Shown piece after piece: positions 1 through 64,000 of a DNA stretch of 64,000 bases. The stretch is from Symbiodinium sp. CCMP2592. Its lineage: Eukaryota; Sar; Dinophyceae; Suessiales; Symbiodiniaceae. The translations under genes and the position numbers were made by a program. A model generated the notes under the pieces. That model was not told the origin of the DNA and did not search any database. It was given only the letters and a program-made list of their open reading frames with translations. Where the stretch lies: the NCBI GenBank assembly GCA_905221615.1, contig CAJNDT010000966.1, forward strand, positions 43,739 to 107,738. The letters run 5' to 3'. Each line of letters begins with the position of its first letter. Positions within the stretch are counted from its first letter, which is position 1.

Positions 1-925
1 GTAGTGTTTGGGGAGATATCATAGTCTACGGATACTCAGAAACCCTAGGGGAGCGTATAACTAATCTGTGCAGGAAGCTTTGCGGTTTAGCTTTGGCAGG
101 CACTAAATATCGAAAACCTGGCCACCCTATGAGCCACGACCGCCGAATTTAGGGGCCTCAGTACTTACCCCTTTTATTTTGGGGGCTCCTCTTTATAGAT
201 ACAGCATAATATACCCCCAGAGATCTGTTCCGATTATCGAGGCCCGAATCGTAGACGCATGCTTGGTCGCGAACCCACAGAGCTGTTGTGGTTTGAGGGC
301 TTACGCCCCTCGGCGTTTTACTCTCAAGCCTCAGACCTCTTCCCACCTGCATGGAGAGTAACTTACATGCAACTTAGGGATGTGATTTATCATAGGGCGT
401 CGGGGTAGTTTATAGTATACAATAGCGAAGTCTAAGGAATAATGGCAGGAATCATATCCTAAAGCCGAGACAGCCCACGCAACGCATCGAGAAGTAGAAT
501 CGGGTCTGGGGGTATCTTTTCGGTACAAGTATAGGGACTTGGTGAACTGGAAACTCACCCTGAACCCTGACTCCCGAAATGAACCAGAAAAACGAAAAGG
601 CCTCGCACCGCCCAAGAAGCGTTGAGCGCCGTGCCGGTACGTGCCGCAAAGAGCGAAAGAAGCCCAGTGGCAAAGTTCCCCATCCAAAATATGAATGAGC
701 ACAAGGCTTTCAGATTCTGTCACCTTGAGGGCCAGGCCAGACTACCGCCTGAAGATAGGCTTCATGGCTTCATCGAGATGTGCTCGTGCCAGACAGCCTT
801 GTGCGATGTGATTCTGGCAGATATTGGGGGAACATGCTGAACCCCAGTATATATTTACCTTTGGAAAAAAGTTCTTACAAACTATATGTTTCATAACACA
901 TATTCTATATTAGGAGGATGGTAAT

Positions 926-1023
926 ATAAGGGCCTAAACAATCACCAATCCTACTTCGGGGTTCCTTCCTATAATTATAGTATAATGGGCCCAAAACCCT
1001 ATTCTAACTATTAAGGCCCCTAT
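926..1023. repeat. F5 inverted-repeat element
   Basis: The ends read TATAAGGGCCT and AAGGCCCCTATA. The interior ATAATTATAGTATAATGGGCCC is shared in either orientation with the copies near 4.9, 5.8, 9.8, 14.1, 28.8 and 29.9 kb. This copy is in reverse orientation relative to the one at 29848. Confidence 0.7.
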
Positions 1024-1186
1024 ACTGTGGTACCCTTATAGTAACCCTTGTAGACCCGTTTAAAGGAACCCTATTCCAATTATTAAGGCCCGGCGGCGTC
1101 GAGGAAGGCCTCAGAGTCTTTATGGATGCGGCGCTGCAGGCACTAAGCGCGTTTGCTTTGAAAGGCAGGTTTACTTCATCATGGTT

Positions 1187-1262
1187 GGGGTAGGATTAAA
1201 CATGTACATTCTTATTCCTTATTGGGTTTAAGTACCCATAAAGATGTAAAGCGTTACCCAGC
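1187..1262. repeat. F15 repeat, pairs with 63403-63483
   Basis: The core TTGGGTTTAAGTACCCATAA is followed by an ATGTAAA...GTTACCCA tail. Both core and tail recur about 62 kb away near the other end of the window. Confidence 0.6.
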
Positions 1263-2246
1263 TATGTCAAAGTCGAGATTTGGGTTTGAAGGTCCAGGGC
1301 AGGTAACCAGGTTGATCCTGATGTTCATTGGCTTGGTCTGGAGAAGAACATGAAGCTACTTCCAGCCACGATCCTTACTCCCTAAACTTCCGAAAGGGTG
1401 GTTGGAGTGATTCGCAGTCTGGCTGGCTGACAGGGGGTGGTTTCGCCTGAATTATGGCGTGGGGTCTGCGGGTATTTTATGGAATCATTTATAGTGACCA
1501 TAACGGGAGACTATTTCCGGCTGCATATTCTTGTTAATAATGGCATATAGGGAAGACAAGGGAAAAATTATGGTTTCGCGAACTCGGCTCGGCAATGCAC
1601 GAGGTCAGAATTCGAGAACTCCCTACTTCTGACTACCACAGGTGATCTCGCGTGTGCCGTGGACGTGGTTTAGGATTTTATGGTACTGCATGGAGATGTC
1701 ATCGTTTCTGCTACCATCTGCTACCACACTACAGCTTCCAATTAGTGACGCCCCATAGTTCACGGTTCACCCTCAGCAATGAACATTTGGATCTGGATAA
1801 CTTGCAACAACTATCAGGGAAAACCACCCGCTGGCTCAGGGTTTTCGGGGTTTAAGATTTAGCCCGAAACCCTATATGAACCCTAAACGGTTAGGGTAAC
1901 TCTGATGCATCTCTTGTTCGCAGCTTCATCATTCTGCTCTCGAAAGCTCGGTCTGTGCTATCATCTTGATGCTCAAGCATACTTCGGGGCTGAGTAGCCT
2001 GGCCCAGAAAAGGCTTTAGGGTTTAGGGCTTAGCGATGAACTTTTCGACTAAAGTAGGGAAGCCGCACAAAGTTAAAGTTTACCTCCTCAGCCCCCACGG
2101 ACAGTGAGGGTGAAACACCAGTCGGCACTAGCCATGTAGCAGGGTTTAGGGTTTAGGGTTCCTAAGTTGCGGGATGCATCTGATCGTCATCGGTATGCTT
2201 AGGGATGGGACATGACGAAGTCTGCAGGACATGACCGCAGAAGCCT

Positions 2247-3875
2247 CTAACAAGGCGGGCCGATGGGGACACAAATTGAAGGGAAGTCATCTTGTCGACC
2301 ATCCACACGAGGATTCTTCCTCGAAGATGCGTTGAAACAGATCTCCGCTCCCTCTCCCGGGAGCCACGTGGCGACGTCGACCCCCCAGTACTCGTAGCCC
2401 TTCTTTTCCAGCCAAGCCACTTCTGCTTTTTGGGAGTTTCCGAGCCCTTCTGAGGCTGTGATAAATAGGCGCTCTGCTTCTGGGAGGGAGGCCAGGAACA
2501 AACGCCGCACTTCTCGGCTATACTGGGAGGATCCGTCGCCACGCGGCTCCTGGGAGAGATTGCCGAGGCCTGCCTCCAGCGCTTGCTGGAATTGTGCAGA
2601 CTCCTCAAACTCTTTCTGTTTTTCGTTTATCTTCTCCCTCCGCAGGTTGTCCTCGCCTGCAGATTCGAAGCTGTCCACTTTGCCGTGGCCCACCTGGTTT
2701 TGGAAGAAGTAGACCTCCAGCTGCGCACCGCTGGCGACGGCGATCTCAATGTTTTCCTTCCATTTGGTAAACCACCTGCAGCCCCACGGCTTCTGCTCCC
2801 CGTAGAGCGGTGTGCACCAGCAGCTGCCGGGCAAGCCCTCATCTTCAGGGATGCTGTCGCACTTGCCAAAGTCGTCCGTGCCCTCCGGGAGGAAAACGAC
2901 CGCGGCACTCACCTGGCCGTCGCGGCTCTGAGAGACCAGTGACTCCCAGGCCCCTGCGTATTTCCCCGGCCAGCTGGCCACGCAAGGGCGGCCACGCGGC
3001 CAGCTGATCACCGAGCCTTCGAATCGGATCGTTCGGTTGCTAATCTCGCAGCAGGCTTCCTTAAGCTCTCGTTTCAACTCTTTCTTCTGTTCTGAGTCCA
3101 GCTCCTCCGGAAACACGATATTCAAACAGAAGAGCATGGCAAAAATAAAAACCGAAAGCCCGACTATCCATGGCGTCCAATAGTATCCTAGTGAGGCGTG
3201 CTGAGCCGTCATAGCGCCCAAAGCCAGCAAAGCAAGGAGACATGCAAACAGGAAGGCAAGACGGAAGAAGACTTCATACTTCCCCAAAAAGAAGGTGCTG
3301 CGGTCGTCTCCTGCAACCGAAGTATGAATATTGAATGCCCAAGTGATGCAGCAGCACAAGGGTACTGTTGCCCCGGCCAGCAGCATGGACGCAACGTCGC
3401 TCTCGGGCGGAATGACTGCGCAAACGAGAAGGAGCGCTAACAGGATTGCGACGAAAGGCCCGAGACACTTCAACGTATGCCATGCCTTTTCGTTTCGCTT
3501 CTTGGTGGCGGCTTCTTCGATCATAGTGTCAATCCGTTCCTCTGCCTCCTTGCGGCGCTTTGCCTCGCGGGCCAATTCCCGTGCCTCGGCTCTGTCGCGG
3601 CCTTTGCACCGTTGAGAAAAGGCTCCGAAGTCCACGGAAGCTTGCAAAGATGCGCCTCCTGCAGCCTCGCAGCTGCCCTTCACCTCCGGGCTTTCGCGCA
3701 GGCGAAGCTGGATCAAGGCCTCCACTTCAGACTCGGGGCCACTTGAAGTCGAAAAAGCACTCACCTCCGTCACTCCGACGTCGCAGGACTTCTGGGGATA
3801 TATGACACACCAGTCGCCATGAAAAGCCACCTCAACGGGTGTCTGGAGGTCGTTCGTGACGGACGCCGTGGCCAT
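2247..3875 (-). CDS. Paralogue A: four-pass membrane protein of unknown function, uninterrupted
   Basis: Encodes 542 aa from the ATG at 3875; a longer frame would need a GTG start, and copy B begins at the equivalent ATG. Residues about 92-130 form a charged, probably helical stretch. Four hydrophobic segments follow at about 137-155, 161-180, 203-221 and 235-254. The C-terminal half (about 281-542) is soluble, rich in Trp, Cys and Gly, with a C-W-C-T-P-L-Y-G...G-C-R-W-F cluster and a predicted helical Gln/Glu-rich part. I do not recognise a named family. Copy B at 7395-9703 is about 80-90% identical over the C-terminal half and carries five introns at positions where A is continuous. Homology continues about 40 nt upstream of the ATG and again at 4231-4288, so the pair arose by DNA duplication and A is not obviously a retrocopy. 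Confidence 0.8.
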   Translation of the reverse strand: MATASVTNDLQTPVEVAFHGDWCVIYPQKSCDVGVTEVSAFSTSSGPESEVEALIQLRLRESPEVKGSCEAAGGASLQASVDFGAFSQRCKGRDRAEARELAREAKRRKEAEERIDTMIEEAATKKRNEKAWHTLKCLGPFVAILLALLLVCAVIPPESDVASMLLAGATVPLCCCITWAFNIHTSVAGDDRSTFFLGKYEVFFRLAFLFACLLALLALGAMTAQHASLGYYWTPWIVGLSVFIFAMLFCLNIVFPEELDSEQKKELKRELKEACCEISNRTIRFEGSVISWPRGRPCVASWPGKYAGAWESLVSQSRDGQVSAAVVFLPEGTDDFGKCDSIPEDEGLPGSCWCTPLYGEQKPWGCRWFTKWKENIEIAVASGAQLEVYFFQNQVGHGKVDSFESAGEDNLRREKINEKQKEFEESAQFQQALEAGLGNLSQEPRGDGSSQYSREVRRLFLASLPEAERLFITASEGLGNSQKAEVAWLEKKGYEYWGVDVATWLPGEGAEICFNASSRKNPRVDGRQDDFPSICVPIGPPC

Positions 3876-3954
3876 GGCCTTACGCGCTCCGGACACCGTC
3901 GCCTTTGCGAGGGGAGCTCGGGCCGGCCGCCAGAATACTCAAAGTTGCAGCAGG

Positions 3955-4052
3955 TGGTAGTAATAGTAGTAGTAGTAATCATAACAATACTAGTGGTAAT
4001 GGTAGTGGTAGTGGCAGTGGTAATGGTGAAGTAGTAGTAGTAGCTCCGCGAT
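3955..4052. repeat. Trinucleotide (GTA/GTG) tract
   Basis: A run of TAGTAG and GGTAGTGGTAG triplets just upstream of paralogue A. It is absent at the equivalent place in copy B, so it expanded after the duplication. Confidence 0.7.
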
Positions 4053-4230
4053 GGCAGGGGCTCGAACTACGTGCCAAGGAAAAACTGAAGAAACCGTTCG
4101 CGTTTCCGAATGCATGGATCATGCACCATCGAAAAAGTCTCAACCATTCTCAGCCTAAAAGCCCTAAACCCGAAACCATATATTTAACAAGCCACAAACC
4201 CCGCTTGAAGCTTAGTTTGAACACCCGAGG

Positions 4231-4288
4231 CCTTCTTCTCACCGATCTTTCAGCGCCGAATGCTCCGGCACCTCTCTGCAAACATCCC
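4231..4288 (-). other. Upstream block shared by paralogues A and B, possible 5' exon end
   Basis: This block matches 9977-10033 at roughly 80% identity, at a similar distance upstream of both genes. On the minus strand both contain GAAAGATCG followed by GTGAGA, a good 5' splice donor (first intron base 4242 here, 9987 in B). It could be the end of a shared 5' exon, coding or untranslated, spliced to the ATG exon. The acceptor is not clear in A. Confidence 0.4.
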
Positions 4289-4860
4289 AGGAAGGGCACT
4301 CCACCCCCGAACCAGATGCTTTGATGAGGCTGACAAGGTTACGAAGGGCCTTAAGTCATGACCAGAAGCCCAAACCACCCTGCGTAAAAGCTAACGCCCT
4401 AAACTTTGGCCTTAAACCGTAAGACCCTAAACCCTAAGCCCAAGGTAATCTCAGGTGCTTTCCTCACAGAAGGGACTCGTCTTCTTTGTGCATGTTGGTG
4501 CCCCATAATAACCCTACATAGCCCTTCAAGCGTCCGGATATGTGTGGGAACAGCAAGATTCAGTGTGCTACTTGAGTAACTGGTCTTCCTGAAAGCATCG
4601 TGAGCTCAATATCTTCCCTTCAGACTTTTCCTAGGGAACGAAAGGTTAGCCTTCGGGGTGCTAGGGATTACAGTGGCCCACAAAGGTTAAAGGCTACCTA
4701 GCCTACTACCAAGTAATGCTTCAGGAACCGCGTCCCCAAACCGTGCACGTTAGGATCGCGAAGCCGGAACTACCGCCCGAGCCTCCACCCCCCTCTTCTG
4801 CAAGTTATGCCTGGCAGTTCGGCACCGTCAGAGATTCTTGGGGCTGCGGCTGCTCTAATG

Positions 4861-4970
4861 TAGGCCCTAGTAAATTTGATTACCTATACCATTTTGGGAT
4901 ACCTTACTACAGTTACAGTGTAATATGATATACCCCAAAACCCTATTCTAACTATTCAGGCCCGTATATT
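4861..4970. repeat. F5 inverted-repeat element, diverged
   Basis: Ends TAGGCCCTAGTAAATT and ACTATTCAGGCCCGTATA, with CCCCAAAACCCTATTCTAAC inside as in other reversed F5 copies. Confidence 0.6.
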
Positions 4971-5219
4971 ACTTGGCTGTGCTTTGTACGAGCTCCAAAC
5001 CTGTGATCTTCCTCAGCGGGGTTCAGGGACGTGTGGAGAGTCTTCTGGAACCGAAAACTGCCTCGATAAACCCTTGATTTAAAAGTCGTCCTGGGCATAC
5101 CAAAACTTGAAAACTCCTGCAGCATCGCTAGAGCATTGAAGTGGTCAAGAAAAGCTCCCCACGCTCCTAAACCCTAAACTTCCCAAAACCAAAGTCCGAA
5201 TTCCAAAATAGGTCTATAC

Positions 5220-5477
5220 CATCCTCTAGCGTACTATAGCACATTCGTACCGTACATAGGTAGGTGGGTAGGTAGGATAGGTAGGATAGTATAGGATCGG
5301 ACAGGATTAGGATTGGAGAGTCCAGTCTGGTATGGTGTAGTAATACTATGGTGTATAGTGTCGTATAGCAACGTACTAGTACAGTATAGTATAGTCGCTC
5401 GTCCAGTCTGTGTAGTCTATAGTCGAGTGTTTATCGTCTAGTATAGTTTGGCATAGCAGAGTAGAGCACAGTATACA

Positions 5478-5508
<31 letters not shown>

Positions 5509-5534
5509 AATGCATATAAATTATAAATATACAT

Positions 5535-5565
<31 letters not shown>

Positions 5566-5580
5566 TAATGGAGTCTGGTA
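5220..5580. repeat. TATAG-like low-complexity and (AT)n tract
   Basis: Degenerate GTATAGTATAG and TAGGTAGG words run into two (TA)n blocks at about 5483-5507 and 5545-5568. A 104-aa minus-strand frame over it is a translation artefact. Confidence 0.75.
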
Positions 5581-5755
5581 CTTTGTAGAATAAGGCTCAC
5601 AACAATCGCCTTCGGCCACTTCGCAAGCGACGCAAACCGACTCTGCGCTTGGGTCGACAGCTCCTGGGCCACGGAACGCTTTGCACACAAACTCGGTCGC
5701 TTAAAGGGGTCCTAAAAAAGGGTCCATAAGGGATCTATAGTAGGGTTCTTGAGTT

Positions 5756-5855
5756 TAGGGCCTTAGTAATTAGAATAGGGTTTGGGGGCCCATTTTTACT
5801 ATAATTATAATAAGGGGCCCCCAAAAAACACTATAGGTGACTACAAAGGCCCCTA
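5756..5855. repeat. F5 inverted-repeat element
   Basis: Begins AGGGCCTTAGTAATTAGAAT, contains GGGGCCC...ACTATAATTATAATAAGGGGCCCCC, and closes at AAAGGCCCCTAGA. Confidence 0.75.
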
Positions 5856-6175
5856 GATTAGTTTTTTTGGGGAAGGGGGGGGGTTTAGGGTTTAAGGCTT
5901 TACGGGCTTCAGGGCTTATGGCTAACAGAGCTTAAGGAGCTAGAGGCTTCAGGGCTTAGCAGTTTTAGGAGCTAAGGCTTAGGGGCCAGGGTGTAGGGCT
6001 TTAGGATGCTTTAGGGTTTAATGTAGGAACCTGATTAAGAAACCCTGGCCCTACAACCCCAATATATTAGGATTCATATATAGGGAACCCTACTAAAGAG
6101 CCAAGGTTGCTTCATCAGGTTCCTATATTCATCTGCCCAAGGGGAAAAAGTATGAAATGCCGAATAACTTCACTT

Positions 6176-6234
6176 AGGGGCCTTAATGATTACAATAGGG
6201 TTTAGGGTTTAGGTTTGGGATATAGGGGCCTCAA
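6176..6234. repeat. F5 element, internally truncated
   Basis: Starts AGGGGCCTTAATGATTAC, then telomere-like words replace the usual interior before a GGATATAGGGGCCTCAA end. Confidence 0.55.
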
Positions 6235-6703
6235 TGTGTCGGGGTACACAAACTCTAGCATGTTTGTCATCGGACAAGGAACTGTAGACGTTACGAGGAT
6301 AAAGACTTGAATTGAACCCAAAGCCCCAAAACCCTCCATCCAAAAAACAACCGAACTCGCTGCCCAAACCCCTAAACTCCCAAACCCTAAACCCTGTAAC
6401 CTCCAGAACCCCTAGGCCCATTATAAAGTCTAATCAGTAGGATACGATCTTGGGTGTATTCGCTAGAGCCATAATACGGAACCTCTAAGGAACAGTATTG
6501 GGAAGCCTATGATACTACAAGTACTCGAACTACAATGAGGAACCCCTTGAAAATAGTATTCTAAGGTATTCTAGCAAGTAAGGCAAAGCCGCCTGTTTCG
6601 GAGTCAAGATGAGGGGATATAGACCCTCTCAAGAAGGTTCCTTTTCAGAGAGCCATAAGTCGGGTTAAGCAGGGCCCGCCTTTTAAGGGCTCTCCCTCAT
6701 ACT

Positions 6704-6825
6704 ACCTACCTATAGTCGCCGTTGTAGTTCCATTTTGTGGTTAACCAAAGCCTATATAAGAGGATCCGAACCATAAAACTGGTTAACCCCCAAAAGGAAC
6801 TACAATGGATACTATGGGTATACCT
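6704..6825. repeat. F9 inverted-repeat element
   Basis: ACCTATAGTCGCCGTTGTAG at one end and CTACAATGGATACTATGGGT at the other are inverted. The interior GGTTAACCAAA...AACTGGTTAACC is shared with the copy at 20231. Confidence 0.7.
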
Positions 6826-6890
6826 AGGACAGCTTTGAGCTGTCGGGCCCCAGGTAGTCGTCTGAAAGCGAAATCGGTCAGTGCTCGGCA

Positions 6891-6936
6891 ACTCTAAACC
6901 CTAAACCCTAGACCCTAAACCCTGAACCCTAAACCC
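6891..6936. repeat. Telomere-like CCCTAAA array
   Basis: Six near-perfect CCCTAAA units directly before an F4 element. Confidence 0.8.
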
Positions 6937-6963
6937 GTTAAAATCAGCCCGAGACTAGGGTGA

Positions 6964-7076
6964 CTAGGATGCCCAACAACCTAGGAATAAAAAGGGCTCC
7001 CTTGTTGGTGTTGGGTAACTTCTATAAGGAACCTAGGACTACAAAAAGGGAATAAAGGTACTACTGGGCATCCTAG
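6964..7076. repeat. F4 inverted-repeat element
   Basis: CTAGGATGCCCAACAACCTA at the start and TACTGGGCATCCTAG at the end. The inner marks GTTGGGTAACTT and AGGAACCTAGGACTACAAAA are common to five further copies. Confidence 0.8.
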
Positions 7077-7394
7077 GTTAGGGTTGCAGTTTAAGGGTTT
7101 AGGGGTTCCGGTTCAAGGTTTTGGGTTTAAGGTTGTTGGCCTGTAGGCTTCAGGGCTCGGAGACTACAATACTGCAAGAACCCGGTCATTCTCATGCAAC
7201 TCTTGTTCGCAGATTCGTCTGCGCTGGTCGTAGCTCGGGTTGCGCCATCTCCTTAAAACTCGAAGACGGCGCCAGGGTGAAAGGCCAGTCAGCCAGTGGC
7301 ACATGAGCCCTCGGCACGTGCGGAATGGAAGTAGGTCGGAGTCCTCTGTGCTTTTCTTGTGCAATTGTGGAGGCCACGGTCGCTATACAAATCT

Positions 7395-9703
7395 CTAGCA
7401 AGCCGGATCGATGGGAACACAAACTGAAGGGCAGTCATCCTGTGGACCACACGCTTGTGGCTTCGAAGAACTTGGGACGCAAAACTCGACTCCTTCTCCG
7501 GGGAGCCAGGTGGCGACGTCCACGGCCCAGTACTGGTAGCCCTGCTTTTCCAGCCAAGCCACTTCGGCTTTTTGGGAGTTGCCCAAGCCTTCTGAAACCG
7601 TGATAAACTCGCGCTCTGCTTCTGGGAGGGAGGCCAGGAACAAACGTCGCACTTCTCGGCTATACTGGGAGGATCCGTCGCCACGCGGCTCCTGGGAGAG
7701 ATTGCCGAGGCCTGCCTCCAGCGCTTGCTGGAATTGTGGAGACTGCTCGAACTCTTTCTGCTTTTGGTTCACCTTCTCTCTCCGCAAGTTGCCCTCGCCT
7801 GCAGATTCGAAGCTCTCCACTTTGCCGTGGCCCACCTGGCCTTGAAAGAAGTAGACCTCCAGCTGTGCACCGCTTGCGACTGCGACCTCGATGTTTTCCT
7901 TCCATTTGGTAAACCACCTGCAGCCCCACGGCTTCCGCTCCCCGTAGAGCGGTGTGCACCAGCAGCTGCCGGGCAAGCCCTCATCTTCAGGGATGCTGTC
8001 GCACTTGCCAAAGTCGTCCGTGCCCTCCGGGAGGAAGACGACCGCGGCACTCACCTGGCCGTCGCGGCTCTGGGAGACCAGTGACTCCCAGGCCCCTGCG
8101 TACTTCCCCGGCCAGCTGGCCACGCAAGGGCGGCCGCGCGGCCAGCTGATCACCGAGCCTTCGAATCGGATCGTTCGGTTGCCTAGGTGCTTGTTAAGGG
8201 ATTTAACTTAGGATATTTAATAAGGCAACCATATTATTTACTAAAGATCCCTACTATGGTAACTTAAATTGAGTTCCTTACCTCAATAAGGTATTATGAT
8301 TGTTAATATCTTATTATTCTCTATAGATCCTTACTATGGGAATTCCTCAACAAGAGCCCAGTTACTGACGTTGGTTTCGGCTGCTCTCAGCTCAAGATCC
8401 TTGATTTGCTGCTGCCCAGCGCCCAAGTCCATTGAATTGGTGTAGCCATCCCAGAAACAAAAGATCCCACAACCTAGGTTCTCGTTAAGGAATTTGATTT
8501 AAGTTACCATAGTAGGGATCTACAGTAAATAACATGGTTTCCTAATTCTGGTAACCTAATTCAACCCTTAACAAGAACCCAGGAACATCCCACAGGCCAA
8601 ATGATAGTGGCGGTCCACCAGTATCCTTCCAGGGCATGTTGGGCCGTCATGGCCTGGGCTTTAGAGTAACCTTGGAGAAAACAGTATAGACTTATAGTTC
8701 ATATAGGTTCCCGGTAAGTAACAGGTCCCACAAAGTATTAAAGTATCATACTCCGAAGCCCAGTGGCGGAGAAGGCCAGCAGAGCGAGGAGACCCACTAG
8801 CCGAAGGCCAACACGCGTGCAGAATCGATACTTTCCAAGTCGGAAATCGGTGTCTTCATCTTTTCCTAGGTTGGCCCTGAAAATCAGAACAACATTTCAT
8901 AAACAAAAATCTTAAGTGCAATAAGAGAAATTCGCAAAATTTCCAAAAGGCCTACCTAGTTGCCAGCATAAACGCCCAGAAGGCTGATACAGCAGCACAG
9001 AGGCACGGTGGCACTGGCCAGCAGTGCGGCTGCAACGGCGCTCTCGGGTGGGATGGCCACGCAAAGAAGGATGAGGGCTAATGGGAGGCCTGAAACAATT
9101 CCGATTCGTCTAACTACATACCATGCTTCTTGATTCCGTATCTTGGTAGCGGCTTCATGGATCATAGCATTCGTCCGCTGCTGGGCTTCTTCTCTTCTCT
9201 TTCCTTCACGGGCCAGCTCTCGTGCCTCGGCTCGGTCGCGGCCTTTGCACCGTTGTGAAAAAGCTCCGAAGTCCACGGAAACTTGCAAGGATGCGCCTCC
9301 TGAAGCATTGCAGCTGCCCGTCACCTCCGGGCTTTCGCGCAGCCGAACCTGGATCAAGGCCTCCGAAGCTTCCACAGAGCAGGACATCTTGGGATACACC
9401 ACCTTCCACTCCTCACCTCAGGAGCTGAACACCCTAGCCCCCAAAAAGCTTAACCTTTCCCAATCATGGTAGGATTTGTCGGAGCCCCAAAAGGTTAAAG
9501 GCTACCTAGTCAGCTACTAGCTACTTGTGGGGCATCATGGGGAACTAAAGGTTAACCTTTTTGGATATATAGGGATTAACTATACAGGGGCTATACTAGC
9601 GAAAAATGTTAAAGGTTACCTACTCGACTACTAGGACTAAGTCACTCCGAAATTTGACTTCCATGGCTGCTTGCAGGTCGTTCGTGACGGAAACCGCGGC
9701 CAT
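7395..9703 (-). CDS. Paralogue B: four-pass membrane protein with five introner-like introns
   Basis: Paralogue of the gene at 2247-3875, split by five insertions. The model has six exons: 9703-9646, 9416-8964, 8865-8768, 8653-8587, 8473-8366 and 8182-7395. They join in frame to 523 aa plus stop, against 542 aa in A. The ATG at 9703 is equivalent to A's ATG. Introns 1, 4 and 5 are GT-AG; introns 2 and 3 need GC donors to stay in frame. From G-Y-W-W to the S-N of S-N-R-T-I the spliced B protein has 51 residues, exactly as in A. After intron 5 the joined codons read AGC AAC CGA ACG, identical to A. The C-terminal exon is an uninterrupted 788 nt ending in TAG. Function unknown. The intron 2 donor is the weakest part: a GT eight bases later exists but leaves a stop in frame. 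Confidence 0.8.
8183..8365 (-). mobile_element. F10 introner-like element = intron 5 of paralogue B
   Basis: Donor A|GTAAC, acceptor CACCTAG|GCAAC. The flanking GTAAC/GCAAC pair is a target duplication differing by one base. Terminal inverted repeats are TGGGCTCTTGTTGAGG and CCTTAACAAGCACCTAG. Length is 183 nt with an internal partial repeat of CCATAGTARGGATCT. Splicing restores S-N-R-T exactly as in paralogue A. Confidence 0.85.
8474..8586 (-). mobile_element. F10 introner-like element = intron 4 of paralogue B
   Basis: Donor GGAT|GTTCC, acceptor AACCTAG|GTTGTG, 113 nt. Inverted ends CCTGGGTTCTTGTTAAGG and CCTTAACGAGAACCTAGG. A direct repeat TGTGGGAT[G/C]TT flanks it. Same family as intron 5. 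Confidence 0.85.
8654..8767 (-). mobile_element. Inverted-repeat insertion = intron 3 of paralogue B
   Basis: A 114-nt insertion between a duplicated GCC. The ends ACTGGGCTT and AAAGCCCAG are inverted. Excision with a GC donor (TCC|GCCACT) and CCCAG|GCC acceptor restores S-A-M-T-A, matching A-M-T-A of paralogue A. Not F10; no second copy was seen in this window. Confidence 0.7.
8866..8963 (-). mobile_element. Inverted-repeat insertion = intron 2 of paralogue B
   Basis: A 98-nt unit with inverted ends ACTAGGTAGGCC and GGCCAACCTAG and an internal pyrimidine run TTTTCAG. Similar ends occur in the JmjC gene intron near 21.41-21.50 kb. The best in-frame model uses donor G|GCAACT and acceptor CCTAG|GAAAAG. 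Confidence 0.6.
9417..9645 (-). mobile_element. Two F8-like units = intron 1 of paralogue B
   Basis: Donor A|GTGAC, acceptor CTGAG|GTGAG, 229 nt, with GTGAC/GTGAG as flanking direct repeat. It contains two F8-like units in tandem, each with CTAGTAG...GTAGG[C/T]..CCTTTAA and a GGTTAA[C/G]CTTT arm. This looks like a second insertion into or beside the first. Confidence 0.65.
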
Positions 9704-9792
9704 GGCATCGCTCCGAAAACCTCGCATTCGCGAGGGGAGCTCGGGCCGGACACCTGCGACAGATGAATTTCCGGAAAGCACAAAGCCTGTAC

Positions 9793-9896
9793 TATAGGGA
9801 CCTTCATAATTAGACTAGGGTTTTGGGGCCCACTATACTATAGTTATCATCAAGAACCTGCAAAATAGTAATGGTCATTATTTGGGCCCCTGTATT
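9793..9896. repeat. F5 inverted-repeat element
   Basis: TATAGGGACCTTCATAATTAG at the left and a TTTGGGCCCCTGTA end, with the usual GGGGCCCACTATACTATAG interior. Confidence 0.7.
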
Positions 9897-9976
9897 GCCG
9901 ATACCCGAATGCAACGGTCGCGCAGCCTCCGTAGAACGCCCGAAACCCAAAGCCGTAGAACTCTGAGCCGCCGACA

Positions 9977-10033
9977 CCTCCTCTCACCGATCTTTCAACG
10001 GCGACGACTCCGGCACCTGTATGCAGCCATCCC
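9977..10033 (-). other. Upstream block shared with paralogue A
   Basis: Counterpart of 4231-4288, about 280 nt upstream of the copy B start. It carries the same minus-strand GATCG|GTGAGA donor-like site. It shows that the A/B duplication included 5' flanking DNA. Confidence 0.5.
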
Positions 10034-10500
10034 TTCTTGTCATGATTAAGGTGTCTGCAGAGCAGGGAAAGCTTGCAGGCTCTTATGACGCATATTCAGT
10101 ACAGCCTATGAGATTTAAGAAGTATTGCAGGGCCCACTACACAACCCAAAAGCCCAAAAACCAATTCTCTCTAGGTATGTCCAGAGTACTATAGGATGAC
10201 TTAGGCTCTCTGGGAAAGGTCGCAATGTGCTCGTAAGCCCATGAACGCACCCTGGCCAGGTTTGGGGTTGGGAGCTTAGGGAAAGTTTAGGGTCTATCCC
10301 GTGCTCACAGTTTGGGAGGGTCTGTATGACTTTCAGCTTTGTTTACATCTGTCTAAAGGGTTTTCTGTAAAGTGTCCTTGTTCAAGGTTTGGGGTTTCCA
10401 GTTTTGGGTTTGGGCCACCGTTTGAGGTTCAACGTGAGGGCAGTAGGGTGTTAAAGCGTCTGTGCCTGACTTCTCCGCATGCGAAACTTGCGTGAATTCC

Positions 10501-10616
10501 TACGGTTGATGATACAAATCCTGCATTACCCATAATAAGCCATAATACGGAATATACCATCAATCCCATAATTTAGGGTCCTTTAAGGTAATGCAGGATT
10601 TATATCATCAACCGTA
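10501..10616. repeat. F1 inverted-repeat element
   Basis: Ends TACGGTTGATGATACAAATC and GATTTATATCATCAACCGTA, with CCTGCATTACC next to them and an interior AATTTAGGGTCCTTTAAGG. A complete copy of the commonest family in the window. Confidence 0.85.
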
Positions 10617-10748
10617 CAATTGCTAATTGGTTAAACCTGTTTATGACAGTGGTATTGATCATGATTCATGATGATGCTGCTGCTGCTGATATTGTGATGT
10701 TCTCCCAGTTTATGTACAAGGAAGCGGCTACTAGCAGAACATCGTCAG

Positions 10749-10854
10749 TGTGGGAGTTTCCTAAAACAGGGGACCCTAATATAGCACCTTAAATGGTAGG
10801 ATCCTATTCACGGACCCCAAAATAAGGTACCCTAATTTTCGGAACCCCCCCCAT
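10749..10854. repeat. F6 inverted-repeat element
   Basis: TGTGGGAGTTTCCTAAAACA to TTTTCGGAACCCCCCCCAT, interior GGGGACCCTAATATAGCACC and GGACCCCAAAATAAGGTACC. Confidence 0.75.
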
Positions 10855-10934
10855 ATTTCTGTAAAGCTTGTGGGAGGAAGGCCGAAGAACTTGGACGTGG
10901 AGATCGGATGATCTACACGGTTTTCCTTCTTTTT

Positions 10935-11045
10935 CTACCTATAGAGGCTCATACCCTACCCCTGTTTATTAGTTCTATGGTTAAGACCTGGTTTACAGAA
11001 AAGTAGCTACCCTGAAAAGGGGTAGGGTATGAGCCTACAGGTAGG
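10935..11045. repeat. F12 inverted-repeat element (single copy)
   Basis: CTACCTATAGAGGCTCATAC at one end and GTATGAGCCTACAGGTAG at the other, with CCCTACCCC/GGGGTAGGG continuing the arms. No second copy seen. Confidence 0.65.
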
Positions 11046-11335
11046 TTCAGGCTTGGGGGGAAACCAACGTTCCAACTGGCTTGCTTCTACTGCATCTACC
11101 CTGGACCCTAAATAAGATCGAAACCCTAATAACCCTGCACCCACGACAATCCAACAACCTTTAAACTCAAACCATAAGCAAACCTAGAACGCAATTATGA
11201 AGGCTCTTAGGAAACAACTCGATATATACTAAAACATCACAAGACTCCAAACCCAACAACTCTAAATCAAGCAAGCAGACCACAATCGTCTTTTGCTTGG
11301 CTCTGTGAGCGCAGAAAGTGAGCGCAGCTGCTGCT

Positions 11336-11440
11336 GCGGCTGCTACTACTACTACTACTACTGCTACTACTCATGCTACTACGTACTGCTGCCAGCACCA
11401 CCACCACCACCAACACCAGCACCACCACCAGCGGGGGGCA
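11336..11440. repeat. CTG/CTA/CAC triplet tract
   Basis: CTGCTGCGGCTGCTACTACT followed by CACCACCACCAACACC runs. Reading through it gives homopolymer-like peptides in several frames, so it is not taken as coding. Confidence 0.75.
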
Positions 11441-11524
11441 TCAACCGCAGAGGTCTTCGGATCCACGTACACACGCTTTCCCAGACAATCTCACACTTGC
11501 TGACCGAGGGTTCCTTCCTCTAGG

Positions 11525-11690
11525 CCTTTTCAGGTTTAGGGTGTAGGGGTTTAGGGTTTAAGGTAAAGGAGGTTTAAGGTTTGTGGATTAGGGTTTAGGT
11601 TTTAGGGTTTAGGGCTTAGGTTGTCGGGTTTAGGAGTTTAGGGTTTAAGGCTTTGGTTGTAGGGTTTAGGGGCTTGGGGTTTAGGACTCA
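11525..11690. repeat. Degenerate telomere-like TTTAGGG block
   Basis: About 20 TTTAGGG-related words over 165 bp, mixed with GTTTAAGG and GTGTAGGG variants. Confidence 0.75.
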
Positions 11691-11814
11691 GGATTCGAAG
11701 GATGGAGGAGCGCAGGGTTGAGGGTCAAAGGGGGCCTTCGACGTTACTTGGAGGATCCTCAAAGGGATCTATAGGGTTCCTTAAAGGGATCTATAGGGTT
11801 TAAGGTTTAGGGTC

Positions 11815-11928
11815 TACTTGGAGGATCGTAGGACATAGTAAGTAAGGTTATAAGTACCTTAAGTGGGGTTATAAGTATAGTTACCCTAATCATCACCCCA
11901 GTTACTAAGTCCTATGATCCTTTAAGTA
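11815..11928. repeat. F2 inverted-repeat element
   Basis: TACTTGGAGGATCGTAGGAC at the left and CCTATGATCCTTTAAGTA at the right, inverted, with TAGTAAGTAAGGTTATAAG inside. Confidence 0.7.
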
Positions 11929-11950
11929 CCGAGGGTCCAGGCATGACGTC

Positions 11951-12061
11951 ACATGGGAGTTTCCAAAAAAAGGGGACGCACATATAGTAACCTAAATAGT
12001 AGGATCCGTATTATAAGGATCCCCAAATAAGGTACCCCCAAATCTTCGGAAACTCCCATGT
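11951..12061. repeat. F6 inverted-repeat element
   Basis: ACATGGGAGTTTCCAAAAAA and TCGGAAACTCCCATGT ends. The interior ATAGTAGGATCC...GGATCCCC is itself inverted. Confidence 0.8.
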
Positions 12062-12374
12062 TGAACTTGTGAAAACCAACGCGTCTGCACGTGGGAGTTG
12101 CAGAAAACGGGGGGGACACTACGGTTGAACCCATTATAGTAGGTCGTGCACCGTAAAACCCTGAGCACGATAATTGCACCATATACAAAAACAGCGACCC
12201 TGCAAATCCTCTTGTGGAACCTTTTTATAGGACGCCTATTATGGGTCCCCAACCCAAAACCCGAAAATCCTTTAGATCCCTTAAAGGGACCCCTTAAACG
12301 TAGTTACCCTTATAGATCCCCTTAAAGGAACCCTAGATTTTACATCATCAGCCGTAGTTTTCTGGAGCTCCCAT

Positions 12375-12446
12375 ATATTCCAAGCCATCGAACTGGAGGA
12401 GGAGCCGAGCTATCGATTCGGCTACGTCTTGCGGGCCGGGGATTTC
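12375..12446 (-). CDS. Candidate exon, gene unknown
   Basis: After a minus-strand CTAAG acceptor an open frame reads E-I-P-G-P-Q-D-V-A-E-S-I-A-R-L-L-L-Q-F-D, then L-E-Y-M-G. It is bounded by a GC dinucleotide (ATGGGA|GCTCC) and a lone F1 end (12336-12355). Composition is gene-like, but no family is recognised and the rest of the gene is not assigned. Confidence 0.3.
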
Positions 12447-12985
12447 CTTAGTTTGGATCTGTCTCGGCTTTTTAAGTAGGAAGTGTATGTTGACAAATAC
12501 AGAACTGCGACATTAATGCTTTTGACCCGAGCTTACAGCATTGTGTTAGGATTGGGACTTTCTGTGATTTTACGGCATTTTATGGCCTCTCACGAAGGCT
12601 GACTTTCTTTTTCCATGGGGTAGGTTTAGCGCTAAGGGTCTTTTGTAGGGTACTTCCTTGGCTTGGTGTCTCCACCTGCTGTTTACTCGGATTTCATAGG
12701 ATAGCATAGGTGTTTGAACGAGCTTCATAGAGATAAGGTTGCAGTTCCTCAAAAAGACGGACATGGATGTTGCTTGTCGGGCTTTAACCGATGGAAAGAC
12801 CCAAGAAAACTGATAATAAGTGGCAAGGTACCTTCAGCTGAAAAGGCTGTCCAGCTGAGCCAGTGTACCTTGGCGCAATTGATATGGGGCTTAGGGTTGA
12901 TCAGAGAATGCTCGAAAACGTCACTTCTGTTCCAATTCCAAGGTAGCCATTCCCATTCTGGCTTGCCGTTTCTGAACAAGTCCCA

Positions 12986-13125
12986 TACTTGGAGGGTTGG
13001 GGGACCTAGTAAGTAGGTAATAAGTAGACGTTTGAGTAACTACCCTAAATGGCATCCTAACTGGGCGTATGGTTCATATAACTCCATCAAACAACTACTT
13101 ACTAAGTCCCCCGACCCTCCAAGTA
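12986..13125. repeat. F2 inverted-repeat element
   Basis: ATACTTGGAGGGTTGGGGGAC to GTCCCCCGACCCTCCAAGTA, near-perfect inverted ends of about 40 nt. Confidence 0.8.
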
Positions 13126-13497
13126 GTACCCTTCCAACAACCCCAAGGCATCCTGTGAACCTTTCTAGAAACGCCTTACCCAAACCCTAAACTACAAGCC
13201 CTAAACCCCAAAACCAAATACCATCATGACGAAGACGCTTAAACCCTAAACTACAAACCCTTAAATTACAAGCCCAGCATGGCGAGTGCGCTTAAAGCCT
13301 AAACTACAAACCCCAACCCCTAACTTAACGAATACCGTTAAACCCTCAACTACAAACCCTGAGCCCAACATAACGAATACCCTAAACCCTGGATCCACCA
13401 AGACACCGACCGAGGCAGAAGCGCACAGCAGCCTCCGTCTCCTGCGGGAGTCCTGAGATAACGAAGCCTGGGCTGTTCAGTAGGGTTCAGAGTTTAA

Positions 13498-13612
13498 CGT
13501 TCAGGGTTTAGGGTTGAGGGTGTAGGGTTCCGGGTTTAGGAGTTTAGGGTTTAGGGTGTAGGGTTGAGGATTTAGAGTTTAGGGTTTAGGAGTTTAGGGT
13601 TGAGGGTTTTAC
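13498..13612. repeat. Telomere-like TTTAGGG block
   Basis: Roughly 14 TTTAGGG or GTTGAGGG-type units in 115 bp. Confidence 0.75.
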
Positions 13613-13903
13613 CCAGGCTGTGCAGTGACATAGTGGGGGTTTCTTCTCTAGGGCTTTGCATGTATTTCTTTTCCTGTCGGTTCTGTTGTAATAGAAACCC
13701 AGAAGCACAAGTCCAGAAGTTCCAACCTAGAAACCATTAAGCCTGAAACCCTAAACCCCTTTATAGCACCCTTTACAGGAACCCTTATAGATCCCTTTAA
13801 AAGGACCCCTTGTCCTTGGATCCCTAGGCCCATAGATCCCTTTAAGGAACCCTATAGATCCCTTTGAAAGAACCCAAGAAACCATTGAGGAGTAGATCTC
13901 CAC

Positions 13904-13971
13904 CTCGGGTTTTCATCGCAGCTGCATCCGCCGCGCGCCGAAGGAGGGCATCGGCCGGCAGAATCGACACC
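13904..13971 (-). CDS. Candidate exon beside an F2 element
   Basis: Acceptor ATTAG|GTGTCG and donor CCCGAG|GTGGAG bracket 68 nt reading V-S-I-L-P-A-D-A-L-L-R-R-A-A-D-A-A-A-M-K. The acceptor lies at the end of the F2 copy at 13977-14100, as expected if that element forms the upstream intron end. Gene not identified. Confidence 0.3.
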
Positions 13972-13976
13972 TAATA

Positions 13977-14100
13977 TACTTGGAGGATCATGGGACTTAG
14001 AAAGCAGGTTATAATTGTGGTTATAAGTCCCCTAAGTGGGATTATCCTAATTATAACCTACTTATAACCTTACTTACTAAGTCCCATGAGCCTTCAAGTA
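13977..14100. repeat. F2 inverted-repeat element
   Basis: TACTTGGAGGATCATGGGAC with CCCATGAGCCTTCAAGTA at the other end. It abuts a candidate exon on one side and an F5 element on the other. Confidence 0.8.
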
Positions 14101-14207
14101 GGGGTCTTAATAGTTAGAATTAGAATAGGGTTTTGGGCCCATTATACTATAATTATGAAAAGGAGGTTTTCAAAATAGTATAGGTAGTGTTTTAAGACCC
14201 CTATATT
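14099..14207. repeat. F5 inverted-repeat element
   Basis: TAGGGGTCTTAATAGTTAG...GGGCCCATTATACTATAATT...TTTAAGACCCCTA, starting at the last bases of the neighbouring F2 copy. Confidence 0.75.
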
Positions 14208-14358
14208 AGCGTTCAACTGCCAGGATTCCCCAGCGGCTTCTGTTCAGGAGTTCTTTCAATTTCAAGCATTCTAGAAGGGTCCTAGAAGACTTAACCCGAA
14301 ATCGCAAAGTCGCTAAGCCCTAAACTTAAAGGTCCTAAACCCCAAACTGTAAGGGTTC

Positions 14359-14531
14359 TACGGTTGATGACATAAATCCTGCAAAACCTTAAGGAGCCTA
14401 AACCATGGGAATTACGGTGTATTCCTTACTCTGGGTAAGTATTTCCCTAAACTCTAAACCCTAAACCCCTTATAGATCCCTTAAAGGAGCCTCTTCAAGG
14501 TGCTCTTATAGGATTCCTATCATCAACCGTA
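14359..14531. repeat. F1 element carrying another repeat inside
   Basis: Outer ends TACGGTTGATGACATAAATC and CTATCATCAACCGTA belong to F1. The middle includes telomere-like words and a CCTTATAGATCCCTTAAAGG module, so it is about 60 nt longer than the standard element. Confidence 0.7.
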
Positions 14532-15404
14532 TCAAGCGATCCTTATTATGGGGACCTCAACATAAGGTGCCCCTTGGTTTCGGAAACTCCTATTTGGGGT
14601 TGGGCTTCTGAATGATTCAGGGCTTACCTTGGCCCCCCTAAGAACCTATATTTTCGGAGATAAAGAAACCAAAATGAGGTTCAGCAGAAAGTGAAAACGT
14701 AGGTTGTTTAGTTTTTAGGTAGGATTAAGGCTTACAGAGTTTCGGAGTTTTAAAGCCATTGAAGCTTTAGACCTTGCCTTAAGTCTTCGGGGTTTTCGTC
14801 CTGAGCTTCTCAGCACTGTGCGGTTGACGCTCGCAGTAATGCAATTCGGTAAGCCCTGAGCCACCCTATACACGTCTTCCTCTGTAACAGTCTGTAAATT
14901 CCGAACCCCAAACCCGACGAACACCTGTCGATCCCATACAGAAACGCAAATGACAATCGCTATTATTATAAGCCCGAAACACTGCACCCTGGACTATAAC
15001 CTCCCGAACCTCTAAACCCTAATCCCTTAACCCAAAACCCCTCTATAGAACCCTTATAAATCCCATTGAAGGAACCCTTATGGATCCCTTTAAAAGAACT
15101 CCAAAACCCCTACCACTCAGATAAGTGGCTTCAGCCCCTTGGAGGATTTTTGGCCCATAGAGCCTATAGTGCTTGATCCTCGGATGTCTTCAGGGTTTTG
15201 GGTAACTTTATATGCAACCTAGGACTACAAAAAGGCAACAAGGGTATTACTGGGCATCCTGGTAGGGATGCTATCAGTATTTAGGGGTTCCTGTACCGGT
15301 TCCGTTCAAGGGATTCTGTATATTATTGTTTTGGAGGGTGCGCGCTTCCTAAGGGTGCTAAAGGGGTTCTATATGGCTACTACAAGGGTTCCTTTACTTT
15401 GTGC

Positions 15405-15512
15405 TCTTATACATATACATACAGCGCATACATAAACAAATATATAGATATATATTTGTATAATACGATATAGTATTTGTGCATATACACATATATATAT
15501 ATATATATATAT

Positions 15513-15543
<31 letters not shown>

Positions 15544-15640
15544 TCTATATATACGCATAAAAATATGATATACTTTTACAGATCTAGATCGATAGCTGGT
15601 GCTTTAGGGAGGCGGAGGACGGTGTGTGTGTGTGTGTGTG
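15405..15640. repeat. (AT)n and (GT)n microsatellites
   Basis: Two pure (AT) blocks between 15489 and 15543 and a GTGTGTGTGTGTGTGTGTGTG run at about 15622-15640. Confidence 0.85.
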
Positions 15641-17111
15641 TAAACAAGGCATCCTCGAACCAAAGAGTGAGTATACGCTTAAGCTTGCTGCTGAAGCTGC
15701 AGTTGGGGGGTGTGCATTTGTGCTTAGGATAGGTGTGGCTCGAAGGCTTCCAGAGGATGTGATAGGACCCTCTAAAATTCGAAAGGCTTCTTAGCCAGAG
15801 TTTCACCTCATTAGTATTACCCGCTGAGGATCCACCGGAGCTCGCGAGCGGCAAAGAGCCCTTCCTTGGCAGCATCCAAAGTGTTTGGGGGCGTAGGCTT
15901 TGTTTTGGGGTTTAGGGTTTAGGCTTAGGGGCGTAAGTTTGCTTTGGGGTTTAGGGTGTAGGGCTTAGGGTTGAGGCAAGTGTTTGGGGCATCGGGCGTG
16001 ATTTTTCAAGGCCTTGTAAGGTTTTGTAAGGGTGTTGGCTTGAGAGGGCTTCCGTTTTAACTATACCCCCCCCTTAGAACCATAACAAAAATACTATTTC
16101 TATTTTTCTCTTAGGTTAGTTAAAACAAAGGAGGTCTTTGGCAAGTCGGGCTTCTGGCTCGAGGGTTTATTTCGGTTTAAGGCGACGTTTAGGGATCAGG
16201 GTTTGAAGCTTTTGAAGGTCTGGGGAGTCTAGGGTTTAGGGTTAAGGTTTAGGGTTTAGGGATCAGGGTTTAGCCCGGGGTTTAGGGTTTAGGTGTTTGG
16301 GAGCTTCGGGGTCTGACTTCGATGATCACTCTTCTGTTCGCGCAGATCATCCTGCAACATGCTACCCTGGAGTACATTACGTTATACTGGGCTCTCCTGC
16401 TCCACATTGGGCTATACACTGTGCCAAGCTCGGCACCACAGCTGGGCACCTATTTATAAGGTGAGCCAGGGACCCATCTTACACCTGACGAGCTTGGCAG
16501 CTGCTAACAGACAGAACCCGCCTCTATCAAAGATGGACTTCTCTGCAGAAGGCCCCGAATGCCCAGCCGGAAATCACCCCTAAGATCCCGTCCCAAAGCC
16601 CTAGAATAAGACCTTAAAGTTAAAGACGCGGGACTCCTAATCCTCATGCCGAAAGCCTTGCTGGCTCAAACTCTGAAATCCGCCACCCCTAAGAAGGAAA
16701 GCCCGAAACTCTTCAATTCGAACACCCTAGATCCCGGACCGTCCCGGCTAAATCTCTACAAAAGCTAGCCCTTTGCCGTAATATCAGGGCCTTGATAATT
16801 ATTTATTAAAATAGGGCTTGTAGCCCTTAAACGGAACCCCCGAAATAGTGTTGGTAAGTATTCAGCTCCCTACAGCACCAACCCTAAGCCCTAGACCCTA
16901 AAACCCTAACCCCTCTCCCCTAAACCCCTAAACCCTACCAGGTGCAAGCCAATCCTATACCACCCTTAGCACCATTATAAATTTAGTCCTTTAGTATTGT
17001 CTTGGGTTTTATCTGAACAAGAATTTAAAAGTACTTCCTAAGGAGACGGTAGAAAAGGAGCCCTAAGTCTCCTTAAAGGAGCCCGAAGTCTCCGATAATC
17101 CCTAAGGAGAC

Positions 17112-17245
17112 TACTTGGAGGGCTTGGACTCAGTAACTGGTTATTTTAAGGACTTATAAGTACCATAACCCCAATTAGGGTCCCTTTTCGGGTACTTATA
17201 AGTCTACTTCCTACCTACTTACTAAGTCCCCCGACCCTCCAAGTA
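17112..17245. repeat. F2 inverted-repeat element
   Basis: TACTTGGAGGGCTTGGACTC to GTCCCCCGACCCTCCAAGTA. Minus-strand sequence directly upstream of it (17246-17298) reads as a short exon-like frame with V-D-D-Q-R-L-R-S-F-L-E-A-L-P after a CCCAG. Confidence 0.7.
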
Positions 17246-17644
17246 TAGAATCGTGGGCAGAGCTTCAAGGAAGGACCGGAGCCGCTGGTCGTCCACTCCT
17301 GGGCAACACACGAAGGGCATGTGGGTTGTTTAGGGTTCTATAGAGGTTCCTTTACAGGGATCCATAACGGTTCTATCGGTTTAGGGTTTAGGGTAGGGAT
17401 CTATAAAGTTTAGGGTTTAGTGGTTGGTGGTGAGGGTTTGGGGGATTTGAGCGCTTTAGATTTACGGATTTGAGGGCATTGAGCTCTTGATTTGGGGGGG
17501 GGCCTAAAAAAACTGTTCATGGCGTTGGCCTTTACATTGGGGCTTGGTTACTTCCGAGTGTTGTTTTCGGGAGCTGGGGCCGTTAACGACCCGGTTCCAC
17601 AAGTACCGACAGCCTCTAGTCTCTCATTACTATCGACCTACAAT

Positions 17645-17756
17645 CTAGGATGCTCAACAACCTACATATCAAAAGGGCTCCCTTTTTGGTATTTGGTAAC
17701 TTTATAAGGAACCCAGGACTACAAAACGGGAATAAGGGTACTACCGGGCATCCTAG
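17645..17756. repeat. F4 inverted-repeat element
   Basis: CTAGGATGCTCAACAACC to ACCGGGCATCCTAG, with TTTGGTAACTTTATAAGGAAC inside. Confidence 0.8.
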
Positions 17757-17851
17757 CAATCCTATGGGCAACCTGGATCCGAAAGACGGGCGGCAGCAAA
17801 GCCCTGATACTGCCTAGCTGTAGCACCCTAAACCCCAGGCTACCAAAACCG

Positions 17852-17975
17852 TACTTGGAGGGGCAGGGGACTTAGTAAGTAGGTTATAAGTAGGGCTATA
17901 ATTGGGGTAACTCCATTTAGGGTACTTATCACTCTACTTAAAAACTACTGACTAAGTCCCCTGCCCCTCCAAGTA
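17852..17975. repeat. F2 inverted-repeat element, best preserved
   Basis: TACTTGGAGGGGCAGGGGAC and GTCCCCTGCCCCTCCAAGTA are perfectly inverted; AGTAAGTAGGTTATAAGTAG follows the left end. A useful reference copy for the family. Confidence 0.85.
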
Positions 17976-18729
17976 AATCCTAAACCCTAAACGTCCAAGC
18001 GTCTATGTAGAGCGGTAAATTCGTGGAGGCTTTCGGAAGCCTCAAAGAAAAGGCCGATCAGAAACACAACTGTGCCTGTAATGGCTTCTGCGCTCATCTG
18101 CAATATTCATAACTTCACTCTGGATTTCCAACCAAAGCCCTACACCAATCAAGTAGTGAAGCCTCGACCCGAGTAGTTCCAAAGCCCAGGCTCGTTCTCC
18201 AAGTACCTCTAATCTTCCGACTAGCGAAGCATCATCCACCTGGTGTTAGAGTTTAAGGCTTGGGGTTCAAGAGTCTGTTGCAACGACTTCTATCTTGACT
18301 GCAACGTTCTTAACATGAAGGTTGAGTCTTCAGGATTAGTTTTGCTGTTCTTGCCTTTTCTGTTTATTCGAGATTTTGTGGCCTAACATTGCTGTTGGCC
18401 GTAGGGCGTATGAGCTTAAGCTTTTTGGGGGTGCCGGATCTTATTTGGCTTTTGAGAGCCGAGGTAAGGTGCCAGTCTCTACACTCTCACCCACCCGCAC
18501 TTAAAGCCTCACAGGGATCGGGTTTTTTGGGGGGGCAGAAGAAGGGCGCAGAACCATGTGTTCAACCATCCATACAACACCTATCAGCACCCTTTCAAAA
18601 CCCCACGGGTTCCAACAAACCTGTTAAACCCTAAGCCCTTCATTCCTCAACCCTCATGACCCTTTACATCCGTAAATCCCTGCACAGAATTTCGGCTTTG
18701 ACCGGGCCTCGCTCTCCTGAACTTAAAGG

Positions 18730-18818
18730 GGTGGTTGTCAAAATTAAGGTCCCTTTTGGGGTACCCTAAAGATTAGGTATTAGGGACCCCAAAAGGGATC
18801 CTAATTTTGACAACCACC
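18730..18818. repeat. F7 inverted-repeat element
   Basis: GGTGGTTGTCAAAATTAAGG and CCTAATTTTGACAACCACC, with CCCTTTTGGGGTACCC between. At 89 bp it is among the shortest elements. Confidence 0.85.
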
Positions 18819-19178
18819 AAATGCACACCTAACCCTTTTAACCTTAAGGAATCAGTCCTTCATTGACTCCTTTCAGGAGCCCTTACTAAAGTTCATACAG
18901 AAACCCCAAACCCCCAACGCTCTTCAAACTCTGTAAACATCCTGTAGCACCCTACAGCCCTCCCTCGAGGGAGTTCAAAACCCTTGCATCTAGGCCCCCA
19001 AGGGACACTGGCTAGTAAAGACCACTTTGACACAATCCAGAATTGTCGCTTTGAGGAAGTATATGAACGGCATCGCTTTACCCTCCCTGAACTCTAATTA
19101 AACCTCAAACCCCTATAGATCCCTTTAAAGGAACCCGAAACCCTAAACCCTATAGATCCCTTTAACCCCCAGCTGAAC

Positions 19179-20711
19179 CCTTATTGGCCTCGCTTTTCCT
19201 GCGCAGCCGCCCGGCCAGCTGCGCTGCCAGGAGCTGCGCTTCGGCTACGGCAGCCTCTGGAGGCTTGAATCAAGCTCGAGAATTCTTTTACTTTAGTTTT
19301 GGCGGGACCTTTTCCAACTGCACTAAGCTAGATAAGAAGGGTAAAGGCGGTATGAGGTTTAGGTGCGCCTTTGCAGCTCCGTTCGTAATAATCATAATAC
19401 CTCGAATCGCTATTAAAATTGTCAAGGCCACATAACAGCTCCCAAGCCAATCTCAAACCGCCTCCATGCAAAACCCAAAACCCTAAACCTACTAAGGCAG
19501 GGTTTGGTCTGCTGCCTCTGCAGCTCCGTTCGGGAAGTCCTTGTCATCCAAAGCTCGAAGCATTGGCCAGAAAGAAGGCGGCAAGGGCTCATTGGCTTCC
19601 TGAAGAGTAGGTCTCCGGGTTCAGGCTTTCAAGATGTAAATATTATAGCACCTTCAAAGTGAGCCCTAAACCCTATAAAGCCTTAAGCCACCAGGACCTA
19701 GAAAGCTGAAGCCTTTCCCTCCTACAAAAACCTTAAAGGAACAAGAAGGCAAATTGGTTTAGGGCTGAGGGTTCAAGCTTTAAACTTACTTAAGGTTTAG
19801 GGTTTTGAAACCCCCAAAGTAAGCCCACAGGACTTGTAAACCCTTAAGCTCGCAGGCCCTCCTGACCTCAACAACCCAAAACCCTCAATCCCTCAAAGAA
19901 AAGCCTAAGGAGAGCCTCAAAGCCTCGAAACCTCAAAAACCCCAAAACCATCCACCCGAAAACTCTTCGGAAGGTATCTTTCTTGTAGGGGCAGGGGACT
20001 TGGTAAGTAGAGTTATTATAAGTTTAAGTACCCTAAATGGAGTTACCCCCAATTATAACCCTACTTATAACCTACTTACTACGTCCCCTGCCCCTCCAAG
20101 TAGGGTCTATGTTATGGAGAAACCCTCAGAGGGAATCTCAAGGCCTGAACCCGCAAGTCCCCAAACACCAAGAACCCTTAAACCAGACCTATAGGTTTAG
20201 GGTTTAGGGTTTAGGGGTTTAGGGTTTAGGGTATACTCTCCATTGTAGTTCCTTTGTTTGGTTAACCAAAATCTCTATTTTAGGATCCTAACCATAAAAC
20301 TGGATAACCCAAAAAAGGAACTGCAATGGAGACTATAGGTAGAGCCTGCAACTCTTCAGAACCTTTTCCAACTCTTACAGGGAGAACCCGCTAAGGAACC
20401 CTAAACCCCTATCACCCCCCCCCCCCCCCCACAACTTCATATAGGGAGAACCCTTCAAGGAACCCTAAACCCCTATCAAACCCCCCAAACTCTTTTAGGG
20501 AGAACCCTTTGAGGAACCTTTCAGCCCTATCAAAACCCATCCCAAAGAGAGCCTCAAGACCCTGCTCCGTCAGCCGAGTCTGCGTGGCGTCGATGCGGTT
20601 GGCCAGGGAAAGGTCGAAAAGCTCGGGTGGGTCGGAGTCCTGTACCTTCAGGGCTTTTGGGGGTTTAGGGTCTAGGGTATGTATGCGTGTCCAAACACAG
20701 CATATCCCATA

Positions 20712-20742
<31 letters not shown>

Positions 20743-21760
20743 GTGATTATACATACGATCTACAATACATAGGTGTGTATGTACGTATATGTCACTGTGG
20801 GGAAGGCCTGACCTCTAGCCAGGCAGCCAAAAGGCCAGCAAAGGTAAAGTGCCCTCTGTAGACGCTCATCGTGACGTGCAGGGAGGATTCCTGACCGGCG
20901 CTTCGAGCATAGTGAGGAACCCCTTGGGGCAAATACAGAACATCTCCCGGCAGCAGCGTGACGTTCTCCATCACCCTCACTTTGTCAGGTTCTAGGAGCG
21001 TCCAAGTCTTCTCTCCTTGTTGCTGAGCCACGAAGACGTCATGTCGATCAGCATGTGGTGCCAGACCCTGCGAATCGGGTGGAGTCAGGTAGACGTTGAA
21101 GTCTCCTGAGACGCCGAAGCACGCCCAGAGGGCATGATGCAAAGAGTGCAGCTCCGCCGTTGCAGCATGGGCCTTGTTAAAAATGAAGGTCCAGTTCCTG
21201 CCGTGCAGCGCAAGATCCTCGGAAGAGCGTAGGGGCTGCTCTCGCAGAATCTGCGCCACGTACTTGTGATCTTCTAGCCTCTCAAGCGAGCCAGCTAATG
21301 TCCGGCAGATAGCCACCGACCAGAAATTTACCGAGCTTCCACTCCAAATTTGTGTTGCTGTAGCTCCGAAGGCCACTCGCTGGCTGACATCGTCGAGCAC
21401 AGCTCCTAGGTGGGCCCTTTGAAAGCATCTGAAAATATTCCTAAATAGGGTCCTATTAAGCCCAATAAGGGAAAATCTAAAATGTCCCAAAGGCCTAGTT
21501 ACCTAGATAAGTAGAACCAAAACCCTACATATATACAGATATATATATACACACACACACAAATACTACAAATACCTTGCAAAAAATGCTGGGCTCTGTG
21601 CCAAATGTCCCAAAGGCCTACCTAATCTATAAACCTATAACCCTAAACCCTAAGCCCTAAACGTTCTAAGGCTCTGTGCTCCCCGTATGAACGCTTTCGC
21701 TTCGATCGCGCCTCCTCGTGGAGGTCCGCATCGAACTCCGACACCAGACTGAGACCTCGG
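19179..21760 (-). CDS. JmjC/cupin 2-oxoglutarate oxygenase (ribosomal-oxygenase-like), multi-exon
   Basis: The largest exon (21405-20813) has a cupin core: G-L-A-P-H-A-D (metal His and Asp) about 55 residues before G-D-V-L-Y-L-P-Q-G-V-P-H (second metal His), then S-L-H-V-T-M-S. This order fits the NO66/MINA53 group of Fe(II)/2-oxoglutarate JmjC hydroxylases, which act on ribosomal proteins or histones. Exons in frame: 21760 or 21748 to 21680; a 20-nt exon 21595-21576; 21405-20813; 20645-20537; and about 19256-19179 (E-A-A-V-A-E-A-Q-L-L-A-A-Q-L). Junctions: GC-AG (21679-21596), then GT-AG (21575-21406, 20812-20646, 20536-19257). A continuous frame into 21490 would start at TTG inside an intron and is not believed. 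The 5' and 3' ends are not located. Family call is fairly firm; substrate unknown. Confidence 0.65.
19984..20102. repeat. F2 element inside the JmjC gene intron
   Basis: TGTAGGGGCAGGGGACTTGG to CCTGCCCCTCCAAGTA, with a decayed left end. Confidence 0.7.
20231..20340. repeat. F9 element inside the JmjC gene intron
   Basis: GTATACTCTCCATTGTAGTT to AACTGCAATGGAGACTATAG. Second copy of the 6704 element, preceded by six TTTAGGG words. Confidence 0.75.
20716..20745. repeat. (AT)n microsatellite
   Basis: GTGTGTATATATATATATAT run in the intron between two JmjC-gene exons. Confidence 0.8.
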
Positions 21761-21827
21761 CTGTTCTTGGAGGCTCCCTTAAAGGGATCTGGGCTCCTTT
21801 AAAGGGATCTATAGAGTTTGATTTATG

Positions 21828-21900
21828 GACTCAGATATTAAGGCTTTTGGGCCCAAAGACCATACTAATTAAGGCTTTTGGGCCGTTTTGATCCCTAGGG
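21828..21900. repeat. F17 repeat, pairs with 44302-44374
   Basis: About 40 bp from GACTCAGATATTAAGGCTTT through CCATACTA are identical to the other copy. It contains two AAGGCTTTTGGGC units in direct order. Confidence 0.75.
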
Positions 21901-22400
21901 TTGGAGGCTCCCTTAAAATCATTCTGGCTGTTCCTTCTGAAGTAGAGACGACTCTAATTACAAATAATCAAGTGTGCCGTAAAACCCTAAACCCTAAACC
22001 TAAACCCTAAACCCAGCTCAGAATCAATCTTCCACGGTAAATGGCAAACGTAGCTCAGAGGCTTTGGCATGGAGCCAGTGAGCACCAAACTTCTGCTTTA
22101 AGAAATCGTCCTCCGCAACCTGTGAAAGAACGGATATACGATAGTTCAGGATTCGTTTACCGGTTCTTTAAGGGCTTTTCTCATAGGACGTTTAAGGTTA
22201 CCATACTAGGGTTCAATAGCAGATAAAAGGGTGCCACATGATGGTAACTTGAACCAAACTCTAAACCGTAAACCCCAAACCCCTAAACCCTAAACCCTAA
22301 ACTCCTCAAGAAGAGCCCAGCAACACCGACCAGTTTGGACACAGGACCGGGAGACTTCTCCCGGAGGCTCCCGCTCTCCCCTCCTTCCCGGTATCCTTAG

Positions 22401-22531
22401 CTTTGGTTAGTAGGGAATGGAGGAATGGGGTACAATTATAACTACTATTTACTACTATATACCCTAAACCCTAAACCCTAAACCGTAATAACTACTATTG
22501 CTACCATTCTTCCATTCCCTACTAACCAAAG
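22401..22531. repeat. F11 inverted-repeat element
   Basis: CTTTGGTTAGTAGGGAATGG and CCATTCCCTACTAACCAAAG are perfectly inverted. The interior carries ACTACTATTTACTACTATAT and four CCCTAAA words. Confidence 0.8.
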
Positions 22532-22619
22532 GTAAGTATCGTCTCGGGACGTGCCCGCGCAGCCTGCCAGGCACGGGAACCGCTCCGAAGGCAGCCTGGT
22601 AAAGTGGGGCCGTTACTGT

Positions 22620-22797
22620 TACTGTTGATGGACAAAAACCTAGGGTTCCCTTAAAGGGAGCTATAGGGGTACCTTTAAGGGGGGTTTAGGGTTTAAGGTT
22701 TAGGACAAAACCCTGCATGACCCTAAGGACTCTAAACTATGGGAACTATGGTATATTCCTGAAAATGGGTAATGCAGGATTCTGTCCATCAACAGTA
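22620..22797. repeat. F1 element with internal insertion
   Basis: TACTGTTGATGGACAAAAAC and CTGTCCATCAACAGTA are the ends. The middle holds a GGTTCCCTTAAAGGGAGCTA module and a TTTAGGG word before the normal F1 interior resumes. Confidence 0.7.
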
Positions 22798-23082
22798 TCA
22801 TTCTTACTCTTGGTCTTGTTGCTTTTACTCTTTACTGTTGTTACTGTGCCTATAACAGCAATAACTTGCACTATTGAATTCGTACAGGTATGATGACGCT
22901 TGTCAGTAACAGCATTATTCCGATTAATTGTATGTCTATGGGTATCACTATATTGCTCATGAGTCAAGCCCCAAACCTTCGACAGCAGAACGGCCAAACT
23001 GAGGAACGCCCACGTTGGCACGTGCAGTCTCCGGTCCTTGTGTGCCAGTGCCATCGAGCTTGACAGCTACAATTTACCATTT

Positions 23083-23198
23083 TAGGCAAGGATACCCAGT
23101 AACCTAGGAATAAAAAGGCCTCTCTTTTTGGTATTGGGTAACTTTAAAAGGAACCTAGGACTACAAAAAGAGAATAAGGGTACTACTGGGCATCCTAG
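23083..23198. repeat. F4 inverted-repeat element
   Basis: AGGCAAGGATACCCAGTAACC to TACTGGGCATCCTAG. Directly followed by an F19 element. Confidence 0.75.
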
Positions 23199-23212
23199 TA
23201 GGGCTCCAAAAG

Positions 23213-23309
23213 GACGCATAAGCAAGGGTTAGGACAGGACTCTCCCGCATAAACCCCCGTGTAATGAAGCCCAATAAGCAGGGATATCCCTGTAACATGC
23301 TTGTGCTTA
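23213..23309. repeat. F19 inverted-repeat element
   Basis: GACGCATAAGCAAGGGTTAG at the left and AACATGCTTGTGCTTACG at the right; CGCATAAACCCCC and GGGATATCCCT inside. Second copy at 30951. Confidence 0.7.
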
Positions 23310-23396
23310 CGTTGTTTTTGGCTCCCTATAAATCGCGGCCCAACGACGGAGTGGAGCGCCGAAAACAAAGCACGGAAGTTCAAAGCAACATTCACA

Positions 23397-23499
23397 ACGG
23401 TTGATGATATAAATCCTGCATTACCCATTATAAGGAATAGACCATAGTTCCCATAGTTTGGGGTCCTTCAGGTATTGAAGGATTTATATCATCAACCGA
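23397..23499. repeat. F1 inverted-repeat element
   Basis: ACGGTTGATGATATAAATCC to GGATTTATATCATCAACCG, 103 bp, internal CCCATAGTTTGGGGTCC. Confidence 0.85.
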
Positions 23500-23675
23500 A
23501 GTACCCAGAATCCGGCAAAGCCTTAAACCCTCAACCGGACGAGGACAAGATAACTCAAGCTTGTCCTTTGGACTCGCATGCTCAGAAGGCCTGATGCTGA
23601 GGACCTTTGTAAGGTTCCGGTTTCCAACCCCTGATTCGCTTTTAGAGTTGATGTTTATACAAGGTGGGGATTTCC

Positions 23676-23755
23676 TAAACCCCCAAAACTAGGTGAAATG
23701 ATGGCCCAAAACTTGTAACGGGGCTACTATTCTACATACTTTTGGGGTCCAGGTT
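23676..23755. repeat. F20 repeat
   Basis: CCCCCAAAACTAGGTGAAAT...ATGGCCCAAAACTTGTAACG...ATTCTACATACTTTTGGGG. Also at 29508 (reversed) and 38367. Confidence 0.65.
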
Positions 23756-24867
23756 AGGGCTTTGGGAAGCCCTCTCACTGGATGCAAGAGCGACTGCGAG
23801 GCATCAGAAACGGTTTTTGAGGCAACTTCGGCTGCAAGTAGGCTCTGCTACAAGATATGCAAAAGGGCAGTCATGATACTCGAAGCCTGCAGTAGAAGGG
23901 AACCGGAATCTACATTTAAGGGTTTAGTGGAAATACAAGCAAGCCCGAGGAGGTATAAAATGCCCTGTTCCTGACAGCTCATGAAAGCCCTGAACCCTAA
24001 ACCGTAAAATCATGAACCTGCAGACAAGCGTCCGAAAAGCCCGGCTGAACGCTTGGTCTGAGACCGCGGTGTCTCAAAGACATGGCTAGCAATATCGCAT
24101 CAAAGAGCCCCGGAAGGCAAGGCGGCGAAGGGTTAAAACGGTTTAGGGTTTAGCGTTTCGGGGATCATCAAGTAAAGATTGGAAGATTCTGCCCAGCTTT
24201 GGGGTAGCAAAGGGAAGGGAGCGCTCTTTGAAGATTTGCGTTCCATCCAGAAGCCGACTGAAGGCGAGTAGTGCTGGAATAGGGTTTACTATACTGAACT
24301 TAGAACCCTAGCAAAAATTATGACTTTAGCTGTTTCTTAGGGGTTATAATAACCAACAATTAAGAACTATTTCAAAGTAGCCCTAAGTTTAGGGTTTTGA
24401 AAATTACCTTGGCATCGTCGTGGCCTAAGCGATTGAGCCCTCATCTTATGCTCACATCTCAGAGCCTGGAAAGCTTTGCAGCATGGGATCCAACCACCTT
24501 TGTCAGATTTTCTCAATCCTGAATCCCAGCAGGAAAGTGGCTTGTCGAGACAAAAGGTCGCGAATTGCATCTCGCTCTGCCCGGCACCCCTTTATCCGCG
24601 CATCCCAGTACAACACAGGGTATTCGAGAACCAGAATGGCTGAGGACGCAGTACACAATGCACCATAACAGTTCGACTTCGGAGCGGCAAGGTACTTAGT
24701 ATCTCTTCCCCACAATAACACTCTTCCGAAACCTTCTCGGGGCCTCTTCTTGAACTCCCGGGGCCATCTCATAGGCAACCTTTGCAAGGGATTTCTGCGG
24801 TTGAGCAGCTATCAAATTGGGTGATGCACCAAACCCTTAACCCTTAACCCGAAAGCCTTGTAGCCGG

Positions 24868-24970
24868 AACTGCTGATGGTAAAAATCCTGCATTACCTTA
24901 AGGACCCTAAACTATGGGAATTATGGTATAGTCCTTATTATGGGTCATGCGGGATTTATACCATCAACCG
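24868..24970. repeat. F1 inverted-repeat element
   Basis: CTGCTGATGGTAAAAATCC to GGGATTTATACCATCAACCG. The interior is in the opposite order to the 23397 copy. Confidence 0.8.
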
Positions 24971-25046
24971 AAGCACGATATTATGCGTATTTCACCGGGC
25001 TTAGGCATTCAGAGACCATGACAAGACCCTAACCTCAAGAGAACCC

Positions 25047-25139
25047 TACTTAGACCCACTTATAAGTCCCCTAAGTGGGGTTATCCTAACTGTAACCTAC
25101 TTATAGCCTTACTTACTAAGTCCCATGAGCCCTGAAGTA
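25047..25139. repeat. F2 element, left end lost
   Basis: TTATAAGTCCCCTAAGTGGG, then TTACTTACTAAGTCCCATGA and GAAGTA at the right end. Confidence 0.6.
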
Positions 25140-25274
25140 AACCCTAAACCCTAAAACCTTAACCCTCAAACCTAAACCCTAAAAGCTAGACCCTAAACCC
25201 CATTTCCTAAACCCTAAAACCCTAAAACCTAAATAAACCCTAAACCCCAATACCTAAACCCTAAACCCTAAACC
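25136..25274. repeat. CCCTAAA block
   Basis: About 16 CCCTAAA-related words in 139 bp, with CCCTAAAACC and CCTAAATAAACC variants. Confidence 0.8.
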
Positions 25275-25503
25275 GGAAGCCCAAAGCCCCACAAGGGACT
25301 CTCAAGCCTTCCACTTACCTGGGGAGAGGTGGGCTCCGAGCCCCCGCAGTCCGCCTGTTTTGACCTGGACCCTAAGGAACCTATCTTTTTAGGGCTCCTT
25401 AATATGATTTCTTTATAAAAAGTAAAGGGATCCTTGAAGGGTTCCTTAAAGGGATCTATACAGGGTTCTATAAAGGGTTTAGGGTTTAGGGTTGAGGCCA
25501 TGT

Positions 25504-25605
25504 GGGTGGTTGTGAAAATTATGGTCCCTTTTTGGGTCCCTAATATAGTACGGCACCTAATTTTTAGGGTATCCAAAAAGGGATCATAATTTTGACAACT
25601 ACCCA
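25504..25605. repeat. F7 inverted-repeat element
   Basis: GGGTGGTTGTGAAAATTATG to CATAATTTTGACAACTACCC, with AATATAGTACGGCACC in the middle. Confidence 0.8.
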
Positions 25606-26176
25606 AATACCCATATGCGCCTAGTTTGAAGGGTTCCTTTGAAGGGTTTAGGGTCTGGTTTAAACGGCTCCTCGCAAGGGGATCCATAGGGCTTAATTTG
25701 AATAAGGTTTTGGGGCATTCAATATACTAAACCTTAAACCCTACAACATTTCCCAGGGACAGGGATTCTTAAGGGCTTCTGTGCTACGTGGCTCTCGTGC
25801 AGAAAACCCGTGTCAGGGATGTACTTGTAAGGGCTTTGGTGCTGCCAGAACGCCAAAGCTCTTTTGTAATCATTTCAGAGTTGATGTCGAATATAGGGGC
25901 CTTCAGAATAAAAGTGAGGACTTGGGGATTTTTGTACCATGACTAAAACAATTAGACCGAACTATCAAAGCATGGCCTGATGATTTAGAGCGTGTATTAC
26001 TTGCGTTGCTCTGGTCGGGGAACGGCAGGTTGCTGCAACCATGAGGTGCGAATGCAACAATCCAAGAAACTGCATCTCCGAACTTCCCGGACACTGCTTT
26101 CGCCCGCTGCCGGGTATAGGGCCTATCCACGAGCCCCCTAAACCCCTAAACCCTGAACCTGAGCTACCCATAGATC

Positions 26177-26524
26177 ATGGGACACCAGGAATCCATGCAG
26201 GCTCCAAATCAATTCACCTCAACTGTTCAAAAGAGACCTCATTCATACAACGCAACAGCCTGTTTCGACAACTTCAAAGGATCACTACCAACCAAATGGC
26301 TGAGCAAAGCAAACAGTCTTCTGAAAAAAACCGGTGCTCCGTTGCCATCTCAGGAAGCCTTTGCTGCGGACATTGCAGCCGTTGGGCACTTATGTCTTGA
26401 AGATGTACAGGAAGAATTGCGCCTGCGCGAGGAAATTCGCCTGAGTCCTGGAGCTCCTTCATGGCATCAAATCCTCGATCGCGGAGAGCACGCGGGGCAG
26501 CGCTCGGCACCATGTGGCTCTTAG
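26177..26524 (+). CDS. Possible short gene or exon, unknown
   Basis: An ATG-started frame of 115 codons with a gene-like middle (K-A-N-S-L-L-K-K-T-G-A-P, then V-Q-E-E-L-R-L-R-E-E-I-R-L). It ends at the last codon before a TTTAGGG block. There is no repeat inside it and no family match that I recognise. A splice donor could end it earlier. Confidence 0.3.
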   Translation: MGHQESMQAPNQFTSTVQKRPHSYNATACFDNFKGSLPTKWLSKANSLLKKTGAPLPSQEAFAADIAAVGHLCLEDVQEELRLREEIRLSPGAPSWHQILDRGEHAGQRSAPCGS

Positions 26525-26570
26525 GGTTTAGGGTTTAGGGCTTAGGGTTTAGGGCTTAGGGTTTAGGGTT
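26518..26570. repeat. TTTAGGG array
   Basis: Seven units alternating TTTAGGG and CTTAGGG, directly after the 26177-26524 frame. Confidence 0.8.
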
Positions 26571-26658
26571 GCTGCCGCCCTTCGACAGTCAAGCACCGCT
26601 ATGAGGAAAGACGCAGCGCGGGCCGTATCTCCTCGAAGAGCTCGCGACAACCCACCAT

Positions 26659-26769
26659 TGTCTGGTGCTTAGTAGGGAATGGGGGAACCATTCCCGAGAG
26701 TAGTCCCTACAGAATCCGCAAAAATAGTCTCCATCATCCTTTCCCCCTTTCCCTACTAAGAACCAGACA
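26659..26769. repeat. F11 inverted-repeat element
   Basis: TGTCTGGTGCTTAGTAGGGA and TCCCTACTAAGAACCAGACA. Second copy of the 22401 family; its outer 8 bp differ from that copy. Confidence 0.75.
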
Positions 26770-27092
26770 GTAAACGCAAAGGACTCCTTATAAATCCCTT
26801 TATAGGATCCCTTACCCTAAACCCTAACCCTAAACCCCTTTTATAGGATCCCTTTAAGGTTTGGGGTGCAATGGGTTCAGGGTTTAGGGTTTGCGCAGAC
26901 CTCAAGCTGCGAGGACTTTGTTCTTAGGGCCTAAGGGACTAAGGAAGCCATTACGGTAAATCCTAGAAGCCAAGTCTTATCACTACGACCCCTGCATTAG
27001 GGTTCTTTGGGTGAAGATTTTCGGGAAGTGTAGAATTTTGACACGAGCATTTGACCAGCCGGAAGGATTCATAGCGCTCTTGCTGCACAGGG

Positions 27093-28499
27093 CTACTGCC
27101 AGCGGAAAAGAGTAGCCTGCAGCGCATTGAGGGAGTTTCGCAGTCCACGGACGTAATTTTGATCATGGACCGCCCTTGAATGGTGCAGCTGCTGGTATAC
27201 AGCAGCCTCGTGCACCCCATGCTCACGAAGCAGGTCGGGAGTCATGGCCTGAGGCAAAGCCTTACCAGCACTTTCTTGAAGGTGTGCTGCACAAACGTAT
27301 GTGCCTGATTTTGCGGCCAATAGCCGGGAAAGAGCGTTTGGCAGACACTGGCGCCCTCGCCGTGAATCTCATCTCGAAAGGTGACATTATGCCTGGCTCT
27401 TTGGCCGAGGCTCTTAACCAGAATTGGCCGGTGCCTACGCAGAAACTCAGAGAGAGCCTCCGCCACCTTCTTGTGAAGGATTTTGCCTGGGTCCTGACAG
27501 TAAATGCAGTTAATGCGGCAGATTGAATGTGGACTATGCAATGCACAAAAGCGCGCCTCGCGGACATCTGCGTCCACAGCACGCCACTTCGTTTTAAACT
27601 CCACTGGGTCCATGACCCATTGAAGGCCGCGAGCTGTCTTCTCTTTTCGCAGGTCCCAATTCAGGACGAGGTTCTTGATGTCAGACAGTCGACCAGAATG
27701 CCACAGCAGCAACAGCGAGGCCAAATGGGCTTGTTTCATTCTCGCAAGCTCGTAGCGTGCCTTAGCCGCTACCGCGTCGGGCCTTCTTTTTAACTTGGCC
27801 ACCGCCACGGATTTCTTGGCCATGTTCACCTCAAAAATTTGGAGCTTCGCCAGGAGATGGTCCAGGCTTTGCTTCTCCTTGGCCAGGAAGACCAATGCCC
27901 CCTCGGCATCGGCCTCGGCCTCGTCCTCCACGACCATGTCGTCGCGGAGTTTCGGAGATCTCTTGAGCTCCGAAACGACCTGCCCGCAACATGATGCACA
28001 GTAAATGCAATGCATGGAGAAATTGCACTCAGTAAATGCAATTAACTGTAGCTTCGTGATCAGTAAATGCAATCTATATCAGTTACTGCACTTGAGTAAA
28101 CCCGTCCTTCTGAAGGAGCAGCTTCAAGCCTTTGAACCATTCTGCCGCGTCCTCATCCGTTTCCGGATCTCCAACGAAACATTTCCCCAAAGCCCGCAAA
28201 GTGCGGACCAAGGAGTTCAGATACGAGGGCGTATAAGCCTTCTTGATGCCAGTCGCTTTGATCTGTCTCGGGTTCTCGAGGAACCAGTACAGCCAAGCTC
28301 TTACGTTCTCGAGGGCAAGGTAATCCCAAACGGACTCGAGGACCTGACCTTCATTGAAGTCATCTACGAATTGAACCAGGCCTAGGAAGCGGTCAAAGTA
28401 CGACTCCGCCACGGAGTCCGACAGGCTTGGATCCCGAAGTGGAACAGCACCATCCCAAGCCCCCTCAACGAACCATTGTCTGTCCTCCACAGGCTTCAA
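27093..28499 (-). CDS. Tyrosine-recombinase-like protein, multi-exon
   Basis: Four blocks join in frame to about 408 aa: 28499-28092, 27979-27545, 27493-27266 and 27248-27093 (TAG). The first block looks like a helical core-binding domain (R-A-W-L-Y-W-F-L...Y-L-N-S-L-V-R-T-L). The second has L-L-L-L-W-H-S-G-R-L-S-D-I...L-N-W-D, which fits catalytic box I with its Arg. Further on come A-H-T-F-V-Q-H-T-F, where family members have H-x-x-R, and L-H-H-S...N-Y-V, with the His and nucleophile Tyr of box II. Gln at the second Arg place is unusual. Intron 28091-27980 is GT-AG (112 nt). A possible 51-nt GC-AG intron (27544-27494) keeps frame either way. A 17-nt GT-AG gap (27265-27249) must be removed to reach the last block. 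The 28499 start is TTG, so the true 5' end is probably an upstream exon. Catalytic competence unproven. Confidence 0.6.
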
Positions 28500-28749
28500 T
28501 TTACACGGAAAAAATTATGAAACAGTTGCATTTACCAAGCTAGACCCTCTAGCTTACTGCCATTGTTAAGAAGTACCCCTCTGAAACACCAAACCCTAAA
28601 CCCTGCGCCTAAACCCTATACCCGAAACCCAAACCCTGTGCCTATTGGTGCATAGGCGCCGTGGACGCTCCTGCAAACTTTATCCGCCAAATCGTCCCTT
28701 GAGCCTAAATTGCCGAATGATTCTTTCGGGGTTTTGGAACGAATTAATC

Positions 28750-28840
28750 TAGGAGCCTTAATAATTAGAACTGGGGGCTCATTACACTATAATTATAAGA
28801 AGGAACCCCCCAAGTTGTATTGGCAAGTCTTGAGGCTTCC
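28750..28840. repeat. F5 inverted-repeat element
   Basis: TAGGAGCCTTAATAATTAGA, then ACACTATAATTATAAGAAGG; the right end is diverged. Confidence 0.65.
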
Positions 28841-29042
28841 ACAGCTCAGAGAAACCCAATTTGCAGGCAGCTTCAACCTCTAGATAGCGCAACAGTGAAA
28901 CTGTCTGGAGATTATTCGGAAACTCTAATCCCCCCAAAAAACTCAACCATGTCCCCAAGAGTCGTATATGCGATTGCAGGGCCCTTGCGGGCTTTCAGGA
29001 TTGGTTCTGCTGACTTGGCACAGGAAATTTGGTCCCCAAGAC

Positions 29043-29162
29043 TAGCCTAGGTTCTGGAGTAGCCCCTTAAAAAGGGTACGTACCCTTGTTCCTACATTTC
29101 CGTTTTAGTAAAGGACCTAAAACGAAAAAGGGCCACAGGGTAGTACTCAGGAACCTGGCTAA
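29043..29162. repeat. F13 inverted-repeat element (single copy)
   Basis: TAGCCTAGGTTCTGGAGTA and TACTCAGGAACCTGGCTA ends, with CCCTT...AAAAAGGG inner arms and CGTTTTAG/CTAAAACG near the centre. Confidence 0.65.
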
Positions 29163-29507
29163 GCTCCTAAACGCTCCATAGCATGTGGAGCATCGGCCCT
29201 CTGAGATCTAGCGAAGTACGAGCCAGTGGCAAGGAAGGTTGTAGGGTACTTTCTCCTGCACCGAAGCCATTAATCTTAAACCCCAGACCCTGAACCTTAA
29301 ACCCTAAACCCTAAAACCCCAAACCCTGAAACCCTAAACCCTAAACCCCAAAAAACAAAACCCGTAACCTCCAGCCCAGGCCACGACCCTAGATCTCAGG
29401 TGCTAAACTTATTAGGTCGTCAGGGTTTGGCGGTTTAGAACTCGGTGAGTTGTAGTAGGGTTTAGGGGTTAGGGACTACGTTAGGGTTCTTGGGGGTTAG
29501 GGACTAC

Positions 29508-29590
29508 CTGGACCCGAAAACTATGTAGAATAGTTGCCCTATTAATAGGCTTGGGGCCATTTTTTCACCTACTTTTGGGGGTTAAGGTAG
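29508..29590. repeat. F20 repeat, reversed copy
   Basis: CCTGGACCCGAAAACTATGTAGAATAG...GGGGCCATTTTTTCACC...TTTTGGGGG, the reverse order of the 23676 copy. Confidence 0.6.
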
Positions 29591-29847
29591 GGTTTAGGCC
29601 TTTAGGTTTAGGGTTGGGGGCAGAAAGTCTTTTCAGAATCCCTTTCTCTCTGCTCCTGACAAAACCATGCACATGATGTTTGGTGAACGCACATGACATC
29701 CTGACATTCCAATATCTCTTGATTTAATTAAGGGATATACCTTAAATCATAGTAGGGTTTTCCTTAATCAAGGGATACTGGAGTCTCTGGATACCTTGAA
29801 CCCTGGAGCTGTGATTCCTCACCCCTCCACCGGTGACCATCGCGCAG

Positions 29848-29951
29848 TATAGGGGCCTTAATAATTAGAATAGGGTTTTGGGGCCCCTTATGCTACAATT
29901 ATAATAAGGAGCCCCCCAAAATAGTTTCGGTAATCATTAAGGCCCCTATAT
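29848..29951. repeat. F5 inverted-repeat element, best preserved
   Basis: TATAGGGGCCTTAATAATTAG and ATCATTAAGGCCCCTATA, with GGGGCCCCTTATGCTACAAT and ATAATAAGGAGCCCCCC between. Confidence 0.85.
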
Positions 29952-30950
29952 TCGGATATTAGGTGGCACGGGAAGGAGGTGGCAGGAACCGGAGGAACAC
30001 CCAGTCCAAGGTTCAGAGCGCAGTGCGCAGTGCATGGCCTTAAACTCTAAACTTAAACCCAGAACCCTAAACCCTAAAACCTAAACTTAGACCCAAAAAA
30101 CCCTAGGCCGTGAAACCCCAGACGCTCAATCCGAACCAAATCCTAAACCCTGAGGCCAACCTTCTCCTTTTTCGAGCTGCCCCACGCGGTCTCTCGGAAT
30201 CTCCACTTGCCTTCGGCAAGCCTTGAAGCTACGGAAAGGAACTGGCAAGAATCCACAGGGCATGTGCTTTCGTGTGAATGAAGGTCATACAGAGGTCCTA
30301 ATCAGAATAGGGTTTTGAGTTTTACAAGAGATTGGAAAGGGGTTTTCTTATGTAGCATTCTGACCCCCGAGATTATGACGAGGTTTAGGGTTCGATTAGG
30401 GCTTGGGATGGTCGCTACACCTTTCCACAGTAGGAGTGCATACGTGGTCGCACCCACACCTCAACCCTAAACCCCGTTATAAACGGTACAGCAAACGGTA
30501 AAGCCTTATAGTATCTTTGAAAGGAACCCCACTATTGAACCCTACAGTACCCTTTAAGGAAACCCTGGGATAAAACCTTATAGCCCTAAACCCTCCTAAG
30601 TCAATTCACAGTAAAGATGTTCTGGGGATTAAAGTGCGTGTGAACCATTTCGTGCACCCACCTGCTGCTTCAAGGACTTGGGGTTTAGGGTTATGCTGTC
30701 GTGGATGTTGATGGTGTTGGCAGCCTGGTGGACATCATCAGAATCATCATCGCCATCATTGTTCGCCACCCTCATCGTCATCACGGCACTGCAAGCATCC
30801 AATGCCTGGCCATGCATGATTATGTAGCAAGACTATTTGCGATTGACCCACTGTCAAGAAGGATTCAAAGACGACGTGATACTCGTGGATTCCCTGAGCC
30901 CTAAGCCTTAAACCCTTAAGCCCTAAACTTCTAGTCTAGGGCCCCCCAAA

Positions 30951-31056
30951 AAAAGCACATAAGCAAGAATAAGGATAGGGGTATCCCACATAAACCCCCT
31001 TAAAAGGAAGGCCAATAAGGTAGGGATATCCCTATAAAATGCTTATGCTTGTGTAG
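30951..31056. repeat. F19 inverted-repeat element
   Basis: AAGCACATAAGCAAGAATAA and AAATGCTTATGCTTGTG ends, CCCACATAAACCCCC and GGGATATCCC inside. Confidence 0.75.
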
Positions 31057-31775
31057 TCTGTGAGACCGAGGTGTGGAATCCGAGCAGCCTAGCTTCACCC
31101 TTTCTTTGGGACTCGGGTGTTGCGGAAAGCTGTAGTCAATGCGTGCGTTCCCCAGTGAAGCTTTCGCAATGCTGGGTACCCTTTTCAACTGTTCCTAAGT
31201 TAAGAGGGTAGAAGGGCCATAGAACCCTAAAGGCTAACGCACCCGTGGATCCACGCCAGCGGAAATTGATCGGCGGTTCCCAACGCAAGCAGAAGCTGAC
31301 CCAAATGATTGCTTCTACCGGCTCTTGCAGACATTAAGCCCTGTCAACCCCGAACCTCCTTCGCCAGAAGCAATGCAGATCCCGAACCAGAACAAATTAT
31401 GCACGATTACACCGCACCAACCCCACGTAGACGCGCACCCTATGGTTTTCTCATGGTTTCCGGGCCTGTCTATCGGATTCTTATTGGTTTCCTGTGACTT
31501 TCGGCAATTTCTTTACCCTGGGTCTCAAGTCTCAGGTCTTTGACGAATCCCCACAAAGCGCCGAAAAGCTCTTGTAATCTAGACACCTCTAAGGCTCTAA
31601 CACCCTTTCGAACCCTGGCAGCACCCTGAACACCACCACATAGAACCCTAAAAGGCCCCAAAGAAACCCGCAACATATGCGTAAACACAAGCATGTATGC
31701 TGGTGTGTCTGTATACATGTGAGTATATAAGTAGATAATGCGTACCCACATACCTACATACACACATGCTTGCTT

Positions 31776-31885
31776 ACTTACTTACTTACTTACTTACATG
31801 CTTATACAATAAAGTATGCAGCGCGTGCACACACACACGTGTATATCTATCTATATATATATATATATATACGTATATACACATA

Positions 31886-31929
<44 letters not shown>

Positions 31930-31931
31930 TT
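31776..31931. repeat. (CTTA)n, (CA)n and (AT)n microsatellites
   Basis: CTTACTTACTTACTTACTTA at 31776-31797, CACACACACAC at about 31830, then two long (AT)n blocks. Confidence 0.85.
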
Positions 31932-32006
31932 TGTTGGTGGATTTCCTTTGTGGGACCCGTTAAAACCAGGCCCTTGCCGACTGAGCCACGACTATCACCA
32001 GCAGAC

Positions 32007-35000
32007 CACGGAGCTGTTCGCTTGACGAACTTCCTCCAGGGCCTTCTGCATGGCTTGCTTTAAGGGCTCCTTGTCGGGTATCATGGGGAACTAAAGGTTA
32101 ACCTGTTTGGTTATATAGGGATTATCTAGGGGCTATACTATCCAAAAAGGTCACCTGCTCGACTACTAGGAAGGGCTCCATCAACAGTTTTTCATGGCGT
32201 TCTACAAGGTCGTTCCAGAATTCTTTTGGGTGTTTCAGGGTTATTCTCGGCCTATTCTGTAAGGGATTGTATGTGCTGCTTACGCCTAGGAGGGATTTGG
32301 ACGGCTTGGCGTTCTCTGTCCTAACTTTTCGTCAAGCTCTTTACCTATGTTTTGTTTAGGGGCTGCAATGCAAGCTGTTTGAATTCGCCTTAACAGGGTT
32401 GTCAACCTCAAGGAACTTCCACCGGGGTCGTCGTAGCCTGAACTCTGAATCCCACCTGAATCAGAACACCCTTAGTCCTAGAACCCCAAAATCTAAAGCT
32501 GAGAACTGACTTGATGGTGCGGCTCAGGGCTTACATGGAGAAGTTTGGGGCTTAAGGGCTTCGGGAGGGCTTTTGAAACGCCTTCGTCAAGCAGATCCCG
32601 TTAGACCCAATATAGGAAGTATGCACAGACAAAGCCTGTCCAGTCGTCTCCCTTCTTCAGCAACCCACCCAGAAAAAGCTGTAAGTTTGCAGTGTACTAA
32701 ACCAAGAAAGGAAAGAGTTCAGGCTCTCACGTTGGCGATCTGAGTAGTTCATGTCTGCTTCGACATACGGTTGATAGTATAAATCCTGCACTACCCAAAA
32801 TAAGGAATATACCATTATTCCCATAGCTTAGGGTCCTTAAGCTAATGCAGGATTTATATCATCAACCGTATCCCTTGGCTTTATGGATCTATAGATCTTC
32901 TTGGCGGCTTTCGGCCTCTTTGTCCAGAAACCTTGCGTTATGAACTAGGATGCCCAGGAACCTAGGAATACAAAGGACTCCCTTTTGGTATTGGGTAACT
33001 TTAATTTATAAGGAACCTAGGACTACAAAAAGGGAATAAGGGTACTGCTGGGCATCCTAGTGAAGGTGTGGAGGTAGGTTGTTTGGGAGGTTTGCAATTA
33101 GGATGTCGTAGGGCTCTGAAGCTGCCGGGTTGCGGTGGGAATGAAGGGCTTAAGCTTCAGAACAAACCCTAAACCCTAATAAACCCTACACCCTGGCACA
33201 CCCTAAACCCTAAACCGGAGCTTTAAGAGTTGAGGGCCCTGCAGTCAAGCATGCGAGGCTGAGTCAAGAACAAAATGCGCGAAGTCAGGATTTAGGTTTC
33301 ACGTTGCGGGCCTAATCATGCCTTCAACAACAGGCGAGTCGAACACAAAGTGTGTACGTGAGTTTCGATGCCAACATTCGATCACCCAAAGAGGCGAGAT
33401 GATGGACACAAGAAGTAACAAAACCGCCAACTCGTAAAGACCACAAGAGATAGCCATCTTGAAGTTGCTTGCAGCATTTAATTGGGGCTACCCCTAAACC
33501 CCAAACCCCTAAACCCTGAATGTTGCTCCTCGCCTGTGCCCCAACTTCTCCGATGCGGCTGTTGAAACTCAGATCGACCTTCACAGCATCGGACTTAGTC
33601 AGTAGATCTTTTATAGAGCTATAAGTACCACAACCCAAATTTAAACCCCGCTCAGGATACTCATATGTCTACCTATTACCCCGTACGGCAAGGGTGGGGC
33701 TATTATCAAGGGCCTTATGTACCTGTCTTATAAGCATTATTCAACTGTTACTGAGTAAGGGCGCCCACTTGTCGAGTATCCTGGCGAACTAAACCTCTGG
33801 AAGTATATTGGGACTATCTAGGGATCACAGAACCCCAAAAACGTTAAAGGGTACTGCTCTACTGCTAGCGGGATGAATGAAATCCAGTCTGTCGGCTGCG
33901 CACGGCCCATTCTCATGAGACTTTCTGCGAATCATTCGATCTGTTTGTATCGCATTGCAATCTATCATTATATATTTCATCGCCGTCTAACAGGTGCAAG
34001 TATGTTCTGCTAAGAATTATCACAGTATGTGGTATAGAGAACTAACACATACAACGCCTTCTGCACTTTCCCACTTGGAGGAGTTAGACGAATCTTTTGG
34101 AAGATGCCATATTGCCGAGGCACTCCTTATCCGAAAGACCCCCCCACCACAAAATGAGTAGTCCTGTAAATCAGGTCCCTTTTCAGTCGCCAAAACAGTA
34201 CGGCACCCCCAAAAGGACCCTAATTTAAAGAACTACCTACATCGGGGTTTCCGAAACTAGGGGACCCTAATGTAGTACCCTAAGTAGTAGGATCCTGATT
34301 ATAAGGAGCCCCGACATAAGGTACCCCGAATTTCCGGAAACTCTAAACCCTAAACCCTTTATAGAAATCCTTATAATGGATCCCTTTAAGGAACCCTTAA
34401 CAAGATCCCTTTGAAGAAACTCCAACCCCCCCCCAATTTTCGGAAGCTCCCACATGAAAGTTCCTTTAAGCCCACGATCCCTGCAGAGGCAGCCCGAGAT
34501 CCCAAAACGGTTTATGCCTTCCTTTGAAATAGGGTACCATTAGGGTTCCTTGTAAGGGTTGCTGTAAGGGTACTATTAGGGTTCCTTTAAAGGGTTGCTA
34601 TAAGGGAAGTATTCGGGTTGCTGTAAAGGGTTCTATAAGGGGTTTAGAGTTTCCGAAAATTTGGGGGTACCTTAGTTTGGAGCTCCTTTTTATGAGGATC
34701 CTAGCATTTCGGGCACGGCAATATTAGGGTCCCCTATTTTCGGAAACCCCCATGTCGAGACAGCCTCTATTTCAAAGGTACACGGGGCTCTGTGGAGAAC
34801 GTGAAGCTGCGAGCCTTTTAACCCGAACATAGCCTAAAACCCTGAACTCGAAGACCAGAGCACGCCGAACCTTGACGATTGAGCTGTTGATGGCGATGGC
34901 CCCTGCAAGAGCCTCTCCAGTCTCTACGATGGTCGATGGTTCAAAGGGGTATGATGGCCCTGCTGGAGAAGAATACAACCATGATCTCGGGGGTTTCTTA

Positions 35001-38000
35001 AACCCAGATTCTAGGCACCTTTTTCTTTTTGCTACCGTTCTTTGCCCTGAGGCCCTTATCCTTAAACCCCTGACTAGGCGAATCTTTTAGTGCGCTGGGG
35101 CTCAATACACACTAGGTATGTAGGGACTCAAAGGTACACACCTCAACCGTAAGGCCCACCAGCATCGACGCCCAATTTACCCGCTCTGAACCCTACAAAA
35201 TCCTTTGCGCATCTCTTTCAGCTCTTTGTTGAAGAGTGCTCTTGCACTGCTGAGCTTAATTAGCCTCCAGCGCTGACTTCTCAGCGAGGGCACTGACTCT
35301 GTCAGCTTTGCCACCAACTCTGTCTGCGACTGCTCGTACATGTCCGAGCGGTGTTCATGAAGCCACAGAAGCCTGCGCAAATACCTTTTCGTGGACAATC
35401 GTCCAAAAATGGTGGTCATGGTGGGTCATGGTTGGTCCCTGGTCATGGGGGTTCAAAGGCTCCGAAAAGCCATGCGATATGTTTTGGACAAGCCATCGCA
35501 GCAACTCGTGTGCGACGGTTGATGATGTAAATCCTGCATGACCCATAATAAGGAATATATGGGAATTATGGTATGTTCCTTATTATGGGTCATGCAGGGT
35601 TTACATCATCAACAGGATCTCGAGCGTCCACAGCTCTCCCTCGGCTATCTCCAGGCTCTCCCCTGCTCTGGGCTGTGCTTCGGTTGATGATATAAATCCT
35701 GGGGTTCCTTTAAAGGGACCTATAAGGGGACCTTGAAGGGGCTCCTTTAAGGGATCTATAAGGGGTTCAGGGTTTAGTGTTATAAGTCTGTTACCCATAA
35801 TAAGGAATTCACCATAATTCCCTTAGTCTAGGGTCATTAAGGTGATGCAGGAGTTACATCATCAACCGTTCCTCCGCGCCTCGAAAGTAATTCTGAAGGA
35901 AGGGGTGTTTGAGGTTGGGGGTTAAGTTTATTTTTATTTTTATGGGTCCTTTTCCGACTGCAAGTTTAGGGTTGTTTCAATAGGTGCCTCTATAGTAGCC
36001 ATAAGGGTTTTCAAGTTTCCAAAGTGCCACCTAGCCTTGTGCAAAGTCCTGCCGAAAACTCGACCCTCTGAATCCCTAAAACCAAACACCAAATTCTGCA
36101 ACCCTTTGTATCATGTGTTCAGCATCGGCGAGGTGCTTGATAACGGTTAGCTTTGTCTTTGTCTCCTTAGGGTCTTGCGGCATACAGTAGAAGCCAGAAG
36201 GTTGGAACATCATTATCCTCGTGCCCTTAAAGTAAAGTATAGGGGTTCCCAGCAAGAATCATCCTAAATCAATGCTCCAACTTTCTCAGGTTCACTGTAA
36301 GCTTGAACGTTTGGGTGGTTTGGGGTCGTGGCCTTGAATTTCGGGCTTTTGGAGTTTTCACTCTGCATCCACTAGCCCCTCTACGCGACCTGCTGTCTGA
36401 ACTCACAAAGTCACCAAAACCTGCAGGTTCCTCTTGAAACCATTGTAACAAGCCCTGCATAACATACCGAACCTTCCCCAAAGCCTAAACCCTAAGCCCC
36501 AAACCCTACTCGGCCCTAAACCCTAAGCCTAAACCCCAAACCCGAAACCCGAGATAGCCTTCGCCTGCTTCCCAGACCCGCTCTGATGCCTGAAACCGTT
36601 TCGAGCCCGAAACCCATATGGGGTTCACTATTAAAAAAACAGTCCCTGCATACAACCCTTAGGAGGACCCATGTAGAAACCCTTAACGGAACCCTTAAAG
36701 CTGGAACATGGATTGAGAATGATTCGTGGTGGGATTTCTTGTACTGTATTTGAAGGGCATGAGGATAATGATGATCCAACTTTCTGGCTTCTACTGTAAT
36801 GGAACCCAGTATAAACTTACCAAGGTATTTGCGGTTGTGGCCACGGTTGAGTACTGCATATGTAGTAGTAGAACGCCCAACCCTAAACCCTATTTCAAAC
36901 CCTAAACCCTGAACCCAAGTAAGGGCCGAAACCCTTACAGTAGGCCCTATAAACCCCTTTAAAGGAACCTTAAATCCTAAACCGCATAGTATCCTTTTAA
37001 AGGCACCCTTTACTGTATTCAGGACCCTAAATGGGCGGTTGTCAAAATTATGGTCCCTTTTTGGGTCCTTATTCTAATACAGCACCTATTATTTAGGGTA
37101 TCCAAACAGGGATCCTAATTTTGACGACCACCCTAGATATCCTAAACCCAAGTAACGGCCTGGGCGCCGTCGTCGCCGATGTTGTTTCGAGTCAAAGAGA
37201 TTTCGGTCACCGAGCGATTGATCTTCAACGCTTCGGCGAGCACCTTTTCTGCAGCTTTTCGGGTTTAGGGGGTTAAGGGTTTGGGGGCTTAAGGGTTTAG
37301 GGTTCGGGGTTCAGGGTTTAGTTAGGGCTTAGAGTTCAGGGGTTCAGGGTTGGTGGGTTTAGGGTTTAGGGTTGAGGGTGCTGGAAGCTTTTATGAGTCT
37401 TTATGGGTGATAGACGCGCTGTATAGGCTTCTCTATGGGGGTGTTAAGGGTGTTTGTTGACTGGTTTGTTCTTTGCAGGGTTGTGCACATGTTTAGGTTT
37501 CGGGCTTAGGTGCAGCCTAGACTTGGGGGCTGCAGAACCCTGAGCCCTAAACCCCGAAGTCTAGCCGAAAATCCTAAGGCCCTAGACCCTAAACCCCGAA
37601 ACCTTAACCCCAACCAACAAAAACCTGCTTATGCAAGGTGACATATGGGAGTTTCCGGAATTGGGGGTACCGGTACCTTATTTTGGGGGTCCTTATAATA
37701 AGGATCCTACTATTTAGGGTACTATATTAGGGTTCCCTATTTTCGGAAACTCCCATATGGAGTTCTGGCTCCGAAAAGGCGCCGTAAGGGTTCCTGTGCG
37801 GGTTCCCAAAAGCTTTCTTAAAGGGTTCCTTCAAGAGCTCCTTCAAGGGCTCTTTAAGGGATCTATAAGGGTTTAGTAGTTAAGGGCCAGCAGTTCAAGC
37901 TCAAGTAAATGGTTACAGAGAATATTGGGGCCTTAACAATTATAATGCGGTTTGGGGGTATATTGCTACGAGCAGAGGGACATCGATACTGGCGTGCTTC

Positions 38001-41000
38001 TTGTTTGCCTGTGCTGATTGCGCTTGCTGTTCTACGGAGCCTTAAGGATTCGTGTTGGCTTTTTTCAAGCCCCTAGAAACCCTAGACCCTAAAAGACCTA
38101 AAGGTCTAAAGCCTAAACACTATATTGAGGCCTTTTCAAGGGTCAAAGGAACACCTGAGAACTGAGGAAGTTACCGTTTTGCTGTTGCTACAGTTAGACT
38201 CTGCAGCTGAGGGTCTACGGGTTTAGACTTGAGGAGTTTGGGGGATTGGGGTTTAGGGGTTCAGGTGATGAGGATTTAGGCAAGAGCCCAACATAACAAG
38301 CCTTGGGCCCGAAGCCCCGAAATCCATCCGAAGCCATCAGCACAGCCAGAAGCCCAGACCCAAACCCCCAAAAGTTATCTGAAATATGGCCCAAAACCCA
38401 TAAGGGGCTGTTATTCTACACACTTTTGGGGACCAGGCAATGGCAAAATCCCTAACTTCTGAATTTTGCAGTTTGAGGTAGGGGACGTTCTTGGAGTCAA
38501 CGCACCCCAGCATAAGATTAATCTCTTTTCTGTTCCCCTACTACTTAAAGGATCATGGGACATAGTAACTGGGGTTATAATCAGGGTAACTATACTTGTA
38601 ACCCCAATTAAGGTACTTATAACCTTACTTACTAAGTCCCTGATCCTCCAAGTAGAGGCCTAATCGACCTTAATCAAGGAATGCGCCTTCGTTCATGTTC
38701 GGAATTCCTATCTAGCTACTAGATAGGAATTCTGCACATGAACCAAGGCGAGAATCTAGGTTAAGGTACATATTCCCTAATACACTGGGCTCCCTGGATT
38801 TTCCCCATCCACAACCGCAGCACAACCCACCTTGGCCCCATCGTCGCCGATGTCATTTCGTGCCAAGTTGATCCTTAGTGCCACGTCATACGGGCTGCAG
38901 GTTCAACTTCGACTTTTTTGGGGGTTTCGGTTGGAGGTCTTAGGGTCTAGGGACTTGATGGTACAGTCTACGCTGGCCAAGTACGCCCGGTCAAGGCCGG
39001 CAAAAAAATCTTTGTTCAGCCACGGATACGAGTTGAGCCACTGCTCACAGGTCCAACCTTCTCTCTCCCTCCCTCTCACTCCCTCCCTCTGTCCCTCAAA
39101 GCTGTGGAGCTCTCACGATGCATGAAATCTGAGGTCGGGGGCGAACACCCCCATATGTGCTACGGTTGATGATATAAATCCTGCATTACTTCAAGGACCC
39201 TAAACTATGGGAGTTATGGTATATATTCCTTATTACGGGTACTGCAGGATTTATATCATCAACCGTAGGAGAGGCTTGAGGATGCCTGGCACAAGGGGTT
39301 TAAGATCGGGGTCGTGAGAATTTCAAAAAAGGACTTGGGGTATAATATATGGTACATACTATATGATACTATGAATGAAGGATTTGGGGTGCAAAAACTG
39401 TATACGTATAGGTACGTATTATAAAGCGATACTGAGTATTGTCAAGTATTCCGACCCTTACACAAGGGCCAAGTTCTCTCCGAGTAGTGCTGGTGATCGA
39501 GCTTACCTACTGCGCCCTCGGAGAGTGGCACAGTGAAGGGAGCTGGCACTAAAACGCTAAAGTGATTTTACCAAACGTTGGGTTCACGAAAGTGAGGCTT
39601 TTGGGTTTGGCTGCCTTGCTTGTCTTGAACCTGGGAATTTTAGACAATAGAAAACTATGGTATACCACTAAACAAGAGCGAACTGGTTTTCAGCCCGAAA
39701 TAAGTACCCAAATCTGAGCATGACAACCCCGCCCACCCGGCCCCGAATTTTTGAACCCTTCAATAGACCCTATTCGCATTATCCAAGCCCCTATACTAAG
39801 CCGTAATAGTAACCCTCTGCAAAAATCCTCCGAGGCTCGAAGAAACCGTTGAGTTAACTTTCAGCGCATCTGCGAGAGCCTCCGCCAGGGTGCCGACGGT
39901 CCGGCGGAGTCTTTTGTTTCTGCGGCTTGAGTGGCTTTGACAGGTCTGTGTAGAAAAGGAAAGCGTGTAAAGCCCGGAGAAAAAGTAATGATGGCCGAAA
40001 CGCTATGAAAAGATCGCTCCAGTGTACAGCCCATAGAATTAGAAGCACAGTGACAAGGTGGCTGCGTGATCCTGCTGCCTCCACGGATCCCGAAATTTGG
40101 GCACCTTGCTTGGCCTTGCTCCTAAACCTAAATCGAAGACACCAAACCGCTAAAGCACTACAGCCCCACATCAATACTCCTGACATGCTGACAAAACCTC
40201 CTCGCCTAGTTCGGCATGCATTTGATACCGAAAAAACACGAGGCCTTGCAGCCCGCGTCGCCGATCGTACCCTCCTTTTGGGGCTGAGGCAGGGCCTAGG
40301 GTTGGAGGAAAAGCTTTAGGGTTTACCTGGACACGCCGAGTATGCCTGAAAGGGGTCTCATATTCCTCATCAATGGCTACACTAAAGGGTAAATGTTCTA
40401 GGCAGGGCTTAGAGCTCAGGGTCTTGTCGGCTCGCAAAACTCGGGGTCAAGAGCTCTGAGGCTTAGAAGGTCGGGTGTGCGGCCCTTCACTCGCGTTGTA
40501 GGGTAGCTCGAACAGGTCCTTATAGGTAAGACAACAAGCCGCGCGCTGCCCACATTTCAAAGAAGCACGCAGGCATGCACCAGGGCTAGGTCGAAAACAA
40601 GGCAGCCCACGCGCGCAGGTCACCGAGCTGTTCGCAATTCTGGTTCACATCAAAGAGGCATACCTGCCAAGAAACAGGAAAACTGGCAAACACGTTACGC
40701 GCACGTCCGAAGGAAAACAGCTGCTGCCGGCAGCGGAGGCATCCCGAAGGGCGACTGGAAAGGTGCCCGGTGTGACGGAGCACGCAAAGAAGCTGTGGCC
40801 GAGCCCTACGGTTGATGACATAAATTCTGCACTTCTCATAATTGGGAATAGACCATAATTCATAATTCCCATAGTTTAGGATCCTTAAGGTAATGCAGGA
40901 TTTATATCATCAACCGTAGCCTTTGTCAAACTTAAAAAGTCCCCCGTGAGGCCTTAGGCCTGTGTGACGCTAGGCTACGACCCAAACGTGCAACAATGCA

Positions 41001-44000
41001 CTGGAAACCTCGCCTCCGCACCCTTAAGAGCTCTACAGAACCCTTTTAGGACCCCTTTAAACTTTAAAGGAACCCAAATCTACTTACAAGGAGCTCTATA
41101 TAGAACCATCTTAATAAATCCGTGAGTGTCAAACGCAAAGTCATACCAGTATTTCACCAGCAGCTGCAACATTCCATCCCTCAACCCCTAAACCCTAACC
41201 CCCAAACCCCAAACAAAGCCCCTGAGCCCTGAACTCTGAAACCCTAAACCCCTAACCCCCCACACGCCTAAACCCCGCAAACCCCAATCCCCTTAACCCC
41301 ACACCCCTAGTAATCCCTACACGCCTAGCCTAAACCCCTAAACCCCCAAACCCCTAAGCCCTTAAACCCTAAACCCCTAAACACCCAAACCCTAAACCTA
41401 AACCCCCTACATCCCTAAACCCCCGAACCCCAAGGCCCGTAAACCCCCAAACCCCTAAGCCTTGAACGCTCGATTCCAGGAAGAAACATTAAACACATTA
41501 CATTTGGGGGAAGAACTTTGTTTTCCCCAATATGGTTAGAACCCTAAAACCTTGAACGCTCGACTCAAGGAACCCTGTAGATCCCCTTCTAGGAACCCTA
41601 TAGATGCCCTTGAAGGAACCCTGTAGATCCCCTTAAAGGAGCCCTACTACGCCCCTATGTTCGACTCCTGGAGGTTGATACTGGTCACCGACACGTTGAC
41701 CTCGAGAGCCTCTGCCAGGGCCTGCCGGGGGCGTTAGCAGGGCTCTGGGAGCAGCTGAAGGGTTTTGGGGGTTTAGGGTATGGAGTTTAGGGTTTAGGGG
41801 TTAGGGGGTTTAGGGACTTAGGGGTGTAGGGTTTAGGGGTTTTGGGTTTATACAAGGGTTTAGGGTTTAGGGGCTTGGGGGTTGAGGGTTTAAGGTTTAA
41901 GGTTTAAAGCTTAGGGTTAGAGTTTGGGGCCCTCCGTGTCAGATCCAATCTTCAAGCAATGGCATAAGTAAGGACCAGACCAGGGGAGAGGCGCACCTGT
42001 GCACCCTCTCTGACACCAAAACGGATGCCAATCCGGACACGCCCAGAAATACAGCGAGCCATTGGGGGTTCCATGTTGGCACAGGGGCATACAACATCAC
42101 CTACCACTTGCTCCAAACTTCCAAGCCCAATCTACCCAATACCCACAACCCTACACACCTAAATCCAGAACCCGAAACCCTAAACCCCTCTATATAACCC
42201 TTATAGATCCCTTTAAAGGAACCTCTAAACCCTAAGCCCAAAGGTAGACACTTCGAGAGCTTGCAAGCAGTAAAGCGACCTGCAAGGTTTAGGGTAGAGC
42301 GGTTTAGAAGCTTAAGTGGTTCGCGTTTAGGGCATGGTAGGTTTGGGGTTTAGGTAATTTAAGGCAACCCAACACCCTGAGGCACCAACACCCACTGACC
42401 CTAACCTCAACCCCGGAAGCCCTAAACACTACACCTCTGCAGCTTCTACTTGGAGGGGCAGGGGACTTAGCAAGTAGGTTATAAGTAGAGTTATAAGTAC
42501 CCTAAATGGAGTTACCCCAATTCTAAGCCTACTTATAACCTGCCTACTAAGTCCCCTGGCCCTCAAGTAGATGCTGCATCCAAACCACAATTCCCTCGAC
42601 CCCCCCAAGACCTCAGGTGACTTTCAAAAGCCAAGCTCGCAAACCTCCAGGCTGAAACCGCTCAATCCTTTAGGGTTTAGGGTTTAGGGTTTAGAGTTAG
42701 AGCACCACCACTGCCGCAGACCCGAAACCTGTGCAGATTTTGTTTTATAGAGCCCTGACATAGCCCCCCCCCCACACAGAACCCTTAAAGTGTTAGGACC
42801 CCAAAAAAGTACCCCAGTGAAAGACCCAGGGCTTCTCGTACAGGGAACCCTTATGTTTATTAATCCCCTTGAAAGGAACCCCTACAACATCCTTACGGTT
42901 GATGGTATAAATCCTGCATGACCCATAATATGGAAGATAATTCCCATAGTTTAGGGTCCTGCAGGATTTCTATCATCAACCGTTAGCACCCGAAGAAGGC
43001 CTGTGAAGCGGTGCCAATGTGCTGGAAGCCCCTTTGGATGGTGGTGACCGCACGATTTTCTTGCAGCGCCCGCGCGACGGCCTGCGTTGCGAGCTGCGAG
43101 GCTCTAGGTTTGGTAGATGGTTTTCGGGCTCCGATGGTGCCGTGGGGTTACTAGAGGGATGGTACGACGACGACGACGACTACTACTACTGCTGCTACTA
43201 CTAATGCTGCTAAGTGCGAGGGTTGCTGACCCTGAGCCCTAAAACCCTAAACCCGCAATTAAGCCCTATCCATCTACAGCAGACCTTAGCACGCTCCGTC
43301 CTCCAGGCGTGGCGCATGCCTGGGTGGGCTGCTCATCTCCTGCCAGAGGCCGCCTAAATTCACCGAAGCGTAGGGTTGATGATATAAATCCTGCATTACC
43401 CATAATAAGGAATATGCCAGAACTCCCATATATTCCTTATTATGGGCAATGCAGGATTTATACCATCAACCGTAAGGATCTTAAGGATCTTAAAACCAAA
43501 GCCCGAAAGCCTAAACCCCTAAAGCCTGAACGCAAGGATCGAGATGTAAGGATCCTGAAACCCAAACCCGTAAAGCCTAAACCCCTGAGCCCAAAACCCG
43601 ACCCTAAACGCAAGGATCCTCGTCCTGGGGCATTCCCGAAATCCCCTTCGTATGTTTCGGCGGCGTTTTGGGTCTCTAAGCTTCAATGGAGATTTCGGGC
43701 AAAGCATGGCACAGGGCTGAGAGTCGGCCTTAGAGCCGTTGGATTTATGCTTCATGATGTGCTACAAAGACTTCCTATCACGGTTTGGGGTTTAGGAGTT
43801 TGGGGATTTAGCATGCAGGGTTTAGGGCTTAGGTGTAGCCATGTCATGCTGGATCTTAAGGTACAGTGAAGCTGTTTGCGTTCAGTAGACTCCTTTGTTT
43901 GCCATACGGTGCACTGCACACCGCTCAGGACTAGAATTCTATGACATCACACTCAGATAACACTCTGCTAGTGGTTCACATCCGCAAATGATAGGGTTTT

Positions 44001-45180
44001 AGTCTCAGGAGGTTTCGCATGTACCCTTAGCCCAGACCCCGGGAAAGATCTAGAAAGTAGATCCCCTAATTTGGGGCCCTATACTACTAAGGGTACTTTA
44101 TAGGAACCCCCATTAACGGATCTACTTTTTGGATCATCCCGAGGGTCTGGGAATCCACACTGCCTGTGGCTACTATGATTTGCCACGGGGCTCAGAGAGC
44201 CGGGCTTACCCTGAAAATCCAAGGACTCACATATTAAGGGATCCTTTAAAGGGGATCTATAAGGGCTCCTTTAAAGGGATCTGTAGGTTTAGGGATCTAA
44301 GGACTCAGATATTAAGGCTTTTGGGCCCAAAGACCATACTATTTAAGGCTTTTGGGCTATTTTGATCCCTGGGGATACCGGCCTTCATGACAATAATCTG
44401 GTTTTGGGGTACATTATAGTATACGTAGTCTGGGTAACTTTACAAGGACTAGAAAAAGGGAATAAGGGCACTATTGGGCATCTTAGTTTAAGGCTTCAGA
44501 GCTGTAGGGGTCTAGGGATTCAGGGTTTCAGAGCTCTAGGGGTAAACCCTAAACCCTAAACCCCTAAACCCTAAACCCCTAAACCCTAAGCCCCTAAACC
44601 CCTAAACCCTAAACCCCTAAACGCTAAACCCTAAGCCCCTAAACCCCTAAACCCTAAACCCTAAACCCTAAACCCCTAAACCCTAAGCCCTATAGGGGTT
44701 TAGGGACTTAAGGTTTCAGAGCTTTGGGTGTTTTTTACATGATTACGGGTTTGATGGGTTTAGGGATTTAAGGTTTCAGAGCTTTAAACTTTACCTAGAC
44801 CGTCTTGACCCCTAAAATTTGTCGGGTGCAAACAAATAACCTAGGTTTGGGATTGGGATGATCTGATAACCTGGGTTTCCCGAAAAAAACCCGGTTCTTA
44901 TAAATACCCTTGTTTTACCCTTAAGTCTCATACTTTGGTGCTACATAAGAAATCCAAACAATGCCCAAGTCCCCGGTGCACCTTCGATATGTGCATATGA
45001 CTTCGAGGTAGTGCATGTAAATCATGATGCCCCCAAGCCGAAGAGCACATAATGTACTCCCAAGATGAGAATGCCAGATCCAGGCCCCTTTTAACATCCA
45101 ACCCTGTAATTTCCAAGCCCCCAAACCCGACACCACGCAAGGCGCCGCTCTGGTCGTTCCAGCTTAAATCAAGCCAGGAA
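32007..45180 (-). CDS. Leucine-rich-repeat (RNI/NLR-type) protein in many tiny exons
   Basis: Minus-strand fragments spell the RNI-type LRR consensus (A-L-A-E-A-L-K-x-N-S-S-V-T-x-L-x-L-x-x-N-x-I-G-D-x-G-A-Q). Exons, 5' to 3': 45180-45137 (L-D-L-S-W-N-D-Q-S-G-A-L); 43081-43001 (A-V-A-R-A-L-Q-E-N-R-A-V-T-T-I); 41721-41651 (A-L-A-E-A-L-E-V-N-V-S-V); 39910-39847 (L-A-E-A-L-A-D-A-L-K-V-N-S-T); 38894-38831 (I-N-L-A-R-N-D-I-G-D-D-G-A-K); 37243-37157 (a full repeat); 34921-34871 (E-A-L-A-G-A-I-A-I-N-S-S-I-V-K); 33578-33534 (V-D-L-S-F-N-S-R-I-G-E-V-G-A-Q); 32045-32007 (K-A-L-E-E-V-R-Q-A-N-S-S-V). The last four (87, 51, 45 and 39 nt) are multiples of three and join in phase 0. The 39847/38894 junction and a further piece near 40.64 kb (I-A-N-S-S-V-T) are unresolved, and the gene probably continues on both sides. 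Introns are 1-2 kb and hold several inverted-repeat elements each. Such repeats usually bind proteins; no other domain is seen. Confidence 0.65.
32077..32172. repeat. F8 element
   Basis: ATCATGGGGAACTAAAGGTT to GCTCGACTACTAGGA, with TTATATAGGGATTATCTAGG inside; closely matches 9527-9638, which is part of intron 1 of paralogue B. Confidence 0.7.
32766..32870. repeat. F1 inverted-repeat element
   Basis: TACGGTTGATAGTATAAATC to GATTTATATCATCAACCGTA, 105 bp. Confidence 0.85.
32945..33060. repeat. F4 inverted-repeat element
   Basis: CTAGGATGCCCAGGAACCTA to TGCTGGGCATCCTAG. Confidence 0.85.
34241..34455. repeat. F6 element split by a CCTTTAAAGG module
   Basis: An F6 copy runs to CGGAAACTC (34344), is interrupted by CCCTAAA words and two GATCCCTTT-AAGGAACCC modules, and then a second F6 end TTTTCGGAAGCTCCCACATG appears at 34436-34455. 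Confidence 0.65.
34645..34754. repeat. F6 inverted-repeat element
   Basis: GAGTTTCCGAAAATTTGGGG to TATTTTCGGAAACCCCCATG, with a TATGAGGATCCTAGCATTTC middle. Confidence 0.75.
35515..35615. repeat. F1 inverted-repeat element
   Basis: ACGGTTGATGATGTAAATCC to GGTTTACATCATCAACAG. The arms extend through CATGACCCATAATAAGGAAT, so nearly the whole element is one hairpin. Confidence 0.8.
35681..35868. repeat. F1 element with nested module
   Basis: CGGTTGATGATATAAATCCT, then repeated GGTTCCTTTAAAGGGACCTA units, then the normal F1 second half ending ACATCATCAACCG. Confidence 0.7.
37033..37133. repeat. F7 inverted-repeat element
   Basis: GGGCGGTTGTCAAAATTATG to CCTAATTTTGACGACCACCC, lying about 25 bp from the exon at 37157-37243. 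Confidence 0.8.
37641..37759. repeat. F6 inverted-repeat element
   Basis: ACATATGGGAGTTTCCGGAA to TTCGGAAACTCCCATATG; CCTTATAATAAGGATCC inside. Confidence 0.8.
38367..38440. repeat. F20 repeat
   Basis: CCCCCAAAAGTTATCTGAAATATGGCCC...TTATTCTACACACTTTTGGGG, same order as 23676. Confidence 0.6.
38542..38654. repeat. F2 inverted-repeat element
   Basis: TACTTAAAGGATCATGGGAC to AGTCCCTGATCCTCCAAGTA. Confidence 0.75.
38666..38766. repeat. Long inverted repeat (single copy)
   Basis: GCGCCTTCGTTCATGTTCGG and ACATGAACCAAGGCG form arms around GAATTCCTATCTAG/CTAGATAGGAATTC; CCTTAA and TTAAGG extend them. Begins just after an F2 copy. Confidence 0.7.
39161..39267. repeat. F1 inverted-repeat element
   Basis: TACGGTTGATGATATAAATC to GATTTATATCATCAACCGTA, perfectly inverted outer 20 bp. 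Confidence 0.85.
40807..40918. repeat. F1 inverted-repeat element
   Basis: TACGGTTGATGACATAAATT to GATTTATATCATCAACCGTA, with an extra CATAATT unit in the middle. Confidence 0.85.
41165..41470. repeat. Degenerate CCCTAAA block
   Basis: About 300 bp of CCCTAAACCC, CCCCAAACCCC and CCCTAACCCC variants inside an LRR-gene intron. Confidence 0.8.
41763..41935. repeat. Degenerate TTTAGGG block, opposite strand to 41165-41470
   Basis: TTTAGGG-type words immediately upstream (minus strand) of the LRR exon at 41651-41721. Together with 41165-41470 the exon is flanked by head-on telomere-like blocks. Confidence 0.75.
42447..42569. repeat. F2 inverted-repeat element
   Basis: TACTTGGAGGGGCAGGGGAC to GTCCCCTGGCCCTCAAGTA. 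Confidence 0.8.
42894..42983. repeat. F1 inverted-repeat element, shortened
   Basis: TACGGTTGATGGTATAAATC to GATTTCTATCATCAACCG, 90 bp. It ends within 20 bp of the LRR exon at 43001-43081. Confidence 0.8.
43371..43474. repeat. F1 inverted-repeat element
   Basis: TAGGGTTGATGATATAAATC to GATTTATACCATCAACCGTA, with CCCATAATAAGGAATAT/ATATTCCTTATTATGGG extending the arms. Confidence 0.85.
44038..44147. repeat. F18 inverted-repeat element (single copy)
   Basis: CCCGGGAAAGATCTAGAAAGTAGATCC and GGATCTACTTTTTGGATCATCCCGAGG with TATACTACTAAGGGTAC centre. Confidence 0.55.
44302..44374. repeat. F17 repeat, pairs with 21828-21900
   Basis: GACTCAGATATTAAGGCTTT... nearly identical to the other copy; both are preceded by CTTTAAAGGGATCT modules. 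Confidence 0.75.
44543..44700. repeat. CCCTAAA array
   Basis: The longest regular CCCTAAA/CCCCTAAA run in the window, about 20 units. Confidence 0.85.
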
Positions 45181-45261
45181 CTGACGTCGATCGAGTCATG
45201 GGAAGGCTCTGTTTCATGACATGTACCGAGCCCTGGCTGTAGGATATATATATCAAGGCGT

Positions 45262-45489
45262 TTAGATGTCTCGACAAGCATCCATAGTTTTTGAACGAGC
45301 CCGAAATCCCAAATGGCCTGCATCAGGGTTTCGGCGGTTCTCTATGTAGATACGAGGTTCTTTGTTGGGCCTTTGAATCGGAAAGTATGTAAGGTAGCAC
45401 TCTTGGGTCTTTACCAACGGGCCGGCTAGTCCCGACCAGTGTATATAATCTAGTACAAAGAACGGTGCAGCTGCCGTGCTGGCGGCCAT
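45262..45489 (-). CDS. Possible first exon of a minus-strand gene
   Basis: An ATG in good context (AAGCC|ATGG) opens 75 codons (M-A-A-S-T-A-A-A-P-F-F-V-L-D-Y-I-H-W). It stands head to head with the plus-strand gene that begins near 45760. It may be the 5' end of the LRR gene, since the first LRR fragment lies 80 bp further on in another frame, but the joining splice is not certain. No family recognised. Confidence 0.35.
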   Translation of the reverse strand: MAASTAAAPFFVLDYIHWSGLAGPLVKTQECYLTYFPIQRPNKEPRIYIENRRNPDAGHLGFRARSKTMDACRDI

Positions 45490-45759
45490 GGCTTCTTTTC
45501 CGCCGATCGCATGAAAGTTCGGAACTCATCTTATGAGGTTCAGCACTGATTCAGCAAGCGAGCTGTGTGCTTACAGGGTGTGTGTGGGTGTGTGTGTGCG
45601 AGTGTATACTATGTGTGTTGTGTGATTGAGAAGTATATGCTGGAGCGCATGGGTGTGTATGTGTGTGTGCGCAGCTTGCATCCAACTAAACCGTGATTTT
45701 GCACCTCCTTCTCAAAACCGAAGACAGGGGGACAGCTAGATTTATTGTATAGGATTTTT
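45490..45759. promoter_or_regulatory. Intergenic spacer between divergent genes
   Basis: About 270 bp with a (GT)n tract (45575-45680) between a possible minus-strand start and the plus-strand exon. It could act as a shared promoter region. I see no specific motif. Confidence 0.3.
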
Positions 45760-46111
45760 ATGGATCCCAACCTCATGCCGTCGACTTGTTCGATCGATGG
45801 CCTCGGAAAGGAATGGGAGGCGATCCCTGATATCCGCAACAGCTTGCGTGAGGGCAAGCCACTCATCCACGAGGTCAGTGAGAAGCAGGTGGACATCAAG
45901 CTGCCGAGCAAGTTCAAACTGCTGATCAAGCCCATCCTGGTCAGGATGCATGCAGCTGACAAGAAGATGCCCGGAGTGGATCCTCTCCGAGCAGAGATCA
46001 AGACAGTGCTTGATCTCACGAAGCGGTTGTCTAATGAGGAGAGCGAGATCGATAAGTATACTTGGCTTATCCGCAAGCAGCTCACCTTTATCAAGGCAAA
46101 GTGCCGCCGCC
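45760..46111 (+). CDS. Exon of the acidic/K-A-rich gene, unknown
   Basis: Frame from ATG 45760 (M-D-P-N-L-M-P-S-T-C) through helix-rich sequence (L-P-S-K-F-K-L-L-I-K-P-I-L, D-P-L-R-A-E-I-K-T-V-L-D-L). The ORF runs to a stop at 46146, but a GTATCC donor after C-R-R-R-E gives a likely exon end at about 46111. An alternative is that the exon begins at 45752 after a TATAG acceptor. I take it as part of the gene finishing at 48903, on strand and spacing. Confidence 0.45.
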
Positions 46112-46474
46112 GGGAAGTATCCACCGTGCCCTGTCTCATCATATAAGCATCACGAGCATCGTGAGTGGTAGTGCCACATATGAAGCATTAAAAAGATGCT
46201 AAATAGACCAAAAGCCCAGCAGGATGCAGACTTCCAAGAGTTGTGCTTGACTTTGGACCCCAGCCTGCAGGACTGACTTTACAACTTTCCTGAGTTGCAG
46301 TGCTCCTCAACATTTGACCAAGAAACCGCAACCCTTCGGAGGAAGTGGTCGACGCTGTGAACGCCAACCGGGCGAGACGGAAGGCTGCTTCCGCCGGCAG
46401 TCGCGAGGACAGACGAGAAATGAGCAGAAGGTTTTTCATTTGCATGGCGCAGGATATAATCATTATGTAGATAT

Positions 46475-47059
46475 ATGCAGCAGGCCGTGGACGAGGATGA
46501 AGATGCTTACGATGATGACGGCGACTCTGACGAGGCCTCGGAAGAGGCTGCTCCAGAGGGCCCCTCGTCCAGTGCGGGCGCGGGTGGCGATGCAGGAGCC
46601 GAGGAAGACGTGAATGCAGCAGCTGGTGGTGTTGGCCCTGTTGACTGCGATGATCTTCATGATTTGCTGAATGAGCTGAATGATATCCACAGCCCCGCAA
46701 GGTCTGCTTTGGTACCCCATGCTGAGCAGCCAAGTGAGGACCCGATATTTCCCAGTCATCCGATTATCATCGATGATGGTGATGAATCTGCCGTGGCGCC
46801 TCCGACGGAGTGCAGCCACGACAGTGGGCGGGCTTTGGAGATGCCTGCTGAGGCAGCTGCTGAGGTCGCAGCAGAGCCTGCGGCTGTGGGGTCCACCGCT
46901 GAGCATGAAGTTCGAGCCGATGTTGTGGATGGGTCCAATGGAGGCTCCACGGAGCCGGGATCCACCGCGGAAGTGGAAGCTTCCGCTGGGAGTGCGGAGG
47001 TGAAGCCAGGTTGGAAGGTCACTTTCAAGCCCCTGGCCACCCCAACCCGCAACAGTTAA
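46475..47059 (+). CDS. Acidic low-complexity exon
   Basis: 194 codons rich in Asp, Glu and Ala: D-E-D-E-D-A-Y-D-D-D-G-D-S-D-E at the start, E-M-P-A-E-A-A-A-E-V-A-A-E-P-A later. A patch of H-P-I-I-I-D-D-G-D-E resembles a SUMO-interaction motif, though this is only suggestive. GT dinucleotides near the end (K-P-G-W-K) may be the true donor, so the TAA at 47059 may not be used. Confidence 0.45.
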   Translation: MQQAVDEDEDAYDDDGDSDEASEEAAPEGPSSSAGAGGDAGAEEDVNAAAGGVGPVDCDDLHDLLNELNDIHSPARSALVPHAEQPSEDPIFPSHPIIIDDGDESAVAPPTECSHDSGRALEMPAEAAAEVAAEPAAVGSTAEHEVRADVVDGSNGGSTEPGSTAEVEASAGSAEVKPGWKVTFKPLATPTRNS

Positions 47060-47271
47060 TGTCTCAGTTGCTTCTGTAATATGCACACATGTCATGGCCA
47101 GCATCGAAATTCGGAGACTTGATTAAGTTCATGGTTGAGGTGCATCCGAGAGAGCCCTCAAGGTCGCGAGATTGGCTGAGTTGAGGCGTCGCATCGAGCA
47201 GTACCTGCCTTGGCTCGTTTGTTACGGTGTGTGTGTGCACGGGTGCGGTAGTCTTAAATCTAGATCGAGCT

Positions 47272-47407
47272 GTTTCGCGCGGCATTCTTTGCTCAGGCTG
47301 AAGGAGAAAAAGCAAGTGGTGGGCCCTGTTGGTTCCGCTTCAAATGAAGGCCCTGTTGATTCCGCTTCAAATGAAGGACCCCGGGTAAAAGTGGAGATTG
47401 AGATCTG
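47272..47407 (+). CDS. Short exon with a duplicated 27-bp coding unit
   Basis: L-R-L-K-E-K-K-Q-V-V, followed by two direct copies of G-P-V-[G/D]-S-A-S-N-E and then G-P-R-V-K-V-E-I-E. The unit is repeated in tandem at the DNA level with one base difference. It sits between the acidic exon and the next block on the same strand. Boundaries are approximate. Confidence 0.35.
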
Positions 47408-47462
47408 ATTTTGGAATGCAATCACCCTGTGTGCGTTTTTGTGTTAAGCTTTCCAAACTGCC

Positions 47463-47799
47463 AGGACCTTCCGAGGTTTCGGCGAGCATCAAGAACATGC
47501 CTGGATCTCTGGGACCTGTGCTTGATAATCAAGAGACCCTCCCCCACGACATCTTCGACGTCGAGACCCCGCCACCCTCAGAGCCTCCCTCAAGCAAGCG
47601 CAAGGAGAGCGAGCCCAGTGCTGCTGAGCTTCGGGAGGACTACCAGCTAAGGCAGTGCAAAACCAAGAAGATGAAGCCCCGCCCTGGATCCACCACGGAT
47701 GCCCGACTTCCTTACAATCCATACTCGCCAGAAGTCTTGGATAACACTGCGAAAGGGTCTGAGGATCCTTTCACCCCAGATGAGAAGGCTCCAGTGTTT
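47463..47799 (+). CDS. Exon of the acidic/K-A-rich gene
   Basis: Within the frame 47398-47823. Reads P-S-E-V-S-A-S-I-K-N-M-P-G-S-L-G-P and S-E-P-P-S-S-K-R-K-E-S-E. The downstream exon starts in phase 0 at 47854, so a donor at 47794 or 47800 (both GT, phase 0) is more likely than the TAA at 47821. Pro/Ser/Lys-rich and probably disordered. Confidence 0.45.
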
Positions 47800-47853
47800 G
47801 TCTATACATGTGGTAATTTTTAAGATAGATAACATTGATTTCAACTGGGGCAG

Positions 47854-48903
47854 GTTGCCGCGTCCGATATTGGCCGTGTGGATCAGTTGGCTGTGCGTGC
47901 CAAGATCAAGGCACAGACTAAGCGTGGAAAGAAGAAGGGTGATGATGAGGAGAATGACATGGAGATGTGTGACACTGACAACAACGAGAAGAACGCACCG
48001 CCCGAGAATGACGATAAGAAGTGTGGCACTGACAACAAGAAGAAGGCAGCACCCAAGAATGACGCTAAGAAGTGTGGCACTGACAACAAGAAGAAGAAGA
48101 GCGCAGAAGCTGAGTGGGAGACTGGTGCTGACGGGGGAGGTTACAGCGCCGGAGAGTGGGATCACTGGCTCCAGTACGGCTATGGCTATGATGAGGGTGA
48201 TCAGTGGGATGAAGATGGTCATTGGGATGGTGATCAGTGGGTTGCGTCCTACGAGAACGAAGAGCCTGCCGTTGTCCCCAAGACCCGCTTGCCGAAGAAA
48301 ACGAAGCCGGACAGTGTAGCGACGAGCAAGAAGCGCAAAGCTGAGGGCTCGCCTGAGGAAGATGAGCCGGAGCCTTCGAAGAAGGCAGCTCGCCCAAAGG
48401 CCGGCCCAAAGGCCAAAGCGAAAGCCAAGGCATCCCCCAAGGCGAAAGGCAAGGCGAAAGCAAAAGCTTCCGCCAAGAAGGGTGCCAAGAGCTCTGCAAA
48501 GGACACTGAGCCCGAGCCGGAGAATGATGGTCCTGATGGCACAGACGACGAGGAGGGGAAGCCCGTGATTTTCGCAAGACGGTACAGGCCGGGGTCACAG
48601 AAGATGGCCATGGCCAAGTTCGATGCTATCCGCGATGCCTTCTTGAAGATCGTGCGCCCGCGGCTCAAGACCACTTGCCCAAGCTCGTTCGAGGAGATGC
48701 GGAATTCGTTTTGTGATGTTCCAAAACCAATTGTTATGTATATCATCTACAAGTGCACCCCAACCTTGACAACCCCCCTGGAGGATCCCTTTTGGACCCA
48801 CTGCGTGCAAGAGTTCAAGGAATGGACGATCGATTCTGAGACGGTGCCGGCAGCATGTGAGACTGCTGCAGAGAGCTTTATCAAAAAGATCGCGAAGAAG
48901 TGA
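47854..48903 (+). CDS. K/A-rich C-terminal exon with F-A-R-R domain, dinoflagellate family
   Basis: Starts after GGGGCAG|GTTGCC and runs to TGA at 48903. Order: a tandem D-N-K-K-K unit (three copies of K-K-C-G-T-D-N or similar, residues about 40-85), an aromatic-acidic stretch (W-D-H-W-L-Q-Y-G-Y-G-Y-D), a nuclear-signal-like K-K-R-K and K-A-K-A-K repeats (about 160-220), then a conserved-looking end: F-A-R-R-Y-R-P...F-D-A-I-R-D-A-F...F-W-T-H-C-V-Q-E-F. From memory I associate that last block with high-copy unnamed dinoflagellate proteins; this needs a search. The basic tail suggests a nuclear, nucleic-acid-binding protein. Function unknown. Confidence 0.6.
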   Translation, partial: VAASDIGRVDQLAVRAKIKAQTKRGKKKGDDEENDMEMCDTDNNEKNAPPENDDKKCGTDNKKKAAPKNDAKKCGTDNKKKKSAEAEWETGADGGGYSAGEWDHWLQYGYGYDEGDQWDEDGHWDGDQWVASYENEEPAVVPKTRLPKKTKPDSVATSKKRKAEGSPEEDEPEPSKKAARPKAGPKAKAKAKASPKAKGKAKAKASAKKGAKSSAKDTEPEPENDGPDGTDDEEGKPVIFARRYRPGSQKMAMAKFDAIRDAFLKIVRPRLKTTCPSSFEEMRNSFCDVPKPIVMYIIYKCTPTLTTPLEDPFWTHCVQEFKEWTIDSETVPAACETAAESFIKKIAKK

Positions 48904-50974
48904 TCTGCTGCATAGCAGTGGTCGCAAGAAGTGTGATTTGTGCTGCAGTGCATGGAGCGTCTTCAGTCTAGTTTGTGTGCCTTGTTGGGGTGCTCGCTGC
49001 CTCAGCTGAGCGGGGAACAAGGCCACCCGCTGAGGATGCTTCTATGCTTAGGCTGCAGCTTTCTGCTGCTCGTGCATTACCAGCAAGCCAGCATCTGCAA
49101 TCCAGATATGTTGCTTATGAGCGGACATACATGCTCTTCTGCACCTCTTGATCAGATCTCGGCTTGTTGTCGACACGCTGTGGCTGTGCCATAAGAAGCA
49201 CCGGAGCTTTCGATCGCACGGGAGGGCATCCCGAAAAGGTCTGTGCAACAATCATTCAGGTTCACTATAATACTGGCTTGTGCTTGGGTTGGGTCACATA
49301 GAATCGGGAGGATCCTTGAGGTGGTTGGGGCTTTTACACTTGGGTGAACCTAGCTTCTATATTAATTAGTCGTATGGCACTCTATATATAGTTTCGGGCT
49401 TTACTTCAGCTTGCCTGATGTTTCTCATCCAGGACACGTAATTGTGGCTGTATGATCTAAGTGCCACCAAGTATGTCATACTTAAGTAGCTTGACTAAAT
49501 TTAGCTAATTTCAGGATATAGCCTTGGAATCCCTCTAAACTTACAAAGGCTTATAAGGGGATACCCTCTGGCCGAAAGCCCACTTTAGACCTCATCCTCC
49601 GTGCCGAGGCCAAACGCTTCAAGAGAGACATCTGGAAGATTCGCGTGGAGCACCTGTCGAAGAAGCGTGCTGCCAGACATGTTTCGGGATGTTCAAAGGC
49701 TTGCGCAAATTGCTTTAGCAGAGTGTTTGCATCGGGGCCAATTCCTGAATTCCTGAATGCAGCACTGCATCCACAATCATTCCGGCCTCAGCAATTTCGA
49801 AGTGTCCACCGCTCGATCCTCTGTGGCACATACCATGTTGAATCTGGATGCTCTGGTCTGGAGACTTTCGAAGCTCCGGGCACCCAAGGAGATTGCAGAA
49901 TTGTTGACTGCATACCAATCGGGAAGTTAGCTGGGGCTTTGCTAGGATGGTCGGGTCTTGCTTTAGATTAGCAAAAGCAGGCTTCTGCAGGCTTGAAACT
50001 CTCAGGGTGAGAAGCATTATATAGGGTAATTGTGGGTTTGGGTTTGGGGGTATTTGTTGGCTGTACATGTTCGAAAAAGAAGCTCAAATCCGATGGCTTT
50101 TCAAGCCCAGCACCCGGAACCTAATAAACCCTAAACCCCAAGCCTCTTATCAACCTTCAACTAAAATAGGGTTGTTTGGTTAGGAGTTGGGAGCGGATCG
50201 AGGGTTTAGGTGTGGAAGGTTCGGGGCCAGGTTCCTTATTGTGGCTTAAGAAGATCAGTAACGTGTGTAATATACATACAGAGCCAGTGTAGCAAGGTAG
50301 CTCAATACATGATGCATAGTAACACCATGCAATCATGCATGTTTTGTCTATACATGTATGTGTGCATGGTCTGTATGTACACATGCACACATGGACGAGC
50401 GAGCATACAGTCAATATGATCGCATCGATTCCGTGGGCATATTCTATCTGGTCTTTATGTGTGAACCCCAAACAGCCACAAAACAGAAGCACTTTGAAAC
50501 ACCTGCCAGGATCGTCACATCTATCTACACACCATCATATGGTTTTCACAGACAGGGACACTGGGGAACAAAGTCGGGTGTGGGGAACACATCATGTGAC
50601 TTTGCTCCCTCCTCCGCTCTCCCTGTTTCTGCTATATATATATATATATATATAATGTGTATCTATATATATATATATATATGTACGATGCATATAACAT
50701 GTGTTAGTATACTAACACATGTTATATGCATCGGTATAGTATGTATATTACACATATTGCATGATACCTGCTTTCGTGTGAAACCCCTTTTTGTATACAT
50801 GAATCTACATACCCTTACTCCAAAAATTGTGGCAAGAACAACCCTGGCCCAGGAGTTCGTTCTGTGCCTCTTGCTCCTCATCTTCACACGTGACGAAGAC
50901 GAGTTCCTTCAGGCAGGTTTATATCGTTCCGTTGGAAATCTGGTGTTCGGTGAGTTCTGTGATCTTATAAGGAC
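48904..50974. other. Spacer between the F-A-R-R and F-A-G genes
   Basis: Low in repeats. Contains a plus frame at 49645-49971 (108 codons, no motif), one CCCTAAA word near 50117, a (TA)n block and a 46-bp palindrome (50687-50732). Further exons may be hidden here, since comparable genes have long upstream regions. Confidence 0.4.
50687..50732. repeat. 46-bp perfect palindrome
   Basis: Arms GATGCATATAACATGTGTTA... fold back on themselves around GTATAC with no mismatch. Next to an (AT)n block, 243 bp upstream of the F-A-G gene start. Confidence 0.85.
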
Positions 50975-52739
50975 ATGGATTTGTTGGAGTTCTTTGCCGG
51001 GATGGCAAACGTGACCTATGCTTGCCGCCAGAAGATGTACAAGTGTGCAAAGTTCGACATCCTGTACAATGAGAAAGAAGAACGGTTCACGAGCAATTAT
51101 ATGGACTTGTCGAGTGCATCAGGCTTTCTGTGTCCCGGTCCAGAACCGTAGCAGCTGTTGTTAAGCTAGGTATATGTAACTGTTCTCAACAATTCCAAAT
51201 AATCTTGGCCTAGGTTGGCATGCTTCTTCATACTTCGGGGCTCGCCATCCGGCTTCGTGGCCCTATTTGCGCTGAAGTGCTCGTCATTCTGTGGACTGAA
51301 CAGGGGCACATCAAAGCGTTGCGAATGCTCGGCTATTGGTGATTCTTCATACAAATCTGTGAGGGAAGCAAATCTCTTGTTAGAGAGGCCTGCGGAGCTT
51401 TCATGTGGATTTGCAATACCCATGTCTGTTGTCTCCTGTAGAAGGTTCTGAACAATGCGGTATACTCCCTGTGGCAGGACAACCCTTTTGTGCTATCTGG
51501 TTGCAAGCCTCAAGGGATGCTTCGTGCTAGAACAACCTGGTGGTTCGCTCGTCCAATTCCACCCAACGTGGCGCAACCTAATGCTTGACATGCACCAAAT
51601 CCTCGGCTGCCAAGCAGTGACTGGCTCAGTCTTTATTGTCCGTACCCTCAAGCTATGAAAAGTATGTGTGTCATCTAAGCTAGCTAAGGTGTTTCAAGTC
51701 GAATGGTGGATGGGTTTGTATGGAGCGCCGACGCCTAAGAGGCAGTATGCCTTCTCGAACAGTCCGAATATCTGTTGCTTGGAGACAGGGAGATTGGACA
51801 GGCGCGCCTGGACTTCTGAGCAGGGTGAGGTGGTTAAGACCACCAAAAGGAAGCGAGGCGAGGATGGTAAAGAGAAGTACACCGCAACACCGTCTCTTCG
51901 TGAAACGCAGCAGCCCGATTGCTTCAAGGCACCTAATAGAAATCATCGACCCAACGTACATCTACATATATATATATATATACACATTATATTGTGTATA
52001 TATATATATATATATATGTACCATGTTATAAATGTATATGTACGTATATCTATATATATATACATATATATACAATATAGATAGATATAGCTATATAGCA
52101 CTTAAATATATGTATATAATAATATATAAATTAATACCATAAATAATAATAACTTTAACATGATACACAATTGTGTATCATGTTAAAGTTATTAATAGTT
52201 TGATATGCACAAAGTACTTCCACACATAAAGACCCCGAGCCGAGAAGCGGAACATACAGGCCCAAAGAGGAGCCCCGATGTAAAGCCCGAAAGTGGAAAC
52301 CCCCGACATAAAGACCCAGTTCGAACCATTCAATGTGAAAGCCCGAAGCAGAACCACTCAACAAATACCCATAAAGTAGATATCGAGATCCCTGGTAAAT
52401 AGCCCATATGTAAACTCGCCCCATGTAGTGAATGGTGCTGTGGTTTAACCCGAAATATCCATGACCCTTTCAGCCCAGGATATATCCCATGAGATTCGCC
52501 TGCCATGTGGCCGACAACCTCGACAAGCTGAGGATGACAGGCCAAGGGCAGCCTGAGCTTCCGGAGGTTGTGCCGCCGGGGACAGACACGTTTCGTGCTA
52601 TGTCCTACAATACGAACCCGGAGCTTTGGTCGAATGTGAACTTCAAAGAGTGTTTGTGTATTTGAGAGGATCCACAAAGCTCAAGGTTCCCGAAAAGTGG
52701 AAAACCTTGGTGCCCAAATCCTTTCCTGTCGCTCCCTAG
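50975..52739 (+). CDS. F-A-G-motif protein, high-copy dinoflagellate family, frameshifted
   Basis: Five exons join in frame: 50975-51129, 51214-51387, 51478-51616, 51689-51912 and 52479-52739. Introns 1 and 3 are GT-AG (84 and 72 nt); 2 and 4 are GC-AG (90 and 566 nt). Reading: M-D-L-L-E-F-F-A-G at the start; F-A-L-K-C-S-S-F-C-G-L-N-R-G-T-S-K-R; F-V-L-E-Q-P-G-G-S-L; W-W-M-G-L-Y-G-A-P-T-P-K-R; V-Y-L-R-G-S-T-K-L-K-V-P. I recall this order from many unnamed dinoflagellate proteins. The F-A-G and C-S-S-F motifs are reminiscent of SAM-binding motif I and the P-C loop of C5-cytosine methyltransferases, but the catalytic P-C is absent, so no activity is claimed. At 52636-52637 one base is missing: L-W-S-N then E-L-Q-R-V-F-V-Y-L is only readable after a frame change. 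This is either decay or a sequencing error. Confidence 0.65.
51960..52095. repeat. (AT)n microsatellite cluster in intron
   Basis: Four TATATATA blocks in the long intron of the F-A-G gene. Confidence 0.85.
52148..52193. repeat. 46-bp perfect palindrome
   Basis: AATAACTTTAACATGATACA plus its exact complement around CAATTG, no mismatch. Inside the 566-nt intron 4 of the F-A-G gene, after long (AT)n blocks. Same length as the palindrome at 50687 but different sequence. Confidence 0.85.
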
Positions 52740-53340
52740 AATCTCACAGGTGCTCGGAAACCACAGGAAGGGTCGGGGATCTGGTTAGAAAGGAACCCAG
52801 AGGCCCAGGGATCAGGAATTCAGAATTTGTTGGGTGACTTTTGACCGATAGATGTATGGGGCTTGTGGCTTTTGTTAGACTTTATATAGATCTTTATAGC
52901 TCTTTGAAGGCTTTAACATAAATTTATACTAGCCGGTGGCCGTAAAAACCCATATTTCCCCATAAATAACCCATAAACTGAGCGTGAAAACCCATAAATC
53001 CAACCCATAAAAACCCATATTTGTGTAACACCCTACTTTTTCCAAAAAAGCGGTACCCATAAATAAAGCGTAAATAACCCATAAATAACGCGTAAAAACC
53101 CATAAATAATTTATGGGTTTTTTGCTTCCGGGCTGTGAGACTTCTAACAAGCTTTGAAGGTGTTTTGAACACCCATAATTGGGCATTATATGCCTGCCTT
53201 TGCTGGATCGTCGACTAATTTGCGCCCGGAAAGATTCTTATGTGACTGCCAGCGATCGGCACATTGTGCACTTTAGAAACCAGCCCCACTCCTGAAGCCA
53301 CAGGCCTCGCAGCACTCCTTGTTGTAGCGCCGTTGACCAG
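52740..53340. other. Spacer with CCCATAAA repeats
   Basis: 52940-53115 holds about ten AACCCATAAA words, including near-copies of CGTAAAAACCCATAAATAA. Minus-strand frames over it are translated repeat. No gene seen. Confidence 0.55.
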
Positions 53341-53523
53341 ATGTCGGGTCCTGTCCAATCCAGAGCATGGAGCACATCTACCCTAGACGCTGGTGTGGCT
53401 GATGTATCCACTGAAGCAGAGCTGGAACAGCTTGCAGCCGAAGAAGCTAGATTGCTTGCGGAGATGAAGGACCCAGTGTTTCGGGGTTGTCGGGAACCAT
53501 ATATGGATATAGACCTTTACTAA
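53341..53523 (+). CDS. Possible exon with coiled-coil segment
   Basis: An ATG-started 60-codon frame including E-A-E-L-E-Q-L-A-A-E-E-A-R-L-L-A-E-M. Heptad-like leucines suggest a coiled coil. A similar segment follows the F-A-G domain in the dinoflagellate family I recall, so it may link that gene with the 55.68-57.89 kb gene. A splice donor may end it before the TAA. Confidence 0.4.
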   Translation: MSGPVQSRAWSTSTLDAGVADVSTEAELEQLAAEEARLLAEMKDPVFRGCREPYMDIDLY

Positions 53524-53806
53524 ATTAACCCATACAAACCTTAAATCCTGGAAGCTACCTACCAGCACAGCAGCAGCAACAAACAACAAGACCAAAGCCA
53601 ACACCATCACTTCCACTGCCGCCACCACCAACAGCTGCAGCGCCACCACCACTAGAAGCACCACCAGCGCAACAGCAACACCGACGCCAACACAAACATG
53701 AACACCACCAACAACAACGGCAACTGCAACAGCAGCAACAGCAACAGCAATCGCAATAAGATGAAGTCTGAAGTGAACACCCCACTGCTGCTTTTCTACT
53801 CCGGTC

Positions 53807-53903
53807 ACTATCTACTGCTGCTGCTGCTGCTGCTGTGACTATTACGGTGGCTTGTGTTGCTACTGTTGCTGCTGCTGTGACTTTGCTACGACGGCTTGTG
53901 TTG

Positions 53904-53945
<42 letters not shown>
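53807..53945. repeat. CTG/TGC triplet tracts
   Basis: Two runs of at least seven CTG units separated by a duplicated TGTGACT.ACGGTGGCTTGTG-like unit. Confidence 0.85.
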
Positions 53946-54369
53946 CAATATTAGTAAGGCTACTCCGCTGCGCCTCCTCCCCTCATCCTCCCAAGAAGAT
54001 CCCAAGCCCCAAGTTTCTTGTTTTCTGATATATTAGAGTGTCTTTCAAGGTTGATTGAAACTTCCTGGATTGAGGGATTTCAGGCCCTATACATAAAGCC
54101 CAAACCACAGCAGACCTGATTCCGGGCGCGGGCTTATGATCTTCTTGAAGAAGCTTCCTTAGCTATAGGGTCGGCTTATATATATATATATATATATATA
54201 ATATATCTACAAACAATAGGAAACTGGGTCGCATAAGTTTCATGTCGGTGCTACAGGCCGAACTCACGGTTTCTGCAAGTGAAGGCTATGGGGTTATAGA
54301 AAGCTCTTCCCAATTACATAAAACTGAACACCAGGCTCCAGCCTCCACGGTGCCACAAGCTTCATCGAA

Positions 54370-54442
54370 GCCGATGCCTTCATCCGTGGCATGGATATCA
54401 GATCAGGGATCTGATATCCATGACACGGATGAAGGCATCGGC
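54370..54442. repeat. 73-bp inverted repeat within an open frame
   Basis: Arms of about 35 nt (GCCGATGCCTTCATCCGTG to GGATATCAGATC and back) with one mismatch and a 3-nt loop. A plus-strand frame (54242-54481) passes through it. Confidence 0.85.
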
Positions 54443-54539
54443 CGGAACTGTGTCACGTTCCTCCTGGCGGAGAGTTTGTAAGACCCGAAACAGTGCAGCA
54501 TTACAGAACTATATTATATATCAATAGCAGTTAGAATTA

Positions 54540-54845
54540 TAATTCGTAAATAGTAAGAGCAGCAGCAGTATAATAGTGCTGGTAGTAGCACTAGGAAGGC
54601 AGCGCCTGCAGCAGCAGTAGAAGGAGGAGTAGTAGTAGTACTTGTCGTAGTACTAGCAGCAGCAGTGTCATGGTACCGTAGTCTAGTCTAGTGGTGGTTA
54701 ATAGTAGTAGCAGCAGCAGAGCAGCAGCAGCAGCGGCAGCAGTAGTAGTAGTAGAAGCAGAAGTAGTAAATAATATATATATATATATATATATGTATTT
54801 TTCGTTTTGCAAAGAGCACTAGTAGTCGTAGTAGTCGTAGTAGTC

Positions 54846-54876
<31 letters not shown>

Positions 54877-55055
54877 CAGCAGCAGCAAAATAGTAGTAGG
54901 TGGGCTGGTAGCAAGCTGATAGTATTATTGTGTTTGTCGTCGTAGTAGTAGTATAGTACTAGGAAGAATACTATTATAATAATAGTAGCAGAAGCATGAG
55001 CACTAGCAGTAGCAGTAGTCGTAGTAGTACTAGTAGTAGTCGTCGTCGATACTAC
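54540..55055. repeat. AGT/AGC triplet tract
   Basis: About 500 bp dominated by AGTAGTAGT and AGCAGCAGC with an (AT)n insert at 54772-54794. Confidence 0.85.
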
Positions 55056-55679
55056 GAGTGTGTAACCTCGACTCCTCGAAAGTACAATTTGACCCTCTAA
55101 CCAGGACCTAGAAGGAGACCGTGAACCTTCAGATCAAGAGCCGACAGCCGAATCCACTCTCGCCCCTGTACTGCACAATGTTCGGAAATCCTGGGCGCTC
55201 GATCGGGTCTCCTGAAATGCACTTTTCCAGGTCGATCCATACACACCATCACGGACCTCGGGCACTGAGACTCTCGAGACGCTCCCAGTACCTAGCCCGA
55301 ACATCAGACCCAGCTTTGCTTGTATAGTTTCCATTACCCAAAACGAGGACTGTCAAAAGTAGTGCAGCCGCTAAACTACATTTGACCACCCAGGATGTCT
55401 CCCTAGAACCTCGATGACCCCCCAAAATGCTGCGAAAACAATTCTTATGCATGTGCTCAAAAATCCACCCGCACACCAAAAACCCCAAGATTGCAAAATA
55501 TGAGGCGACGGACCCCGAAGGGGCCGGACTGCTTCGAGATGATGGTGGTGATAGTGACATTGAAGTGGATGCTACTCGGTTGCAACTATTGCTTTATAGG
55601 GTTCATAAATATAGGGGTTTAGGGCTTATAAGCTTATAAGGGTTTGAGCTACCGTTGAGTTCGGTCGAGTAAGTCATGC

Positions 55680-56428
55680 ATCAAGGATGATGAGATGCTA
55701 CAGTTCTTCGAGGGCTTGAAACGTGTGAAGATCGAGCAAGCCTCCAAGTCTCCGGAGCCCCGCTCGAGCCGACCCGATGCAGCCGTGGAAAGCTGTGTCC
55801 CCAAGAAGCCTGACCCTTCTGCTACAGCTCCTCAAAGTGGGCAAGTCCGACCGGTTCCAACCCCTTGCCGGGGAGGAGTAAAGCGTGAGGCCCAGGCAGA
55901 TGCCGTCGGCCCGTCGCCTAAGAAGAGCAAAGGCGCTCCCAAAGTTCTGACTCGTCAGGACTTCTGCTGACTAGGTTTGTGGACTGAGGTCTTGCTGTTG
56001 TACGCATCTAGTAATACTAATATAATTGCCTTAAGGACAGACTCTTGCTGGCTGCTCGTGCGAGACTGGGGCGCTTCGTGGCCCCAAAGAAGAATCGCAA
56101 GGAACTCCAGGCACCAGACTGGGTCAAAAAGCATTGGGAGGGCCACAAGGCGGAAATGAGTGCGCTCTTGAGAGACTGCAATTTCGACAAGGTCGCTAGA
56201 CTGAATTAACGAGCTGCTCACATACTGGCTGAGCTTCAAAGCATAACATTGATAAAGTGATAAGGAATGCTTCATGCAGAAGCTGGAGCGAATCATCACC
56301 AAGAAGGAGAAGCAGCTCATCAAGTTGGATGCTGGATGGTACTCTGAGAGTGAGATGAAGACGGAGCTCAAGTGGTCCCAGCCGGCAGCTTACACAGAGT
56401 CGTATGAGGGAGAGGGAGGGAGAGGTAT

Positions 56429-56524
<96 letters not shown>

Positions 56525-57889
56525 AGGGAGGGAGAGAGAGAGAGAGGGACAAAGAGACCCAGGCACACGCACACCGCACACGCCGACTGAGTTTCTCTAT
56601 GTGTATACATATCTATTCTGTCATTCTTATTCGCTACACAAGGACTCGCATCAATGGCGCGATTAAGCATTGCCGTGCCCGAGCAGATACACACGTGCGG
56701 TGCCTTGGCTGGTTCTACCTCCGAAATACCTAAACTGATCTACTGGGTTGCTCTGGCAATTCTGAGGAAGAATCAGTATGATCTGGTGGAAGAATTCTGG
56801 GTCACCATCAGGGAAACCGGAACTCACGAAGAGTCAGTCACGAAGGAAGAGAAGCGGTACTCTTCTGAGAAGGCGCGGTTTGGGATCATCAATCAAGGGG
56901 TCTGTGTTCTACTTTACATGGTCTGGCCAGGATGACAAGCCTATGGATCTGGGTTCTGCCTTCAGCGGCCTAGCTGCTATGCAAGGGAGACAGGATGCTG
57001 ACAATCGCAAGATGACTGCAGATGAGAAGTTCTCACAGGTTGGGGGGGGCTTAATACAATATCTATGCCCTGAAACAATAATTCCAAACCCAAAGCCCAA
57101 ACCTTATATGCCCCACAAGCCCTAAACCCCGAACCCTACATAAACCCTAAACCCTTATTTCTCATCCTGCGGTTTGCAGATCAAGAGCACCCTCAAGAAG
57201 TTCGTGGACAGTATTGTTCAGAAGAGCAACAAGATGAAGGGGTTAGTCAAAGAACTTCGCGAGAACTTCACCGATTCTGGTGAAGTGCAGAAGTGTCTCC
57301 ACTGCAAGATTATACATGATCGTGTATATAAAAGTTAAAGAGAGTTGTAGAATTATTTGCCCGCTCAGGTCGATCAAGGATCTAGAGGGCCAGGTGCAGA
57401 AGATGGAGCATCAGTACGAGAAATGCAATGAACTCCAAGTTCGCGGTGATTGCTTCGGATTCACTGATACGTGCCCTAGATGATTCATAATCCCCTTATA
57501 ATCCACTGTAACCCCGATAAAGACTTCGATCCTCTTCTGAGCAAAGCACTTGCCCAGGTTGTTCGCGGAGGCCGAAAAGCAGATGAAGGATGCCACCTTT
57601 GTGTGATCTTCTGAGATTGAGTGTCTATTGCAGTGGCTATGGGGCTGGCTCTCTAGGGGCGGTGGGAACGGTTCTGAGTTGTAAAGTTCCGTCTCAGGTG
57701 CAGCAAGGCAATGGCGACAGACACGAAAATCAGGAGCCCCGATACGTAGCTGAACCCTTTGCTGCCATACTCATCTGATGTGTTCCTGATCGCAGGAACG
57801 ACAAGAAGTTCTACGCCAAGAGTGCTGACGAGACCAAGAAACCTCCTAAAGCTAAGGCTAAGGCCAGCAATAAGTCTGGTAAGAAGTAA
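55680..57889 (+). CDS. Multi-exon protein with coiled-coil C terminus, dinoflagellate family
   Basis: Same-strand coding blocks with AG acceptors and GT donors. 55695-55967: F-F-E-G-L-K-R-V-K then Pro/Lys-rich. 56041-56191: R-L-G-R-F-V-A-P-K-K-N...P-D-W-V-K-K-H-W...C-N-F-D-K. 56280 to about 56382: K-K-E-K-Q-L-I-K-L-D-A-G-W-Y-S. About 56765-56900: N-Q-Y-D-L-V-E-E-F-W-V-T-I. 56932-57038: D-L-G-S-A-F-S-G-L-A-A-M. 57180-57284: K-S-T-L-K-K-F-V-D-S-I-V-Q-K. 57369-57451: K-D-L-E-G-Q-V-Q-K-M-E. About 57559-57600: F-A-E-A-E-K-Q-M-K. 57796-57889: K-K-F-Y-A-K-S then K-A-K-A-K-A, stop TAA. The order matches, from memory, the second half of the same dinoflagellate family as the F-A-G gene, so both may be one gene. 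Helical C terminus suggests oligomerisation. Function unknown. An (AG)n tract lies in one intron. Confidence 0.5.
56428..56552. repeat. (AG)n microsatellite
   Basis: About 120 bp of nearly pure AGAGAG with GGGAGGGAGGG interruptions, in an intron. Confidence 0.9.
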
Positions 57890-58709
57890 AATGCTTCGAA
57901 TGTGTTTTCACTGAGCGGGTCAACCTGCTGCCTCCTGAGCGCCCGGCTATAGATGATCACATAATGCTTCAAGGGCATGCACACCTGGCTGTCTCGTTTC
58001 ATACTAGCGTGATATATGCTTAAATCTCTGTTGATAGCGGTGCCTCAGGTGGTTGGTGTTTCTGTGTGCTCCCGAAAGGGACTCTGCTGCGGTTTTCGCC
58101 GCATGCATAATGACATGCGCTGCTTTTCTGGGGGTAACGGTTCAAAAGATTGAAGTTTCAGCACCCCGACCCTAATATCCTCTGTAAACCGTATACTTAT
58201 ATATACTTGTATATAAACCCTATAAACCCGAGACCCAAGCATGTAAACTTCAACAAATATAAACCCAAGCAAAGTGTCTTAGTTCATCCACATCCGAGAA
58301 CGATGAACTTTAGATCGAGTCCCGGGTCTCCAATATTGATGCCAGGTCCCAAGCCTGGCTACACAATCCGGGGCTTCGCAGCAGATATCGGCAGTGGAGC
58401 TAGGACCTCGGATCTTGTTCTTAATACTTCTTAATGCTGCGGTTCGGTACTTGGCGAAATCTTGTGTAGAGTCCGCGAGTGTTTGAACCCAGTAAACCCC
58501 CGAATTTTCAAGAAATACTCAATCCTTTAGCTTCCAGGATGGTTTGAAGGCTTTGCAGGCCCACCGAGAACCCCTTGAGCCCGAAAATACTATATCGACA
58601 CATAGGTCTACATAGCCCTCGATAAGCACCACCAAACCAACTTCGCTTGGGTTCCTCGGGTCTTCCGATCCCAAACCTCTGAAGCTTCGAAGCCCTTCAC
58701 CCGATTAGC
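57890..58709. other. Spacer, no gene assigned
   Basis: Low in repeats. Small frames at 58150-58434 have no motif. May include 5' exons of the following gene. Confidence 0.4.
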
Positions 58710-58744
58710 ATGGCCCCTGCGCCGAGGCAGCATGTTCTTCAGCT

Positions 58745-60713
58745 GTGCGGACAGCTCGGAATGTGGTCCGCGATTTTGGGGATGCTGCCGCTTCTAGTGG
58801 GGGGCTGATCCAGCTTTCCAAATGTAGCGATACAAATGCTGAAAGGGATACTCACCGACTGCTTACGAAGCGATTGCACCTGAGCCTGGAAACATATGTG
58901 CCATTACGCAGTGTGACTCAGAATGGCAACAAGTTGACCATTCTGCACCTCCAAGACTGGATGCGGTTTCTGTTGCAGAAAAACTGCTTTCACATAGTTA
59001 CGGGGCTAGTGCGACCGGACGAGGCTCGACAAGAAGCTATCCTACATCATTTCTGGAAAAACTTCGAGCTTTCACATTCATCTCATCCAATATACGACTT
59101 AGCCCGGCAGGGCAAGGTCGTGCTGGAGCGAACAGCTCCGATACTGTTTCACGGAGATGAAGGGCGTGGCCGCAGAAGACAACCGTTCCTGGTTACAAGT
59201 TGGTCATCAATTCTAGGGCGTGGTACAGCGCCATCTGATCGATTTCGCAAGAAGCATGGTATCCGGAACAAGTTCATCAAACATCGGACAAACTTCATAG
59301 GGCACTCGTTTACGAACAGGTTTCTCCAGGTAGACATGGTGGCACAAATGTAAACATTTTGTTGTTGATTTTGTACTGAAGCATCGAGGTAGCCTAAGTG
59401 GCGATATACCGATAGACGGGGATAGTCGGAATGGGTCACATGATGTTGTTTTTAGCTGTATACAGATCCCAACGAACCAATCTAACCTGTATAAACAAAG
59501 CTCCCCTGAACTGTTGTTTTTCAGAACTCAAATCATTAAAGCCCAGGCTGGATGGCCAAAGAAAGCTTACGAGGAGGAGAGTGCCTTCGACAGGCTGCTT
59601 CGATGTTGCAAGCGTGACAACGATGTCATGCTCCACGAGGGTCTGGTGGACAAGAGGACAGGCAAGAGATACTTTGCCATTGTATTGGCCGTGGTGGGGG
59701 ACTGGCAATGGCTGGTGAAAGCGGGCAAACTTGCCCGCAGCTACAACCACGTTGTGAAGAATACCGCCAAACAAGCAAAGCATCCTGAAGGCATTTGCCA
59801 TCTGTGCCAAGCAGGACAGAAAGACCAGCCGTTTGAAACGTTTCAGACTCGAAGCCCAGGCTGGCTGCAAACGTTTTGTGTGCAGGATCCGTTTCTGGAT
59901 GCGCGAACACCCCTGGCAACCTTGCCACACATGCCGGGCCAAGCGGCCACGCTGTTCAAGTATGATGTTTTTCACACATGCCATTTGGGCATATGCAAGG
60001 CTTTGGTTGGTTCGGGATTGGCTTTACTCAGCCTGACTTTCCCAGGCAGAGGCAAAGATGCACGCATGGAACAAGTGTCAAACAACTTCATGGAATGGTG
60101 CAAGAACTCGGGGCGTCAACCTTTGCTGACCAAACTGACAAAGGAGTCTATATTGTGGGATACGAATGCTGATTATCCCGTGGGCTCATGGTACAAAGCC
60201 TCGCTTTCCACGACCCTCTGCGAGTACATCGAGGATGTGACGAAGGACAAAACTTTTCAAGATGTGCTTCTGATGAAATGCAGTGAGGCTGTGCAGGCCT
60301 TGAACAAATTTCTCACTGGGCTCTACGAGGCTGATGTGTTTTTGACCAGCGAGCAGGCCTATACTTTGGGAGAGTACGGACTGCTGTTTCTGCGCCGATA
60401 TTCTTTTTGTGCAGGGGAGGCCGCTCGACAAGGCAGGTGTTTGTTTTTAATTCTTCCGAAGATGCACTGCCTTCAGCATATTTGCCTACAAGACTTAGTG
60501 TTGGCTTCTCGACGCTTTTCTCTTGTGCTCAATCCGCTGTGCTTCAGCGTCCAGCTTTGTGAAGATTACGTAGGACGCAACTCTCGTGCGAGCCGCCGAG
60601 TTCATCCGACTACCTGCACTTTGCGTGTTGCGCAACGCCACCTGCAGCTTGCTTATTCGAAGTACATCGCAGCCGGATATTTGGTGGATGACAGCGCACA
60701 AATGGAGAAGTAG
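58745..60713 (+). CDS. Large unnamed protein, high-copy dinoflagellate family
   Basis: Two exons, 58745(or upstream)-59329 and 59547-60713, joined CAG|GTAGAC...CCCAG|GCTGG in phase 0 (217-nt intron). This joins N-R-F-L-Q to A-G-W-P-K-K-A-Y without gap relative to the family as I recall it. Visible marks: F-L-V-T-S-W-S-S-I-L-G-R-G, F-I-G-H-S-F-T-N-R, a C-x-L-C zinc-knuckle-like pair (G-I-C-H-L-C), H-M-P-G-Q, Y-D-V-F-H-T-C-H-L-G-I-C-K, K-M-H-C-L-Q-H-I-C-L and D-Y-V-G-R-N-S-R-A-S-R-R. I associate this set with very numerous unnamed dinoflagellate proteins; role unknown. Total at least 580 aa. The frame opens at GTG, so an upstream exon probably supplies the start. Confidence 0.7.
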
Positions 60714-61977
60714 TTTTTGGGCGACGGCACAAATCGAGAAGTACCAAAGTAGCTGTTTCGTACGCACAAACCGTGTTCTGAGTCCCTCGCATTGCGAGGG
60801 CAGCAGCAGCTCCAGGATGTCCGGAGGCATGCAAAAGATTCGGTGGTGAGCTTCGAGGGTGTTGAGGGTTTAGGGTGGGCTATATAAGGTGCTTATATAA
60901 TCAACGTTGAGGGCTTCGGGTGTTAAGGTTGTTATACAATCAGTGTTGAAGGCTTCGGGTGGAAGGTTTTTTGGGATAGTTTCAGAGATTGCTGTGGTAG
61001 AGTCTGCAGCCCAAAACTCTGCGAATGGTTCGCAGAAGTCGCCTATATACCCTGTAATTCCCCAAACCTTATCACTTATTAAGCCTTCGATCGAACTACA
61101 ATAGTAAATCTCACAGTTGTTCAGCCGAAAGGTGGGATTCTGGAGCTTCTGATAGCTAAACACAAGTCACGATGTCTGCATTGGGTGCATTTGATGTTGT
61201 TGAACTTGAATCTCATTAAAGTCAAAACCCGGTTATTTTTGGCAAATGTTTAAAACCCCGGTTCTATGTATGATAACCTGGTTATTTTTTGTAACCGACA
61301 AATTACGCGGTTCAGGTTTGTCTAGGTAGGGGTTTAGAGATTCAGGGTTTGCGGATATTTAAGGGTTTCAGAGCTTTTGGGATTCAGGGTTTAGGGCTTA
61401 GGTGGTGATGGGTTTAGGGATGCTGGCTGTGAATTGAAGGACCAAGGACACTGACGGCTCGGGTCACTCACAGCCTGTGTTGAGGGACCAGCCTCAAGTG
61501 GTTGTTCGTAGCGTGACTCCCGATCAAAACCATTATTCCCTCGTGAGGGTCAAACCATTCCTGCCAGCAGCAATCCGGAGGGACCTTCTGCATCTTCACA
61601 ATACCCTAAACCCTAAACCCTAGATTCGGCTGCGTGAAGTGCCGGACCTTTAGGGGTCGAGGGATTCAGGGTTTAGGGCTTCGGTGGATTGAGGACCGAA
61701 GGGAATATGCACCCGAACCCGATAACACTCCCACCCAGCCCACACCCGGAAGGATCCAATTGAACATGAGGGACTGAGGCCATGCAACCATTAAATGCTG
61801 AAAGCCCAGTTCGACCCCATCCCATCCTTAACCTCAAACCCTAAGTACCTAACCCACAAATCCACGTCTTTCATTGTACAGACGGCCTCTGAGTAGCCAG
61901 TGGCAGCTGTAGCCTGGAAAGCGGCCGGTAGCGTGCGCTGTCGGGGACAATTATGGCAGCCTAGACGAGAAGAAGGC

Positions 61978-62020
61978 CCTTTAGGGTTTAGGGTTTAGGG
62001 TTTAGGGTTTAGGGTTTAGG
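61978..62020. repeat. Perfect TTTAGGG array
   Basis: Six exact TTTAGGG units in a row, the purest short array in the window. Confidence 0.9.
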
Positions 62021-62043
62021 GGCCTTTCAACTGGTTTATAAAG

Positions 62044-62124
62044 GTTTGCCTAGAGGCTCCATAGTGGTTCCTTCTTGGGATTCATATATTAGAAACCTTG
62101 AACTACTATGGAGCCTATGGGTGT
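62044..62124. repeat. F9 inverted-repeat element
   Basis: CCTAGAGGCTCCATAGTGGTTCC and AACTACTATGGAGCCTATGG. Confidence 0.7.
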
Positions 62125-63402
62125 TACAGTGTTGTGTGAAGGTGGCCTTCATAGTGGGCCCAAGGCTTTTGGGGATTCTAAAATGGTAGTTTATGTGGAG
62201 ACTAAAGCGGGCTGGTATGACGGAAATTGTTACTTGTTATGCAGACCCGTCTATTGTGGGGCTTAGGGCCTGGAGCTTTGGAGTTGTACTACCACTGAAA
62301 AGAAACCAGTTTAAGGTAGTTTTTCATCACGAATGTGGGTCTGTATGCCTTTGATTCGCTTGAGGGTTTAAACTTAGGGTGGGGGGGCGGCGGCATGGGT
62401 TCCCGAAACCCTAAAGGTCAAGGCCACACCTCATGAATCCTAAATAGAAAGCAGGGTTGGCACCTTGAAAACGTCGTTGCAGTGGGAACACATTGCCAGG
62501 CAAAGCTGTGGAATATCATGGAAACGTGGATGCCACCTGTTCCATCCGTCCAACTGGAATCAGAGTTGAGCATCACATGTTGTTCCTTAACAGTGGCTCT
62601 GTGGTCAGTGTAAGCTACGTCTCGGTAGTCTTCCCTGTTGTCGAGCAGGCGTCTAAAGGATGGAAAGTAGAACGCCGCGACGTAGACATGGGAGGGCCCC
62701 GTTCTTGCATCCAGTGCCAGTCAGGCAAGGATCTCTGGAGATGGTGTTCGCACACGACGCCAATCATCTTTGGCGAATTACACTGAAGACCCGCATCAGA
62801 GAGCTGCCGAGAAATTGCGCTCCGGACTGCAATTGCCTTGGGCTTCTTTGTAAAACTTACAGGATATTGCTGAATTAGTTCAAGGCTTGGGCTTCATGAG
62901 CAAATACATTATCGCAGTCCTAGTGGGCGTCTAGGAGGAACCCGCTTCTCACTCCTGGGTGGGTGTTTTATCCACGTGCCTTTAGGGACACGGTTTTCCC
63001 ATTCACTTCTCTTCTCACCTTCGGATCTCAATCTGCATCAGCCATTTTGCAGCCAGCAAGAGTTCCTGCTTAGTGGCTTAGTGTGTATCTCTGCGATGAA
63101 ACCCTGAACTCATAAACCTCCTCATCCCTGGACCCTTACACCGAAATCCGCTTCCTGGGTGAGGCCGCGGTGGAGGTTGTAGTCCTGCGCGATCCTGGGA
63201 TTCAGGGATGTGTGAGACTCCTGGGTTTGTGCGTTTCGGTTTAGTCCTCGGTTCATGTTAAGGAAGTTAGCTCAAGTTATTAAAACTCAGAAGACCATAA
63301 TCGTTTAGCTATTTATCTATGGGTGCCGAATTCAATATGGCAACTTTGACTTCAACTAAGTTCCGGTAACTACACGAACCCGGCTGAAGCCTTAACTTGT
63401 TC

Positions 63403-63483
63403 ATGATTGGGATAGGAATGAAAATTTACACTTGCATTCCTTTTTGGGTTTAAGTACCCATAAAATGTAAATGTTACCCAGGG
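63403..63483. repeat. F15 repeat, pairs with 1187-1262
   Basis: TTGGGTTTAAGTACCCATAA core and ATGTAAATGTTACCCA tail. Confidence 0.65.
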
Positions 63484-63535
63484 TTTTAAGGTCCGGGTAC
63501 CGGGTCCAGGGTCTGGGCTTCGGGAGAAGGGGATT

Positions 63536-63733
63536 TACTTGGAGGGGCAGGGGACTTTAGTAAGCTCTTCAAGGGCTCCTTAACGGGATCTATAGCGTTC
63601 CTTAAAGGGATCTATGGGGTTTAGGGTTTGCAGGGTTTAGGGTCTACTTGGCGGGCAGGGGACTTGATAAGTAGGTTATACGTAGGGGTATAATTGGGTA
63701 GTTCCATTTAGGGTACCTCTAACACTCCAAGTA
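63536..63733. repeat. Broken F2 fragment plus complete F2 element
   Basis: 63536-63564 is only the left end (ACTTGGAGGGGCAGGGGAC), running into two CTTAAAGGGATCTAT modules. A fuller copy (63645-63733) follows, with ends TACTTGGCGGGCAGGGGAC and CTCCAAGTA. Confidence 0.7.
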
Positions 63734-63808
63734 GGGTTTGGCTGTTTTGAATGATCTGGGGTCGAAGGTTGAAGGCTTCCGGTTTTGAGGACCTGATTTT
63801 GGTTGTTA

Positions 63809-63920
63809 AAGGTTACCTAGAGGCTCCATAGTCGTTCCTTTTTGGGGTTCATATCTAGAACCCAACAAGGTAATCCCCCAAAAGGAACTACTATGGAGCC
63901 CATGGGTACCTACTCGACTG
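63809..63920. repeat. F9 element inside an F8-like frame
   Basis: AAAGGTTACCTAGAGGCTCCATAG... and ATGGAGCCCATGGGTACCTACTCGACTG: the inner arms are F9, the outer words resemble F8. Confidence 0.65.
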
Positions 63921-64000
63921 CAGGGTTCAACAGGTCTTGAGGGAGTACAACCGTGTTTGGAAGGTTTGCAGGCTTCAGCACTATCGGGCTTTCTTGAAAC

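Follow-up and report, generated by a model that had tools for sequence, protein, structure and literature searches.

The 64-kb window, by which we mean the whole 64,000-nucleotide stretch analysed here, carries on its minus strand two nearby paralogues that differ in gene structure. Copy A (2247..3875) is a single open frame of 542 aa. Copy B (9703-7395) comprises six exons: exon 1 (9646..9703), exon 2 (8964..9416), exon 3 (8768..8865), exon 4 (8587..8653), exon 5 (8366..8473) and exon 6 (7395..8182), the last of which encodes the conserved C-terminal domain. Their joins are in frame throughout, giving one frame of 523 codons and a protein of 523 aa, and the insertions between them, introns 1-5, measure 229, 98, 114, 113 and 183 bp, respectively. 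This reproduces the exon/intron parse of an earlier, sequence-only reading, which had claimed five insertions in copy B, none in copy A, and a single frame across the joined exons; its count of 51 residues between the motifs GYWW and SNRT needs correction to 45 in both proteins, the first motif being GYYW in copy A. The neatness of the joins is not independent evidence of splicing, because the frame returns whenever a transposon of any kind is excised along with one copy of its duplication. The joins are, nevertheless, all backed at the residue level by P0001, an uninterrupted 523-aa protein that is 91.4% identical to the joined copy B over residues 1-523 (90% in exons 1-5 and 93% in exon 6). 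Its only source is lgn-labelled (read as Logan assemblies), with contigs of at most 1807 bp, a size that would be compatible with a transcript origin.

The family of these proteins is large: of 7990 candidates that were scored, 263 matched at an E value of 0.001 or lower, and the best 120 of these matches were used. Among these best 120 of the 263 matches for copy A, every named source that gives an organism is Symbiodinium. No relatives of copy A were recovered among viral contigs, and none of 85 pattern matches in bacterial and archaeal genomes was confirmed. The A/B protein shows no Pfam match above the Pfam cut-off and just three PDB matches by sequence (E 0.05-0.07), and searching the PDB with a structure model (pLDDT 87.9) gave nothing at an E value of 0.001 or below. 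In the model, copy A has a strand-rich N-terminal part, five helices within residues 84-282, which look membrane-spanning, and the conserved C-terminal domain.

Intron anatomy, target duplications and element families

When the opening bases of an intron are set against those of the exon that follows it, a short duplication appears at each insertion of copy B. Intron 1 (9417..9645, minus strand like the others; GT-AG) has a GTGA duplication and an element of the form CTTAG...CTGAG; it looks composite, and no extended terminal inverted repeat was found in it, only the outermost bases pairing. Intron 2 (8866..8963; GC-AG) is flanked by GCAA/GAAA and carries CTAGG...CCTAG with an inverted repeat of 10/11, and intron 3 (8654..8767; GC-AG) has GCCA/GCCA and CTGGG...CCCAG with an inverted repeat of 13/15. 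Intron 4 (8474..8586; GT-AG) combines GTTC/GTTG with CTGGG...CCTAG and an inverted repeat matching in 29/36 columns, and intron 5 (8183..8365; GT-AG) combines GTAA/GCAA with CTGGG...CCTAG and a partial inverted repeat (12/14) that begins 7 nt in. One mismatch each is seen in the duplications of three of the five introns, and all five duplications begin with GT or GC, that is, with a usable donor. The flanking duplications of the sequence-only reading hence exist, but all of them are 4 bp long: those given as GTAAC/GCAAC and GTGAC/GTGAG are 4 bp plus one base, and the TGTGGGAT repeat was wrongly taken for a duplication, the real one being the 4-bp sequence that emerges from the base-by-base line-up of the flanks.

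For the five B introns alone, taking all four positions, the observed agreement is reached in 2 of 120 permutations. Two further introns, C1 and C5 of a second gene, gene C (see below), were added because relatives' open reading frames (ORFs) fixed their sites; across the resulting seven, positions 1-4 match in 7, 5, 7 and 6 introns and position 5 in 1/7. Positions 2-4 account for 18/21 matches against a permutation mean of 7.3, a value reached in 2 of 5040 permutations, and with the poorly fitting intron C0 of gene C included the figure is 19/24, reached in 4 of 40320. At the other flank positions (n = 16), the seventh matches in 4/7 introns and the remainder in 0 to 3. Right after the duplication, element ends of the form CTNRG...CYNAG are found in 7/7 introns, and by sequence all seven have the donor (GT, GC or GA) inside the duplication and the AG acceptor inside the element.

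Introns 4 and 5 belong to one family, being 81% identical over 99 bp and lying in opposite orientation. Element positions 6-122 of intron 1 are 82% identical to a partial copy at 32171-32066, the ends of intron 2 recur in gene C intron C1, and intron 3 has no second copy within the 64-kb window. The B introns represent at least two putative element families, one of them in both orientations. As one end is CT, whose reverse complement is AG, such an element offers an acceptor in either orientation. Another CT...AG family is represented on the plus strand by three copies that are 83-89% identical: one at 6964..7076 with a GTGA/GTTA duplication, one at 17645..17756, which has an exact CAAT duplication and falls inside gene C but in none of its recognised exons, and one at 32945..33060 with an exact TGAA duplication, likewise outside recognised exons. 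The CAAT and TGAA duplications imply that CT...AG elements also land on targets unable to supply a donor. When the window was scanned blindly for inverted repeats of 60-400 bp with CT...AG ends, 97 pairs reached 12/14, whereas 20 resampled sequences averaged 4.65; the same scan yielded between 17 and 460 pairs for other terminal dinucleotides, the resampled baseline covering CT...AG only. An exact 4-bp duplication accompanies 3 of the 97 pairs, as against 0 to 1 at six shifted positions, and the scan supports little by itself. Two other kinds of repeat were noted in passing: a palindromic repeat with ends like TACGGTTGATGATATAAATCCTGCA near 10498-10615, 23396-23505, 42892-42986 and 43476, which is another short inverted-repeat element, and an inverted-repeat element with ends near ACTTGGAGGGGCAGGGGACTTAGTAAGTAGG at about 17850-17980, 19983-20103 and 17110-17243, several copies of which lie within the gene C span.

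Intron sites in relatives and in gene C

Whether the introns were gained or lost was assessed with the protein ORFs of relatives. The two closest of these to bear on the sites, P0147 (162 aa, one of 5 proteins retrieved with exon 2 alone as the query) and P0015, are 88-89% identical to B. Each occurs on one contig, the longest being 15,527 bp for both, and from this equality we read them as one gene on one contig, probably of a single relative. P0147 reads through the 5' leader, aligns continuously to B residues 1-92 (89% identity), passing from exon 1 into exon 2 uninterrupted at site 1, and stops at a frameshift, where the relative's copy may be damaged or misassembled. P0015 starts inside the homologous intron 2 (MFSALKGANP-GKDED versus FRANL-GKDED at the same-frame end of B intron 2) and continues to its stop across sites 3, 4 and 5 uninterrupted, at 88% identity to B. 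Since their ends extend into leader or intron sequence, both are probably raw genomic ORFs and not spliced models. A more distant member, P0151, crosses site 2 with about five extra residues. In an automatic tabulation of 88 ena-labelled proteins, the sequence is continuous at sites 1-5 in 76, 19, 87, 87 and 88, respectively, with continuity at site 2 ambiguous in 67/88, the region being gappy; all five sites are continuous in 13/88 ena-labelled proteins and 14/32 others (best 120 of 263 matches). The tabulated entry for P0015 at site 2 was rejected as a misreading of intron read-through.

Going by these frames, introns 1, 3, 4 and 5 seem recent in B, and intron 2 seems older and common to the nearest relative. 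Gain is simpler than loss, as the relative would otherwise need separate losses on either side of a retained intron 2. The claim that the elements were inserted into B draws support from the absence of introns 1, 3, 4 and 5 in the nearest relative's P0147 and P0015 and of all five in paralogue A, and the outgroup-orthologue check that the sequence-only reading had put forward, run here on protein ORFs, favours gain at sites 1, 3, 4 and 5. Its wider contention, that intron gain is caught within one gene, is supported, with the qualification that intron 2 is older than the four introns that look recent.

The same comparisons bear on the opposite history, in which the introns are ancestral, copy A arose as a processed retrocopy, and recombination with cDNA stripped introns 1 and 3-5 from the relative. 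Copy A is indeed without introns, and cDNA-driven loss is able to delete runs of them. We nonetheless consider this history improbable. The relative must have lost introns 1 and 3-5 yet kept intron 2, which takes at least two events, and the introns themselves bear target duplications and transposon-like ends. Full-length members of the family are also common, with 72 of the 88 ena-labelled proteins among the best 120 aligning over at least 85% of B, both ends included, a measure that does not establish a single raw frame. Copies A and B further have 5'-leader sequence in common, and in a scan with the dinoflagellate spliced-leader sequence the top four hits for each length and strand all lie away from A (the best 14-base match, 12/14, is at 28711). 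No poly-A tract was seen by eye after the stop of copy A. Retroposition as such is called rampant in dinoflagellates in a review (PMC11453091), which speaks in favour of a retrocopy. In a tree of the 5' half (49 rows), A falls outside B + P0001 with support of 97/86, a placement whose bearing on a retrocopy origin depends on whether the gene of P0001 has introns. Overall, the probability of a retrogene origin of A is low. Copy A was separately rejected as a stand-in for the pre-insertion state, for the two paralogues parted long ago and have diverged: over the 5' half, A shows 54% identity to B, as against 90% between B and P0001.

A second gene offers a parallel to copy B. Gene C (15100-21770, minus strand, with more exons upstream by reading only) is a MINA/NO66-like JmjC_2 gene with several introns; its exon with the JmjC_2 domain (20795..21403, minus) matches Pfam PF08007 at E 1e-19 and has MINA and NO66 as PDB relatives. 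Two of its minus-strand introns are GA-AG: C1 (21406..21674, 269 bp) with an exact GAGC/GAGC duplication and CTTAG...CCTAG, and C5 (15179..15832, 654 bp) with an exact GATC/GATC duplication and CTCAG...CCGAG. Three relatives' proteins read through the C1 site uninterrupted, namely P0121 (93% identical), P0125 and P0124. The first of these is taken as a raw ORF because its N-terminus shows intron read-through (KGPPRMNSLGLSL versus KGASKNSRGLSL in the window); the lgn-labelled P0124 may be a transcript. Across the C5 site, P0122, the raw status of which is not proven, reads RWIKHYRLYGPK. Intron C0 fits poorly (GATT/GTCT), and no clear duplication was apparent by eye at the gene C introns after WLE and after QGLE. 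Judged from its sequence, gene C repeats the pattern of copy B, with GA-AG introns, exact 4-bp duplications and absence from relatives' ORFs.

A CT...AG element at 22396-22536, which lies upstream of all gene C exons recognised so far, has a 13/14 inverted repeat, an exact duplication (GATA on the minus strand) and TTTAGGG-like repeats; it is possibly a further GA-AG intron. Elsewhere in the window, a 459-aa open frame on the plus strand (59334-60713) has no Pfam match up to E 0.1.

Origin of the introns, splicing and the homogenised tract

We propose that introners have invaded copy B, itself a functioning gene, introns 1 and 3-5 having arrived after the split from the nearest known relative and intron 2 earlier, and put the probability of this reading at roughly 0.88, with splicing and mobility both deduced from the DNA. 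Introners of this kind would be non-autonomous DNA transposons that turn into introns on landing. Each insertion would duplicate 4 bp of its target, and the left duplicate would become the 5' splice site wherever the target, read along the coding strand, starts with GT, GC or GA, with the terminal AG of the element supplying the 3' splice site in whichever orientation it landed. Splicing would then excise one duplicate along with the element and restore the original coding sequence. On this scheme, introns 1, 3, 4 and 5 would have entered B after its split from the nearest known relative, and intron 2 would have come before them, the simplest assumption being that B and A had already separated by then. 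The mobility of the B elements was presumably transposase-driven.

Removal of the B introns from RNA is likely, given that all five duplications begin with a usable donor, that retention of any single intron would cut the protein (to 27, 172, 212, 233 or 271 aa), and that intron 2 is present in two lineages, yet the exons downstream of it are open and about 88% identical. The insertions could alternatively be ordinary unspliced transposons and B a pseudogene, in which case the truncation by any retained intron would be real and the in-frame joins would merely reflect the duplications, frame restoration being automatic for any duplicating insertion. This we regard as even less probable than ancestral introns with a retrocopied A, for the joined exons are fully open and agree closely with P0001 (90% identity over exons 1-5, 93% over exon 6), and intron 2 predates the species split, with the downstream exons conserved afterwards. 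Moreover, 5/5 B duplications begin with GT or GC, as against CAAT and TGAA in 2 of the 3 copies of the other family, which lie outside recognised exons. That B is a chimera of misassembled tandem-copy reads can be dismissed almost entirely: the two paralogues do lie close together and do have a near-identical tract, but P0001 matches B end to end as one protein, and P0147 and P0015 closely match its two ends.

The near-identical tract is itself informative. Comparison of 7395-8182 with 2247-3040 shows that the copies are near-identical where the 3' exon begins, whereas the sequence 5' of that exon has diverged strongly, with the switch exactly at B intron 5. Fourfold-site identity between A and B is 41/44 in the first 89 codons after intron 5 versus 45/77 in exons 1-5 (Fisher p 2.5e-5) and drops again 3'-ward, to 74% in the last 53 codons; for exon 6 as a whole it is 86% versus 58% in exons 1-5. 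In a tree of the 3' exon (50 rows), A groups with B at a support of 86/89, although A/B identity there is 89% versus 93% for B/P0001. Gene conversion halted at the heterologous insert of intron 5 explains the edge of the tract. A possible alternative is that the edge marks a domain border and coincides with the intron by chance, the C-terminal domain being conserved across the whole family.

More speculatively, a single system of CT...AG elements with 4-bp duplications might make splice-ready introns in both orientations at G[T/C/A] targets, with the landing site setting the donor class, and such introns might bar gene conversion between tandem copies; we hold this generalisation to be doubtful as a whole. 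If it were true, a homogenised A/B tract that stops at intron 5 would let the invaded 5' half diverge, and the GT/GC/GA donor class, a dinoflagellate oddity, would simply be set by the landing site.

Intron gain from DNA transposons with co-opted splice sites was reportedly described by Huff et al. in 2016 in Micromonas and Aureococcus, in which the introners are said to differ from those here in duplication length and element sequences. Closer to the present case, the earlier reading's statement that introners are already established in dinoflagellates agrees with the published architecture of Symbiodinium microadriaticum introners, which, according to a figure legend, have 4-bp duplications, inverted repeats, an element-borne 3' splice site and a 5' splice site from the duplication (Gozashti et al., 2022, Fig. 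2B legend; PMC9860276). In architecture, the elements described here share with these the 4-bp duplication, the splice-site sources and, clearly in introns 2, 3 and 4, terminal inverted repeats; they differ in that two gene C introns have GA donors and that introns 1 and 5 have weak inverted repeats. No paper came up in a literature search that paired 'introner' with 'either orientation'. The methods of that PNAS study, however, already allow for insertions in opposite orientation (PMC9860276), and we claim no priority for either-orientation insertion on that account.

Roy et al. (2023), as cited in PMC11453091, found many recent introner introns of several families in dinoflagellates, with gain and loss between species; the present case differs in following one gene, which can be held against a paralogue without introns and the mostly intron-free ORFs of a relative. 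GC or GA donors are frequent in Symbiodiniaceae according to the same review, which puts them at 25-74% (PMC11453091). The introner elements of Amoebophrya likewise possess inverted repeats, and direct repeats of 3-5 nt span their exon/intron borders; most splice motifs in two strains are there given as neither GT-AG nor GC/GA-AG, unlike the seven introns tested here, all of which are G[T/C/A]...AG (Farhat et al., 2021; PMC7789003). By its sequence, then, copy B is a well-ordered further example of a process already published for Symbiodinium (PMC9860276). It provides an ordered series, with one older insertion and four apparently recent ones, for which the mostly empty gene of a relative and a paralogue without introns serve as comparisons, and makes a clean test case for intron origin. 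Gene C, in turn, links GA-AG introns to the same kind of 4-bp duplication. Finally, P0125 and P0126 (both with contigs of 84833), from another species, show an apparent interruption inside the JmjC exon after GEKTW, where the window is continuous, so that intron gain may be scattered among the relatives.
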